A stretch of DNA of 52,575 bases from Nocardioides iriomotensis. GTDB taxonomy: Bacteria; Actinomycetota; Actinomycetes; Propionibacteriales; Nocardioidaceae. Within the stretch, counting starts at the first letter, position 1. Each line of letters begins with the position of its first letter. Of this stretch, positions 1 to 52,575 are shown piece after piece. The position numbers and the translations under genes were made by a program. Location: positions 1 through 52,575 of the forward strand of contig NZ_SDPU01000029.1 in the NCBI RefSeq assembly GCF_004168035.1. Direction: 5' to 3'. Below the pieces are notes generated by a model that worked only from the letters and a program-made list of their open reading frames with translations, was not told the DNA's origin and ran no database searches.

Positions 1-341
1 AGCGGGTCGGGCACCGTGACGAGCTGATCGCGACGCTCGAGGGCGCGCTCGCCGCCGAGGGTGCGGAGACCTGGCTCGGTCGGCTCGCCGAGCTCGGCAT
101 CCCGGCCGGCAAGGTACGCACGCTCGACGACGTGTACGCCTGGGACCAGACCCGCTCGCAGGGCCTGGTCGTCGAGGTCGACCACCCCACGCTGGGCGCG
201 GTCGAGCTGCCGGGGCCGGCTCTCCGGTTCGACGACAACGCCTACGCCGGCGCCCGCGAGACGCACCTGCCACCACCGCGCCTCGGCGAGCACGACGCGT
301 CGGTGCGGGCCTGGCTCGCCCAACCGGATCCGGACGCCTGA
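1..341 (+). CDS. CaiB/BaiF family (class III) CoA-transferase, C-terminal fragment
   Basis: Only the last 112 residues are inside the window; the 5' part lies to the left. The reading frame begins at base 3 and stops with TGA at 339-341. Class III CoA-transferases move CoA between acyl-CoA and a carboxylate by an Asp-linked anhydride; the catalytic Asp would be in the missing N-terminal half. What is visible is the typical C-terminal end of the family: an ELGIPAGKVRTLDDV segment, then a DHPTLGAVELPGPALRF stretch, where family members carry a G-x-V-x-x-P-G-x-P-x-R/K-F type strand, and a final EHDASVRAWL helix. The product is cytosolic. The substrate cannot be told from this fragment. Confidence 0.85.
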   Translation, partial: RVGHRDELIATLEGALAAEGAETWLGRLAELGIPAGKVRTLDDVYAWDQTRSQGLVVEVDHPTLGAVELPGPALRFDDNAYAGARETHLPPPRLGEHDASVRAWLAQPDPDA

Positions 342-402
342 CCGGACCACGCGACGTACCTGTCCACTTCCCGGGAAATTGGTCTCGCGAGGAGGAGTGA
401 TC

Positions 403-453
403 ATGCGCTGGGATGGGAAGGTAGTCACCAGTACCTCGATCTCGGCTCCGTAG
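403..453 (+). CDS. possible 16-residue leader peptide ORF
   Basis: A short frame (MRWDGKVVTSTSISAP, then TAG) has a very good Shine-Dalgarno, AGGAGG at 390-395, eight bases before the ATG. It sits in the 328-base gap between the CoA-transferase and the M14 carboxypeptidase and is followed by two tandem hairpins (505-541 and 543-563). The ribosome site is better than that of most real genes here, which is the only reason to list it. There is no run of one regulatory amino acid that would point to classic attenuation. It could be a chance frame; no homology can be judged from 16 residues. Confidence 0.3.
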   Translation: MRWDGKVVTSTSISAP

Positions 454-504
454 CGCACTGCCGGCACCCAGCGGAGCCACCCGGAACCACCGGACCCCGG
501 ACCC

Positions 505-563
505 CCGTGCCCCGGCCCTGTCCCAGCGGGTCGGGGCACGGCCGCGTCCGGAGGGCGGACGCG
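505..563 (+). terminator. two tandem hairpins after the CoA-transferase
   Basis: The first hairpin pairs 505-514 (CCGTGCCCCG) with 532-541 (CGGGGCACGG), ten perfect base pairs. The second pairs CGCGTCCG at 543-550 with CGGACGCG at 556-563 around a GAGGG loop. Neither has a U-tract, as is usual in high-GC actinobacteria. They lie between the CoA-transferase stop and the carboxypeptidase start, so they probably end the upstream transcript or form part of the leader of the downstream one. A palindrome TTCCCGGGAA is also present at 368-377. Confidence 0.5.
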
Positions 564-669
564 CGGTCCAGGCCAGCTGGTCCTTTACGGCGTGACTCCG
601 ACCGATACGGCTCGTTATGGGAACACCTCCGCATCCGCGCATCCGCGCGCCTTCGAACTGGGAGAGCCC

Positions 670-2793
670 ATGGTCCGCCGACGCGCCGCCCTCGCCGCCG
701 CCACCACGTCCCTGCTGGCACTGGGGCTGCTCCCCGCGGTCACCGCCGGCAGCGCGGAGGCGGGCGACACGCTGTTCGCCCCGCAGCTGGTCACCGTCGA
801 CACCCCGACCCGGGCGGACAAGCGCCTGCTCCAGTCGCTCGGTCTCGACCTCACCGAGCACGCCGGACAGGACTACGTCGAGGTGGTGCTGCACGGTCTC
901 GGCGACGCCGACGCGCTGCGCGCCGCCGGGCTGACCTACGACGTCCGGATCCCCGACCTGGTCCGCCGCGAGGCCGAGGTCAACGCCGCCAACAAGGCGT
1001 ACGCCGCCGCGACGACGTCGTCACCGCTGCCCTCCGGCCGCGACACCTACCGCACGCTCGCCGACTACAACAACGACATGCAGCAGCTGGCCACGATCCG
1101 GCCGGCGATCGCCAAGCGGTTCGCGCTGCCGCACCCGTCGCTCGACGGACGCACCGTCTACGGCATCGAGATCGGCCGCGACGTGCGCGCCGCCGAGGAC
1201 GGCCGACCCACGTTCGTGCTGCTCGGTGTGCACCACGCGCGCGAGTGGCCCTCCGGTGAGCTGGCGATGGAGTTCGCCTACGACCTGGTCAAGGGCTACG
1301 GCACCGACGCCCGGATCACCGGGCTGCTCGACAAGTCTCGCGTGGTCGTCGTCCCGGTGGTGAACGTCGACGGCTTCGAGCTGTCCCGCACCGACGGCGC
1401 GCTCATCGACCTGCGCGACCTCAACCCGAGCGACCCGCTGGGCGGCACCACCTCCGTCCTCGTCACGCCGGGCAACACCTACAAGCGAAAGAACTGCCGC
1501 GTCGTCGACGGCCAGGACACCCCCGACGGCACCTGCCGGGTCGGGAGCGCGACGAGCCCCGGCGGCTACGGCGTCGGCGTCGACCTCAACCGCAACTACG
1601 GCGGCTTCTGGGGCGGCCCGGGCGCGTCGGACGTGTTCGCCGACCCGACGTACCGCGGCGCCGGTCCGTTCTCCGAGCCCGAGATCCAGAACGTCCGCGA
1701 GCTGGTCAGCGGCCGTCAGGTCACCACACTGATCTCGAACCACACCTTCTCCAACCTGGTGCTGCGGCCCAACGGCGTGCACCCGGACACCATCGGGCAC
1801 GACGGACTCCCCGTGGGCGACGCGCCGGACGAGGAGGGCCTGAAGGCGCTCGGCGCCGAGATGGCCGCGGCCAACGGCTACGCCAACATCCACGGCTGGG
1901 AGCTCTACGACACCACCGGCACGACCGAGGACTGGTCCTACAACGCCACCGGCGGCTACGGCTACACGTTCGAGATCGGGCCCAACGAGTTCCACCCGCC
2001 GTACCCGGAGGTCGTCGACGAGTACCTCGGCGCCGGGGCGTACGCCGGCAAGGGCAATCGCGAGGCCTACCTGGTCGCGCTGGAGAACACCGTGAACACC
2101 GCGACGCACTCGGTGATCACCGGCAAGGCGCCGGCCGGCGCGACGCTGCGGCTGCGCAAGCAGTTCGCGTCGCCGACCTGGTCCGGCTCGTTCCAGGACA
2201 CGCTCGACTCGACGATGAAGGTCGGCACCAACGGGAAGTACACCTGGCACGTCAACCAGTCCACCCGCCCGGTCGTGCAGGCCAAGCTGGTCGAGATCAC
2301 CGAGGACCAGCCGGTCCGCTCGCAGACCTTCACCGGCGGCGCCACCACCGTCGGCGACGAGGTCGACCACGAGTTCACCGTCACCGAGACCGGGCTCGAC
2401 CTGCTGAAGGTGGACCTGGACTGGCCGACCCCGGACGACCTCGACCTGGAGGTCTACCGGAAGAACGCCGACGGGTCGCTGACCGAGGTCGCGTCGTCCG
2501 GCAACGCTCCCGGCGAGAAGGAGTCGGCGGAGGTCGCCGCGCCGACGCCGGGCACCTACGTGCTGCGGGTGATCAACTACGCGTCGGTCGCGCCGTCGTA
2601 CGACCTCACCGCGACGCTCTTCGACTCGACGGTCGTCGACTCGACCGAGGTCCCGGGATTGATCGAGGCGTGGACGCTGACCTGCGAGAAGAACGGCCAG
2701 GCGCTGCAGACGGTCCCGGTGATCGTGGACCGCGGGCAGCAGGTCAAGGTCGACCTCAGCCAGTGCGCAAGCCGGTGGCGCTCGGTGCGCTGA
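670..2793 (+). CDS. secreted M14 family zinc carboxypeptidase
   Basis: Product of 707 residues. It removes C-terminal residues from peptides outside the cell. I chose the ATG at 670 because it follows GGGAG at 660-664 and opens directly into a signal peptide: three Arg, then a hydrophobic run ending near SAEA, about residue 31. An upstream GTG at 592 would add 26 non-signal residues. The M14 zinc site is visible: His189 and Glu192 in HHARE, and His358 in SNHTFSN. DLNRNYGGFW carries the substrate-binding Asn-Arg. The general base is Glu435 in YTFEIGPNEF. After about residue 560 comes a pre-peptidase C-terminal type beta domain (LDWPTPDDLDLEVYR to GTYVLRVINY), common in secreted peptidases. It stands alone between the leader region and accDA. 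Confidence 0.9.
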   Translation: MVRRRAALAAATTSLLALGLLPAVTAGSAEAGDTLFAPQLVTVDTPTRADKRLLQSLGLDLTEHAGQDYVEVVLHGLGDADALRAAGLTYDVRIPDLVRREAEVNAANKAYAAATTSSPLPSGRDTYRTLADYNNDMQQLATIRPAIAKRFALPHPSLDGRTVYGIEIGRDVRAAEDGRPTFVLLGVHHAREWPSGELAMEFAYDLVKGYGTDARITGLLDKSRVVVVPVVNVDGFELSRTDGALIDLRDLNPSDPLGGTTSVLVTPGNTYKRKNCRVVDGQDTPDGTCRVGSATSPGGYGVGVDLNRNYGGFWGGPGASDVFADPTYRGAGPFSEPEIQNVRELVSGRQVTTLISNHTFSNLVLRPNGVHPDTIGHDGLPVGDAPDEEGLKALGAEMAAANGYANIHGWELYDTTGTTEDWSYNATGGYGYTFEIGPNEFHPPYPEVVDEYLGAGAYAGKGNREAYLVALENTVNTATHSVITGKAPAGATLRLRKQFASPTWSGSFQDTLDSTMKVGTNGKYTWHVNQSTRPVVQAKLVEITEDQPVRSQTFTGGATTVGDEVDHEFTVTETGLDLLKVDLDWPTPDDLDLEVYRKNADGSLTEVASSGNAPGEKESAEVAAPTPGTYVLRVINYASVAPSYDLTATLFDSTVVDSTEVPGLIEAWTLTCEKNGQALQTVPVIVDRGQQVKVDLSQCASRWRSVR

Positions 2794-2818
2794 CCCCGGA
2801 CGTGGTCGGATGGGGGCC

Positions 2819-4324
2819 ATGAGCGCCCCCGTCCGGCTGTCCGCGACCGCCCTCATCGACCTGGTCCTCGACGACGGCTCGTGGTCGTCGTGGGACACCC
2901 CGCCGGCGTACGGCGACCTGTCCGAGGAGTACGCCGAAGAGCTCGCGGCCGCCCGGGAGAAGACCGGCCTCGACGAGTCGGTGATCACCGGCGAGGGCCT
3001 GATGCGCGGCCGGCGAGTCGCGGTGGTGGCGTGCGAGTTCCGGTTCCTGGCCGGGTCGATCGGCGTGGCGTCGGCCGACCGGTTGGTGGCGGCCATCGAG
3101 CGGGCGACCCGTGAGGGACTGCCGCTGCTCGCGGCTCCGGTGTCCGGCGGGACCCGGATGCAGGAGGGCACCGTCGCGTTCGTCCAGATGGTGAAGATCA
3201 GCCAGGCGATCGCGGCGCACAAGTCCGCCGGCCTGCCGTACCTCGTCTACCTGCGGCACCCGACCACCGGCGGCGTGATGGCGTCGTGGGGCTCGCTCGG
3301 GCACGTGACCGTCGCCGAACCGGGCGCGCTCGTGGGCTTCCTCGGGCCTCGGGTCTACGAGGCGCTGTACGGCAGGGCGTTCCCCGACGACGTGCAGACC
3401 TCCGAGAACCTCTACGCCCACGGCCTCGTCGACGCCGTCGTGCCGCCCGACGAGATCGCCGACATCCTCGACCGCGCGCTGACGGTGCTGCTCGCCACCC
3501 ACGACGTCGCCGCCGACCCCGCCGACCCGCCGCTCGACGAGATCGAGGACGTGGAGACCTGGGAGTCGGTGACGATCTCCCGCCGGCCGGACCGGCCGGG
3601 GGTGCGCCGGCTGCTGCGGTACGCCGCCACCGACGTGATCCCGCTGAACGGCACCGGCCAGGGGGAGGCCGACCCCGGGCTGCTCATCGCGCTCGCGCGC
3701 TTCGGCGGCTCGCCGTGCGTGTTCCTCGGCCAGGACCGGCGCGGCCAGACCGAGGCACACCCGCTCGGGCCCGGCGCGCTGCGCGAAGCCCGACGCGGGA
3801 TGCGGCTGGCGGCCGAGCTCGGGCTGCCGCTGATGACCGTGATCGACACCCCCGGGGCGGCGCTCTCCGTCGAGGCCGAGGAGGGCGGGCTGGCCGGCGA
3901 GATCGCGCGCTGCCTCGCCGACCTGGTCACGCTCAAGGCGCCGACGCTGTGCCTGCTGCTCGGCGAGGGTACGGGCGGCGGCGCGCTGGCGCTGCTGCCG
4001 GCCGACCGGGTGGTGGCCGCCCAGCACGCGTGGCTGTCGCCGCTCCCGCCCGAGGGCGCCAGCGCGATCGTGCACCGCGACCTCGACCACGCGCCCGACA
4101 TGGCGCGGGCCCAGCGGGTTCGGTCCCTCGACCTGCGCGAGTCCGGCGTCGTCGACCGGATCGTCGCCGAGCGGCCGGACGCGGCGGACGAGCCGGAGGA
4201 GTTCTGCCGCCGGCTCGGCGACGTGCTGCGCTACGAGCTGGCCACGCTGCTCAACACCGACCGCGCCGAGCTGCTCGCCCGGCGCGAGCAGCGCTACCGC
4301 TCGCTGGGCGCCGCGTCGTCCTGA
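2819..4324 (+). CDS. accDA: fused acyl-CoA carboxylase carboxyltransferase, beta and alpha domains (AccDA type)
   Basis: Product of 501 residues from the ATG at 2819; an ATG nine bases earlier is also in frame. Carboxyltransferases move CO2 from carboxybiotin to acetyl- or propionyl-CoA in the cytosol. The first half is a beta-type crotonase fold (RRVAVVACEFRFLAGSIG; AAPVSGGTRMQEG; HPTTGGVMASWGSLG). The second half is alpha-type (PLMTVIDTPGAALS; LLLGEGTGGGALALLPADRV; LPPEGASAIVHRD). The order beta then alpha in one chain is the accDA arrangement. The four-Cys zinc ribbon that begins bacterial AccD is absent. No biotin carboxylase or biotin carrier gene lies nearby, so it must pair with subunits encoded elsewhere. 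The 3' end overlaps the convergent MFS gene by 31 bases. Confidence 0.85.
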   Translation: MSAPVRLSATALIDLVLDDGSWSSWDTPPAYGDLSEEYAEELAAAREKTGLDESVITGEGLMRGRRVAVVACEFRFLAGSIGVASADRLVAAIERATREGLPLLAAPVSGGTRMQEGTVAFVQMVKISQAIAAHKSAGLPYLVYLRHPTTGGVMASWGSLGHVTVAEPGALVGFLGPRVYEALYGRAFPDDVQTSENLYAHGLVDAVVPPDEIADILDRALTVLLATHDVAADPADPPLDEIEDVETWESVTISRRPDRPGVRRLLRYAATDVIPLNGTGQGEADPGLLIALARFGGSPCVFLGQDRRGQTEAHPLGPGALREARRGMRLAAELGLPLMTVIDTPGAALSVEAEEGGLAGEIARCLADLVTLKAPTLCLLLGEGTGGGALALLPADRVVAAQHAWLSPLPPEGASAIVHRDLDHAPDMARAQRVRSLDLRESGVVDRIVAERPDAADEPEEFCRRLGDVLRYELATLLNTDRAELLARREQRYRSLGAASS

Positions 4325-5625
4325 CCGGTCATCGCCCGGTAGGTGGCGGGCTGGGTGCGGGCGAGGTGGGCGCGCGCCCTCCGGCGGTAGCGCCAGATCA
4401 GCACCAGCCCGAGCACCCAACCGACGTACTGGACCGACATGGCCTGCTTGTACGCCGACGGCGGGTACTCCGTCCCCGAGCCGGGCGTGAGGAGGTCGAG
4501 CAGCAGGCCGATCGCCAGCATCATCAGCAGCGACGCGACGAACCCGCCCACGTTGACGATCCCGGTGGCCGAGCCCAGGCGCGTCGCGGGGTTGAACGTG
4601 CGCGCCAGGTCGAAGCCGATCATCGAGCCGGGACCGCCGAGGCCGGTGGTGACCACCATGATCCCGAGCAGCCAGACCGGGGCGTCGCCCGGGTACAGCA
4701 GCACCGCGGCCCAGCTCAGCATCATCGCGAGGATGATCGACAGGACGAGTGTCGAGCGGTGCCACGGGTGCCGGGCGATGAAGCCGCCGATGAGCGGACC
4801 GCCGACCATGAACGTCACGACGAGCAGCGTCATCAGCAGGCCGGCGGCGGGCGTGCCGGTGTGCTCGCTGTGCACGAAGAAGGGGTAGCCCCACAGCAGG
4901 CCGAGCACGTTGGCGCCGAACTGTGCGGTGAAGTGCGACCACAGCCCGAGCCGGGTGCCGGGGTCGCGCCACGACAGCTTGAGGTCGCGACCGACCTCGC
5001 GCGCCGCCTTGACCGAGCGGGACGGCGGGAACCCCGGCGGCACGTCGCGGACGAGCAGGATGACGAGCACGCCGAGCACGAGCCCGACGGCCGCGCTGAC
5101 CGCGAACGTCGGGGTCCACCCGAACACGGCCAGCGAGTGTGCCAGCGGGATCGCCGCGACCAGCGCGCCGCACTGGCCCAGCAGCGCGGTCCAGGCGGTC
5201 AGCACCGGGCTGCGCATCGGCGGGAACCACGACGCGACCAGGCGCAGCACGCTGATGAAGACCATGGCGTCCCCGATGCCGACGAAGACACGGGCGACGA
5301 CGGCCCCGGCGTACACCGCGGTGAACGCGAACCCGAGCTGCGCCGCCGTCATCAGCACCGCGCCGACGAACAGCAGCCGTTGCGGGCCGTACCGGTCGAT
5401 GAGGACGCCGACGGGCACCTGCATGCCGGCGTACACCAGCAGCTGGAGCACGGTGAACGTGGAGAGCTGCGAGGCGGAAATGTCGAACCGCTCGGCCGCG
5501 GCGATGCCGGCCACGCCGAGCGAGGACCGGTGGAAGATCGCGAGGAAGTAGACCGAGACGCCGGTGAGCCAGACGACGAGGGCGCGCCGGCCGCCCGGTG
5601 GTGCGGTGTCGACGGAGGTGCTCAC
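4294..5625 (-). CDS. MFS transporter
   Basis: Product of 443 residues with twelve predicted hydrophobic segments. The start is the GTG at 5625, which overlaps the TGA of the upstream GntR gene in a GTGA junction, so the two are probably translated together. A major-facilitator loop 2-3 motif is seen in GVLIDRYGPQRL, and a matching central-loop region follows the sixth helix. The protein resembles the NNP/CP families in layout (RSSLGVAGIAA in helix 1; SWFPPMRSP after helix 4), but I cannot name a substrate. Coupling to an FCD-type GntR repressor suggests uptake of a carboxylic acid; that is inference. The 3' end overlaps accDA on the other strand. Confidence 0.85.
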   Translation of the reverse strand: MSTSVDTAPPGGRRALVVWLTGVSVYFLAIFHRSSLGVAGIAAAERFDISASQLSTFTVLQLLVYAGMQVPVGVLIDRYGPQRLLFVGAVLMTAAQLGFAFTAVYAGAVVARVFVGIGDAMVFISVLRLVASWFPPMRSPVLTAWTALLGQCGALVAAIPLAHSLAVFGWTPTFAVSAAVGLVLGVLVILLVRDVPPGFPPSRSVKAAREVGRDLKLSWRDPGTRLGLWSHFTAQFGANVLGLLWGYPFFVHSEHTGTPAAGLLMTLLVVTFMVGGPLIGGFIARHPWHRSTLVLSIILAMMLSWAAVLLYPGDAPVWLLGIMVVTTGLGGPGSMIGFDLARTFNPATRLGSATGIVNVGGFVASLLMMLAIGLLLDLLTPGSGTEYPPSAYKQAMSVQYVGWVLGLVLIWRYRRRARAHLARTQPATYRAMTGQDDAAPSER

Positions 5626-6272
5626 TCCGTCTCCCGGGCCAGCGCGCTCGACCACGCGAGGTGCTCGCGGACGACCCGCGCGAACGCCTCGGCGTCGTCA
5701 CCGCGCAGGACCGCGAGGATCCGCTCGTGCTCGGCGATGGCCCCGTCCATCCGGTCGGTGCGGCCACGCACCATGGCGCTGCTGAACAGCGTCTGCCGCT
5801 CGCGGAGCATCCGGTAGACGCCCGAGATGACGCTGTTGCCGGCCGCGTCGACGATCAGCTCGTGGAAGCGGCGGTCGGCGTCGGTGAACCCGGCCGTGTC
5901 GCGCTCGTGGCGGCGCCGGCACATCTCCTGGTGCACCTCGACCACCGCGGGCAGCAGCTCGGCACGGCGCTCGAACGACTTGTGCGCGGTGCCGGTCTCG
6001 ACGAGCGTGCGTGCCTCCAGCACGTCGTCGACGTCCTCGAGCGTGAACGTCGCGACGACGGCGCCCTTCTTCGGCCGCAGCTGGACCAGGCCCTCGACCT
6101 CGAGCCGGAGCAGCGCCTCGCGCACCGGCGTACGGCTGACCCCGAGCTCCGCGGCCAGCCCGCCCTCGGTGATCACGTCGCCGGCGGAGTAGACGGCGTT
6201 GAGGATCGCCCACTTCGCGTAGTCGTACGCCCGGGCGGCGGCGGAGCCCGGTGGCGGGAGGGACGGTCTCAT
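5622..6272 (-). CDS. GntR family transcriptional regulator, FadR/FCD subfamily
   Basis: Product of 216 residues. The ATG at 6272 is the first start that gives a normal GntR N-terminus (MRPSLPPPGSAAARAYDYAK); the frame stays open upstream into non-coding sequence. The winged helix is at about residues 15-75, with the family signature ITEGGLAAELGVSRTPVREA and the wing LVQLRPKKGAVV. The C-terminal half is an all-helical FCD ligand domain, with the acidic and His residues of its metal/carboxylate pocket in DADRRFHELIV and in the final REHL helix. It most likely represses itself and the coupled MFS gene. An ATGT-N5-ACAT inverted repeat covers the start codon. Confidence 0.9.
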   Translation of the reverse strand: MRPSLPPPGSAAARAYDYAKWAILNAVYSAGDVITEGGLAAELGVSRTPVREALLRLEVEGLVQLRPKKGAVVATFTLEDVDDVLEARTLVETGTAHKSFERRAELLPAVVEVHQEMCRRRHERDTAGFTDADRRFHELIVDAAGNSVISGVYRMLRERQTLFSSAMVRGRTDRMDGAIAEHERILAVLRGDDAEAFARVVREHLAWSSALARETE

Positions 6273-6283
6273 GTTGCATACAT
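6271..6283. promoter_or_regulatory. candidate GntR operator over the start codon
   Basis: ATGTTGCATACAT has dyad symmetry in its outer four bases (ATGT/ACAT). FCD-type GntR proteins commonly bind GT-Nx-AC half sites. It overlaps the ATG of the GntR gene, so autorepression is the obvious guess. Only one short site is visible, so confidence is low. Confidence 0.35.
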
Positions 6284-6308
6284 CGTAGGGACCGGCTCTC
6301 GCCTTGAT

Positions 6309-6392
6309 GCTTCCAGGGCAAGTCCTGCACTTCCCGGGTGCTGCACCGGCCTGGAAGTGCAGGGGTCCCTGGTGAACCAGGGACCCCTGCAC
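6309..6392 (-). terminator. bkdC terminator hairpin within a cluster of competing inverted repeats
   Basis: Directly after the bkdC stop (minus strand) lies a perfect 16-bp inverted repeat, 6357-6372 with 6377-6392, around a four-base loop (TGAA on the plus strand). It should act as the operon terminator, without a U-tract. The inner arm of this hairpin can pair elsewhere: 6353-6363 (GGAAGTGCAGG) is the exact complement of 6324-6334 (CCTGCACTTCC), and CCTGGAAG at 6350-6357 complements CTTCCAGG at 6310-6317. The terminator stem and these alternative stems share bases and cannot all form at once. The same stretch is the leader region of the GntR gene. Confidence 0.6.
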
Positions 6393-6396
6393 CACC

Positions 6397-7887
6397 TCAG
6401 AGCAGCAGGGCGGCGCCCGGGTCCTCGAGGACGGCGGCGACGTCGGCGAGGAAGCGCGACCCCTTCTCGCCGTCGACGAGCCGGTGGTCGAACGACAGCG
6501 CGAGGGTGGTGATGTCGCGGACCTTGATCTTGCCGTTGTGCACCCACGGCTGCTTGCGGACGGCGCCGAAGCAGAGGATCGCGGACTCGCCGGGGTTGAT
6601 GATCGGCGTGCCCGCGTCGACGCCGAAGACGCCCACGTTGGTGATCGTGAACGTGCCCCCGGCCATCTCGGCCGGCTGGGTCTTGCCCTCGCGGGCGACC
6701 TTGGTGAGCTCGTTGATCGCGCGGCCGAGCTCGGGCAGCGACATCGCGTCGGCGTCCTTGACGTTCGGCACCACGAGGCCGCGCGGCGTGGCGGCCGCGA
6801 TGCCGAGGTTCACGTAGTGCTTGAACACGACCTCCTGGGCCCGGTCGTCCCAGGTGGCGTTGATCTCGGGGGTACGGCGGGCCGCCAGGAGCACCGCCTT
6901 GGCCAGCACGAGCAGCGGCGAGACCTTGACGTCGCGGAAGTCGCGGTGGCCCTTGAGCCGCTCGACGAGCTTCATCGTGCGGGTCGCGTCGACGGTGATC
7001 CACTCGGTCACGTGCGGCGCCGTGAACGCCGAGTCGACCATCGCCTGCGCCATCATCTTGCGCACGCCCTTGATCGGCTCGCGCGTCTCCCGCTCACCCC
7101 GATTCGTCCGCGAAACTGCGTCCGTCCCACGCGGGGCCGACGCGGACGAATCGGGGTTGGCCGCGGCCTGGACGTCGTCGCGGGTGATCGTGCCGCCCGG
7201 CCCGGACGGGACCAGCGCCCGCAGGTCGACGCCGAGGTCCTTGGCCAGCTTGCGCACCGGCGGCTTGGCCAGCACCCGCACGTCGCCGGGCCGGTCGTTG
7301 GCCGGGTCGTGCTTCGCGGCGACGGCCGGGACCGCCTCCTCGTCACCCTCGACCACGTCGGCGCTAGTCGCGCCGCCGGGTGCGAACGCGCCCTGCAGCT
7401 GGAGCTGCGCGGCGGCGCCGGCGTCGGACACCGGGCTCGCGGCGCCACGACGGGGGCGCCGCTTGGCCGCGGCCTCCCGCGGGCCGTAGCCGACGAGGGT
7501 CTGGTTCTCGCCGCCACCGGTGGCGGCCGGGTTGGACATGTCGATGTCGGTCGGCACCGCCTTGGCGCCGGCCTTCTCGGCCATGCCGAGGTACGGGTCG
7601 GACTCGGTCTGCTCGGCCGGCGCCGGGGCGGCCGGCTCCTCGGCCGGGGCCGCGCCCTCGCCGATCCGGATGATCGGCGTGCCGACCGGGACGGTCTCGC
7701 CCTCGGGGACCAGCAGCGCCTGGATCGTGCCGGCGTACGGCGACGGCAGCTCGACCAGCGACTTGGCCGTCTCGATCTCGACGACGATGTCGTTGACCTT
7801 GATGACGTCGCCGACCTTGACCTTCCAGGTCACGATCTCGGCCTCGGTCAGGCCCTCACCAACGTCGGGCAGCTTGTACTCGTTCAC
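6397..7887 (-). CDS. bkdC: dihydrolipoamide acyltransferase, E2 of a branched-chain 2-oxoacid dehydrogenase
   Basis: Product of 496 residues. The E2 core moves the acyl group from lipoyl-lysine to CoA. The start is the GTG at 7887 behind GGGAGG; the frame upstream is only a shadow of bkdB. Domains in order: one lipoyl domain (1-76) with the lipoylated Lys42 in VEIETAKSLVE; an Ala/Pro-rich linker; a peripheral subunit-binding domain at about 205-240 (VRKLAKDLGVDLRALVPSG); a second linker; and the acyltransferase domain to the end with the catalytic LSFDHRLVDG. Last gene of bkdABC, 20 bases after bkdB. A palindromic 62-bp insert is translated as part of the second linker (residues about 244-264). 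Pyruvate rather than branched-chain substrates cannot be excluded. Confidence 0.88.
   Translation of the reverse strand: MNEYKLPDVGEGLTEAEIVTWKVKVGDVIKVNDIVVEIETAKSLVELPSPYAGTIQALLVPEGETVPVGTPIIRIGEGAAPAEEPAAPAPAEQTESDPYLGMAEKAGAKAVPTDIDMSNPAATGGGENQTLVGYGPREAAAKRRPRRGAASPVSDAGAAAQLQLQGAFAPGGATSADVVEGDEEAVPAVAAKHDPANDRPGDVRVLAKPPVRKLAKDLGVDLRALVPSGPGGTITRDDVQAAANPDSSASAPRGTDAVSRTNRGERETREPIKGVRKMMAQAMVDSAFTAPHVTEWITVDATRTMKLVERLKGHRDFRDVKVSPLLVLAKAVLLAARRTPEINATWDDRAQEVVFKHYVNLGIAAATPRGLVVPNVKDADAMSLPELGRAINELTKVAREGKTQPAEMAGGTFTITNVGVFGVDAGTPIINPGESAILCFGAVRKQPWVHNGKIKVRDITTLALSFDHRLVDGEKGSRFLADVAAVLEDPGAALLL
7096..7157. repeat. 62-bp palindromic element inside the bkdC linker
   Basis: Bases 7096-7112 (ACCCCGATTCGTCCGCG) and 7141-7157 form a perfect 17-bp inverted repeat separated by 28 bases. 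It is read through in the bkdC frame and lies exactly in the flexible linker between the subunit-binding and catalytic domains, where an insertion does little harm. This has the look of a small palindromic repeat element that invaded a gene. A second genomic copy is needed to prove that. Confidence 0.6.
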
Positions 7888-7907
7888 GGGTGGTGTCCTC
7901 CCGGACG

Positions 7908-8894
7908 TCAGTAGGCGAGGGAGCGGTCGACGGCGTCGAGCACCCGGTCGAGGTCGGGAAGCCACTCCTCCTCGATGCGGCTCGGCGGGTACGGCGTGTC
8001 GAACCCGCCGACGCGCAGCACCGGCGCCTCGAGGTTGTAGAAGCACTCCTCGGTGATCCGGGCCGCGATCTCCGAGCCCATGCCGAGGTTGACGTGCGCC
8101 TCGTGGGTGACCACCGCGCGGCCGGTCTTGCGGACCGACGCCAGGACCGGGCCCATGTCGAGCGGCGAGAGCGTGCGGAGGTCGATGACCTCGATGCTCT
8201 GGCCGTCCTGGGCGGCGGCCTCGGCGGACGCCAGGCAGGTCTTCACCATCGGGCCGTAGGCCAGCAGCGTCAGGTCGGTGCCCTCGCGCACGACGCGGGA
8301 GCTGAACAGCGGGTCGGCGTCGGCGAGCGTCCTCGTCTCGTCGAGCTCGGCCTTGTCGGCGTGGTACTGCCGCTTGGGCTCGAGGAAGACGACCGGGTCG
8401 TCGCACTTGATGGCCTGCTGGATCATCCAGTAGCCGTCGACCGGGTTGGAGCAGGCGACCACCTTGAGGCCCGGGGTGTGCGCGAACTGCGCCTCGGGGC
8501 TCTCGGAGTGGTGCTCGACCGCGCCGATGCCGCCACCGAACGGGATCCGGATGACGATGGGCATCTTGACCTTGCCCTGGCTGCGGAAGTGGATCTTCGC
8601 GACCTGGCTGACGATCTGGTCGTAGGCGGGGTAGACGAACCCGTCGAACTGGATCTCGCACACCGGCCGGTAGCCGCGCATGGCCAGGCCGACGGCGGTG
8701 CCGAGGATGCCGGACTCGGCGAGCGGCGAGTCGATGACCCGGTCCTCGCCGAAGTCCTTCTGCAGGCCGTCGGTGATCCGGAAGACGCCGCCGAGCTTGC
8801 CGACGTCCTCGCCCATGACGAGGACCTTCGGGTCGTCCTCCATGGCCTTGCGCAGGCCGGCGTTGAGGCCCTTGGCCAGGGTGATCTTGCTCAT
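7908..8894 (-). CDS. bkdB: 2-oxoacid dehydrogenase E1 component, beta subunit
   Basis: Product of 328 residues. With BkdA it forms the thiamine-diphosphate E1 that decarboxylates branched-chain 2-oxoacids and loads the lipoyl group of BkdC. Transketolase pyrimidine-binding part at about 1-180 (VLVMGEDVGKLGGVFRITDG; GIGAVEHHSESPEAQFAHTPGL) and the C-terminal transketolase domain (TLLAYGPMVKTCL; IEVIDLRTLSPLD; VVTHEAHVNLGMGSEIAA). The length is normal for the family. The ATG overlaps the stop of bkdA as ATGA, so E1 subunits should be made in equal amounts. Confidence 0.92.
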   Translation of the reverse strand: MSKITLAKGLNAGLRKAMEDDPKVLVMGEDVGKLGGVFRITDGLQKDFGEDRVIDSPLAESGILGTAVGLAMRGYRPVCEIQFDGFVYPAYDQIVSQVAKIHFRSQGKVKMPIVIRIPFGGGIGAVEHHSESPEAQFAHTPGLKVVACSNPVDGYWMIQQAIKCDDPVVFLEPKRQYHADKAELDETRTLADADPLFSSRVVREGTDLTLLAYGPMVKTCLASAEAAAQDGQSIEVIDLRTLSPLDMGPVLASVRKTGRAVVTHEAHVNLGMGSEIAARITEECFYNLEAPVLRVGGFDTPYPPSRIEEEWLPDLDRVLDAVDRSLAY

Positions 8895-10084
8895 CGGTGG
8901 CCTCCCGCCGTCTCGAAGGAGTCGAGGTACGCCGCGAAGCCCTCACGCTGCGCGTCGATCTCGGGGCTGCCCTCGGCGTACACGTAGTCGAAGATGTCGA
9001 GGATCCGCGGCTCGGGCAGCGCCTTGCAGCCCTCGCGGAGGTGCTCGCCGAGCTTCTCGGCCTCGACGTCGATCTCGTCGAAGAAGTCCTGGTCGGCCAG
9101 GCCGTTGCGGGTCAGGTAGACCTTCACGCGCTGGATCGGGTCCTTGAGCTTCCAGTGCTCGAGGTCCTCCGACAGCCGGTAGCGGGTCGGGTCGTCGGTC
9201 GTGGTGTGCGCACCCATGCGGTAGGTGTAGGCCTCCACGAACGTCGGGCCCTGGCCCTCCCGGGCGCGCTGCAGGGCGGCCTTGGAGACGGCGTACGTCG
9301 CGAGCACGTCGTTGCCGTCGACGCGGACGCCCGGGAAGCCGAAGCCGAGGGCGCGCTGGTAGAGCGGGATGCGGGTCTGCCGCTCGATCGGCTCGGAGAT
9401 CGCCCACTGGTTGTTCTGGCAGAAGAACACGACGGGCGCGTTGTAGGAGGCGGCGAAGATGAACGCCTCGTTGACGTCGCCCTGGCTGCTGGCGCCGTCG
9501 CCGAAGTAGGTGACGACCGCGGCGTCGCGGTCGGGGTCGCCGGTGCCGACGACGCCGTCGCGCTGGAGGCCCATGGCGTAGCCGGTGCCGTGCAGGGTCT
9601 GCGCCCCGATCACGATCGTGTAGAGGCCGAAGTTGCCCTCGTTGGGGTCCCAGCCGCCCTGGTCGACGCCGCGGAACAGGCCGAGCAGCCGCAGCGGGTC
9701 GATGCCCCGCGTGTAGGCGACGCCGTGCTCGCGGTAGGTCGGGAAGACGTAGTCCTGCGGGCGCAGCGCGCGGCCGGAGCCGATCTGCGCGGCCTCCTGG
9801 CCGAGGAGCTGGGCCCAGATGCCGAGCTCGCCGTGGCGCTGGAGCGCGGTGGCCTCGGTGTCGATGCGGCGGGTCAGCACCATGTCGCGGTAGAAGCCCT
9901 TGATCGCCTCGTCGTCGAGGTCGAACGAGAACTCCGGGTGCTCGACGCGCTCGCCCTCGGGCGTCAGCAGCTGGACGAGCTCGGGGCCGCCGTCGGCCTG
10001 GCGGGGGCCGAAGACCTCGCCGAGGTCTGGCCCGAACTCACCGGCCTCGAGGTCGGCATGCGCCTCGGGGTGTGAATGGCTCAC
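8891..10084 (-). CDS. bkdA: 2-oxoacid dehydrogenase E1 component, alpha subunit
   Basis: Product of 397 residues. I place the start at the GTG at 10084 because AAGGAG ends five bases before it; a GTG two codons earlier overlaps that ribosome site. The thiamine-diphosphate motif GDGASSQGDVNEAF to FFCQNNQWAIS is intact. The phosphorylation-loop region YRMGAHTTTDDPTRYR is of the kind found in BkdA and the single-chain actinobacterial homologues. The gene order E1alpha-E1beta-E2 with no E3 matches the Mycobacterium tuberculosis bkdABC operon (Rv2497c-Rv2495c), which acts in branched-chain amino acid breakdown and supplies starters for branched fatty acids. The E3 must come from another locus. Confidence 0.9.
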   Translation of the reverse strand: MSHSHPEAHADLEAGEFGPDLGEVFGPRQADGGPELVQLLTPEGERVEHPEFSFDLDDEAIKGFYRDMVLTRRIDTEATALQRHGELGIWAQLLGQEAAQIGSGRALRPQDYVFPTYREHGVAYTRGIDPLRLLGLFRGVDQGGWDPNEGNFGLYTIVIGAQTLHGTGYAMGLQRDGVVGTGDPDRDAAVVTYFGDGASSQGDVNEAFIFAASYNAPVVFFCQNNQWAISEPIERQTRIPLYQRALGFGFPGVRVDGNDVLATYAVSKAALQRAREGQGPTFVEAYTYRMGAHTTTDDPTRYRLSEDLEHWKLKDPIQRVKVYLTRNGLADQDFFDEIDVEAEKLGEHLREGCKALPEPRILDIFDYVYAEGSPEIDAQREGFAAYLDSFETAGGHR

Positions 10085-10220
10085 CTGCACTCCTTCGTGT
10101 CGTCGGCGTCACGGGGTCTCCGCTGCCGGCTCTGTGGAGCTGACGGCCCGCTGCCAGGGGTCCGCGACACCGGCGCGGGGGTGGTGCGCGGTGTGCGGCC
10201 GAGCGGCTGGACGTCGCTGT

Positions 10221-10239
10221 GACCGGTGCCACACCGGTC
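10221..10239. promoter_or_regulatory. palindromic operator candidate between bkdA and the EamA permease gene
   Basis: GACCGGTG-CCA-CACCGGTC is a perfect eight-base inverted repeat with a three-base spacer. It lies in the 280-base divergent gap, about 140 bases before each start. No gene for its regulator is adjacent. A nearby GGTACCG (10255-10261) repeats part of the half site. Confidence 0.5.
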
Positions 10240-10364
10240 GGTCGTCTGCCTAAGGTACCGGTCCCCTCCGGGTGGCAGGAAATCGAGGTCCGCGCGGCCG
10301 GAACTCGCGCGACACCTGTCGGCGCCCGGCCCTACCCTGTCAGGGGCAAGGGAGGGAGTTGCTA

Positions 10365-11357
10365 GTGACAGCGCAGGCATCCGAGACACGTCCGGCCGAC
10401 AGCCGGGTCGGTCCCGCGGTCGGGCTCGTCTTCGGCGCGCTCGCGATCGTGTACGTCGTGTGGGGCTCGACCTACCTCGGCATCCGGATCGTCGTCGAGG
10501 AGGCCCCGCCGCTCACGTCCATGGGGCTGCGCTACACGACGGCCGCTGTGCTGCTCGGGGCACTGCTCTCCCTCAAGGGCGGCCTCCGCCGGCTGCGGGT
10601 GACCCGCCGCCAGCTGCTCGGCTGCGCCTTCCTGGGCCTGATGCTGCCGGTGCTCGGCAACGGCATGGTGGCGGTCGGCGAGAGCCTGGGCGCGCCCTCC
10701 GGCGTGACCGCGCTGCTGATCGCGATCGCGCCGCTGATCATCGTGGTGTTCCGGGTCGTCGAGGGCGACCGGCCTCGCGGGCTGACGCTCCTGGGCGTGC
10801 TGACCGGCTTCGGCGGCCTCGCGCTGCTCGTGCTGATCGGCAGCAACGGCGCGCAGGCGTTCCCGCTGGGTGCGGGGCTGCTGGTGCTGTTCGCCTCCTC
10901 GTGCTGGGCGTTCGGCTCCTACGTGCAGCCGCGTCTGCCGCTCCCCAAGGACGTCTTCGTCGTCACGGTCTACGAGATGCTCGCCGGCGGCCTGATCCTG
11001 ATGACGATCGGCCAGCTCAGCGGCGAGCGGTTCACCGGCGACTACTCCACGCGCACCTGGCTCGCCCTCGGCTACCTCGTCGTGTTCGGCTCGGTGGTCG
11101 CGTTCACGTCGTACGTCTGGCTGCTCGCCAACGCCCCGATCTCGCTCGTCGCCACCTACGCCTACGTCAACCCGGTCGTCGCGGTGTTCCTGGGCTGGCT
11201 GATCCTCTCCGAGGCGGTCACCCCGGCCGTGGTGCTCGGCGGCGGCATCGTGGTCGCGTCCGTGGCGCTCGTGATCACCGCCGAGCGACCACGCCGCACC
11301 CGGCAGGCCGCGACCGCGTCGTCGGGCGAGCCGGTGCCGGATCCGGACCCCGCGTAG
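10365..11357 (+). CDS. EamA/DMT superfamily permease
   Basis: Product of 330 residues with ten hydrophobic segments in two five-helix EamA halves (GSTYLGIRIVVEE in the first; AYVNPVVAVFLGWLILSE in the second, which is the conserved end of EamA repeats). I start at the GTG at 10365, nine bases after GGGAGG (10350-10355); the frame also runs upstream but without a ribosome site. A TACCCT at 10333-10338 could be its -10 box. Members export amino acids or other small metabolites; substrate unknown. It is divergent from bkdABC. A 12-base palindrome, CCGGGATCCCGG (11358-11369), follows the stop codon directly. Confidence 0.85.
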   Translation: MTAQASETRPADSRVGPAVGLVFGALAIVYVVWGSTYLGIRIVVEEAPPLTSMGLRYTTAAVLLGALLSLKGGLRRLRVTRRQLLGCAFLGLMLPVLGNGMVAVGESLGAPSGVTALLIAIAPLIIVVFRVVEGDRPRGLTLLGVLTGFGGLALLVLIGSNGAQAFPLGAGLLVLFASSCWAFGSYVQPRLPLPKDVFVVTVYEMLAGGLILMTIGQLSGERFTGDYSTRTWLALGYLVVFGSVVAFTSYVWLLANAPISLVATYAYVNPVVAVFLGWLILSEAVTPAVVLGGGIVVASVALVITAERPRRTRQAATASSGEPVPDPDPA

Positions 11358-11412
11358 CCGGGATCCCGGACGCCGCGGTTGGCTCGCCCGACCGGCGGGT
11401 AACTTTCAGGCC

Positions 11413-11889
11413 ATGAGCGACAAGCAGGTCTCGGCCACCACGACGATCGACGCACCGCCGGACGTGGTGTTCGCGATCGTCGCCAACCCGCACGAGCACC
11501 CGCGCATCGACGGCTCGGGCTCGGTGCGGAGCCTCATCGAGGGGCCGGACCACGTCACCAAGGGCGACACGTTCGCGGTGAACATGAAGCTGTTCGGGGC
11601 GCCGTACAAGATCACGAACACGGTGGTGGAGTACGAACCCGACCGCCGGATCGCGTGGCGGCACTTCGGCGGCCACCGCTGGCGCTACGAGCTCGAGCCG
11701 TCCGGGACCGGGACGCGCGTCACCGAGACGTTCGACTACTCCCGCTACAACGCGCTGTGGACGGGCGTCATCACCGTGCTCGGCTTCCCGGGCCGCAACC
11801 GCAAGGGAATCGAGGGCACGCTCGTGCGGCTCAAGGACGCGGCGGAGTGCGACGCGCGAGCCTCGCGGGCGGGACCTGCTCTCCCCTAG
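11413..11889 (+). CDS. SRPBCC (START-like) family protein
   Basis: Product of 158 residues. It shows the helix-grip pattern of polyketide-cyclase/dehydrase-like SRPBCC proteins: TTTIDAPPDVVFAIVANPHEHP at the start, then alternating strands (VVEYEPDRRIAWRHFGGHRWRYELEPSGTGTRVTETFDY). Such proteins bind hydrophobic ligands in a cavity. No catalytic residues or ligand can be assigned. It lies between the EamA permease and amylosucrase, only nine bases from the latter, and may be transcribed with it. Confidence 0.75.
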   Translation: MSDKQVSATTTIDAPPDVVFAIVANPHEHPRIDGSGSVRSLIEGPDHVTKGDTFAVNMKLFGAPYKITNTVVEYEPDRRIAWRHFGGHRWRYELEPSGTGTRVTETFDYSRYNALWTGVITVLGFPGRNRKGIEGTLVRLKDAAECDARASRAGPALP

Positions 11890-11898
11890 GTTGAGCGG

Positions 11899-13746
11899 AT
11901 GACCGACGCGACGCTCGAGTCACGGTTCGCGGCGCTCTGGCCGGACGTGGTCCGGCCCCTCCGGGCGCTGTACGGCGAGCGGCCCGACTTCGACGCCCTG
12001 CTGGACCGGCTCCGGGTCGAGGTCACCGACGCCTACACGGCCCGCGACGCCGACCTGCGGGCGCTGGACGACCGGCGACTGGTGACGCCGGACTGGTTCC
12101 AGCGCACCGACGTGCTCGGCTACGTCTGCTACACCGACCGGTTCGCCGGCAAGCTCGCCGACGTGCCGTCCCGGATCGGCTACCTGCGCGAGCTCGGGAT
12201 CAGTTACCTGCACCTGATGCCGCTGCTCAAGCCGCGGCCGGGCCCCAACGACGGCGGCTACGCCGTGATGGACTACCGCGCCGTCGACGAGCGGCTCGGC
12301 ACCGTCGACGACCTCCGCGACGTGGCGACCGCGCTCCGCCGTGAGGGCGTGAGCCTCGTGCTCGACCTGGTCTGCAACCACACCGCCCGCGAGCACGAGT
12401 GGGCGGAGAAGGCGCGAGCCGGCGACCCGGCGTACCTCGCCTACTTCCGGACCTACCCCGACCGCACCGATCCCGACCGGTGGGAGGCGACCCTGCCGGA
12501 GGTCTTCCCGGACTTCGCCCCCGGCAACTTCACCTGGGTGCCGGAGATGGAGCGGTGGGTCTGGACGACCTTCAACGACTACCAGTGGGACCTCGACTAC
12601 ACGAACCCCGACGTGTTCGTGGAGATGTTCGGCGTCATCTGCCACCTCGCGAACCTCGGCGTCGAGGTGTTGCGGCTCGACGCGGTCGCGTTCATGTGGA
12701 AGCGGCTGGGCACCAACTGCCAGAACCAGCCCGAGGTGCACCTGCTGCTCCAGGCCTGGCGGGCGCTGTCCCGGATCGTGGCGCCGGGCGTGATCCTGCT
12801 GGCCGAGGCGATCGTCGCGCCGGACGACCTGGTCGGGTACCTCGGGCAGGGCGAGGGCGCCGGCAAGGAGTGCGAGCTGGCGTACCACAACGTGCTGATG
12901 GTGAGCCTCTGGAGCGCGCTGGCCGAGCAGAACGCCGCGCTCCTCACCCACACCCTGCAGGCGATGCCGCCGATCCCACCGACAGCGGCCTGGCTGACCT
13001 ACGCGCGGCTGCACGACGACATCGGCTGGGCGGTCACCGACGAGAACGCCCGCGCGGTCGGCCTCGGCGGCTTCGACCACCGGTCGTTCCTGTCGGACTT
13101 CTACTCCGGCACCTACCCCGGCTCGTTCGCCCGCGGCGCGGTGTTCCAGGCCAACCCGCAGACCGGCGACCGGCGGATCAGCGGGTCGCTCGCGTCGCTG
13201 GCCGGCCTGGAGGAGGCGCTCGAGCGCGACGACGACACGGGTGCGGCGCTCGCCGTACGCCGGATCCTGCTGCTCCACCACCTGATCCTGACCTTCGGCG
13301 GCATCCCGCTCGTCTACATGGGCGACGAGATCGGGCAGCGAAACGACCCGTCGTACGCCGCGCAGCCGGACCTCGCCGACGACAACCGCTGGCTGCACCG
13401 GCCGATGATGGACTGGGCGGCGGCCGAGCGGCGGCACGACCCGGCGACCATCGAGGCGCGGATCTACCAGGACCTGCAGCGGATCGTCGCGCTGCGCCGG
13501 GACACCCCGGAGCTCCACGCGCAGGCGTCGGCGGAGGCGATCTGGAGCGGCGACCCGCGGGTGTTCACGCTGCTGCGGTCCAGCGCGCGCGGCGACCTGC
13601 TGGTGCTCGCGAACGTGTCGCCGCACCCGGTCGGCACGACGCTGCCGACCCACTGGGGCGCCGTGCACGACCTGGTCACCGGCGAGGACGCCGAGGGCCA
13701 GGTCGTGCTGTCGGAGTACCAGGTGCGCTGGCTCCGGCGGCGCTGA
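11899..13746 (+). CDS. amylosucrase (GH13)
   Basis: Product of 615 residues, cytosolic, no signal peptide. Amylosucrase uses sucrose to extend an alpha-1,4-glucan and releases fructose. The GH13 catalytic set is present: nucleophile Asp261 in LRLDAVAF, acid/base Glu303 in LLAEAIVAP, and HD at 372-373 in RLHDDIGW. The nucleophile to acid/base spacing of 42 equals that of the Neisseria polysaccharea enzyme (Asp286/Glu328). The amylosucrase-type helical N-terminal domain (FAALWPDVVRPLRALYG) and the TDRFAGKLADVPSRIGYL segment separate it from trehalose synthase and sucrose hydrolase relatives, although the last cannot be fully excluded. The stop codon touches the first three-palindrome repeat. 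Confidence 0.85.
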   Translation: MTDATLESRFAALWPDVVRPLRALYGERPDFDALLDRLRVEVTDAYTARDADLRALDDRRLVTPDWFQRTDVLGYVCYTDRFAGKLADVPSRIGYLRELGISYLHLMPLLKPRPGPNDGGYAVMDYRAVDERLGTVDDLRDVATALRREGVSLVLDLVCNHTAREHEWAEKARAGDPAYLAYFRTYPDRTDPDRWEATLPEVFPDFAPGNFTWVPEMERWVWTTFNDYQWDLDYTNPDVFVEMFGVICHLANLGVEVLRLDAVAFMWKRLGTNCQNQPEVHLLLQAWRALSRIVAPGVILLAEAIVAPDDLVGYLGQGEGAGKECELAYHNVLMVSLWSALAEQNAALLTHTLQAMPPIPPTAAWLTYARLHDDIGWAVTDENARAVGLGGFDHRSFLSDFYSGTYPGSFARGAVFQANPQTGDRRISGSLASLAGLEEALERDDDTGAALAVRRILLLHHLILTFGGIPLVYMGDEIGQRNDPSYAAQPDLADDNRWLHRPMMDWAAAERRHDPATIEARIYQDLQRIVALRRDTPELHAQASAEAIWSGDPRVFTLLRSSARGDLLVLANVSPHPVGTTLPTHWGAVHDLVTGEDAEGQVVLSEYQVRWLRRR

Positions 13747-13808
13747 CTACCGATATCGGTAGCCGGGGAGTGACCCAGGGGTCACGGTTGGACTACCGAT
13801 GTCGGTAG
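13747..13808. repeat. three-palindrome module, copy 1 (16-7-16-7-16 bp)
   Basis: Layout: CTACCGATATCGGTAG at 13747-13762, seven bases, GTGACCCAGGGGTCAC at 13770-13785, seven bases, CTACCGATGTCGGTAG at 13793-13808. The outer blocks are palindromes of the same sequence; the middle one is GTGACCC/GGGTCAC with a two-base centre. It starts on the base after the amylosucrase stop and ends five bases before the stop of the convergent TolB-like gene, so it probably works as a shared terminator. A second copy with the same architecture is at 27510-27571. Confidence 0.85.
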
Positions 13809-13813
13809 CGCGG

Positions 13814-15085
13814 TCAGCGGGTGTAGGCGAAGACGTCCCGCAGGTTGTTGGTGTCGTCGGGGACGACGGTGCCGCGGATCGCGTCGAAGACGACGACGGC
13901 GCCGTTGCCCGAGATCACCGAACCACCGGTCGCGATGCGGTTGTTGAGCGGCTTGGTCGTGCCGGCGTTGCGGTCGCGCAGGTACAACGAGTCCGTCACC
14001 TTGCCGCCCGCGCGCAGGTCCTCGCCGGCGTGGAACGTGACGTAGCGGCCGTCGGCGGAGATCGACGGCGTGACCACCGGGCCCTTGGCCTGGCGCTCGG
14101 CGCTGTCCACCGAGACGAGCTCGGTCTTGTCCTTGCGGCGGTCGTGGACGAAGACGTCGACCTTCTTGTCGGTGTCGCCCTTCGCGAGGTTCTTCGCCGC
14201 GGAGGTGAAGACGACGTACCGGCCGAAGCCGGCGATCTGCGACTCGAAGCTGCGCTTGGCGGCCTCCTCGCCCTTGCTGCTGACGGAGACGCGCTCGGTC
14301 TTCTTCTTGGTCAGGTCGCGGACGAAGACGTCGTGGGCCTTGTTCTTGTCGCCCTTGACGTAGTCCTTGCTCTTCGCCGTGAACGACACGAACTGCCCGT
14401 TGTCGGAGATGCTCGGGTCCTTGCCGCCACCCTCGCCGCCCTTGCGGGTGATCGTCACCAGCTGGGTGGTGCCGGCGGTGCGGTCGCGGACGTAGACGTC
14501 CTGGTTGCTCGAGGAGCTGTCCTCGTCGGCCAGAGCCGCGAACGACGTGAACGCCACGAAGCGGCCGTCCTTCGACACCGAGGCGTCGAGGCTGCGCTGC
14601 TGGGCGGCGGACTCGTCGGAGGCCACCGACACGATCTCGGTCGTGCCGGCGACGCGGTCGCGGATGAACACGTCGCTCATCCCGTTGAAGTCGTTGGCGA
14701 CCAGGTCGTTGGCCGAGGACGTGAAGACGACGTACCGGCCGTCCGCGGAGACGTCGTTGACCAGCCCGCCGCTGGCCTTGCCGCCCGTGCCGACCGTGAC
14801 CAGCTCGGTGGTGCCGAGCACGCGGTCGCGCACGTAGCCGTCGGCCACGAGGTTCTCGTCCTGCGGGGACAGGGTGGTGGCGTTCGACGTGAACCCGACG
14901 TAGCGGCCGTCGGCGGACGGGATGCCCCCGCCGCTGACGTTGTCGGCCTGCGCCCCGGCCGCGCCGACCGACACGCGGTCGACGGTGGCCGCCGCGGTGG
15001 CGGTCCCGGTGGTGGCGGCGGTCACCGCGACGACGCCGAGGGTCAGGCCGACGGCGACGAGCGGCCTCATCGTGTGCTTGTTCAT
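13814..15085 (-). CDS. secreted TolB/WD40-like beta-propeller protein
   Basis: Product of 423 residues. The ATG at 15085 follows GGAGG and gives a clear signal peptide (MNKHTMRPLVAVGLTLGVVA, cleavage near residue 32). The mature part is about eight repeats of some 48 residues with the pattern SxDGRYVxFTS ... DVFVRDRxxGTTELVSV, as in TolB-like PD40 propellers. It has no anchor and should be exported. Its function is unknown; such proteins are frequent in secreted sets of actinobacteria and usually act as binding scaffolds. Monocistronic, convergent with amylosucrase. Confidence 0.8.
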   Translation of the reverse strand: MNKHTMRPLVAVGLTLGVVAVTAATTGTATAAATVDRVSVGAAGAQADNVSGGGIPSADGRYVGFTSNATTLSPQDENLVADGYVRDRVLGTTELVTVGTGGKASGGLVNDVSADGRYVVFTSSANDLVANDFNGMSDVFIRDRVAGTTEIVSVASDESAAQQRSLDASVSKDGRFVAFTSFAALADEDSSSSNQDVYVRDRTAGTTQLVTITRKGGEGGGKDPSISDNGQFVSFTAKSKDYVKGDKNKAHDVFVRDLTKKKTERVSVSSKGEEAAKRSFESQIAGFGRYVVFTSAAKNLAKGDTDKKVDVFVHDRRKDKTELVSVDSAERQAKGPVVTPSISADGRYVTFHAGEDLRAGGKVTDSLYLRDRNAGTTKPLNNRIATGGSVISGNGAVVVFDAIRGTVVPDDTNNLRDVFAYTR

Positions 15086-15230
15086 GTGGTGGTTTCCTCC
15101 CGTAGAGGCCCGCATCGAATCACGGGCCGGGCCGAAAACGGCGCGAATCGCCAAGGTAACGCAGAGGCGACTTCTCGGCTCAGGCGAGGGACTCCACGCG
15201 TGCCTCGTGCAGCGCGCGGCGACGTGACGA

Positions 15231-15803
15231 TCAGGCCTGGACCGGTGTCGGCCGTTCGTCGTACGCCGGGTGGTGGCTCGCCACGTTGCGGGCCTCGGTG
15301 AGGTGGCCGCCCAGGTAGGCGCCGACGGCCGAGACGGCCGCTCCGGCCAGGGCGAGCCGGGCCCCGGTGCGGTGCCGGTCGCGCTTTCGGGCGAACCACG
15401 ACGCCGTGTACACGCCGATGGCGACGGCGTTGGTGACCGCGTGCACGAGGCCGACGCGCTTGTCGCGCGGCCCCACCCTCGACCACTCGGCCCATCCGGT
15501 CCAGGCCGTCGGCCCGACGACCAGCAGACCGGTGCCGATGAGCCGGCGAGCCGATTCCGACGAGTCGGCGCCACCCACCAGGTCGAGCACGGTGGCGGAG
15601 GTCCACGTGCCGAGCACGACGTCGGTGAGCACCGGGTGGACGGCGTGACCGAGCCACTCGCCACGCAGCACCGCGCCCCGGGCACCGTTGCCGAACACGG
15701 CCTGGATCAGCGGCTCCACGGCCCGGACCGGACCGTCGAGCGACGTCGCGTCCTCCAGCCCGAGCGTCCAGCGGACGACTCGAGGCGGTTCCACCGTGTC
15801 CAT
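15231..15803 (-). CDS. DUF2231-like membrane protein
   Basis: Product of 190 residues. The start is the ATG at 15803 (MDTVEPPRVV) behind GGAGGA; the open frame upstream lacks a ribosome site. Hydrophobic segments sit at about 50-65, 70-88, 98-112, 125-145 and 155-172. The segment LRGEWLGHAVHPVLTDVVLGTW, with His and Pro in the first helix, is typical of DUF2231 proteins, which are predicted haem-or redox-linked membrane proteins of unknown role. A second His is in GLVHAVTNAVAI. The family is often found beside Rieske or cytochrome genes; none is seen here. Confidence 0.65.
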   Translation of the reverse strand: MDTVEPPRVVRWTLGLEDATSLDGPVRAVEPLIQAVFGNGARGAVLRGEWLGHAVHPVLTDVVLGTWTSATVLDLVGGADSSESARRLIGTGLLVVGPTAWTGWAEWSRVGPRDKRVGLVHAVTNAVAIGVYTASWFARKRDRHRTGARLALAGAAVSAVGAYLGGHLTEARNVASHHPAYDERPTPVQA

Positions 15804-15920
15804 CGCGTCTCCTCCGAGGGTGCGCGACCAGGACGTTCCCCGCTCGCCCTCGGACCCAGCGTTTCCCCGACGGACGCGCAAGTCAATGGCGTGGTGCCCG
15901 CACGCGTGCTGCCACCGCCG

Positions 15921-16457
15921 TCAGGGCGACCCCACGCTCGGCATCGGCCGGACCTGGACGTCGTCCCGGTCCTCGGTCACGAGCACGGCATCGCCCTTGC
16001 CCAGGGGCCCGACGACGTCCCCGGTCAGCCCGAGCACGGCGGCCTCGTTGGTCGGGCTGTGTCCGACGACGAGGGCCCGACCGCCGTCGGGCAGCGCATC
16101 GAGGACGGCCCGCAGCGCCCGGCCGAGGAGGAGGGACTCCTTCTCGACGAGGTCCGCGTCGACTGCGCGCATCCGCTCCACCGTCGCGCCCTTGCCGGCA
16201 CCCTTCGCCGCGGCACGCCAACGATCCTCGACCGAGGAGCGCAGCCCGGCCGTGACGGTGACCGGTACGTCCTCCTGACGTGCGGCGCGCCGCAGGATCT
16301 CGACCATCTGGGTGGCCCGGTGAGCGCCGGTCGAGCCGAACAGCGCGTACGGCGGGCTCAGTCGCTCGCGTCCGATCGCCTCGGCCGCCGCAACCCCCTC
16401 CGGCGTGAGCGCGTCGCCGTCGTTGTCGGTGTGCCGGAACAGCTCCACGTAGCGCAT
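15921..16457 (-). CDS. histidine phosphatase family protein
   Basis: Product of 178 residues. Phosphoglycerate-mutase-like histidine phosphatases use a phospho-His intermediate. The N-terminal catalytic motif reads FRHTDND rather than the usual RHG, with His9 as the nucleophile, and the second conserved His is in VVGHSPTNEAAV. The short length suggests a SixA-like or small-molecule phosphatase. It lies between a DUF2231 gene and the ABC exporter on the same strand but 45 or more bases from either. Substrate unknown. Confidence 0.8.
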   Translation of the reverse strand: MRYVELFRHTDNDGDALTPEGVAAAEAIGRERLSPPYALFGSTGAHRATQMVEILRRAARQEDVPVTVTAGLRSSVEDRWRAAAKGAGKGATVERMRAVDADLVEKESLLLGRALRAVLDALPDGGRALVVGHSPTNEAAVLGLTGDVVGPLGKGDAVLVTEDRDDVQVRPMPSVGSP

Positions 16458-16502
16458 ACCACCGGCTTACTCCGTCCGGCTTCCGGCGCCAAGGGCGGCA
16501 CC

Positions 16503-18368
16503 CTAGGCGAGGGACTCCACCCAGGCCTCGTGCAGCGCCGCGAACCGGCCGCCGGCGCCGCTGTTGGAGCCGAGCGCGATCAGCTCCTCCGGCGAGCCGT
16601 CCTCCATGATCCGGCCGTGCTCGAGCACCAGCACGCGGTCGGCGATCTCCACCGTGGAGAGCCGGTGGGCGATGATCACCGCCGTCCGGTCGGCGAGGAT
16701 CGTGCGCAGGGCGCGCTGCACGAGCCGCTCGGAGGGTACGTCGAGCGAGCTGGTCGCCTCGTCGAGGATCAGCACGTCGGGGTCGGCGAGGAACGCCCGG
16801 GCGAACGCCACGAGCTGCCGCTGCCCCGCGGACAGCCGGCCGCCCTTGTTGGCGACGTCGGTGTCGTAGCCCTGCGGCAGCTCGGTGATGAAGTCGTGCG
16901 CGCCGATCGCCCTCGCCGCGGCCACGACCTCCTCCAGGCTCGCCTCGGGCCGGCCGAACCGGATGTTGTCGGCGACGGACCCGTTGAACATGTAGTTCTC
17001 CTGGGTCACCATCACGACCGAGCGGCGCAGCGTCGGCTCGTCGAGGTCGCGCAGGCTCACCCCGTCGAGCAGCACCCGGCCCTCGACGGGGTCGTAGAAC
17101 CGCGAGAGCAGCTTGGCGATCGTGGTCTTGCCGGCGCCGGTCGTGCCGACGAGGGCGAGGGTCTGGCCCGCCGGTACGACGAGGTCCATCCCGGGCAGCA
17201 CCGGCACGCCCTCGACGTACTCGAAGCGGACGTCCTCGAACCGCACCTCGCCGCGCACGTGCTCGAGCGGCACCGGGTGGGCCGGCTCGGGCACCGACGG
17301 CTCCTCCTCGAGCACCCCCGAGAGCTTCTCGAGCGCCGCGCTCGCGGACTGGAAGGTGTTGTAGAACTGCGAGATCTCCTGCATCGGCTCGAAGAACTGC
17401 CGCAGGTAGAGCAGGAACGCCGCCAGCACGCCGACGGTGACCTCGTCGTGGAAGGCGAGGTAGGCGCCGTAGAGCAGCGTGATCGCGATGGTGATGTTGC
17501 CGATCAGCTTGATGCCGGGCATGAACCACGTGACCGCGCGGAAGGCCCGCAGGTTGGCGACGCGGTACTGCTCGTTGACGTCGTCGAAGATCTCGGTGTT
17601 GCGCGGCTCGCGGCGGAACGCCTGGACCGCGCGGATGCCGAGCATCGACTCGACGAAGTGCACGATGACCAGCGCGACCTTCTCGCGGGTCACGCGGTAG
17701 GCGGCGCCGGACTCCTTGCGGAACCAGTTGGTCAGCCAGAGCAGGAACGGGAAGCAGAGCAGCGCCACCAGGGCGAGCTTGACGTCGAGCACGAGCAGCA
17801 GCGCCGCCGTGCCGACCAGCGTCAGCATCGCGGTGACCAGGCCGTCGAAGCCGGTCTCGAGGAGCTCGTAGATCGCGTCGACGTCGGAGGTCTGCCGGCT
17901 GATGACGCGGCCGGAGGTGTACTCGTCGTGGAACGCCGGGCTCAGCTTCTGGAAGTGTCGGAACACGCGGCGGCGGATCTCGAACAGCATGTCCTGGCCG
18001 ATGCGGCCGGACAGCACGAGGAAGGTGCGCCGGGTGACGGCCTGCGTGATCGTCGCGAGGAACGCGATGCCGACGATCGTGAGCAGCACGCTGATGTCGT
18101 TGTTCTCGGCGATCGGCGGGATGCCGCGGTCGATGCCCTCCTTGACGAGGTAGGGGATCGAGAGCCGGGAGGCGTTCTCGACCAGCACGATCGCGACCAG
18201 CACCCAGATCCAGCGCTTGTGTGGGCGGATCAGCTCGCCGAGCAGCCGGCGCGAGCGGGCCTGGAGCATCGCGCCGACGCGCGCGTCGACGTCCTGGCCG
18301 TCGGCGGCGACACCGCGCCAGTCCTGCTCGTCGGTCGGGCTGGTCGACGTGTCCTGCGTGGCCGTCAT
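16503..18368 (-). CDS. ABC exporter, second half-transporter (canonical Walker B)
   Basis: Product of 621 residues: six-helix exporter domain (about 70-370), then an ATPase domain. Walker A is GTTGAGKT, the signature is LSAGQ, Walker B with catalytic Glu537 is LILDEATSSLD, and the H-loop is IIAHRLST. The ATG overlaps the TGA of the first subunit (ATGA at 18365-18368), so the two are co-translated and should form a heterodimer. The signature Gly of LSGGQ is changed to Ala here, which fits the degenerate site expected when the partner lacks the Walker B Glu. Substrate unknown; multidrug or lipid export are both possible. Confidence 0.9.
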   Translation of the reverse strand: MTATQDTSTSPTDEQDWRGVAADGQDVDARVGAMLQARSRRLLGELIRPHKRWIWVLVAIVLVENASRLSIPYLVKEGIDRGIPPIAENNDISVLLTIVGIAFLATITQAVTRRTFLVLSGRIGQDMLFEIRRRVFRHFQKLSPAFHDEYTSGRVISRQTSDVDAIYELLETGFDGLVTAMLTLVGTAALLLVLDVKLALVALLCFPFLLWLTNWFRKESGAAYRVTREKVALVIVHFVESMLGIRAVQAFRREPRNTEIFDDVNEQYRVANLRAFRAVTWFMPGIKLIGNITIAITLLYGAYLAFHDEVTVGVLAAFLLYLRQFFEPMQEISQFYNTFQSASAALEKLSGVLEEEPSVPEPAHPVPLEHVRGEVRFEDVRFEYVEGVPVLPGMDLVVPAGQTLALVGTTGAGKTTIAKLLSRFYDPVEGRVLLDGVSLRDLDEPTLRRSVVMVTQENYMFNGSVADNIRFGRPEASLEEVVAAARAIGAHDFITELPQGYDTDVANKGGRLSAGQRQLVAFARAFLADPDVLILDEATSSLDVPSERLVQRALRTILADRTAVIIAHRLSTVEIADRVLVLEHGRIMEDGSPEELIALGSNSGAGGRFAALHEAWVESLA

Positions 18369-20185
18369 GCCGACACCTCCTCGAGCTCGGCGTCGGTATC
18401 GGCGTCGGCCGCGAGCAGGTCGCGGTAGGCCGGGACGGTCGCCATCAGGTCGCTGTGCCGTCCGACGTGGGTGATGGTGCCGTCCTGGAGCAGCGCGACC
18501 TTGTCGGCGAGCAGCACGGTCGAGGCGCGGTGCGCGACCACGATGCCGGTGGCGTCGCGCAGCACGTGGCGGAGCGCGTCCTCGACGAGCTTCTCGGTGT
18601 GCACGTCGAGCGCGGAGAGCGTGTCGTCGAGGACCAGCACTTTGGGCCGGGCAAGCACGGCGCGGGCCAGGGCGAGCCGCTGGCGCTGGCCGCCGGAGAG
18701 CGACATGCCCTGCTCGCCGATGCGGGTGTCGAGGCCCCACGGCAGGTCGTGCACGAAGCCGGCCTGGGCGACCTCGATCGCCTCGAGGACCTCCTCCTCG
18801 GTGGCGTCGGCGCGGCCGAGCGTGAGGTTCTCGCGCGCGGACATCGAGAACAGCGTGGGCTCCTCGAACGCCGTCGCCACGACCGAGCGCAGGTCGGCGA
18901 GCTCGAGGTCGCGGACGTCGACCCCGTCGATCGTGACCCGGCCGGCCGTGACGTCGTACAGGCGCGGGACGAGGGCGGTCAGGGTGGTCTTGCCGGAGCC
19001 GGTCGCACCGACGACGGCCACGGTCTCGCCGGGCTCGACGTCGAGGTCGACGCCGTGCAGAACCGGCCGGTCGGGCTCGTCGGGGAACGCGAAGCCGACG
19101 CCCTCGAACCGGAGGTGGCCGCGCGGCTTCGCCAGGACGCGTTCACCGCTGACGATGGAGGGCACCGTGTCGAAGATCTCGTTGATGCGGGCGGCGGCGG
19201 TCATCGCCTCCTGAGCCATCGCCAGGATGTAGCCGAGCGCGGCGATCGGCCAGACCAGCGACAGCATCAGGGTGATGAAGGCGACCAGGGTGCCCGGGGT
19301 CAGGTCGCCCTGGCCGACGCCGTACGCCCCGAGGAGCAGCACGACGACGACCGCGACGTTGGGGATCACCTCGAGGAAGGTCCAGAACTTCGCGGCGAGC
19401 CGGACCTTGTCCATCGAGGTGCCGTAGAGCTTCTGCGCGGCGTGCTCGTACTGGCCCGAGACGTGCTCGCTGCGGCCGAACGACCGGATCACCCGGATGC
19501 CGACCGCGCCCTCCTCGGCGAGCGTGGCGAGGTCGCCCTGCTCGTCCTGGACGCGGCGGGAGATGACGACGTACCGGCGCTCGAAGCGGTTGGACAGCGC
19601 GATGATCGGGGCTGCGGTGAGCGCCACGACGAGGCCGAGCGGCCAGTACATCTTGAGCAGCACCAGGGTCACGACGACGAGCTGCACGACGTTGATGACC
19701 AGGAACAGCATGCCGAAGCCGAAGAACCGCCGGATCGCGCTGAGGTCGGTCGTGACGCGCGAGAGCAGCTGGCCGGACTGCCAGTGGCCGTGGAAGGCCA
19801 TCGGCAGCTGCTGGAGCCGGACGTAGAGGTCGTGCCGCATCGCGGTCTCGACGTTGAGCACCGTGTTGGACTGCACCCAGCGGCGCCAGAAGATCAGGAC
19901 CGCCTCGACCACGCCCAGCGCCAGCGCGAGCAGGCCGAGCGGCAGCACCGGCTCGATGTCCTTGTCGGTGATCGGGCCGTCGATCATCGCCTTGGTGACG
20001 AGCGGGATCGCGATCGACAGGCCGACACCGACGAGCGCGGTGCCGAGCATGATGCTCAGCGAGGTGAGGTGCGGGCGGAGGTAGCCGCGCAGGCGCCACA
20101 AGGAGTGCACGCTCGCGGGCGGGTGGTCACGGTGGTGGGTGTCGGGCTGGGCGTCGGCTCCGGACGGCGTCGCGGCATCGGTCAT
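18365..20185 (-). CDS. ABC exporter, first half-transporter (degenerate Walker B)
   Basis: Product of 606 residues: exporter membrane domain (about 35-330) and ATPase domain. Walker A is GATGSGKTT from residue 393, the signature is a canonical LSGGQRQ, and the H-loop is VAHRAST. Walker B reads LVLDDTLSALD: the catalytic Glu position (521) is Asp. This Glu-to-Asp change is the hallmark of the non-hydrolytic site of heterodimeric exporters such as TM287/288, LmrCD and BmrCD. First gene of the pair; TTGGGC-N18-TAATCT upstream is a likely promoter. Confidence 0.9.
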   Translation of the reverse strand: MTDAATPSGADAQPDTHHRDHPPASVHSLWRLRGYLRPHLTSLSIMLGTALVGVGLSIAIPLVTKAMIDGPITDKDIEPVLPLGLLALALGVVEAVLIFWRRWVQSNTVLNVETAMRHDLYVRLQQLPMAFHGHWQSGQLLSRVTTDLSAIRRFFGFGMLFLVINVVQLVVVTLVLLKMYWPLGLVVALTAAPIIALSNRFERRYVVISRRVQDEQGDLATLAEEGAVGIRVIRSFGRSEHVSGQYEHAAQKLYGTSMDKVRLAAKFWTFLEVIPNVAVVVVLLLGAYGVGQGDLTPGTLVAFITLMLSLVWPIAALGYILAMAQEAMTAAARINEIFDTVPSIVSGERVLAKPRGHLRFEGVGFAFPDEPDRPVLHGVDLDVEPGETVAVVGATGSGKTTLTALVPRLYDVTAGRVTIDGVDVRDLELADLRSVVATAFEEPTLFSMSARENLTLGRADATEEEVLEAIEVAQAGFVHDLPWGLDTRIGEQGMSLSGGQRQRLALARAVLARPKVLVLDDTLSALDVHTEKLVEDALRHVLRDATGIVVAHRASTVLLADKVALLQDGTITHVGRHSDLMATVPAYRDLLAADADTDAELEEVSA

Positions 20186-20267
20186 CTGCTGGGCGGGATC
20201 CCCTCGTCAGGCGCAGCGGCGCGCTCCTGGCATGGGTGGCCCGGGACGCGCCATGGTTGTAAGGCAC

Positions 20268-20297
20268 AGATTACCCGGTGCTCCTGACGTCGCCCAA
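20268..20297 (-). promoter_or_regulatory. possible sigma70-type promoter for the ABC exporter pair
   Basis: On the minus strand TTGGGC (20297-20292) and TAATCT (20273-20268) are 18 bases apart and lie about 80 bases before the first exporter gene. The -10 is a good match in a region that is otherwise very GC-rich. Confidence 0.4.
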
Positions 20298-20318
20298 GTC
20301 GATTTCGGACAGGCGAAC

Positions 20319-20343
20319 GCCGCGGCCGGTCTCCGGCCGCGGC
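20319..20343. repeat. GC-rich hairpin between the ABC promoter and the surface protein gene
   Basis: GCCGCGGCCGG at 20319-20329 pairs perfectly with 20333-20343 around a TCT loop. It lies about 105 bases past the surface-protein stop and just upstream of the ABC exporter promoter, on the same strand. It may be a back-up terminator insulating the two. Confidence 0.5.
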
Positions 20344-20400
20344 GACACCAAGGCAGGCCCGCGGTGCTGGGGGCTCGTCACCGCGGGCCCGCCCGGGGCG

Positions 20401-20435
20401 GGCGGGGGCGCTGGTCCCAGGACCGCACCCCCGCC
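20401..20435 (-). terminator. nested hairpin terminator of the surface protein gene
   Basis: The outer stem pairs GGCGGGGG (20401-20408) with CCCCCGCC (20428-20435). The inner stem pairs GGTCC (20413-20417) with GGACC (20420-20424). It begins 13 bases after the minus-strand stop codon at 20449. Confidence 0.65.
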
Positions 20436-20448
20436 CTTCCTGATCGGG

Positions 20449-23400
20449 TCAGGACCCGAGCTTCCTCCGCGACCAGCGGCCGCGGGCGATCATCAGGGCG
20501 CCGCCGAGCAGGACGAGTCCCGCGCCGGACCAGAGCACCATCCCGCTCGGACCACCGGTCTCCGGGAGACCGGCCACCACCACCGGCGGACGCGGCCGGG
20601 GCCGGGGCCGGGTGTCCTCCTCGGGCAGGATCTGCGGGCCGCAGACGGTCACCGTGGCCGTCGCGTTCGCGCCGGTCTGGACGATGCTCGCCGTGTTGGT
20701 GAGGTCGACGCACTCGTTGGTGTCCGCCGCGAGGTCCAGCGAGTAGCTGAACGGCGTCGGGGTGCCGGCCGCGTTCCAGGTGGCCTGGCCGAGCGGGATG
20801 ACCTGACCCGGGACGGTCTGGTCGTCGACCACGTCGACCACCTTGTTCGTCTCCTGGTCGAGGGCGAAGGTCACCGGCGACGTCAGCGCCACCGATCCCT
20901 GGGCCCAGGTCACCGTCGTCGTACCGGTGCCGGTGTACGCCGGCTGGCCCGTGAAGGCGCAGCTGTAGGTGTACGTCCTGCTGCTCGACGCCGGGACGAC
21001 CAGGTCCTGGCCGGGCGTCAGCGAGCAGGCGGCGCCGCCGCCCAGGTCGGTCAGCGTCGAGGCACCGGCGGTGAGCGGCTTGTAGGCGTTCCCGTTCGAG
21101 ATCGTCAGCGCCCCGGACATCGTCCAGCCCGAGTCTGTCGACGCACCCGGGATCGCGTTGACCGTGTAGTCGACCCTGGCCGTGCCGTTGTCGCCGACGT
21201 CGAACCGCGTGCCACCGGCCGCCTTGGCGATCGACCAGTCGTAGGTGCGGTCGTAGCTGGCGTTGACGATGTTCGCCAGGACGGCGTCATCCTCGACGCA
21301 GAGCGTCACGGTCGCCTCGTCGGACAGGTCCGGGCTCCCCTCGAGCGGCACGGTGGCCGTGTTGGTGAAGTCCGTGCACTTCCCGGCGGTGCCGGTCAGC
21401 GGCAGCTGGTAGGTGAACCGGGTCGGCGTGCCGTTCGGGTTCCACGTCGCCTCGCCCAGCTCGACCCGCTTGCCCGGGACCGTCTTGTCGTCGTACACGC
21501 TGACGACCTTGTCGATCTCGTTCACCAGCGCGAACGTGACGCCCTCGTCGTCGGACGACGCCGTGCGCGCCTGGCCGGTCGGACCCGTCCAGCTTGCCTT
21601 CGCCTCGTTGCTGCCGGAGTAGCTCGGCCGGCTGGTGAAGGTGCAGGTGTAGTCGAGCGTGACGGAGTCGCCCGCGTCGATCTCGACGTCCTCGCCGTCC
21701 TCGACGGTGCAGACCGCCCCGCCGCCGACCGACGGCACGTCGGTGATGTCCGCCGTGATCGACCCGTCCGCGTAGTCATTGGGGTTGGTCACCGTGATGG
21801 TGCCCCACATCGCGAAGTCGTGGTCGTCGTGGCCGGCCTCGCCGGGCAGCTGCGGGGTCACCTCGACCGTGTAGTCGAAGGTGCCCGTGGTGCCGTCGGT
21901 GACCTCGACGTCGTCGAGCTGCTTGGCGACCTTGTCCAGACGCCAGTGGTACGTGCGCTCGTACGTCGCCGTGACGGTCTTGTCGAGCTCCAACGCGTCC
22001 TCCGCGCAGACGGTGACCGTCTCGTCGGCCGCCTGCTCGGTCTGGACGATCGTCGCGGTGTTGTCGTGGTCGACGCAGGTGCCGCCGATCCCCTTCACCG
22101 TCCGGTCGTACTCGAACGTCTTCACGCCGTCGAACCAGTTGGCCGTGCCCAGGTCCTCGACCTCACCGCTGCCCGCGATGGTGGCGTCGTCGAACAGGTC
22201 GGTCACGTCGACCACGTCGTTGATCTTCTTCGTGAGGGCGAACGTGATCGGCGCCGTGCCGACCGCCGTCCGGGTGCCACCGCTACCGGTCCACGTGGCC
22301 GTGGCGGTGTTGGTGCCCTGGTAGGACGACGGGCCGGCCTGCGGGAAGGTGCAGGAGTAGCTCAGCGTCTTCGTCTCGCCCGCGGCGATCGTGAGGTCCT
22401 CGCCGGACGCCACGGTGCAGGTCGCACCGACCGTGTTGGTGTCGGTGACGTCGGCCGTGATCGAGCCGACGCCCGCGGCGTTCGGGTTCGTCACGTCGAT
22501 CGTGCCGGTCATCACCCAGCCGCCGTCGACGTACGAGCCCGGGTCGACCGTGACCGTGTAGTGCGCGGTCGCGGACCCGCCCTCGGCGATCTCGAAGGAG
22601 GTCTTGTCGGCCTGCTTCGTGATCGACCACAGGTAGGTGCGCTCGTAGGTCGCGTCGACGGTCTTGGTCACCGTGAGCGCCTTCTGCACGCAAAGGGTGG
22701 CCGAGGCGGTGTCGGTCTGCCCGGTCTCGACGATCGTCGCCGTGTTGTCGTAGGTCGTGCACTGGCCGGCGACACCGGTCTTGGTCAGGGAGTACTCGAA
22801 CGACTTCGGCGCGCCCCACGTGGCGGTGCCGAGGACGTTGCTCGCACCAGGGACGGTCTTGTCGTCCTTGACGGTGATCGTCTTGTTGGTCTCCTTCGCC
22901 AGGCTGAACGGCACCGCGGTCGGGACCGAGGAGGCGGACCCGCCGTCCCAGGTCGCGACGGCGGTGTTGGTGCCGCCCTGGTAGAGCGGCGCCGAGCCGA
23001 AGGTGCAGGTGTACGGGCGGCTGGCCGACGCCGGCACGACCTGGCCGTTCACGAGCGTCGCCTGGCCGATGAGGACGTCGTCACCGTTGGTCACGCTGCA
23101 GACTGCGCCGCCGCCCACGCTCGGCACGTCGGTGAGGTCGACGGTCATGGTCTTGAACGTGTTGGGGTTCTTGGCCGTGATCGTGCCGCCCATCGTCCAG
23201 CCGCTGTCGGTGTAGCTGTCCGGTGTCGCCGTGACCGTGTAGTTGAAGGTGTAGTCACCACCGTCGATGTCGACGTGGGTCTTGTCGACCTGCTTGTCGA
23301 TCAGCCACGTGTAGGTGCGGTCGTAGGTGCCGGAGGCGGTCTTCTCGACGCTGACACCGAGTGGCGCGCAGACCTCGACCGTCTCCTTCGCGAGCTGCTT

Positions 23401-26022
23401 GGTCTCCACGATCGTGGCGGTGTTGGTGTAGCTCACGCACTGGCCGGGCTGCCCCTGCAGCTCGAGCGCGTAGGTGAACGTGTGCGTGGTGCCCTGGGCC
23501 TGCCACGTGACCGAACCCAGCGCGTGGCTGGCGCCCGGGACCGTCTTGTCGTCGACGATGTTCACGGTCTTGCCGACCTCGCTGACCGTCCAGTCGGACT
23601 CGACCACGCCGGCGTCGCCGCTGGCGGTGCCGGTCGGCGTCGAGGCGGCCGCCTGGTCCCAGGTCACCCAGGCGACGTTGGTGCCGGTGTAGCTCGGCTT
23701 GGTCGCGAAGGTGCAGAGGTAGTCGAACGTCTTGCTGCCGCTCTTCGGGATCGTGAGCCCCCCGGTGGTGTCGACCATGCAGGACACGGAGTCGTTGTTG
23801 TACTCGTCCTTGATGCCCGTCAGCGTGACGTCCTGCCAGTCGTTCGGGTTGGACACGGTGATCGAGCCCTGCATCAGCCACCTGCTGTCGGTGGCCGCGC
23901 CGTCGGTGACGGTGACCGTGTAGTTCGCGGTCGCCTTGCCGGTCTTCGGGTCGACGTCGAGCGTGGTGTCCGTGGCCCTCTTGTCGATGTTGAAGGCGTA
24001 GTTGCGGGTCAGGCTCGCGATCTTGTTCTTGCTGACCGTCAGGTCCTTGCCCACGCAGACGTTGGCCTGGGCCGAGTCGTTCTGACCCGTCTCGGTGATC
24101 GTGGCCGTGTTGTCGTAACGCGTGCAGGTGCCCGGGGTGCCGGTGAAGGTCTTCTCGTACGTCCGGGTCTCCGGGCTCGCACCCTCACCCCAGGTGTTCA
24201 CCCACGCCGGGTCGAAGGTGTGCTGGTTGTCGGTGATGGTGACCGTCTTGTCGGTCTCCGTGTCGACCTTGTAGGCGTAGTCCGCGGTGCCCTGGGCCTT
24301 GTCGGTCCCCGGGTTCGAGGAGCTCGCCTGCTCCTGGGTCTGCGGGTAGTCCGCCAGGCTCCACTCGACCTTCGCCGTGTTGGTGCCGTCGGCCGGGTTC
24401 GCCGCCGCCGGCGCGCAGGTGTAGCCGAAGTCGGTGGTCTTGCTGGCCGCCAGGCTCACCTGGAGGCCGGCGGCAGCACCCGAGACGTCGGTGACGTTCG
24501 GGAAGCTGCAGACCGTGCCGTCGCTCAGCACGTCGGACAGGGTGACGGTCATCGGCAGGCTGTTCGGGTTCTTCACCGAGACGGTGCCGTGCACCTCCCA
24601 GCCGGACTTGATCTTCTCCTTCTCCGTGACGGTCACGCCGTACTGGAAGGTGGCGCCGGTGCCCTGGGGGACGTTCTGCGTCGCCGAGGCGCCGTAGCTG
24701 CCACCGGGGTTGCGGACGGCCTTGTCGATCTCCCAGGTGTAGCGGGCGTCGTACGTCGCCACGGCCGTCTTCACGACCTCGGGCTTGTCGTACTTGCGCT
24801 TGTCGCTGAAGGTGAAGGTGACCGTCTCGCCGGTGGCCAGCGTCTTCTTGGTGCACCGGTCGGCGTCCTCGGCGTCGGTCACGCACGGCGCGGGCAGGAA
24901 GTAGCCCTCGGGCGCCGCGAGCTCGGTGACCTTGTAGCTGACGCCGGGCTTCACGTTGGTGACGGTGATCTTGCCGACCGCGGGGTCGGCGTCAGCGAGC
25001 TCGCCGGCGGTCACGTTCGCGTCGTTGTCGGTGACCGTCTTGGGCGTCGCGTCCTGCGATCCGGCCGTCGGGTTCGGGTCGATCTCGAACTTCGCGCCCG
25101 GCACCGTGACCGGCTGGCCCGTCGCCGCGTCCAGCTTGACGATCTTGATCGTGCCGCAGTCGGACGGGATGTTCACGGGCCCCTGGACGAGGTCCTTGAG
25201 CCGGCTGGTGTCGCCGTTCTCGTTGCCCTCCTGGGTGCGCATGTTGAAGGTGCTGAAGCCGCTCACGGGGCAGGAGGTGGCGCCGAGGTCGGTCAGGTTG
25301 ATGACCAGCTCGAAGAACTGGTTGGCCGGGATCTTGCCGTTCGACAGGTAGGGGGAGCCGAAGTAGTCGTCGATCGGGGCGGTGTTGACGCCGAACTGTG
25401 TGAACTGGTCGCACGGGAGGAGCGCGCCCCACTTGCTGCCGTCCCACAGCTGGGCCTGCTGGCACTCCTGGGAGTCGCTGCCGTTGATGTCCAGGTTGAT
25501 CCGGAGGTCACCCACGGTGCGGACGGGCATAGCGGACGTCTGCGCCTTCTGGTTCAGCTCGATCCAGTAGTTCTGCGTGCCGGTGCCGCTGCCGCGGTCC
25601 CAGCCGAGTGCGAGCATGAGGTCGCCGTTCTGCCGGTAGTCGTAGATCAGCACGTTGCCGACGTCGGACTTGCCGGACGCCACGTTGTCGCCGACCGACC
25701 AGCCCTTCTCCTGGCCCTCGCCGTCGTAGTCGTTCTCGCTGTTACCCGGACCGAAGCCGTCGTTGTCGGCCGGGTCGGTGCTGATCTCGTCCTCGATGAG
25801 GACGAAGTGCGCGTCACCGACCTTCAGGCCCTGCCAGTCGGTCGCGATGCCGTCCTGGTTGCCGTCGGTGTCGATCCCGGTGGGCGCTGCGTAGGCGGCC
25901 GAGATCCCCAGGAGGGGGAGCGTCAGCAGCGCGAGCGCCGCGGACAGCACCACGCGCACGGCGATCGAGAAGAGAGAAGGCCGCGCGTTCGGACGCGAGC
26001 GGCGAGAAGGCTGACTGGCCAC
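20449..26022 (-). CDS. giant LPETG-anchored repetitive surface protein
   Basis: Product of 1,857 residues. The GTG at 26022 opens into a long signal peptide (basic SRRSRPNARPS, hydrophobic core, AYA cleavage near residue 45). Residues about 46-300 form a unique N-terminal domain. About 300-400 is a SpaA/Cna-B prealbumin-like domain (GTIKIVKLDAATG to TELAAPEGYFLP). Six repeats follow, starting at residues 424, 671, 900, 1126, 1354 and 1590; each begins Y-D/E-R-T-Y-x-W and carries GTIxVxNPN, YxCTF, GTNTA, DDKTVPG and NTATIVxTxQ. The end is a Pro/Arg stretch, LPETG at 1819-1823, one membrane helix and an RRKLGS tail: a sortase substrate. No sortase gene is in the window. Probable adhesin or cell-wall fibre; ligand unknown. 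Confidence 0.88.
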   Translation of the reverse strand: MASQPSRRSRPNARPSLFSIAVRVVLSAALALLTLPLLGISAAYAAPTGIDTDGNQDGIATDWQGLKVGDAHFVLIEDEISTDPADNDGFGPGNSENDYDGEGQEKGWSVGDNVASGKSDVGNVLIYDYRQNGDLMLALGWDRGSGTGTQNYWIELNQKAQTSAMPVRTVGDLRINLDINGSDSQECQQAQLWDGSKWGALLPCDQFTQFGVNTAPIDDYFGSPYLSNGKIPANQFFELVINLTDLGATSCPVSGFSTFNMRTQEGNENGDTSRLKDLVQGPVNIPSDCGTIKIVKLDAATGQPVTVPGAKFEIDPNPTAGSQDATPKTVTDNDANVTAGELADADPAVGKITVTNVKPGVSYKVTELAAPEGYFLPAPCVTDAEDADRCTKKTLATGETVTFTFSDKRKYDKPEVVKTAVATYDARYTWEIDKAVRNPGGSYGASATQNVPQGTGATFQYGVTVTEKEKIKSGWEVHGTVSVKNPNSLPMTVTLSDVLSDGTVCSFPNVTDVSGAAAGLQVSLAASKTTDFGYTCAPAAANPADGTNTAKVEWSLADYPQTQEQASSSNPGTDKAQGTADYAYKVDTETDKTVTITDNQHTFDPAWVNTWGEGASPETRTYEKTFTGTPGTCTRYDNTATITETGQNDSAQANVCVGKDLTVSKNKIASLTRNYAFNIDKRATDTTLDVDPKTGKATANYTVTVTDGAATDSRWLMQGSITVSNPNDWQDVTLTGIKDEYNNDSVSCMVDTTGGLTIPKSGSKTFDYLCTFATKPSYTGTNVAWVTWDQAAASTPTGTASGDAGVVESDWTVSEVGKTVNIVDDKTVPGASHALGSVTWQAQGTTHTFTYALELQGQPGQCVSYTNTATIVETKQLAKETVEVCAPLGVSVEKTASGTYDRTYTWLIDKQVDKTHVDIDGGDYTFNYTVTATPDSYTDSGWTMGGTITAKNPNTFKTMTVDLTDVPSVGGGAVCSVTNGDDVLIGQATLVNGQVVPASASRPYTCTFGSAPLYQGGTNTAVATWDGGSASSVPTAVPFSLAKETNKTITVKDDKTVPGASNVLGTATWGAPKSFEYSLTKTGVAGQCTTYDNTATIVETGQTDTASATLCVQKALTVTKTVDATYERTYLWSITKQADKTSFEIAEGGSATAHYTVTVDPGSYVDGGWVMTGTIDVTNPNAAGVGSITADVTDTNTVGATCTVASGEDLTIAAGETKTLSYSCTFPQAGPSSYQGTNTATATWTGSGGTRTAVGTAPITFALTKKINDVVDVTDLFDDATIAGSGEVEDLGTANWFDGVKTFEYDRTVKGIGGTCVDHDNTATIVQTEQAADETVTVCAEDALELDKTVTATYERTYHWRLDKVAKQLDDVEVTDGTTGTFDYTVEVTPQLPGEAGHDDHDFAMWGTITVTNPNDYADGSITADITDVPSVGGGAVCTVEDGEDVEIDAGDSVTLDYTCTFTSRPSYSGSNEAKASWTGPTGQARTASSDDEGVTFALVNEIDKVVSVYDDKTVPGKRVELGEATWNPNGTPTRFTYQLPLTGTAGKCTDFTNTATVPLEGSPDLSDEATVTLCVEDDAVLANIVNASYDRTYDWSIAKAAGGTRFDVGDNGTARVDYTVNAIPGASTDSGWTMSGALTISNGNAYKPLTAGASTLTDLGGGAACSLTPGQDLVVPASSSRTYTYSCAFTGQPAYTGTGTTTVTWAQGSVALTSPVTFALDQETNKVVDVVDDQTVPGQVIPLGQATWNAAGTPTPFSYSLDLAADTNECVDLTNTASIVQTGANATATVTVCGPQILPEEDTRPRPRPRPPVVVAGLPETGGPSGMVLWSGAGLVLLGGALMIARGRWSRRKLGS
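20630..24753 (-). repeat. six protein-coding repeats of about 226-247 codons
   Basis: The repeat units of the surface protein begin at 24753, 24012, 23325, 22647, 21963 and 21255. Intervals are 247, 229, 226, 228 and 236 codons. They are clearly homologous at protein level but diverged in DNA, so they are old duplications and not a recent expansion. Each unit has conserved Cys residues (CxV near the middle, YxCTF, GxC, VC at the end) that could make disulfides outside the cell. Confidence 0.8.
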
Positions 26023-26422
26023 GATCCCCCCAAGGATCAGTTCGGTCAGCCACCGGGAGGGCGGCACCGTCCACGCCGTGCGCGCAGGTGTGCGCACGGC
26101 GCCACGGCCACCTAGGCCCCCCAAGGTGGCGATGCGGTTGCCGGCCGGCGATCCCGGTCGACGAGACGCCCGCCCCCCATCGGCGCAACGTCGTGATGTT
26201 CCAGCGCTGTCCGGTCGTGATGCCCCCATCACTTCCGGACGCTTGAGTCTCGACCCGCCGATTAGACCGAGAAAAGACCTATGTCCCGATCTAGCCGAAA
26301 CTTCATCCTTTCGGTTGCTTGATCGGACTTCTTGATGGTCCGACCGGGTGGTTCTCGAGTAGCCCGATCGGGCCATCGGCCGGCGTCGGACCAGTCCAGC
26401 CGCGCGGACTAGGGTGACCGCC
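26023..26422. promoter_or_regulatory. 400-base divergent control region with a structured leader
   Basis: Gap between the surface protein gene (minus) and the aminotransferase (plus). On the minus strand it holds three hairpins before the GTG: 26107-26113 with 26124-26130 (GCCACCT/AGGTGGC); 26075-26083 with 26092-26100 (GCCGTGCGC/GCGCACGGC); and GATCC/GGATC at 26023-26027 and 26034-26038. The last one holds the G-run that must serve as Shine-Dalgarno. Further up, 26240-26345 is much less GC-rich than its surroundings and holds nested dyads (CCGATC/GATCGG and CCGAAA/TTTCGG over 26286-26326; TCGGAC/GTCCGA over 26323-26343). It is the likely promoter region for both genes, but no -35/-10 pair stands out. 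Confidence 0.45.
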
Positions 26423-27508
26423 ATGACCACGCCTGAGGAGAGCGGCCCGGTGGTGCGACCGGCCATCGCGAACATCCCCGCCTACGTGCCCGGCAAGCCG
26501 CCCGCGGCGCGACCGGGGCTGACGACGTACAAGCTCTCCTCCAACGAGAACCCCTTCGACCCGCTGCCGGGCGTGGTCGAGGCGGCGGTCGAGGCGGCCG
26601 GCCGGATGAACCGCTACCCCGACATGGGTTGTACGGCGCTGTACGCCGCGCTCAGCGAGAGGCTGGGAGTGCCGACCGAGCACCTCGCGGCCGGCACCGG
26701 GTCGGTCGCCGTGATCTACCACCTGCTGCAGGCGTTCTGCGAGGCCGGCGACGAGGTCGTCTACGCGTGGCGGTCGTTCGAGGCCTACCCGATCGCCGTC
26801 GCGGTGACGGGCGCGACGTCCGTCCAGGTGCCGCTGGCGGCAGGTGGACGGCACGACCTCGACGCGATGGCGGCCGCGATCACCGACCGGACCAAGGTCG
26901 TGCTGGTCTGCTCCCCCAACAACCCGACCGGTCCGGCGGTGACGCACAGCGAGCTCGAGGCGTTCCTGGCCAAGGTGCCGCCGCACGTCCTCGTCGTGGT
27001 GGACGAGGCCTACCGCGAGTTCGTACGCATCGACGACCCCGTCGACGGTGTCGCGCTCCACCGCGCCCGACCCAACGTGGTCGCCATGCGCACGTTCGCG
27101 AAGGCCTACGGCCTGGCCGGCTTCCGGGTCGGGTACGCCGTCGCCGATCCCGAGGTCGCGGCGGCCGTGCGGGCCTGCGCGCTGCCGTTCGGGGTGTCGA
27201 GCGTGGCACAGGCCGCGGCGGTCGCGTCGCTCGAACGGGAGGCCGAGCTGCTCGAGCGCGTCGATGCGATCGTCACCGAGCGTGCGCGGGTCGTCGCCGC
27301 CCTGCGCGACCAGGGGTTCGACCTGCCCGACGCGCAGGGCAACTTCGTCTGGCTCGGCCTCGGCGACCGCACCCTGGAGTTCGCGAAGGCCGCCGACGAG
27401 GCCGGCGTCATGGTGCGCCCCTTCGCGGGCGACGGCGCGCGGGTGACCATCGGCGAGCCCGCCGGCAACGACGTCCTGCTCTCGGTGACCCCGGCCTTCG
27501 CCTCCTGA
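26423..27508 (+). CDS. HisC-like aminotransferase (histidinol-phosphate or aromatic amino acid type)
   Basis: Product of 361 residues, fold type I PLP enzyme. The ATG at 26423 has AGGG eight bases before it; a GTG three codons upstream overlaps that site. Recognisable parts: [13 protein letters not shown], the HisC-family N-terminal substrate loop; [21 protein letters not shown]; and the PLP lysine Lys227 in [15 protein letters not shown]. The absence of any other his gene nearby favours the Pat/HisC2 type, an aromatic amino acid aminotransferase known in actinobacteria, but the two cannot be separated by sequence inspection alone. The second three-palindrome repeat begins two bases after its stop. 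Confidence 0.85.
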
Positions 27509-27509
27509 G

Positions 27510-27571
27510 CTACCGATGTCGGTAGTCCAGGAGTGACCCACGGGTCACGGTCCGACTACCGATATCGGTAT
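27510..27571. repeat. three-palindrome module, copy 2 (16-7-16-7-16 bp)
   Basis: Same architecture as copy 1: CTACCGATGTCGGTAG at 27510-27525, seven bases, GTGACCCACGGGTCAC at 27533-27548, seven bases, CTACCGATATCGGTAT at 27556-27571. The last base of the right block breaks the palindrome. The GATGTC and GATATC variants of the outer block are in opposite order from copy 1. It lies just after the aminotransferase stop and 45 bases before the next gene, so it may end one transcript or sit over the next promoter. Confidence 0.85.
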
Positions 27572-27616
27572 GAGACGACAGGAGCATCACGACCGGACAG
27601 CCCTTACGCTGGTCCG

Positions 27617-28597
27617 GTGTCCACCACCCTGCTCGCTCCGCCCACGGCTGCCGTCCGCCGCCCGGCGCTCGGTCTCGGCCTGGTGGTGCTCGGGGCGCTG
27701 CTCTTCGTCGTCAACGCCGGCGTCTCCCGCGTCGCGCTGCGCGCCGGGGTGGACCCGGCCACGCTGACCACGATCCGCCTCACCGGTACGACGCTGGTGC
27801 TGGTGGGGGTCGCGGCGGCGTTCCGGCCGAGTGCGCTCCGGCCACCGACGGGACGGCTCGGGTGGCTGCTCGTGCTGCACGGCCTGGTCGGCGTCGCGGG
27901 GCTGCAGTGGACCTACTTCGTCGCGATCGACCGGCTCCCGGTCGGGATGGCGCTGCTGCTGGAGTACCAGGCGCCGATCCTCGTCGCGCTCTGGGCGCGG
28001 GTCGTCCAGAAGGAGTCGGTGCGCCCTCGGATGTGGGTCGGGCTCGGTCTGGCGCTCGTCGGCATGGCCGCCGTGACGGGCATCTGGCGCGGCCTCGCGT
28101 TCGACACGGTCGGCATCGTCGCGGGTCTCGGGGCGGCGGTGTGCTTCGCGGCGTACTTCCTCATCGGCGAGCACGGCGTCGGCCTGCTCGACCCCCTGCG
28201 GGTGATCCTGTGGGCGTTCCTCGTCGCCACCGTCGCCATGAACCTGGTCTCGCCGCTCACCGGCTTCGACACCGGGCTGCTCGACGACGCCGCTCCCCTG
28301 CTCGGCCGGCTCGACGGCCTGTCGGTGCCGGTGTGGACCGCGCTGACCTGGGTGATCCTGCTGGGCACGCTGATCCCCTTCGCCGTCGCGCTCCTCGCGC
28401 TGCAGCACCTGCCCGCGACGACGGTCACGATGGCGTCCATGCTGGAGCCGGTGGGAGTCAGTGTGCTGGGGTGGATCTGGTTCCGCGAGTCGCTCGGGGC
28501 CGTGGCCGTGATCGGCTGCGCGGCCGTCGTCGCCGGGATCGTGCTCGCGCAGTCCGCGCGACGGGCGGCCGTCGTCGTGGAGCCTCCGCACCTGTGA
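27617..28597 (+). CDS. EamA/DMT superfamily permease
   Basis: Product of 326 residues, ten hydrophobic segments in two EamA halves (GLVVLGALLFVVNAGVSRVA first helix; WTYFVAIDRLPVGMALLLEY; TTVTMASMLEPVGVSVLGWI). I start at the GTG at 27617. It has no Shine-Dalgarno, but TACGCT at 27605-27610 is a fair -10 box placed about seven bases before it, so the mRNA may be leaderless. It is coupled to the downstream GNAT gene by a GTGA overlap. RhtA-like amino acid exporters belong to this family; substrate unknown. Confidence 0.83.
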   Translation: MSTTLLAPPTAAVRRPALGLGLVVLGALLFVVNAGVSRVALRAGVDPATLTTIRLTGTTLVLVGVAAAFRPSALRPPTGRLGWLLVLHGLVGVAGLQWTYFVAIDRLPVGMALLLEYQAPILVALWARVVQKESVRPRMWVGLGLALVGMAAVTGIWRGLAFDTVGIVAGLGAAVCFAAYFLIGEHGVGLLDPLRVILWAFLVATVAMNLVSPLTGFDTGLLDDAAPLLGRLDGLSVPVWTALTWVILLGTLIPFAVALLALQHLPATTVTMASMLEPVGVSVLGWIWFRESLGAVAVIGCAAVVAGIVLAQSARRAAVVVEPPHL

Positions 28598-29226
28598 GCG
28601 CGCCGGCCGACCTGACGGAGCTCGTCGACCGCTGGCTCGCGGGCTGGGTGGTCAGCCGCGGCGCCACGATCCGTCACCGCCCCGGTCTCGTCGAAGTCGA
28701 CCTCGGGCCGGAGTCGCGGTCCCGGCGCCGCGAGCTGGTGATGGTCGAGCCGTCGCCGGAGGTGCTCGCGGCGGCGCTCGACGAGGTGGCCCGCACGGAG
28801 GACATGTGGGCGACGGTGTTCGGCCCGGCGCCGGGCGTCGAGCACCCCGCCGTCCCCGTGCGGGACGAGGACGAGGCCCTCATGACCACCACCCTGAGCG
28901 AGGTCGCGGCCCCGGGAGGAGTGCTGCTGGAGGTGGACGGCGCCCGGGCGTTCGCCCGGGTGGCGGTCGACGGCGAGCACGCCGCCGAGGGGCAGGTGGG
29001 GCTGGCCGGCGACCACGCCGTGTTCGACCGGATCCGCACCCACGATGGCTTCCAGCGGCGCGGGCTCGGCACGCGGGTCATGCAGGCGCTGACCGCGTGG
29101 TCGCTCGAACAGGGCGCGACGACCGGCGTGCTCGCGGCCTCCCCCGAGGGCCAGCTCCTCTACGGGCGGCTGGGCTGGACGCGGCGGGCCCCGCTGACCA
29201 CCTGGGCGGCCGCGCCGAGGACGTGA
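28594..29226 (+). CDS. GNAT family N-acetyltransferase
   Basis: Product of 210 residues. The GTG at 28594 overlaps the TGA of the permease gene. The GNAT acetyl-CoA motif is GFQRRGLGTRVMQAL (Q/R-x-x-G-x-G/A), followed by GATTGVLAASPEGQLLYGRLGW, the usual end of the fold where a Tyr acts as general acid. The first 100 residues are a less conserved extension. Substrate unknown; pairing with an exporter suggests detoxification or resistance, which is inference. Confidence 0.8.
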   Translation: MSAPADLTELVDRWLAGWVVSRGATIRHRPGLVEVDLGPESRSRRRELVMVEPSPEVLAAALDEVARTEDMWATVFGPAPGVEHPAVPVRDEDEALMTTTLSEVAAPGGVLLEVDGARAFARVAVDGEHAAEGQVGLAGDHAVFDRIRTHDGFQRRGLGTRVMQALTAWSLEQGATTGVLAASPEGQLLYGRLGWTRRAPLTTWAAAPRT

Positions 29227-29227
29227 G

Positions 29228-29467
29228 TCAGACGACCGGGAGCTGCTCGGTCGGGGCGTCGGCGTCGGCCGGGGTGACGGGCTTGGCCGGAGGCACGGGG
29301 CCGATGAGCATCGCCACGGCCGCGAGCGCCATCCAGCACAGCACCACGCTGATCAGGTAGCGGGTCAGCGCGACCTCGGCCGGGGTGGTGCCCTGGATGA
29401 CGTTCCAGAGCGCCGGCGAGCTGACCAGCGCGGCAGCCACCAGGACCGGGGCGGAGAAGGGGCTCAC
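29228..29467 (-). CDS. small two-helix membrane protein after flhA
   Basis: Product of 79 residues; GTG start at 29467 behind a good GGAGG. Two hydrophobic segments (about 5-22 and 36-60) and a short Pro/Ala/Asp-rich tail. It follows flhA by 28 bases on the same strand and is probably the last gene of the flagellar locus; whether it has a motility role is unknown. I do not recognise a family. Confidence 0.6.
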   Translation of the reverse strand: MSPFSAPVLVAAALVSSPALWNVIQGTTPAEVALTRYLISVVLCWMALAAVAMLIGPVPPAKPVTPADADAPTEQLPVV

Positions 29468-29495
29468 GGGGTTCCTCCTGCAGTCGTCAGAGAAG

Positions 29496-31592
29496 TCATA
29501 GCGCCATCGCCGGCGCCTGGCCGTTCACCACGCCGACGGAGCGGATCTGGACCGGGCCGGTGAGCTCGCCGTACGAGATGACCGGCATCCGGTTGATCGA
29601 CGGCGCGACCATCCGGCGCACCGCCGCCCGGATCTGCGGGGCGCAGACCAGCACCGGGGTGAGGTTCTGCTCCTCGGCGGCCGTGCCGAGCTGGGCGAGC
29701 TGGGTGAGCAGCGCCTGGGTGAGGTCGGCGTCGAGCGCGAGGAAGCCGCCGCCCTCCGCGACTCGCAGCCCCTCGAGCAGCCGCTGCTCGAGCAGCGGCT
29801 CGAAGCTGATCACGTTGATCGTGCCGTCCTGGACGTACGGCGCCACGACGGCCGGCCCCAGCGTCTCGCGGGCGGCGTCGACGAGGCCGTCGATGTCCTT
29901 GGAGGCCCGGGCGCGCAGGGACAGCGCCTCGAAGATGCGGGAGAGGTCGCGCACCGAGACCTGCTCGTCGAGCAGCACCTGCAGCACGCGGTGAATCTCG
30001 CCGAGCGACAGCAGCGCCGGGGTGAGCTCCTCGACGACGGCCGGGTGCGTGCGGCGGACGACGTCGGTGAGCATCTTGACGTCCTCGCGGCCGAGCAACC
30101 GGGCGGCGTACCCGCGGACGACCTCGGCGAGGTGCGTGGTGAGCACCGACGAGCGGTCGACGACGGTGGCGCCGGCGAGCTCGGCCTGGCTGCGGAGCTC
30201 GACCGGGACCCACACGGCCGCGAGCCCGAACACCGGCTCCTGGGTGCGGCGGCCGGGCAGCCCCTCGAGGCCGTCGCCGATCGCGAGGACCGTGCCGGGG
30301 GGCGCCTCGCCACGGGCGACCTCGACGCCGAAGAGCCGGATCGCGTAGGTGCCCATCGGCAGGTCCAGGTTGTCGCGGGTGCGGACCGGCGGCACGACGA
30401 CGCCGAGGTCGACGGCGACCTTGCGGCGCAGCGCCTTCACCCGGTCCAGCAGGTCACCGCCGGAGGCGGGGTCGACCAGGTCGATGATGTCGCCGGACAG
30501 CTCGAGCTCGAGCGGGTCGACGCGGATCTCGTCGAGCAGCGCCTCCATCGAGTCCGGCGCGGGGCCGGCGGCGGCCTCGGCCTGCGCGGCCTCGATCGCC
30601 CGGGCCTCGTCGATCTCGGACTGCGGGGTGACCCGCGTGGAGAGGAACAGCAGCAGCCCGCCGGACACCAGGAACGGCAGCTTCGGGATGCCCGGGATCA
30701 GGCACAGGCCGAGGGCGCCGAAACCGGCGATGCGCATGGGCATCTGCTGGCGGGAGAGCTGGCCGATCAGGTCGGAGCCCATGTCGGCGTCGCCCGCGGC
30801 ACGGGTGACGATGATGCCGGTGGCGACCGAGAGCAGCAGAGCGGGGATCTGGGAGACCAGGCCGTCTCCGATGGTCAGCAGGGAGTACGTCGACACCGCG
30901 TCGCCGAACGACATCTCGTGCTGGACGATGCCGATGGTGAAGCCGCCGATCAGGTTGACCAGCGTGATGATGATCGCCGCGATCGCGTCGCCCTTGACGA
31001 ACTTCGAGGCGCCGTCCATCGCGCCGTAGAAGTCGGCCTCGCCGGCGACCTCGGCACGACGGCGTCGCGCCTCGTCCTCGGTGATCAGGCCCGAGTTGAG
31101 GTCCGCGTCGATCGCCATCTGCTTGCCGGGCATGGCGTCGAGGGTGAACCGCGCCCCGACCTCCGCGACGCGGCCGGCACCGTTGGTGACGACCACGAAG
31201 TTGATGACGATCAGGATCGCGAACACGATGATGCCGACGATCAGCGAGCCGCCGATCACGAAGTGGCCGAAGGTGTCGATGACCTTGCCGGCGTACCCGT
31301 CGAGCAGCACGAGCCGGGTGGCGCTCACGTTGAGCGCGAGCCGGAACAGCGTGGCGACCAGGATCAGGGCGGGGAACGACGCGAAGTCCAGCGGCCGGTG
31401 GACGAACATCGCGGTGAGCAGGATGAGCAGCGCGGCGGTGATGTTGAACGCGATCAGCATGTCCAGCACCACGGGCGGCAGCGGGACGACGAGCATCACG
31501 ACGATCGCGACGATGCCGACCGGCACGCCGATCTGCGTCATCACGCGCTGACGCGCGGGCTTCGCGTTGTGACGCGGGGCGTTCTCGGCCAC
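29496..31592 (-). CDS. flhA: flagellar export gate protein FlhA
   Basis: Product of 698 residues; GTG start at 31592 behind GAGG. FlhA forms the nonameric ring of the flagellar type III export gate and couples proton flow to export. Eight membrane helices in the first half; the conserved cytoplasmic FHIPEP loop is ADLNSGLITEDEARRRR with NVSATRLVLL before it. The second half is the soluble domain that docks chaperone-substrate pairs (ARLLGREDVKMLTDVVRRTHPAVVEEL). Length is normal. It has its own promoter-like module (31695-31724) in the gap after flhB, giving a leader of about 95 bases. Confidence 0.96.
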   Translation of the reverse strand: MAENAPRHNAKPARQRVMTQIGVPVGIVAIVVMLVVPLPPVVLDMLIAFNITAALLILLTAMFVHRPLDFASFPALILVATLFRLALNVSATRLVLLDGYAGKVIDTFGHFVIGGSLIVGIIVFAILIVINFVVVTNGAGRVAEVGARFTLDAMPGKQMAIDADLNSGLITEDEARRRRAEVAGEADFYGAMDGASKFVKGDAIAAIIITLVNLIGGFTIGIVQHEMSFGDAVSTYSLLTIGDGLVSQIPALLLSVATGIIVTRAAGDADMGSDLIGQLSRQQMPMRIAGFGALGLCLIPGIPKLPFLVSGGLLLFLSTRVTPQSEIDEARAIEAAQAEAAAGPAPDSMEALLDEIRVDPLELELSGDIIDLVDPASGGDLLDRVKALRRKVAVDLGVVVPPVRTRDNLDLPMGTYAIRLFGVEVARGEAPPGTVLAIGDGLEGLPGRRTQEPVFGLAAVWVPVELRSQAELAGATVVDRSSVLTTHLAEVVRGYAARLLGREDVKMLTDVVRRTHPAVVEELTPALLSLGEIHRVLQVLLDEQVSVRDLSRIFEALSLRARASKDIDGLVDAARETLGPAVVAPYVQDGTINVISFEPLLEQRLLEGLRVAEGGGFLALDADLTQALLTQLAQLGTAAEEQNLTPVLVCAPQIRAAVRRMVAPSINRMPVISYGELTGPVQIRSVGVVNGQAPAMAL

Positions 31593-31615
31593 GGGACCTC
31601 ATCGGTAGGAGCGTC

Positions 31616-31641
31616 GGTGGTCGCACACGTGCTCGACCACC
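31616..31641 (-). promoter_or_regulatory. hairpin in the flhA leader
   Basis: GGTGGTCG at 31616-31623 pairs with CGACCACC at 31634-31641 around a ten-base loop that contains CACGTG. It ends about 24 bases before the flhA start and lies in the predicted 5' UTR. Its role is unknown. Confidence 0.35.
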
Positions 31642-31694
31642 CGGTACGCACCGTCCGTGGTGCAGTTGCTTCGGCCGCCGTCCTGGCACCGGTG

Positions 31695-31724
31695 GTATCG
31701 GCAGGCCGGATGCCCGACCTGAGG
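31695..31724 (-). promoter_or_regulatory. FliA/WhiG-like promoter P1 for flhA
   Basis: Minus strand: CCTCAG (31724-31719), 16 bases, GCCGATAC (31702-31695). The -10 is nearly the classical flagellar sigma box GCCGATAA. The same module recurs at three other flagellar block starts in this window. The -35 lies 12 bases after the region's upstream gene flhB ends. Confidence 0.7.
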
Positions 31725-31735
31725 CGTTTCGCCCG

Positions 31736-32881
31736 TTACACGGAGGCGGCTGCTGGGGTACGGCGGCGGTGCTTGGGCACGTCCGGCAGCGGGGCCAGGT
31801 CGCGTGGGGTGCGGTGGCGGCCGGCAGGGTGGCCGGCGGCCTTGCGGCTGAGCACGAACGCGAGCACCTGGGCGACCGCCTGGTAGAGCTCCGGCGGAAT
31901 CTCCTGGCCGACCTCGCAGGCGCCGTACAGCGCCCGGGCGAGCGGGACGTCCTCGACCATCGACACCTCGTGCTCGCTCGCGGCCTCGCGGATCTTGGTG
32001 GCGATCGCACCGGCGCCCTTGGCGACCACGCGCGGGGTGCCCTTCGCGGGTTCGTAGCGGATGGCGACCGCGACGTGGGTCGGGTTGACCAGCACGACGT
32101 CGGCCTCGGGGATGTCGGCCATCATCCGGTTGCGGGCCGCGGCGAGCTGCCGGGAGCGGAGCGCGCTCTTGATGAGCGGGTCGCCCTCGGAGTTCTTGTG
32201 CTCGTCCCGGATCTCCTTCTTGGTCATCCGGACCTGCTTCATCGTCCGGCGGCGGGACATCGCGTAGTCGGCGCCGGCCGCGACCAGGCCGGCGGCAGCC
32301 ACGTCGCGCATCAGGCCGGTGGCCGCGTCGGCGGCGATCTCCATCGCGACCGACAGCGGGACCAGGCCGCCGACGAGCGGCATCAGGTCCTGCACCGCCC
32401 GGTAGACGAAGACGCCGACGAGCGCGCTCTTGACCAGCATCTTCGCGCCCTCCCAGAGGGCGTGCGGGCCGAACAGCCGCTTGGCGCCCTCGAGCGGGTT
32501 GAGCCGGGACCACTTGGGCTTCAGCGCCTTGGTGGCGAAGAAGAGGCCGCCCTGGGCGACCGCACCGATCACCGCGATGACGAGGATGAAGGTGCCGAAC
32601 GCCGCAGAGAGCACCAGCATCAGCTGCGCGGCCTCGCCGAGCAGGCTGAGCGCCCGCTCGTCGCTGGGCCGGTCGATCGCGACGAGGGTCTCGCCGAGGA
32701 GGTTCGTGATCTTCTCGATGCCGTGCCCGACCATCCAGTTCAGTGACATCGCCAGCGCGAGCACACCGGCCCAGGCGCCGATCTCCGGCGTCCGGGCGAC
32801 CGTGCCTTCCTTGCGACTCTCCTTGAGCTTCTTGGGAGTCGGTTTCTCGGTCTTCTCCTCGGAGCCACCGCCGGCGCTCAT
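31736..32881 (-). CDS. flhB: flagellar export switch protein FlhB
   Basis: Product of 381 residues. FlhB switches export from hook to filament substrates when cleaved. Four membrane helices; basic N-terminus EKTEKPTPKKLKESRKEG, highly typical; self-cleavage motif NPTH with Asn266-Pro267. The C-terminal cytoplasmic part after the core is extended by a basic tail (RHRTPRDLAPLPDVPKHRRRT). ATG overlaps the fliR stop as ATGA, so it is the last gene of the fliM-to-flhB block. Confidence 0.96.
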   Translation of the reverse strand: MSAGGGSEEKTEKPTPKKLKESRKEGTVARTPEIGAWAGVLALAMSLNWMVGHGIEKITNLLGETLVAIDRPSDERALSLLGEAAQLMLVLSAAFGTFILVIAVIGAVAQGGLFFATKALKPKWSRLNPLEGAKRLFGPHALWEGAKMLVKSALVGVFVYRAVQDLMPLVGGLVPLSVAMEIAADAATGLMRDVAAAGLVAAGADYAMSRRRTMKQVRMTKKEIRDEHKNSEGDPLIKSALRSRQLAAARNRMMADIPEADVVLVNPTHVAVAIRYEPAKGTPRVVAKGAGAIATKIREAASEHEVSMVEDVPLARALYGACEVGQEIPPELYQAVAQVLAFVLSRKAAGHPAGRHRTPRDLAPLPDVPKHRRRTPAAASV

Positions 32882-33648
32882 GACGTGATCCCGAGGGCCT
32901 TCGTGGCGTCGGAGATGCTCTCGACGAGGCGGGTGAGCGCGTCGGGCAGGACCGCGAACGACATGCCCACCACGAGCAGGGTGAGGCCGATCTTGGCGGG
33001 GAACATGATCCCGATCGCGTTGAGCTGCGGCGCGACCTTGGTGAGCAGCGCCAGGCCGAGGTCGGCGACGAACAGCACCGCGATGAGCGGCAGCGCGATC
33101 TGCACCGCGGACGTGAAGAACACGCCGAACGCGGTGGTGACCACCTCGATGGCGTTGTCCGGCTGCCAGGTGCTGCCCACGGGGAGGTACTCGAAGGTCT
33201 TCAGCAGGCCGCCGATCACCAGCAGGTGCGCGTTGCTCGCGAACAGCAGCATCGTGGCGAGCATCGAGAACAGCTTGCCGTGGATGGAGTTGAAGGTCTG
33301 GTTCAGCGGGTCGAACGCCGCGGCCAGCGAGAAGCCGCCGAACGTGTCGATGAGGTCACCGGCGGCCTGGACGGCGGCGAACATCACGTAGGTCACGAAG
33401 CCCATCGTCGCGCCGATCATCACCTCCTGGACGGCGACCACGATCAGGGTGCCGGCGTCGGCGGAGAGCGTGTCGGCCTGGTGCAGCTGCGGCGCAACCG
33501 CCAGCGCGAGGCCGAGCGCGAGCAGCGTCTTGGCCATCACCGGTACGGCGCGGGTGGAGAACGGCGGCACGATCACCAGCCACGCGACGATGCGCAGGGA
33601 CGCCATCACGTAGGTCAGGACCGTGACGCCCTCGATCTGCAGGACCAT
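32878..33648 (-). CDS. fliR: flagellar export gate protein FliR
   Basis: Product of 256 residues with six or more hydrophobic segments. FliR closes the FliP5Q4R1 export gate. Family features are visible in FSTRAVPVMAKTLLALGLALA near the start, the GFVTYVMFAAVQAAGDLIDTFGGFSLA segment and the LLTKVAPQLNAIGIMFPAKIGL stretch towards the end. The order fliQ-fliR-flhB and the ATGA overlap with flhB are standard. Confidence 0.95.
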   Translation of the reverse strand: MVLQIEGVTVLTYVMASLRIVAWLVIVPPFSTRAVPVMAKTLLALGLALAVAPQLHQADTLSADAGTLIVVAVQEVMIGATMGFVTYVMFAAVQAAGDLIDTFGGFSLAAAFDPLNQTFNSIHGKLFSMLATMLLFASNAHLLVIGGLLKTFEYLPVGSTWQPDNAIEVVTTAFGVFFTSAVQIALPLIAVLFVADLGLALLTKVAPQLNAIGIMFPAKIGLTLLVVGMSFAVLPDALTRLVESISDATKALGITS

Positions 33649-33663
33649 GGAGGTGGCTCCCCG

Positions 33664-33933
33664 TCAGCCCAGCAGGCCGGGGATGCGGGCGAACAGGTCC
33701 TGGGTGTACGAGATCAGCGTGTGCAGCATCCAGTTGCCGGACACGAGGAGGGCGACGCCGACGCCGACGAGCTTCGGCACGAAGGCGAGGGTGAACTCCT
33801 GGATCTGCGTCATCGACTGGATCAGCGAGATCACGAAGCCGATGACGAGGGCCGGGATGAGGATCGGCAGGCAGAGCTTGAGCGCGACGACCATGGTCTG
33901 CAGCGCGATCTCGATGACGGCGGAGTCGGTCAT
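33664..33933 (-). CDS. fliQ: flagellar export gate protein FliQ
   Basis: Product of 89 residues with two membrane helices. FliQ packs around FliP in the export gate. Family pattern: VIEIALQTMVVALKLCLPILIPALVIGFVIS, with ALVIGFVISLIQSMTQIQEFTLAFVPK as the strongest match. ATG start; two bases separate it from fliP. Confidence 0.95.
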   Translation of the reverse strand: MTDSAVIEIALQTMVVALKLCLPILIPALVIGFVISLIQSMTQIQEFTLAFVPKLVGVGVALLVSGNWMLHTLISYTQDLFARIPGLLG

Positions 33934-33935
33934 GG

Positions 33936-34901
33936 CTAGCCGCCACCTCCGTAGGACTGGACGAGGGAGCGGACGATCAGACCCCAGCCGTCGACGAGGA
34001 CGAACAGCAGGAGCTTGAACGGCAGCGACACCATGACCGGCGGCATCATCATCATGCCGAGCGACATCAGTCCCGCGGAGACGACGATGTCGATCACCAG
34101 GAACGGGATGAAGATCATGAAGCCGATGATGAAAGCCTGCTTCAGCTCGCTCAGCACGAACGCCGGGATGAGCGTGGTGAGCTCGACGTCCTCGGGGCTG
34201 GCCGGCTTGTCCTTGCCGGCGACCTCGGTGAGCAGCGCGACCTCCTTGTCCCCGGCCTGCGCGAGCATGAACTCCCGCAGCGGCTCGACGCCGTCGTCGA
34301 AGGCCTGGATCTGCGACTTGGAGCCGTCGAGGTAGGGCTGCAGGCCCTCGTCGTTCATCTGGTTCAGGACCGGACCCATGATGAAGATGCTGAGGAACAG
34401 CGCGAGGCCGGCGAGCACCTGGTTCGGCGGGATCTGCTGGAGGCCCAGCGCGTTCCGGGTGAGGCCGAGGACGACCAGGATCTTGGTGAAGCTGGTGCAG
34501 GTCAGCAGGATCGCCGGGGCCAGCGACAGCAGGGTGAGGCCGAGCAGCGCGACGATGGGCGTGCTGGGCTTCTTGGTGATGTCATTGAGCTCGATGGTGA
34601 TGTCGCCGGAGCCGTCGGCGGTGCCGGCGCTGGGGCCGCCGGGACCAGCAGGGCCGGTCGGCCGGGTTCCGGTGCTGTCCGGGCTCTCCTGGACCTGGGT
34701 ACCGCGGCCGGCGCCCGGCGTGGGCAGGTCGTCCTCGCCGGTGACGGTGCCGGTGACGCCGGTTCCGTCGGTGCCGGGGGCGGGCGTGTTCGGCAGGTCC
34801 GCGGCCTGGGCCGGTACGCCGACGAGCAGCAGCGCGGCCAGGACGCAGCCGAGGACGGCCAGCGCTCCGAGGACGCGCCGGGCGGCGGGGCGATGGGTCA
34901 T
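33936..34901 (-). CDS. fliP: flagellar export gate protein FliP
   Basis: Product of 321 residues. FliP forms the pentameric core of the export gate. A cleavable signal (first 34 residues, ending VPAQA) is followed by an unusually long Gly/Pro/Thr-rich stretch (about 35-95) before the conserved core. The core has LLSLAPAILLTCTSFTKILVVLGLTRNALG and FIPFLVIDIVVSAGLMSLGMMMMPP, the FliP signatures. ATGA overlap with fliO. The low-complexity N-terminal insert would be periplasm-side, that is, outside the membrane. Confidence 0.95.
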   Translation of the reverse strand: MTHRPAARRVLGALAVLGCVLAALLLVGVPAQAADLPNTPAPGTDGTGVTGTVTGEDDLPTPGAGRGTQVQESPDSTGTRPTGPAGPGGPSAGTADGSGDITIELNDITKKPSTPIVALLGLTLLSLAPAILLTCTSFTKILVVLGLTRNALGLQQIPPNQVLAGLALFLSIFIMGPVLNQMNDEGLQPYLDGSKSQIQAFDDGVEPLREFMLAQAGDKEVALLTEVAGKDKPASPEDVELTTLIPAFVLSELKQAFIIGFMIFIPFLVIDIVVSAGLMSLGMMMMPPVMVSLPFKLLLFVLVDGWGLIVRSLVQSYGGGG

Positions 34902-35719
34902 GAGCGGCCCTGCGAGGCGGCTCGCGGCGTCCGCGCGGACATCGCGGCCCAGGCGCTCTTCCAGGTGTCGGGCGCGAGGATCGACCCGGCCAGCGGCGAG
35001 TCCGACGCGGGCGCCGCCGCGGCGAGCGCGGGGGCCCGGACGGGAGCCGGGCTGACCTGGGTGACGTGGGTGACCGGGCGGGCCGCGGCCAGCTCGGCCT
35101 CGGCGATGGCCACGAGCGCGGCCGGCATGGCCGCGACGAGCTGGTCGGGCAGGGTCGGCGCGGGGACGCGCGGCGCGGCCGGCCGGACCGGCTCGACCGG
35201 GCGTGCGGCCCGGGCGGCGGCGAGGACGGAGGCGAAGTCGGGGGCGACCGGCTCGGCAGCAGCGGCAGCGGCGGCCGGCTGAGCCGCGGCGGGCGCGGGC
35301 TCGACGACCTCGAGGGCCGTGGCCGGAGCGGCCACCGGGACACCGGCGCGGCGCTTGCCGCCCTCGGCGCGGGCGACCTTGGCGACGCCGCCGACCCGGA
35401 GACCGCGCGGCGCGCGGGCCGCACGCCGGCCGGGCGCGGCGGTCGCGACGGCCTCGGCGGCGGGGACGGTCTCGCCGAGCTCCTGCGGATCGAGCTCGGT
35501 GAGCAGGCGCACCCCGCCGTCGCTGACCCCGACCACGAGCATCCGGTTGCCGACCTCGACGACCGCGACGCTCGAGGAGCGGGACAGGGACTGCCGGGAC
35601 CGCACCTTGAGCAGCGACCGGGACCCGCCCATGCGCTTGGAGCCGGTCCGGGCGATGGCCCAGAACAGCCCCAGCACGATGCCCAGGGACAGGCCCAGGC
35701 GCAGGACGAGCTCGATCAT
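34898..35719 (-). CDS. fliO: flagellar protein FliO with long Ala/Pro-rich tail
   Basis: Product of 273 residues. FliO helps assemble the FliP ring. One N-terminal membrane helix (MIELVLRLGLSLGIVLGLFW), then the FliO core (LLKVRSRQSLSRSSSVAVVEVGNRMLVVGVSDGGVRLLTEL). The rest, some 180 residues, is Ala/Pro/Val-rich and of low complexity, well beyond the usual 100-150-residue FliO. Identification rests on the core motif and on its place between fliN and fliP. Confidence 0.88.
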   Translation of the reverse strand: MIELVLRLGLSLGIVLGLFWAIARTGSKRMGGSRSLLKVRSRQSLSRSSSVAVVEVGNRMLVVGVSDGGVRLLTELDPQELGETVPAAEAVATAAPGRRAARAPRGLRVGGVAKVARAEGGKRRAGVPVAAPATALEVVEPAPAAAQPAAAAAAAEPVAPDFASVLAAARAARPVEPVRPAAPRVPAPTLPDQLVAAMPAALVAIAEAELAAARPVTHVTQVSPAPVRAPALAAAAPASDSPLAGSILAPDTWKSAWAAMSARTPRAASQGRS

Positions 35720-35750
35720 GGTGGTGGTGGTCCCGTGAGGTGAGGCCGGG

Positions 35751-36479
35751 TCAGGCCGTGGCGGACTGGGCGACGATCTCGGTGACGCGCAGGGCGAAGT
35801 TCTCGTCGAGGACGACGACCTCGCCTCGGGCGATCAGGCGACCGTTGACCAGCAGGTCGGCCGGGCTGCCGGCGGCGCGGTCGAGCTCGACGACGTCACC
35901 GGGGGTCAGCGCGAGCAGGTCGCGCACCGACAGGCGGGTGCGGCCGAGCTCGACGGTGACCTCCATGGCCACGCCGTGCAGGAGCTCGACACCGCGAACC
36001 TGGGAGGCGGCGGAGTCGAGGCCGCGGACGGTGGGGGTCTCGGACGCCGTACGGGCGACGACGACGGCGGCGGGGACGCCACCGGCCTGCAGCGGTACGG
36101 CGACCGCGTCCGGGGTGAGCAGCGCGGCGACCTCGCCGGCCGTCAGGGTCCGTCCGGCGCTCGCGGCGCAGCCGAGGGCGGCCGCGGCGGCGTCGAGGGC
36201 GGGCTGCAGCGCGGCGCCCAGGTCGAGGGCACCGGCCGGGGCGGAGGCGAGCGCCTGGACCAGGTCCGGGCCGACAAGGACGGCGACCTGGGCGTTCGCG
36301 CCACCGGCGTTCAGCGCGGCGACGGCGCCGGCCGCCCACGCGGCCGGGTCGACGTCGACGGCCGCCCGGGGGGCGTCGAGCGCCAGCGGGGCGCCGGCCG
36401 GCACCAGGGCCAGGGCGGCCTCGGCGGCGGCGACGACCCGGTCGACGGTGCCCGGGTGCAGCTCGGAGGTGGTGGTCAT
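35751..36479 (-). CDS. fliN: flagellar motor switch protein FliN with extended N-terminal domain
   Basis: Product of 242 residues. FliN forms the lower rim of the C-ring and takes part in rotation switching and export. The SpoA domain is at about 165-240 (LLHGVAMEVTVELGRTRLSVRDLLAL; GSPADLLVNGRLIARGEVVVLDENFALRVTEI). The first 160 residues are Ala-rich and resemble the CheC/FliY-like N-terminal region found in Gram-positive FliY/FliN proteins only loosely. It follows fliM by 18 bases. Confidence 0.92.
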   Translation of the reverse strand: MTTTSELHPGTVDRVVAAAEAALALVPAGAPLALDAPRAAVDVDPAAWAAGAVAALNAGGANAQVAVLVGPDLVQALASAPAGALDLGAALQPALDAAAAALGCAASAGRTLTAGEVAALLTPDAVAVPLQAGGVPAAVVVARTASETPTVRGLDSAASQVRGVELLHGVAMEVTVELGRTRLSVRDLLALTPGDVVELDRAAGSPADLLVNGRLIARGEVVVLDENFALRVTEIVAQSATA

Positions 36480-36497
36480 CGGTCGGCTCCTGCGTGG

Positions 36498-37445
36498 TTA
36501 CTGGGTCGGGGGTGCGACGACGAGGGCGGCCAGGCGGGTGCCCTGGGCGCCGGGGGTGGCGTGTGCGAAGACGACGTCGGCGGCGACGACGTCGAGCGGA
36601 GCGGCGGCCGGGTGCCGCAGCTTCACGACGTCGCCGACGCGGAGCCCGGAGAGCTCCATCGGGTCGGCGGTGGTGGTGCGGAACCGGATGGCGACGTCCA
36701 CCGGGACGGTCTGCATGCCGGCCGCGAGGCGGCGGGAGCTCTGCTCGCGCTCGGCGCGCTCCCGGTCCGAGACCTGCTCGGTCGCGTCGGCGGCGGTCAG
36801 GAACGGCAGCAGACCCGAGAAGGACAGGCAGAGGGACACCGGGTGCTCGGCCTCACCGAGACGCAGCACGAATCGGGCGACGACCATGGCGTCGGAGCCG
36901 CCGGCCACCTGCGCGAGCTGCGGGTTGTACTCGACGCCCTTGACGACCGGCGCGAGCGGGACGATCTCGGCGAACGCGTGGCGGACCTCCGCCACCAGCC
37001 GCTCGTAGAGGCCCGAGACCACCGCGGTCTCGAGGTCGGTGAGCTGGCGCTCCGGCTGCACCTTGCTGCCGGGGCCGCCGAGGAGCTTGTCGACGAGCGT
37101 CATGACGACCGTGAGCGGCATCTCGAGGGCGCCGGCCTGCTGGAGCGGCTCGGCGCTGAACACCGTCAGGTAGGTGAGGTCGTCGAGGCTCTCGACGTAC
37201 TCCGCGTAGGTCTGCTGCTCGACGTCGACGACCTCGACGAGGCAGACGGAGCGGAGGGCGGAGGTGAGGATCGTGCCGGCCTGGTGGCCGAAGGTCTCGA
37301 ACGCCAGCTGCAGCGCGCGGAGGTGCTCGCGGGAGAGCGTCAGCGGGCGGCGGAAGTCGTACGCCGTCACCTGCTCGGGCGCACGGCGGACCTGCCCGGC
37401 GGAGGGCAGCACGCGACTGCGCACGGTGCGGGGCGAGGCGTTCAC
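36498..37445 (-). CDS. fliM: flagellar motor switch protein FliM
   Basis: Product of 315 residues. FliM is the C-ring protein that binds phospho-CheY and contacts FliG. The core starts at YDFRRPLTLSREHLRALQLAFETF; the GGPGSKVQPERQLTDLE motif corresponds to the GGxG segment that binds FliG; the SpoA domain is at the end. The GTG at 37445 has no Shine-Dalgarno, and promoter P2 lies so close that transcription should begin at or next to it, so a leaderless mRNA is likely. The short N-terminal CheY-binding EIDALL motif is not apparent. Confidence 0.94.
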   Translation of the reverse strand: MNASPRTVRSRVLPSAGQVRRAPEQVTAYDFRRPLTLSREHLRALQLAFETFGHQAGTILTSALRSVCLVEVVDVEQQTYAEYVESLDDLTYLTVFSAEPLQQAGALEMPLTVVMTLVDKLLGGPGSKVQPERQLTDLETAVVSGLYERLVAEVRHAFAEIVPLAPVVKGVEYNPQLAQVAGGSDAMVVARFVLRLGEAEHPVSLCLSFSGLLPFLTAADATEQVSDRERAEREQSSRRLAAGMQTVPVDVAIRFRTTTADPMELSGLRVGDVVKLRHPAAAPLDVVAADVVFAHATPGAQGTRLAALVVAPPTQ

Positions 37446-37452
37446 GGCGGAC

Positions 37453-37481
37453 GTATCGGCGTCCTGCGGCGTGACCTGAGG
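37453..37481 (-). promoter_or_regulatory. FliA/WhiG-like promoter P2 for fliM-flhB
   Basis: Minus strand: CCTCAG (37481-37476), 15 bases, GCCGATAC (37460-37453). Only seven bases separate the -10 box from the fliM GTG, so the start site of transcription falls on the start codon. The module lies just after the fliL terminator. Confidence 0.75.
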
Positions 37482-37541
37482 AGTTTGTGCGGCGCTCGGC
37501 GGCGGGCGTCGTCCCTGACGCCGGCCCCGGGCCTGGTGTGC

Positions 37542-37589
37542 GGTGCGGGTAGGTGGGCGCCGGGCCCCTCCCTGGGCCGGCGCCGCACC
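37542..37589 (-). terminator. terminator after fliL
   Basis: GGCGCCGGGCCC at 37556-37567 pairs with GGGCCGGCGCC at 37574-37584, with one bulged G; GGTGCGG (37542-37548) and CCGCACC (37583-37589) give an alternative outer stem. It lies 22 bases after the fliL stop on the minus strand and separates that block from promoter P2. Confidence 0.6.
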
Positions 37590-37610
37590 CCCCTTGACTG
37601 CGCTCGTGGG

Positions 37611-38054
37611 CTACTGCATCACGAAGTCGGTGAAGTACACCCCCATCACGTCCTCGTGGTAGAGCTCCTCGAGCTCGTGCTCCAGCTCCTTCTTGAGCTT
37701 GTGCCGGTACTTCTTCTGGGACAGCTCCTCCATGCTCTCGCCGGAGAAGATGTCGATCGCCGCGTCCAGCGCCTTGCTGCCGTCGAGCTCGCCGTGACCG
37801 CCGCCCTCGACCTGCTGCAGGGCGAGGCCGATGCGCAGGTAGTGGCTGTCCTGGAGGTTGATCTGGATCGCCTCGAGCGGCAGCACCTCGCCCGGGACCG
37901 GCTTCTCCTCCTCGGCGGAGGCCGGCTTGAGGAAGAACCAGTAGCCGCCGCCACCGCCGAGCAGCAGGACGGCCAGCACCATGACGAGCAGCTTCTTCTT
38001 GCCGCCCTTCTTGGTGCCCTCGGCCTCGTCGGGGGCCACGGTCGTCGTGCTCAT
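37611..38054 (-). CDS. fliL: flagellar stator-associated protein FliL
   Basis: Product of 147 residues. FliL is a single-pass membrane protein that rings the MotAB stator. Lys-rich cytoplasmic start, one helix (KLLVMVLAVLLLGGGGGYWFFL), then the FliL domain (LPLEAIQINLQDSHYLRIGLALQ; the FTDFVMQ C-terminus is typical). ATG behind GAGGA. It follows motB by 64 bases and is the last gene of the flbD-motA-motB-fliL block. Confidence 0.92.
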   Translation of the reverse strand: MSTTTVAPDEAEGTKKGGKKKLLVMVLAVLLLGGGGGYWFFLKPASAEEEKPVPGEVLPLEAIQINLQDSHYLRIGLALQQVEGGGHGELDGSKALDAAIDIFSGESMEELSQKKYRHKLKKELEHELEELYHEDVMGVYFTDFVMQ

Positions 38055-38118
38055 GTCTCAAGTCCTCTGGTCGGTTCGGGTCGTGCGGTGCGGTTCGGGT
38101 CGTGCGCTGCGGGGTCGG

Positions 38119-39012
38119 TCAGGTCAGGTGCTGGGTGCGGAGGGCCTCGTCGAACAGCGCGCGCACCTCGTCGCGGGCGGTCGAGAGCACGAGGATGTCC
38201 ACGCGCTTGTTGAGCTCCTGCGAGCCGGGCTTGCTGGGGTCGATGAGCGGCTGCTCGTGCCCGTACGCCGCGGCCACCATGTGGTGGCCGGGAACCCCGC
38301 CGCGCTCCTTGAGGTGCCGCAGCACCGTCACGGCGCGCGCGGCCGAGAGCTCCCAGTCGCTCGGGTAGTACTTCGGCTTCACGTTCACCTGGTTGGTGTG
38401 GCCGGCGACCTCGATCTGGTTGTCCAGGTCGTGCAGCACCGGGGCGATCACGTCGAGGACGCGGACGCCGCGAGGGCTCAGGTCGGCGACGTTGGGGGCG
38501 AACACGATGTGCCGCGAGACCAGGCTGATCCGCAGGCCGCGCTCGTCGATCCGCATCGAGACGTCGTCGGCGAGGCCGTGCTTGCGCAGCGCGGCGTCGA
38601 CCTTCTTGCGCAGCTCCTCGAGCCGGTTGACCTCGCGGATCGCCTCGGCCAGGTTGCGGTTCCGCTCCTCGGCCGCCTGCTGCGCCTGCTCCGACGTGGC
38701 CTGCGGCTTCTCGCCGTTCATCGCGGTCTGGTCGGTCTCGGTCGTGACCTGTCCGGGGGCGATCGGCGCCATCGGCGCCACGCCGGCCTCCGCGAGCACG
38801 GAGCGGTCGCCCTGGAACGGCGAGGGCTGCTGGCCGAAGCCGGCCGCCATGCCCTCGCGCAGCTCGTTGAACTTCTTCTGGTCGACCTGGCTGATCGCGA
38901 ACAGCACGATGAAGAGCACCATCAGCAGGGTCATCATGTCGGCGTACGACACTAGCCACCGCTCGTGGTTCGCGTGCTCCTCGTGCTCCTCGTGCTTCTT
39001 CTTCCGGCTCAT
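38119..39012 (-). CDS. motB: flagellar stator protein MotB
   Basis: Product of 297 residues. MotB anchors the stator to peptidoglycan and carries the proton-binding Asp, here Asp25 in VSYADMMTLLMVLF. One membrane helix follows an acidic/His-rich start (KKKHEEHEEHANHERW). The OmpA-like domain occupies about 160-285 (VLDVIAPVLHDLDNQIEVAGHTNQ; YPSDWELSAARAVTVLRHL), with the peptidoglycan-binding NKRVDI end. The frame is open upstream of the ATG at 39012, but only this start fits the family and the motA junction (one base gap). Confidence 0.95.
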   Translation of the reverse strand: MSRKKKHEEHEEHANHERWLVSYADMMTLLMVLFIVLFAISQVDQKKFNELREGMAAGFGQQPSPFQGDRSVLAEAGVAPMAPIAPGQVTTETDQTAMNGEKPQATSEQAQQAAEERNRNLAEAIREVNRLEELRKKVDAALRKHGLADDVSMRIDERGLRISLVSRHIVFAPNVADLSPRGVRVLDVIAPVLHDLDNQIEVAGHTNQVNVKPKYYPSDWELSAARAVTVLRHLKERGGVPGHHMVAAAYGHEQPLIDPSKPGSQELNKRVDILVLSTARDEVRALFDEALRTQHLT

Positions 39013-39013
39013 G

Positions 39014-39781
39014 TCAGGCCGCCTTGGCCTCGTCGGGGTCCATGGCCAGCAGGGACTCCAGACGCTGCGCCACCACACGCGGGTTGGAGCCGGCCTGCAC
39101 GGCCAGGACACCCTCGATGACGACCTCCATGCGAGCGGCCTCGAGGTCGCCGATGCGGGTGATCCGGCTGCCGATCGGCAGCCACATCACGTTGGCCGTC
39201 ATGACACCCCACAGGGTCGCGACGAACGCGCCCGCGATGAGGTGACCGAGCTTGTCCGGCTCCGACAGGTTCTCGAGCACGTGCACGAGGCCCATGACGG
39301 TGCCGATGATGCCGATGGTCGGCGCGTAGCCGCCCATGTCGTTGTAGAACTTGGCGTCCTGCTTCGCCTTCTTCTTCTTGGCCATCGACTCGGCCTCGAG
39401 GATCTCGCGGATCTCCTCGGCGTCGGTGCCGTCGACGGCCAGGCTCACGCCCTTCTTGAGGAACTCGTCGTCCATCTCCGCCACCGCGTCCTCGAGGGTC
39501 AGCAGCCCGCCCCGGCGCGCCTTGTCAGCCAGGTCCACCACCACAGGGACCAGCTCGGCGGGCGGGGTCGCCTTGTAGCCCATCGCCGTCTTCAGCGCGG
39601 CGAACGAGCTCTTCATGTCCGCCAGGGTGCAACCGGCGATCGCGGCACCGAGGGTGCCGAAGATGACCAGGATCATGGGGGGCATGAGGATCAGCGACAT
39701 CGGGTTGCCGCCCTCGAGGACGTTGGCCCCGAGGATGGCCGCGAACGCCAGGCCGATGCCGATCGGTGTCGCGCGGTCCAT
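39014..39781 (-). CDS. motA: flagellar stator protein MotA
   Basis: Product of 255 residues. With MotB it makes the ion-driven stator. Four membrane helices; large cytoplasmic loop with MDDEFLKKGVSLAVDG and EAESMAKKKKAKQDAKFY; conserved GGYAPTIGIIGTVMGLVHVLENLSEPDKLG in helix 3, with Pro and Gly positions intact. The ATG at 39781 overlaps the flbD stop by one base (TGATG); a GTG one codon earlier is less likely. Confidence 0.95.
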   Translation of the reverse strand: MDRATPIGIGLAFAAILGANVLEGGNPMSLILMPPMILVIFGTLGAAIAGCTLADMKSSFAALKTAMGYKATPPAELVPVVVDLADKARRGGLLTLEDAVAEMDDEFLKKGVSLAVDGTDAEEIREILEAESMAKKKKAKQDAKFYNDMGGYAPTIGIIGTVMGLVHVLENLSEPDKLGHLIAGAFVATLWGVMTANVMWLPIGSRITRIGDLEAARMEVVIEGVLAVQAGSNPRVVAQRLESLLAMDPDEAKAA

Positions 39782-40140
39782 CACAGGCTCCTCGGGGTGA
39801 GCGGCACGACGGGCCCGTCGACGGGCTCGTCGAGATCGTGGGCGCTGCCGTCCACGTGACCGTCGTGACGGTCGCGACCCTCGGCGTCCGTGGCGGGTAC
39901 GGCGGTGAGCCGGCCGCGGCGGGCGGGGGTCTCGGCACCGTGCTCGAACGAGCCGGCGGCGCCGATCACGGCGGCGCGGAAGTCGCGCACGGCGGCGACG
40001 ACCTCGGCCAGGGACTCCAGGACGATGTACTTCGTCCCGTCGACCAGGGTGATGACCGTGTCAGGGGTGCAGTCGACGCGCTCGATCAGATCCGGGTTCA
40101 GCGCGAACTGCGCGCCCGTCATACGCGTGAGCGTCACCAT
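39781..40140 (-). CDS. flbD: flagellar FlbD family protein with C-terminal extension
   Basis: Product of 119 residues. FlbD proteins of Gram-positive flagellar operons are about 60-75 residues, of unknown biochemical role, and sit before motA as here. The core is residues 1-55 (MVTLTRMTGAQFALNPDLIERV; TPDTVITLVDGTKYIVLESLAEVVAAVRDF). The rest is an Asp/His/Arg-rich tail with no recognisable fold. The start is the ATG at 40140, preceded by AAGGAT; the open frame further upstream is non-coding. First gene of its block, about 50 bases after the predicted start of transcription from P3. Confidence 0.88.
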   Translation of the reverse strand: MVTLTRMTGAQFALNPDLIERVDCTPDTVITLVDGTKYIVLESLAEVVAAVRDFRAAVIGAAGSFEHGAETPARRGRLTAVPATDAEGRDRHDGHVDGSAHDLDEPVDGPVVPLTPRSL

Positions 40141-40195
40141 CGGTGCACCATCCTTGTGCGGTCGAACGTGCGGCCATCCGTGGCCGGCACCAAGT

Positions 40196-40224
40196 ACTTC
40201 GGCTGCTGCCGGGTCGATCTGAGG
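40196..40224 (-). promoter_or_regulatory. FliA/WhiG-like promoter P3 for flbD-motA-motB-fliL
   Basis: Minus strand: CCTCAG (40224-40219), 15 bases, GCCGAAGT (40203-40196). The weakest -10 of the four modules, but with the same -35, spacing and position between a terminator and a block start. Confidence 0.65.
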
Positions 40225-40302
40225 GGCCCGGCCGTGCCTTTTTGTCCGATTTCGCGGCAGCGGCGGGAGCGCTGCCCGCGCCGGGACGAGGCCGGACGCG
40301 AC

Positions 40303-40330
40303 GGTGCCCCGGCCCATGGGCCGGGGCACC
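40303..40330 (-). terminator. perfect palindromic terminator after flgE
   Basis: A 28-base perfect palindrome (GGTGCCCCGGCCCA and its complement) starts 17 bases after the flgE stop on the minus strand. As RNA it folds into a stem of about 12 GC-rich pairs with a CAUG tip. It closes the long flgB-flgE block and is followed by promoter P3. Confidence 0.75.
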
Positions 40331-40347
40331 GCAGGTCACGAGCGCGA

Positions 40348-41199
40348 TCAGCGCTTGATGTTGACGAGCTCCTCGAGCACCTGGTCCGAGGTGGTGATCA
40401 CGCGCGAGGTGGCCTGGAAGCCGCGCTGGGCGATGATCAGGTTGGTGAACTCCTGGGCGAGGTCGACGTTCGACATCTCCAGCGAGCCGCTCATGAGCTC
40501 GCCGCGGCGGCCGGTGCCGGCGGCACCGAGCTGCGGGGTGCCGGAGTTGACACCCTCGCGGAACGACGTGTCGCCCATCTTGGTCAGGCCCTCGGGGTTG
40601 GCGAAGTTGGCCATCGCGATCTGGAACAGCGGGGTCTTCGTGCCGTCGGCGTAGATGCCGGTGATCACTCCGTCGTTGCCGATCTGGTACGACCGCATCG
40701 GGTTGGCCAGGGTCTCGTCGACCATGTCCGGGATCGTGATGTCGCCCGGCGCCGCCGTGGTGTCGAAGGCCCCGCCGGCACCGGCGGGGTAGCCGCGGAC
40801 CAGGTCGCCGTCGAGCGTGACGAGGTTGCCCTCGCTGTCGAAGTTGAACGCGCCGTTGCGGGTGAAGATGTTCTCGCCGCCGCGGTTGACGACGAAGAAG
40901 CCGTCGCCGGAGATCATCAGGTTCGTCGGCCGGTTGGTGACCTGCGCCGAGCCCTGGTTGAAGTTGGTGGTGATGCCGCCGACCTGGACACCGAGACCGA
41001 CCTGCATCGGGTTCTGGCCGCCCTGGGCGCCGGCGGGGGCCGCGCCCGCGGTGATCATCTGGCTGAGGGTGTCCTGGAACAGCACGTTGCTGGCCTTGAA
41101 GCCGACGGTGTTCGCGTTGGCGATGTTGTTGCCCGTGACGTCGAGCATGGTCTGGTTCGCGCGGAGGCCGGAGATGGCCGAGAAGAGCGAGCGGAGCAT
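40348..41199 (-). CDS. flgE: flagellar hook protein FlgE (short) / hook-basal body protein
   Basis: Product of 283 residues. Flagellar rod/hook fold: N-terminal rod motif SGLRANQTMLDVTGNNIANANTVGF and C-terminal NVDLAQEFTNLIIAQRGFQATSRVI. Middle domain with GDGFFVVNRGG. Its place after fliK and flgD makes it the hook protein, although 283 residues is short for FlgE (often 390 or more) and close to the size of rod proteins FlgF/FlgG. No other hook or distal-rod candidate is in the window. Confidence 0.85.
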   Translation of the reverse strand: MLRSLFSAISGLRANQTMLDVTGNNIANANTVGFKASNVLFQDTLSQMITAGAAPAGAQGGQNPMQVGLGVQVGGITTNFNQGSAQVTNRPTNLMISGDGFFVVNRGGENIFTRNGAFNFDSEGNLVTLDGDLVRGYPAGAGGAFDTTAAPGDITIPDMVDETLANPMRSYQIGNDGVITGIYADGTKTPLFQIAMANFANPEGLTKMGDTSFREGVNSGTPQLGAAGTGRRGELMSGSLEMSNVDLAQEFTNLIIAQRGFQATSRVITTSDQVLEELVNIKR

Positions 41200-41251
41200 G
41201 GTGGTGGTGTCCCTTCAGGGGTGGTTCTCGTGCGTGGTGGTGGAGCAGACG

Positions 41252-41665
41252 TCAGGCAGCGACCGTGACGACGTTGGCGATCGGTACGTCGACACCGCCG
41301 ACCGACAGCATCGGGCCGGCCGCCGCGAAGCGGACCGCGTCGACCTTCCCGGTGGTCTCGGTGGTGCCGTCCTCACCGACGTACGTGACCGTGCGTCCGG
41401 CGAGGCTGCTCGCACCGAAGGCCATCTGTGCGGCCAATGCCTGCGAGCTCTGGGTGGCGACCGCCTCGAGCTTCTCGAGGGAGGTGAACTGGGCGGTCTG
41501 CGCCAGGAACTCCGCGGAGTCCTGGGGGTTCATGGGGTCCTGGTTCTTCAGCTGGGTGACCATCAGCTTGAGGAACAGGTCCTTGTCCATCTGGGTGGCC
41601 GACGACGCGGTGCTCGTCTGCGGGGTCGTCGAGGTGCCGAACGACTCGATGGCAGGTACGGACAT
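41252..41665 (-). CDS. flgD: flagellar hook capping protein FlgD
   Basis: Product of 137 residues. FlgD is the scaffold for hook assembly. The conserved N-terminal block is FLKLMVTQLKNQDPMNPQDSAEFLAQTAQFTSLEKL, unmistakable for the family. Beyond it is a short beta part (SLAGRTVTYVGEDGTTETTGKV), so this is the minimal form without the fibronectin-like domain of enteric FlgD. The ATG at 41665 has GAGGAT before it. Six bases from fliK. Confidence 0.95.
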   Translation of the reverse strand: MSVPAIESFGTSTTPQTSTASSATQMDKDLFLKLMVTQLKNQDPMNPQDSAEFLAQTAQFTSLEKLEAVATQSSQALAAQMAFGASSLAGRTVTYVGEDGTTETTGKVDAVRFAAAGPMLSVGGVDVPIANVVTVAA

Positions 41666-41670
41666 CGGTG

Positions 41671-42918
41671 CTACATCCTCACGTCGAGGGCGCCGCGCAC
41701 GTGGCCGGCGGTCCTGGGGGTGGTGGTGGTCGGACGGGTCTCGGCGGGCACGCCGGGACGACCGTCCCGAGGACTGCTGGAGGCATGATCGGCAGCACCG
41801 GCCCCGGAATGACCGTTTCCGCCCGACTGACCCGACCGGCCGGCGAAGCCCTGGTCGGGAGTGGCGTGGCCGCCCTGCTGGGCGCCGGACTGGCCGTCGG
41901 GGTTGGCGCCCTGCTGGGCGCCGGTCTGCACGACCTGGACCGCGGTGCCGGTGCCGGGCAGGTCGCGGAAGGTGATGTGGGTGGCGGTACGGCCGACGGA
42001 GTCGAGCAGGCCGCGCAGCTCGCCGTGACCGTCCACGAGCATGGCGCGGGCCTCGGGCCGGGCCGCGACGGTGATGTCGACGGTGTCGCCGCTGACCCGG
42101 ACGGTCAGGTGGATCTCGCCCAGGTCGGCGGGGTGCAGGCGGAGCATCATCCGGTGCGTGCCCTCGGGGCCGCTGACCAGCCTGGTGAAGGTCGGCTTGA
42201 CCTGGTCGAGCACGGGGTTCGGGACGGGCGCGGCCGGGGACGAGGCCGGCGCGGGGGTGGCCGGCGTGGCGGGCGCGGCCGGAGTGGCCGCGGTGACGGG
42301 GGCGACCGGGGTCAGCTGGGTGACCTGGGCGGCGTCGGTCTGCGGCACCGGCGGGGTGGCGGGGCTCGCGGGCGTGGCCGGGGCCGGGGTCGTCATGGCC
42401 GCGACGGGCTCGGGCGCGTGCTCGACCTCGGGGCTGCCGGACCCGCCGGGGCGGGCGTGCTCGTGGGCCGGCGCGGCGGCGCGCTCGGGCAGCGTCCCGG
42501 TGTGGCCGGGTGCCTGCGCGGAGCGGCCCCGGACCTTGTCGGTGCCGGGCGCCGGCTCGACGGGCTCGTCGCCGTCGGTCGCGGTGCTCGTGGCTGTCGT
42601 GGTCGTCGTGGTCGCGGGCGTCGGCGGGGCCGGGACCGGCACCGTGACGGCCGTCGGCACCACCAGGCCGGCGGGAACCACCGGTGTCTCGGCGTCGGTC
42701 GTGACCGTGAGCGTCGCGGGGGCGTCCTCGGCCTCGACGCCCGGCTCGGCGGTCCCGGTCCCGGCGGGGACGGCGGCGGGGTCGCCGAGCTGAGCGGCCA
42801 TGAGCGCCGCGAAGGTCTCGCCGGCCAGGCCCGAGCCTGCTGCGTCCGTGGGCACTCCCGCGCCGTCGGCCGCCACGGGGACGGTCGTGGGCATCGGCGC
42901 CATCGGCATGATCGTCAC
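41671..42918 (-). CDS. fliK: flagellar hook-length control protein FliK
   Basis: Product of 415 residues. FliK measures hook length and triggers the FlhB switch. The C-terminal hook-length domain is at about 240-310 (RMMLRLHPADLGEIHLTVRVSGDTVDITVAARPEARAML). The long N-terminal part is Ala/Pro/Thr-rich and disordered, as usual for the ruler part, and a Gly/Gln-rich tail follows. GTG start overlapping the stop of the muralytic gene (GTGA). Confidence 0.9.
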   Translation of the reverse strand: MTIMPMAPMPTTVPVAADGAGVPTDAAGSGLAGETFAALMAAQLGDPAAVPAGTGTAEPGVEAEDAPATLTVTTDAETPVVPAGLVVPTAVTVPVPAPPTPATTTTTTATSTATDGDEPVEPAPGTDKVRGRSAQAPGHTGTLPERAAAPAHEHARPGGSGSPEVEHAPEPVAAMTTPAPATPASPATPPVPQTDAAQVTQLTPVAPVTAATPAAPATPATPAPASSPAAPVPNPVLDQVKPTFTRLVSGPEGTHRMMLRLHPADLGEIHLTVRVSGDTVDITVAARPEARAMLVDGHGELRGLLDSVGRTATHITFRDLPGTGTAVQVVQTGAQQGANPDGQSGAQQGGHATPDQGFAGRSGQSGGNGHSGAGAADHASSSPRDGRPGVPAETRPTTTTPRTAGHVRGALDVRM

Positions 42919-43940
42919 GCTGCCTCCAGGTCACGCTGGATCCCGAGCACGGCCGGGACGTAGCGCTGGGTCTCGGGGTACGGCGGGATGCCGTCGTAGC
43001 GCAGCACGGCGCCGGGTCCGGCGTTGTAGGCCGCGAGGGCGTGGTCGACGCGGCCGAAGCGGCCGATCAGGTCCTTGAGCAGCCGGGCGGCGCCGTCGAC
43101 GGCCTGCGCGGGCTGCATCGGGTCGACGCCGAGGCCCTGCGCGGTCGCCGGCATGATCTGCATGAGGCCGCGGGCGCCGGCCGGGCTGACCGCGCTCGCG
43201 TTGTAGCCGGACTCCTGCTTGGCGACGGCCGCGAGCAGGGTGGCGGGCACGCCGTATTTGCTCTCGGCGGCCTGGAACAGGTCGGCGTACGGGGTGCTGA
43301 GGGCGCCGGACGCCGCGGTGACCCCGCCGATCCGGGCCGTGGTCGTGCTGTCGGGCAGGATGCGGCGGATCGCGACCGGGGTGGTGTAGACGTCGGACAC
43401 CTCGACGTTCTCGCCGGGGCGGGGCGCGTGGATCATCTTGCCGTCGCCGATGTAGATGGCGATGTGGTTGACGGTCGGGCTGCCGAAGGCGAGCAGGTCG
43501 CCGGGGCGGGCCTGGTCGAGGTTCGCGACCTTCTGGCCCTGGGTCGCCTGCTGGTAGGAGACGCGGGGCAGGTCGATGCCGAGGTTCTTGTAGACGAGCT
43601 GGACGAGCCCGGAGCAGTCGAGGCCCTTCTGCGGGTCGGTGCCGCCCCAGACGTAGGGGACGCCGAGGTACTTGCGGGCCTCGGCGACCACGGACTGCTC
43701 GCTCGCGGTTCCGGCGGCCGGCGTGCCCGTGCCGGTGAGGCCGCTGAGGGCGCTCGCGAGGTCGGTGCCGTCGGTGGCGAGAGCGGCGGTGGTGCTGCCC
43801 GGGCCCTCGGTGGCGGACGCCATCGCGGCGGCGAAGGCGTCGCCGCCGGCGACTCCCCCGGCCTGACCGATGCCCTTGTTGAGCAGGGCGAACTGGCTCT
43901 GCAGCTGCTGGATGCGCGCCGCGACGTCCGTGACGCTCAT
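42915..43940 (-). CDS. flagellar-operon peptidoglycan hydrolase: NlpC/P60 endopeptidase fused to lytic transglycosylase
   Basis: Product of 341 residues with two wall-cutting domains. Residues about 80-195 are NlpC/P60: Cys109 in LDCSGLV, His in VNHIAIYIGDG, and a third polar residue in MIHAPRPG. Residues about 220-335 are a soluble lytic transglycosylase domain: catalytic Glu243 in KQESGYN, then SPAGARGLMQIMPATA and ALAAYNAGPGAV. The N-terminus (MSVTDVAARIQQLQSQF) looks like a flagellar-type helix, with no signal peptide, so export probably uses the flagellar apparatus. It sits between fliJ and fliK and presumably replaces FlgJ in opening the wall for the rod. Confidence 0.9.
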   Translation of the reverse strand: MSVTDVAARIQQLQSQFALLNKGIGQAGGVAGGDAFAAAMASATEGPGSTTAALATDGTDLASALSGLTGTGTPAAGTASEQSVVAEARKYLGVPYVWGGTDPQKGLDCSGLVQLVYKNLGIDLPRVSYQQATQGQKVANLDQARPGDLLAFGSPTVNHIAIYIGDGKMIHAPRPGENVEVSDVYTTPVAIRRILPDSTTTARIGGVTAASGALSTPYADLFQAAESKYGVPATLLAAVAKQESGYNASAVSPAGARGLMQIMPATAQGLGVDPMQPAQAVDGAARLLKDLIGRFGRVDHALAAYNAGPGAVLRYDGIPPYPETQRYVPAVLGIQRDLEAA

Positions 43941-44425
43941 CGGGCGTCCTCCAGCAGCTCGGCCTGCTCGGCCTGCTCGGCCTGCTCGGCGGTACGGCGC
44001 AGCCAGGCGGTGGCGGCGAGGTCGTCGAGCTCGGCGGCCTCGCGGCGGGCCCGGGCCTCGGCGCGGGCGGCGCTGCGACGGTCGAGCAGCTGGTCCGCGA
44101 CGCGGACCGCCGTGCGGTCCGCGATCCAGCGGTGCCGGGCCTCCTCGGCGATGCGCGCACTGGCGGCGGCGGACTGCTCCGAGGAGCGCTGGTCGTCGGC
44201 CATCGCCGTGACCAGCAGGCGGTGCATCTGGAAGTCGGCGAGCATCCCGGTGCCGAAGGTGGGCGCACCGGCGAGGCGCTGCTGCGCTCGCACCGCGGCG
44301 GCGTCGGCCACCCGGGACTCGGTCAGGGCGTGCTGGAGGCCGACCCGGGAGTCGTTCTCGCGGGCGACCCGGACGCGGCGGACGGCGGCGAGGCCGCGGT
44401 CGTCCTCGTGGACCTTCGTCGTCAT
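43937..44425 (-). CDS. fliJ: flagellar export coiled-coil protein FliJ
   Basis: Product of 162 residues, almost all charged helix, as expected of FliJ, which bridges FliI and FlhA. The ATG at 44425 overlaps the fliI stop (ATGA), and its own stop overlaps the next gene. Sequence similarity in FliJ is weak, so the call rests on position, length and coiled-coil composition. The tail has QAEQAEQAE from a nine-base tandem repeat (43958-43990). Confidence 0.8.
   Translation of the reverse strand: MTTKVHEDDRGLAAVRRVRVARENDSRVGLQHALTESRVADAAAVRAQQRLAGAPTFGTGMLADFQMHRLLVTAMADDQRSSEQSAAASARIAEEARHRWIADRTAVRVADQLLDRRSAARAEARARREAAELDDLAATAWLRRTAEQAEQAEQAELLEDAR
43958..43990 (-). repeat. nine-base tandem repeat in fliJ
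   Basis: Three full copies and six bases of a fourth of CTCGGCCTG (plus strand) run head to tail. Because the unit is a multiple of three, slippage would add or drop Gln-Ala-Glu without a frameshift. Confidence 0.7.
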
Positions 44426-45735
44426 GTCGTCTCCAGGAGGGTGTGCAGCCGCTGCCAGGTCTCGGCGGCGTCGCTGCGCTCGTCGAGGTCCTGACGCAGG
44501 AACTCGTCCACGAGCGGCATGAGCGCGATGGCGCGGTCGGCGTCGGCGTTGCCGCCGGGCACGTAGGCGCCGATCTCGACCAGCTCGCGGACGTCGCGGT
44601 GCGCAGCGAGCAGCCGGCGCAGCCCGACGGCGTCGCCGCGCTGCTCGGGGGTGGTCACGGCGGACACCACGCGGGACACCGACTCCAGCACGTCGATGGA
44701 CGGGAAGTGCCCGCTGGTGGCGAGCCGCCGGGACAGCACGACGTGGCCGTCGAGGATCGACCGGGCGGTGTCGCCGATCGGGTCCTGCAGGTCGTCGCCC
44801 TCGACCAGGACGGTGTAGATGCCGGTGATGCTGCCGACCTCGCCCGGCCCGGCGCGCTCCAGCAGCCGCGGCAGCAGCCCGAAGACGCTCGGCGGGTAGC
44901 CGCGCGTGGCCGGGGGCTCGCCGGCGGAGAGGCCGATCTCGCGCTGGGCCATCGCCACGCGGGTGAGGCTGTCCATCATCAGCACGACGTCCTCGCCCTC
45001 GTCGCGGAACCACTCCGCGATCCGGGTGGCGACGAACGCCGCGCGCAGCCGCTCGACCGGCGGCGCGTCGGAGGTGGCGACCACGACGACGGAGCGGGCG
45101 AGGCCCTCGGGACCGAGGTCGTTCTCGAGGAACTCCCGGACCTCGCGACCGCGCTCGCCCACCAGGGCGATGACGGAGATCGCGGCCTCGCTGCCGCGGG
45201 CGATCATCGACAGCAGCGTCGACTTGCCGACGCCGGAGCCGGCCATGATGCCCACGCGCTGCCCGCGGCCGAAGGGCACGAGCGCGTCGAGCGCCCGTAC
45301 GCCGAGGCCGAGCTGGGTCTCGACCCGGCCGCGGAGCAGCGCGTTGGGGGTCTGGTTCTCGACGGACACCCGCGGCAGGGCGTCGAGCGGGGGGCCGCCG
45401 TCGATCGGGCGGCCGAGGCCGTCGAGCACGCGGCCGGTGAGGGCGCGTCCGACGGGGACGGTGAGCGGCGAGCCGGTCGCGCGGACGGCGGCGCCGGCGC
45501 GGAGGCCGTGGGTGCTGCCGAGCGGGACGCCGACCAGTCCGGCGGGCGTGCTGGCGACGACCTCGGCGAGCACGGGTCCCTGGGTGCCCTCGACCTCGAG
45601 GATCTCGCCGACGGCCGCGTCGACCCCGCGGCTGAGCAGGTGCAGGCCCTTGAGCTCGACGAGCCGGCCGCGGACGGCGGGGCGAGCGGCCGTGAGGGCG
45701 CGGTCGAGGACGTGGGCGTCGATCAGGGTGCTCAT
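44422..45735 (-). CDS. fliI: flagellar export ATPase FliI
   Basis: Product of 437 residues. FliI hydrolyses ATP to help unfold and load export substrates. Walker A GSGVGKST with Lys171; Walker B VVLMMDSLTR; the type III ATPase signature GEPPATRGYPPSVFGLLPRLLERAG is complete. The N-terminal beta-barrel is at 1-90. ATGA overlaps join it to fliH and fliJ. Confidence 0.96.
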   Translation of the reverse strand: MSTLIDAHVLDRALTAARPAVRGRLVELKGLHLLSRGVDAAVGEILEVEGTQGPVLAEVVASTPAGLVGVPLGSTHGLRAGAAVRATGSPLTVPVGRALTGRVLDGLGRPIDGGPPLDALPRVSVENQTPNALLRGRVETQLGLGVRALDALVPFGRGQRVGIMAGSGVGKSTLLSMIARGSEAAISVIALVGERGREVREFLENDLGPEGLARSVVVVATSDAPPVERLRAAFVATRIAEWFRDEGEDVVLMMDSLTRVAMAQREIGLSAGEPPATRGYPPSVFGLLPRLLERAGPGEVGSITGIYTVLVEGDDLQDPIGDTARSILDGHVVLSRRLATSGHFPSIDVLESVSRVVSAVTTPEQRGDAVGLRRLLAAHRDVRELVEIGAYVPGGNADADRAIALMPLVDEFLRQDLDERSDAAETWQRLHTLLETT

Positions 45736-46445
45736 CGGCCCAGGGCCTCCCGCACGCGGGCGAGGGCGGTCTCGAGGCTCGCGTCGACGGTGCTGACCTC
45801 GGTCTCGAGGACGGCGCCGCCGGCGGCGACGGTCGGGTCGGCGACGACGGTGACGGTCCGGCCGGCGATCGCGGTGGGGTCGAGCGCCGCGGCGTCGGCC
45901 GGGTGCAGCCGGACGGTCGCGGCGGTGGTCGGGGACACCTCGGCGAGCGCGCGGCGCAGGGCCTCGGCGCCGGCGTCGGTCATGACGGCGAGCTCGCGGC
46001 CGAGGATCGCCTCGGCGATCCGCAGGCCCAGGTCGACGGCCTCGGTGGCGATCAGCTCCTGGCGCTCGGCCAGGACGGCGTCGACATGGGCGACCGCGTC
46101 ACCCAGCGACGCCACCAGCGCCTGCTGGTCGGCGCGAAGCTGCGCGGCGGCCCGCTGGTCGGCGGCGACGCGCTCGGCGGCGGCCTGGTCGGCGGCCTCC
46201 TGCGCGCGCTGCCGGCCCTCGGCCCAGCCCGCGGCGTACCCCTGCGCCATGCCGGCCGCACGGGTGCGGTCGGCCAGCGCGCCGAGGGTGGCCTCGGTCG
46301 CGCTGTCGCCGAGCACGGTGCTGGCGCCCAGGCGGGTCCAGGTGCCGGCGCGCAGGTCGCCGACGGCCACCGGGGCGACCGCGGCCACGGGAGCGCTGGG
46401 CAGGTCGCCGCGAAGGACGACCGACTCAGACGACGTACTCGTCAT
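45732..46445 (-). CDS. fliH: flagellar export regulator FliH
   Basis: Product of 237 residues. FliH binds FliI as a dimer and docks it to the C-ring. Long Ala/Gln/Arg-rich helix (about 70-130) with small residues at coiled-coil spacing, then the vacuolar-ATPase-E-like C-terminal part (AVDLGLRIAEAILGRELAVMT; RLHPADAAAL; GGAVLETEVSTVDASLETALARV). The start overlaps fliG by 20 bases and the stop overlaps fliI. Confidence 0.9.
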   Translation of the reverse strand: MTSTSSESVVLRGDLPSAPVAAVAPVAVGDLRAGTWTRLGASTVLGDSATEATLGALADRTRAAGMAQGYAAGWAEGRQRAQEAADQAAAERVAADQRAAAQLRADQQALVASLGDAVAHVDAVLAERQELIATEAVDLGLRIAEAILGRELAVMTDAGAEALRRALAEVSPTTAATVRLHPADAAALDPTAIAGRTVTVVADPTVAAGGAVLETEVSTVDASLETALARVREALGR

Positions 46446-47442
46446 CGGCTCCCCTCCTCAGCGTGATCTCGCCGGACTCCTCGAGGCGCCGGATGGCGAG
46501 GATGATCTTCTGCTGGGCCTCCTCGACCTGGCGGAGCAGGACGGCGCCGAGCAGCTCGACGTCCTCGAGCAGCGTGGTGGCCGCGCGCTCGGACATGTTG
46601 GTGGTGACCTTGGTGCGGACCTCGTCGTTGACGCCCTTGAGCGCGAGGGCGAGGTCGGAGTTGTCGACCTGGCGCAGCACGAGCTGGACGTCCTTGTCCT
46701 CGAGGAGGGTGATGTCCTCGAACATGAACATCCGGCTCTTGACCTCCTCCGCCAGCTCGGGGTCGCGCTCGGTGAGGCCGTCGACGATGAGCCGCTCGGT
46801 CGCCCGGTCGGCGCGGTTGATGATCTGGATGAGCGGGTCGAGGCCGCCGACCTTGGCCATGTCGGCGGGCTGGAGGACGGACGACATCTTGCGCTCGAGG
46901 CGCTCCTCGACCCGCTTGAGCGCCTCCGGGGAGGCCTGGTCCATCACCGCGATCCGGTGCGCAATGTCGGCCTGCAGGAGCGGGTCGAGCCCGGAGAGGA
47001 CCATGCTGGCCTTCTCGCTGCGCAGGTGCGCGAGCACGACGGCGATGACCTGCGGGTGCTCGCCGTGGATGAACGACACGAGCTGGCGCGGGTCGGCGCG
47101 GTGCAGGAACTGGAACGGCAGCTTCATGGCGCTGGCCGCGAGCCGGCCCATGATCTCGTCCGCACGCTCGGGGCCGAGCGAGTCGGTGAGCAGGGCGCGG
47201 GCGAAGTCGGGGCCACCGCGCATCAGGTTCACCTGCGCGGTGGTGAGGTCGCGGAACTCGGCGAGGACGGCCTCGGTCTCGCCGAGGGACACGGCGTCGA
47301 GCTGGGCGATCTCCGACGAGATCGCCTCGACCTCGGTCTCGGCCATGAAGGACAGCACGCGGGCGGCGTTCTCCTGGCCCATCTGGACGAGCAGGACGGC
47401 GGCCTTGCGGAGGCCCTCCGCGGGCATGGCGACGACGGTCAT
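46426..47442 (-). CDS. fliG: flagellar motor switch protein FliG
   Basis: Product of 338 residues. FliG is the rotor protein that meets the stator. N-terminal FliF-binding domain, the EHPQVIAVVLAHL motif of the middle domain (typical EHPQTIA), the PADMAKVGGLDPLIQIINRA segment, and the C-terminal torque helix near VDNSDLALALKGV and LRQVEEAQQKIILAIRRLEESGEI. ATG overlaps the fliF stop by one base. Confidence 0.96.
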   Translation of the reverse strand: MTVVAMPAEGLRKAAVLLVQMGQENAARVLSFMAETEVEAISSEIAQLDAVSLGETEAVLAEFRDLTTAQVNLMRGGPDFARALLTDSLGPERADEIMGRLAASAMKLPFQFLHRADPRQLVSFIHGEHPQVIAVVLAHLRSEKASMVLSGLDPLLQADIAHRIAVMDQASPEALKRVEERLERKMSSVLQPADMAKVGGLDPLIQIINRADRATERLIVDGLTERDPELAEEVKSRMFMFEDITLLEDKDVQLVLRQVDNSDLALALKGVNDEVRTKVTTNMSERAATTLLEDVELLGAVLLRQVEEAQQKIILAIRRLEESGEITLRRGADDEYVV

Positions 47443-49028
47443 CAGCGCTCCGCCTCGACCAGCCAGCCGCGGAGCAGCTGGGCGACCTCTTCGGGCTGGC
47501 GCTCGACGAGGGCGGCGATCTCGTCACGGGCCGCCATCCGGAGCTCGGCGTGACCGGCGTCGAGGGCGGGCGTGGCGAGCGGGGACGCGACCGCGGCCGG
47601 CGGCTCGTTGCGGCGCAGCTGCTCGACGACGTAGCTGGTCGCCTGCTCGCGGGCCTTCATCCGCCGCTTGCTCTGCCGCCAGGCGGCCAGCAGGACCAGG
47701 AGGACCAGGAGCACCAGGCCGCCGGTCTTGCCCATGCTGATCATCTCGGCGCGGGAGTCGGCCTTCTCGGCCGCCGCGAGCTCGGCCGCGGCGTCCTCCT
47801 CGGCGGTCCGGTCGAACGGCATGCTGGTCACCTCGACGGTGTCGCCGCGCTGCTCGTCGACGCCGAGCGCCGAGGACACGAGGTCCTGCACGTCGGTGGT
47901 CTGGATCTCGCCGAGCGCCTGGGTGTCGAGCACGACGCCCACGTGCAGGCTCTCGACGTTGCCGGGTGCGGCCTCACGCTGCTCGACCTCGGTGTTGACC
48001 GCGTTGTCGGAGGTGCGCGACTCCTTCTCGTAGCTCGTGCCGCCGTCGGTCGAGGTGGTGTCGGTGCTGAGCTGGCCGTCCGGACCGACCACGCCGCCCG
48101 CCGTACCGCCCGCGGTGCCGCCGGGGGTGGTGTAGGTCTCGGTGCTGGTCGAGTCGCGCAGCGGCGTCGAGCTCGGGTCGCTGAAGTAGCGGGTGGTCTG
48201 GGTGGTGGTCTTGTCGAAGTTCAGGTCGGCGGTGATCTGCACGGCGGAGTTGCCGGGGCCGAGGACGCGGTCGAGCACCTGCTGGACCGAGGACTGCATG
48301 TCCTGCTCGAAGGACTCGACCTGCTGGGCGCGGGCGTCGCCGAGCGTGGCGGCGTCGTCGCCGGCGGCGGAGAGCACCTGGCCGGTGGAGTCGGTGACCG
48401 TGACCTGCTTGGGGTCGAGGCCCTCGACGCTGGAGGCGACGAGGTGGACGACGGCCTGGACCTGGCCGCTGTCGAGGGTGTTGCCGGGGCCGGTGGCGAC
48501 GAGCACGGACGCCGTGACCGGCTTGGTGTCGCTCTCGAAGAGCTCCTCCTGCGGCAGGGCGACGTGCACGACCGCGGTCTGCACCGGGTCGAGCGCCTCG
48601 ATGGTCTTCTCGAGCTCGCCCTCGATCGCGCGCTTGTAGGAGGTCTGCTCCTGGAACTGCGACGTCGACAGGCTCTGGCCGTCGAGGAGGGAGTAGCCGT
48701 CGGTGCTCTGGCTCGGGAGGCCCTCGCCGCTGAGCTGGATGCGGGTGTCGTAGACGGAGTCGCGCGGCACCATGATCGTGTTGCCGCCGTCGGTGAGCTC
48801 GTACGGCGTACCGGAGGCGTCGAGCTGCTCGACGACCGCCGAGGCGTCGGCGGGGGCGAGGTTGGTGAACAGCGGCGCGTACGACGGGGTCGACGCCCAG
48901 CGGAACACCATGACGCCGGCGAGCACCAGGGCGAGGCTGCCGATGACCGCGACGACCTTCTGGCCGGCGGTGAAGGATCCGAAGGTGCGCTGCAGGTTCT
49001 GCAGGCCACCGGTGAGTGCTTGGCGCAT
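47442..49028 (-). CDS. fliF: flagellar MS-ring protein FliF
   Basis: Product of 528 residues. FliF builds the MS ring in the membrane. Two membrane helices (about 25-45 and 435-455), ring-building domains between (YAPLFTNLAPADASAVVEQLDASGTPYEL; SYKRAIEGELEKTIEALDPVQTAVVHVALP), a Thr/Gly-rich loop, and the short C-terminal FliG-binding tail ending RGWLVEAER. TGATG overlaps with fliE and fliG. Confidence 0.96.
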   Translation of the reverse strand: MRQALTGGLQNLQRTFGSFTAGQKVVAVIGSLALVLAGVMVFRWASTPSYAPLFTNLAPADASAVVEQLDASGTPYELTDGGNTIMVPRDSVYDTRIQLSGEGLPSQSTDGYSLLDGQSLSTSQFQEQTSYKRAIEGELEKTIEALDPVQTAVVHVALPQEELFESDTKPVTASVLVATGPGNTLDSGQVQAVVHLVASSVEGLDPKQVTVTDSTGQVLSAAGDDAATLGDARAQQVESFEQDMQSSVQQVLDRVLGPGNSAVQITADLNFDKTTTQTTRYFSDPSSTPLRDSTSTETYTTPGGTAGGTAGGVVGPDGQLSTDTTSTDGGTSYEKESRTSDNAVNTEVEQREAAPGNVESLHVGVVLDTQALGEIQTTDVQDLVSSALGVDEQRGDTVEVTSMPFDRTAEEDAAAELAAAEKADSRAEMISMGKTGGLVLLVLLVLLAAWRQSKRRMKAREQATSYVVEQLRRNEPPAAVASPLATPALDAGHAELRMAARDEIAALVERQPEEVAQLLRGWLVEAER

Positions 49029-49390
49029 CAGATCGACATCCGCATGATCTCTTGGAAGGCCTCGACGGCCTTGTTACGAACGGCAGTGGTGAGCTGGGTG
49101 GCAACCGAGGCCTCGGTCGCGGTGATCGTGTAGTCGTGCAGCGACTGCAGGTCGCCGGTGGCCGCCTGGACCGCGAGCTGGTCGGCGCGGTCGTGCAGAC
49201 CCTCGAGGTTCTGCAGGCCCTGGCTGAGCATGTCGCCGAACTCCGCGCCGCCGGCGCCGCTGACGCCCGACGTACCCGACAGCGGCTGCACGCCGCTCGC
49301 GGCACCGGCCGCACCGGCGGCGGGGCTGCGCAGGGTGACGGGAGTCATCGGGGTGAAGCCGCCGATCGACTCGATGCCGTTGATGCTCAT
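49028..49390 (-). CDS. fliE: flagellar rod-MS ring adaptor FliE
   Basis: Product of 120 residues. FliE links the MS ring to the rod. C-terminal family block: [51 protein letters not shown], where the EAFQEIMRM end is diagnostic. ATG start; about 50 bases follow flgC, where a GCGAGC direct repeat occurs. Confidence 0.93.
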
Positions 49391-49439
49391 GCGGGGTCCC
49401 CGGCGCGGTGCGAGCGAAGCGAGCGGCGTGTTGGGGTGT

Positions 49440-49838
49440 TCATGCGTTGCGTCCGATCGAGAGGGCCGACTGGTAGACGTCCTGGGCGTTCTTGATCACC
49501 GACGACTGCGCCTGGAAGCCGCGCTGCGCCATGATCAGCTGGCTCATCTGCGAGCCGAGGTCGATGTCGGGCATGCGCACGTAGCCCTCCTCGTCGGCCA
49601 GCGGGTGGTCGGGCTGGTAGACGAGGCGGCCCTCCGGGTCGCCCTGAGCGATGCCGGAGACCCGCACGCCGGAGGCGCCGTCCTGGGCCTGGGCCATGAG
49701 GTACTGCGCCTGGAAGGCGTTCTCGCTCGTGGCGCGCACGGTGTTGACGTTCGCGATGTTGTAGCTGAGCGTGTCGAGCCAGGTCTGGTGCATCGACAGC
49801 CCGGAGCCGGCGATGTTCATCATGTCGAAGGCGCCCAT
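49440..49838 (-). CDS. flgC: flagellar rod protein FlgC
   Basis: Product of 132 residues. Proximal rod protein. Rod motif [22 protein letters not shown] at the start and [34 protein letters not shown] at the end. I use the ATG at 49838, which overlaps the flgB stop as TGATG; the TTG two codons earlier is a poorer start. Confidence 0.94.
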
Positions 49839-50194
49839 CACCAACCACCGATCGCCGTCGTGACGAGGGCCGCCCGGTCACCGACCGCGCGCGAGACGAG
49901 CTGGTAGCGGAACGTCGACTGCATCGCGTTGAGCGTCTCGGTGCCGAGGTCGACGTTGTTGCCGTCAGCGCCCGGGAGAGCCGTCGATGCGGAGACCGTC
50001 GAGGAGACGTCCGCCTCGGTCATCGAGCCGGACAGCGCGGAGCGGAGGGAGCCCTCGAAGTCGACCGTGGAGGCGATGAACCCCGGGGTGTCCATGTTCG
50101 CGATGTTGTCCGCGACCACCCGCTGGCGCAGGGCGAGACCGTCGAGCGCGCTGCCGAGGGCAGCGGCGACGGGGTCCGACGCAGAGATGAGCAT
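49838..50194 (-). CDS. flgB: flagellar rod protein FlgB
   Basis: Product of 118 residues. Proximal rod protein, first gene of the long block. LRQRVVADNIANMDTPGFIASTVDFE is the rod motif; TLNAMQSTFRYQLVSRAVGDRAALVTTAIGGW is the C-terminal block. The ATG at 50194 gives the standard N-terminus; the frame continues upstream into the leader of about 70 bases that follows promoter P4. Confidence 0.94.
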   Translation of the reverse strand: MLISASDPVAAALGSALDGLALRQRVVADNIANMDTPGFIASTVDFEGSLRSALSGSMTEADVSSTVSASTALPGADGNNVDLGTETLNAMQSTFRYQLVSRAVGDRAALVTTAIGGW

Positions 50195-50269
50195 GACCGG
50201 GGTCTCCGTGATCTCGTCACAGGGCGCCGGTCCGTCGGCAGAAGGGTGAGCCTTCCTGGCTCGCACGTC

Positions 50270-50298
50270 CGTTCGGCAGCCGCGGGGGCCACCTGAGG
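50270..50298 (-). promoter_or_regulatory. FliA/WhiG-like promoter P4 for flgB-flgE
   Basis: Minus strand: CCTCAG (50298-50293), 15 bases, GCCGAACG (50277-50270). Directly upstream, overlapping the -35 by one base, is the perfect palindrome GTTTTCGAAAAC (50298-50309), followed by ATTCG/CGAAT (50311-50324). The AT content of this stretch is unusual here. Confidence 0.68.
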
Positions 50299-50309
50299 TT
50301 TTCGAAAAC
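50298..50309. promoter_or_regulatory. palindrome abutting the flgB promoter
   Basis: GTTTTCGAAAAC is a perfect 12-base palindrome touching the -35 element of P4. Its position fits an activator or repressor site for the largest flagellar block. No other copy was noticed in the window. Confidence 0.4.
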
Positions 50310-50367
50310 GATTCGTCTGCGAATTACGGGGTGATTTGTGCAGGGCGATCCCAGACGAACCGTCGTG

Positions 50368-50679
50368 CTACGCGCTGATGTCCACGTAGAGGGGCCGGGC
50401 GCCCGCACGGGTCTCGGCGACCCGGTCGACGTACGACGCGCTGCTGCGCGCGCTGGCCGCGGCCTGCGCCGCCCGGACGATGACCTCCTGCTGGCGGGCC
50501 AGCAGGGACCGGGCGCGGTCGGCCATCGCGGCCGGCAGCGGGCACGGCATCACGGGCGGGGTCCACGCCGCCGGCTCGGCGGGTGGGTGCCCACCCTGGA
50601 GGAGGTGCTCCGTCTCCTCCAGGGTGAGCTCGAGGTCGTCGAGCGCCGACTCCCAGGCAGCGTTCCACGACTCGTTCAT
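50368..50679 (-). CDS. small helical protein after fliS, FliT-like by position
   Basis: Product of 103 residues; ATG at 50679, four bases after the fliS stop. Predicted helices at 3-30 (acidic, Trp- and Leu-containing: WNAAWESALDDLELTLEETEHLLQG) and 50-90, joined by a Pro-rich loop. FliT, the chaperone of FliD, often follows fliS and has this size and helical make-up, but I see no motif that proves it. Last gene of the fliD-fliS block. Confidence 0.65.
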   Translation of the reverse strand: MNESWNAAWESALDDLELTLEETEHLLQGGHPPAEPAAWTPPVMPCPLPAAMADRARSLLARQQEVIVRAAQAAASARSSASYVDRVAETRAGARPLYVDISA

Positions 50680-50683
50680 GGGG

Positions 50684-51055
50684 TCACCCCGCCGCAGCCA
50701 CCAGCGCCGCCTGGCGCCAGGTCTCGACCAGGGGGTCGACCAGGCTCTGGCAGTCGCGGGTGATCGCGGCGTCGCGGGTGGTGTTGGCCCGGACCAGCTC
50801 CTTGTGGAGCCAGCCGTAGATCGAGGCGAGACGGTCGGCGCCGTCCCAGACGTCGTGCCGGAGCGAGGTCATCAGCTCCATGACGATCTCCTGCGCGTGC
50901 AGCAGGTGCGGCATGGCGGCCAGGTGGTCGCCGGCCTCCTGGGCGACGGCGGCCATCTCGACATCGCGGCCGAGGCGCTCGAACAGCATGATCAGCAGCC
51001 GGGTCGGGCTGGCCGTCTGCACGGACGAGGTCACGTATGCGTTGCGCGCGTTCAT
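50684..51055 (-). CDS. fliS: flagellin export chaperone FliS
   Basis: Product of 123 residues. FliS keeps flagellin unfolded before export. Family pattern: ARNAYVTSSVQTASPTRLLIMLFERL at the start (Y-x-x-x-x-V-x-T-A-S-P-x-x-L-x-x-M-L-Y/F), then four helices. Ribosome site AGGAGA. It follows fliD by 17 bases. Confidence 0.95.
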   Translation of the reverse strand: MNARNAYVTSSVQTASPTRLLIMLFERLGRDVEMAAVAQEAGDHLAAMPHLLHAQEIVMELMTSLRHDVWDGADRLASIYGWLHKELVRANTTRDAAITRDCQSLVDPLVETWRQAALVAAAG

Positions 51056-51072
51056 GTCAGAGTCTCCTAGCC

Positions 51073-52455
51073 TCAGCTCGACGTGCTCGGGAGCGAGGCG
51101 ATCTGTCCGGCGAGCCAGGACGACTGGCTCTGCAGCTTGCCCAGGGCGACCTCGAGGGCGCCGTACTGCCGCTCGAGGGCTGTCCGGCGAAGGGCCAGGC
51201 GAGCGTCCCAGCTCTCGATCGCGTCGTTGAGCCCGTCGATCTTCGACTGGCGGCCCTTGACCAGGCTGGTCACGGCACCGTCGACCGAGTTGCTGAACGT
51301 CTTGGCGAGCGCCTCGAGTCTGGTGGCGACGCCCTCGTCCGCGCCCGACCCGTCAGCGTCCTCGAAGAAGGCCATGGTCGTCGCCGGGCCCGCGGCGTAG
51401 GCCGCCTTGAACTTGTCGGCGTCGAAGGTGAGCTTGCCGCTGCGGTCGACCTGGACTCCCACGCTCGCCAGCGAGAGGCTCCCGCCACCGGCAGGGTCGG
51501 CGACGCCGCTGGTCACCGCGGTGACGATCTGGTCGCGAACCGCTCGGAGCGTGGTGTCGCCCGCGAGCAGGCCGGCCTTCTTGGTGGCCGAGTTGTAGTT
51601 GGTGAGGGTGTCGATGTCCGCCACGACGGCGTTGACCGCGTCGACCATCGCCTTGACCTTCTCGGTCAGTGCCTGCGGGTCCGTCGCGACGGTGACGGTG
51701 ACGGACTTCGTCAGCTCGGTGTCGGAGCCGAGTGTCACGTCGACGCCGGGCATCAGCTCGTCGAACGTGTTCGTCGAGGACTTGATGGTCTGTCCCGCGA
51801 CGGTGATCTCCGCGTCGGCACCGGGCACATCGGTCCCGGCCACGACCGGACCGAGGAGTGCGCCGTCCAGCGTGAAGTCTGTGTTCGCACCCGTAGACGT
51901 GGAGGAGACGGCCAGTCGGTAGGTCGCCTCCCCGCCGGCGTCCGTGCCGCTGCGCACGAGGACGGCGCTCAGCTTGTCTCCGGCCTTGGCGTTGATCGAG
52001 GCGGCGATGTCTTCGAGGGAACCGTCCCCGGTGTCCATCCCGGAGATGGTGGTGCCGTGGAAGGTCATGGTGAAGGGCGTGCTCGCCGCGACGACCGCGG
52101 CTGTCCGGGTGCCTTCGGTCGTGTACGTCGCACTGGTTCGCGTGGCCAGCTTGTCGACGGTGAACGAGACGCTGGCGGCCGTCGCGCCCGCGTCGGTGAC
52201 CGCGGTGACGGTCGGGCTGGTGGTCGAGGCGGTGCGAGTGCTCCACGCCCCCGTCGACTTCGCGAGGTCGGCGGCCTTGGACATCAGCGTGCTGAGCTTG
52301 CTGTTCAGCGACTGCAGCGCGGTGACCGCGCTCTGCTCCGTCGTGACCTTCGTCTTCAGTCGGGTCTGCGACTGGGCCTCCAGCTGCATGAGCTGGTTGA
52401 TGATCGTCGCCGTGTCGAGACCGCTGACGAGTCCGCTGACGCTGGTGCCGGCCAT
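51073..52455 (-). CDS. fliD: flagellar filament cap protein FliD
   Basis: Product of 460 residues. FliD caps the filament and places flagellin. N-terminal block SGLVSGLDTATIINQLMQLEAQ is diagnostic (SGLxSGLDxxxII). The middle part is beta-rich; the C-terminal coiled coil ends WDARLALRRTALERQYGALEVALGKLQSQSSWLAGQI. ATG behind GAGGA. First complete gene of the fliD-fliS block; no promoter was recognised in the 43 bases before the upstream terminator. Confidence 0.95.
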   Translation of the reverse strand: MAGTSVSGLVSGLDTATIINQLMQLEAQSQTRLKTKVTTEQSAVTALQSLNSKLSTLMSKAADLAKSTGAWSTRTASTTSPTVTAVTDAGATAASVSFTVDKLATRTSATYTTEGTRTAAVVAASTPFTMTFHGTTISGMDTGDGSLEDIAASINAKAGDKLSAVLVRSGTDAGGEATYRLAVSSTSTGANTDFTLDGALLGPVVAGTDVPGADAEITVAGQTIKSSTNTFDELMPGVDVTLGSDTELTKSVTVTVATDPQALTEKVKAMVDAVNAVVADIDTLTNYNSATKKAGLLAGDTTLRAVRDQIVTAVTSGVADPAGGGSLSLASVGVQVDRSGKLTFDADKFKAAYAAGPATTMAFFEDADGSGADEGVATRLEALAKTFSNSVDGAVTSLVKGRQSKIDGLNDAIESWDARLALRRTALERQYGALEVALGKLQSQSSWLAGQIASLPSTSS

Positions 52456-52498
52456 CGTCTGTGTCCTCTCGTGTCTCGGTTCGGTGGGCGATCAGGAC

Positions 52499-52531
52499 GG
52501 TGGGGGCAGGTGCGGTGCACCTGCCCCCACC
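52499..52531 (-). terminator. terminator hairpin before fliD
   Basis: GGTGGGGGCAGGTGC (52499-52513) and its exact complement (52517-52531) form a 15-bp stem with a three-base loop, five bases after the stop codon of the partial gene at the window edge. Confidence 0.8.
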
Positions 52532-52536
52532 GGGTA

Positions 52537-52575
52537 CTACTGGTCGTGCGGGGCCGCGGGAGCCGTCGGCTGTGG
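52537..52575 (-). CDS. C-terminal end of an unidentified gene at the window edge
   Basis: The frame reads PQPTAPAAPHDQ and stops with TAG at 52537-52539. It is the only open reading next to a strong terminator. Flagellin or another filament gene would be expected in this place, but the Pro/Ala-rich end is not a flagellin C-terminus. Too little sequence to name it. Confidence 0.5.
   Translation of the reverse strand, partial: PQPTAPAAPHDQ

Follow-up and report, generated by a model that had tools for sequence, protein, structure and literature searches.

A REP-like family of 62-bp composite palindromes at gene 3′ ends in Nocardioides iriomotensis

Introduction

REPs are extragenic sequences that, according to the passages on location in PMC3733652, occupy gaps between convergent or unidirectional genes, adjacent to a 3′ end and often less than 20 bp from a stop codon. 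GTAG REPs and BIMEs, which are associated with RAYT/TnpA-REP, occur as dispersed extragenic palindromes at 3′ ends in enterobacteria, Pseudomonas, and Stenotrophomonas. Their copy number is given as usually above 100 in the relevant part of PMC2817692, and the account of the stem in PMC8266576 states that E. coli REPs keep a mid-stem mismatch that is needed by TnpA-REP. In the part of PMC12306157 that concerns them, ribosomes are reported to stall at REPs located no more than 15 nt from a stop codon. CGTC-tagged REPs, including dRS3 of Neisseria, are also palindromic, have no dedicated transposase, and form mosaic clusters; the passages of PMC3733652 devoted to them treat their spread without RAYT transposases as an open question and give phyla that do not include Actinobacteria.

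Two further kinds of sequence resemble such repeats. Intrinsic terminators are stable G+C-rich hairpins located directly after stop codons and can serve both strands, while MITEs are short, non-coding, multi-copy inverted repeats of patchy occurrence between species. In this work, we describe a family of composite palindromes from Nocardioides that is REP-like rather than a true REP family, as it departs from REPs in copy number, in the unpaired GTAG tag, and in the RAYT. Literature searches on palindromic, repetitive, or intergenic repeats of Nocardioides and Nocardioidaceae found no paper on such a family, and the outer core sequence, used as literature text, led to no paper on the subject (judged by title).

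Two copies in the window and their neighbours

The window is the whole stretch of DNA that was analysed, 52,575 nucleotides of the host genome (G000; Nocardioidaceae, 4.71 Mb in 47 contigs). With fabF as query against named genomes, the hits are mainly from Nocardioidaceae (Nocardioides, Kribbella, and MAGs), at a best identity of 89%. Reading of the window, together with pattern and covariance-model searches, revealed two 62-bp composite palindromes, neither of them assigned to a strand, with the 16-7-16-7-16 layout that the first-pass annotation had reported. Copy 1 is located at 13747-13808 (outer palindrome 13747-13762, arm 13763-13769, middle palindrome 13770-13785, arm 13786-13792, outer palindrome 13793-13808), and copy 2 at 27510-27571 (in the same order, 27510-27525, 27526-27532, 27533-27548, 27549-27555, and 27556-27571). 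The second copy had been said to keep every block, which is correct for the layout; its last outer block has one mismatch to the 16-mer, with T instead of G as the final base (CTACCGATATCGGTAT). Allowing three mismatches, the 16-mer has eight matches in the window; over 100 shuffles the mean was 0.44 and no shuffle reached eight. Its recurrence is not a matter of chance. An Rfam scan of the window gave no match at gathering score.

Both copies start where the annotation had placed them relative to stop codons, copy 1 directly after the TGA at 13744-13746 and copy 2 one base past the TGA at 27506-27508. The gene ending before copy 1 (11899-13746, + strand) encodes an alpha-amylase catalytic domain, and five bases after this copy ends a convergent gene (13814-15685, − strand, predicted start) with only a weak PD40 beta-propeller match. 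Copy 2 follows a class I/II aminotransferase gene (26414-27508, + strand) and is itself followed, in tandem, by a gene for an EamA-like transporter (27533-28597 in the longest frame, + strand, predicted start). The longest frame of the latter begins inside the element, whereas the start given by the codon-usage caller lies about 45 bases beyond copy 2; the first codon of the longest frame is a GTG at 27533, within the middle palindrome and directly after AGGA. Elsewhere in the window, the − strand carries a frame of 2008 aa (20449-26475) with internal repeats about 680 bp apart and a SpaA prealbumin-like domain, likely encoding a large surface protein, as well as FHIPEP (FlhA-type) and FlbD matches (29496-31592 and 39781-40329) that form part of a flagellar gene cluster.

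Copy number in the host genome

A three-block pattern with up to three mismatches gave 25 forward and 26 reverse matches in the whole of G000, which correspond to 26 places (hand count), and the reversed control pattern gave none. The covariance model built from the copies found 54 matches, that is, 27 places on two strands, all of them full copies. The idea of a new extragenic repeat family is thus borne out by 27 copies that keep the spacing, by the empty control, and by further copies in relatives; an absence of further copies, or a loss of the spacing, was looked for and did not occur.

The middle palindrome alone (at most one mismatch) occurs 28 times in G000, in 25 cases inside a triple (hand count), and few outer palindromes were seen outside a full triple among the matches listed (L046, L047, L048, and L049). 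Since both palindromes are seldom seen outside triples, the triple is the unit. L047 and L048 are half-elements and L046 is a lone outer palindrome, all possible relics of decayed copies; L049 is a weak outer palindrome within a crude gene call. The exact pattern had no match in genome_contigs, a set from which records of the host or very near genomes may be missing.

Anatomy and folding

The unit consists of an outer palindrome, an arm, a middle palindrome with a GTGACC core, a second arm, and a second outer palindrome, and the whole forms a single dyad. In an ungapped alignment of the 27 host copies, the near-invariant core reads outer ACCGA..TCGGT, AG, arm, GTGACC-NNNN-GGTCAC, arm, CT, outer, with more variation in the two bases at each end of the element. 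In several of these copies, the element starts on the A of a TGA stop codon.

Both window copies fold into a single long hairpin as RNA and as DNA, so three separate hairpins were rejected as the ground state. The folding energies are −41.8 kcal/mol on the + strand and −35.7 on the − strand for copy 1, −41.8 and −36.6 for copy 2, and the mean MFE of the 27 copies is −41.1 kcal/mol. Columns 23 and 40 are unpaired in 20 of the 27; an imperfect stem with an internal mismatch is also a trait of E. coli REPs (PMC8266576, in its account of the stem), a parallel that is suggestive only.

The spacers of the first-pass annotation, where they were taken to be free in sequence, are the arms of this long stem and are constrained: they follow a consensus of roughly YCSNRSN, read inward, with columns 5 and 7 correlated. 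The 54 arms of G000 comprise 35 distinct sequences, and identical arms recur beyond what column shuffles give (35 pairs against 17.3 expected, with 5 of 2000 shuffles reaching 35). The two arms of one copy match at fewer positions than shuffled partners do (3.33 against 3.83 of 7 positions; 1994 of 2000 shuffles at or above the observed value) and therefore pair less than chance. Shuffling whole right halves points in the same direction more weakly, with 42 of 500 shuffles as low. In copy L029 (1498-1559), an unusual GAAATC centre occurs in both outer palindromes with identical orientation, which gives the impression that one end is a duplicate of the other.

Placement at gene 3′ ends

Placement was assessed with our own crude codon-usage gene caller. 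Among the 27 copies in G000, 14 are located between convergent genes, 13 between tandem genes, and none between divergent genes; two of them (L043 and L045) share more than 20 bases with a called frame. Mapped against stop codons, as the first-pass annotation had proposed, the copies lie within 15 nt of 35 of the 41 stop codons that adjoin them. The 38 groups in the relative G003 comprise 8 convergent, 25 tandem, and 5 unclassified cases, again with no divergent one; the L103 group, which falls inside a crude gene call, was counted here and left out of the tests on G-U pairs and sense hairpins described below. As a null, 208 of 657 gaps of at least 60 bp in 1.6 Mb of the relative G002 are divergent, and at this share the probability of 0 divergent cases in 60 is near 1e-10.

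Within tandem gaps, the element lies nearer the 3′ end in all 13 host copies and in 22 of 25 in G003 (the exceptions are L085, L103, and L104), and it stays close to the stop codon in both genomes even where the gap is long. In the 14 convergent pairs of G000, it occupies nearly all the space between both stops. The family therefore exists and sits at gene 3′ ends.

Versions in related genomes

The genus is represented by seven genomes, G000 to G006. Model R1, at E 1 or better and with both strands counted, gave 54 matches in G000, 90 in G003, 11 in G002, and 7 in G006, and three of the six sister species thus carry their own sequence versions. The other three (G001, G004, and G005) had no match with model R1 or R2, the last two being only 81% and 86% complete; with matches in four of seven genomes, genus-wide presence was rejected. 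Model R2 is a mixed model made from 34 chosen copies (12 of the 27 in G000, 18 of at least 46 in G003, three in G002, and one in G006), and the same copies served for the cross-species pairing test.

In G003, the 37 loci fetched contain at least 46 middle palindromes with flanks, and their arm types are recurrent and mixed. Eight of the 38 groups hold two middle palindromes about 45 bp apart, whereas such chaining occurs in none of the 27 copies of G000. In 13 of 46 units, both 7-base arms have the same sequence, against 2.9 in shuffles, the opposite of what is seen in G000, and the arms pair beyond shuffled halves (56.1% against 48.1, with 7 of 500 shuffles as high); pairing of the outer palindromes in G003 is not above that of shuffles (63.3 against 66.2). 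Copies differ between species in position and in sequence, with arms that recur and are mixed. Across species the dyad is kept, with 84.8% of cells paired in the 34 chosen copies against 73.6 in shuffles, a covariation that comes mostly from a handful of differences between species and hence from few independent events.

Further afield, a two-mismatch pattern searched in 294 family genomes matched only in G000, in G003, at one place in G002, and at two weak places in G272. Model R2 matched 11 of 149 genomes, four of them in the genus; beyond the genus, 7 of 142 genomes had matches at E 0.01 or better against about 1.4 expected by chance, with E-values that are rough. The sole genome of this latter group that looks multi-copy is G126, from another genus, in which a hairpin with the GTGACC core and different arms occurs at five places, two of the printed ones starting at a likely stop codon (by eye). 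The hairpins at these five places (L271, L283, and L286, around 1501-1564) are near-perfect and have the form GTGAGAGTGACC-N4-GGTCACTCTCAC. Also outside the genus, G019 has one sequence that resembles the triple palindrome (L272, 1501-1562), in which ACCGAAATCGGT forms the outer blocks. The middle-core motif occurs at least once in 112 of 149 genomes, 26 times in G000, 50 times in G003, and 0 to 7 times in all others, so a family-wide enrichment of the core was rejected. In G010 and G115, both from genus g5 of the host's family, the reversed control pattern CACTGGNNNNCCAGTG is found 16 and 17 times, against 0 to 2 times in the other genomes scanned for the core, and possibly marks another palindromic repeat family.

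Shared and private sites

One site is common to four species. The gap between acpP and fabF is occupied in G000 (L033), G002 (L107), G006 (L053), and G003 (L085), inside a gene run and 44 nt before the fabF start, and the G000 and G003 copies each follow the type of their own species (by eye). In the 25 of 80 relatives for which this gap was printed, the element was seen by eye in none; some have unrelated hairpins and others short gaps. The G000 copies L041 and L030 have a neighbouring gene in common with the G003 copies L092 and L091, and L039 and L072 lie at different joints of one acyl-CoA dehydrogenase/enoyl-CoA hydratase run.

Other sites are private. For 11 of the 27 host loci, the 1.6 Mb of G002 contained matching genes, and none of the eight syntenic sites printed holds the element, in agreement with the model scan of that sequence. 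At two of the eight (L019 and L026), its place is taken by a strong, unrelated hairpin. Of 520 gene ends in G002, 184 have a strong hairpin, so this is no enrichment, and the view that the element replaces ordinary terminators was rejected.

Tests for RNA-level selection and mobility

Selection on the sense RNA should give more G-U than A-C pairs in tandem copies. No such excess was found on the sense strand of 13 G000 and 28 G003 tandem units (61:57, p 0.78), and the sense hairpin is stronger than the antisense one in just 6 of the 13 and 12 of the 28 units, respectively. Compensatory change shows no excess within G000, and covariation in this genome gives no proof of RNA structure for either the long hairpin or three hairpins. 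There is also no T-tract: the 8 bases after the element contain a mean of 1.12 T (41 flanks), against 1.41 after ordinary hairpins of G002, and a simple terminator scan of the window gave no site at copy 1 or copy 2. The terminator function put forward as a possibility by the first-pass annotation thus finds no backing in T-tracts, scan sites, or sense-strand G-U pairs, and the RNA-level tests in G000 are negative. The dyad matters; the pairing tests do not separate RNA from DNA as the selected level.

As for mobility, Y1 transposases (RAYT, PF01797) were found in none of the seven genus genomes, while the positive control was found in 5 of 14 named genomes, so RAYT was rejected as the mover. 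The transposase search covered this one family. No target-site duplication was seen by eye in the flanks, and no pair of outer palindromes encloses a gene among the matches listed. Arm polarity among the 13 tandem copies of G000, judged by eye, is A-first in five, B-first in three, and unclear in five, and a tie between polarity and transcription was rejected at five against three. The evidence on the suggested small mobile element is mixed: positions do differ between species, but neither a transposase partner nor a target duplication was found.

Relation to known elements and interpretation

The family shares with GTAG REPs and BIMEs its dispersed, palindromic, extragenic nature and its downstream position, with no divergent case among 27 host copies or 33 classified G003 groups. 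Mosaic arrays have their counterpart in the chained groups of G003, and species-specific versions are common to both (PMC3733652, in the passages on this point). Unlike GTAG REPs, the family has a 62-bp triple unit and a copy number of 27 full copies in G000 and 90 two-strand matches in G003, and no RAYT was found in the seven genomes of its genus. An unpaired GTAG tag is also absent, as GTAG in G000 is internal and paired and the G003 arms have other sequences. With CGTC-tagged REPs, the family has palindromic repeats, mosaic clusters, and the apparent lack of a dedicated transposase in common. The CGTC (or TGTC/CCTC) tag was not seen as a constant end in the copies, however; some G003 ends begin with CCTC, others with GACC, GCTC, or ACTC.

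We consider it about evenly balanced whether the elements form a species-specific, REP/BIME-like family of composite palindromes that spreads by non-RAYT means and has a role as a 3′-UTR hairpin. That the element acts as such a hairpin is the most likely reading and probably correct. Copies would be spread or homogenised at the DNA level by non-RAYT machinery. Transcribed behind a stop codon, the element would form a long 3′-UTR hairpin on either strand, which could protect the mRNA or help to end it, and copies at gene 3′ ends may be tolerated or kept for this reason. By analogy with REPs close to stop codons, the hairpin may also slow the ribosome.

A serious rival, to which we give a minor share of the probability, is that the element is a double-stranded DNA site. 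Its outer and middle palindromes, with centres 23 bp apart, would be bound by one or two dimeric proteins that organise the chromosome or act in regulation, and 3′ ends would merely be the least harmful places. The fixed distance between centres fits this reading, as do palindromes that are conserved in sequence beyond pairing with varying arms between them, and the lack of any G-U excess or, in G000, compensatory excess. Plain binding sites, however, would need neither the covarying arms of G003 nor pairing kept between species. Two further points count against a DNA site: there is no family-wide enrichment of the middle core, and stop codons are hugged even in long tandem gaps.

Somewhat less probable is the view that the element is a dedicated terminator of transcription in both directions, copies of which have reached many genes. 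Like an intrinsic terminator, it is a stable G+C-rich hairpin at gene 3′ ends. In the convergent pairs, it takes up almost the entire space between both stops, and at L019 and L026 an unrelated strong hairpin stands in its place; both observations fit such a device. Structure alone would suffice for a terminator, yet the sequence of the element is conserved between unrelated genes; in this, and in its shortage of T after the hairpin and of scan sites at the window copies, it is unlike intrinsic terminators. The two syntenic hairpins are not above the general level of G002 gene ends, and one copy stands between acpP and fabF.

We regard as equally doubtful a miniature transposon without host function, moved by some transposase, its 3′-end bias being what selection tolerates. 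Positions that differ in related species, patchy presence in the genus, truncated copies, and an arm polarity unlinked to transcription would all suit it. Recent copies should nevertheless have common arms, and the many distinct arms of G000 accompany nearly identical palindromes. The family resembles MITEs as a set of short, non-coding, multi-copy inverted repeats that is patchy between species. Unlike them, it has a strong stop-codon bias, and neither a target duplication nor a transposon whose ends match was seen. The acpP-fabF copy is kept in four species. A phage origin was rejected, as a related pattern gave no match in viral_contigs.

Significance

Beyond the 3′-UTR hairpin reading, we tentatively propose, as a possibility well short of even chances, that the family represents an actinobacterial REP-like class that spreads and evolves in concert without RAYT. 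Its two kinds of palindrome would serve as recombination hubs between which arms are shuffled, and the copies of each species, including those at the shared ancestral acpP-fabF site, would be driven to the species' own sequence by machinery acting on DNA, through protein recognition or conversion. The family is small, its versions are cleanly separated by species, and it offers modular arms and a shared site, which makes gain, loss, and concerted change directly traceable. If the hairpins set mRNA 3′ ends, they would provide a natural test set for end formation in a high-G+C genome without T-tracts.
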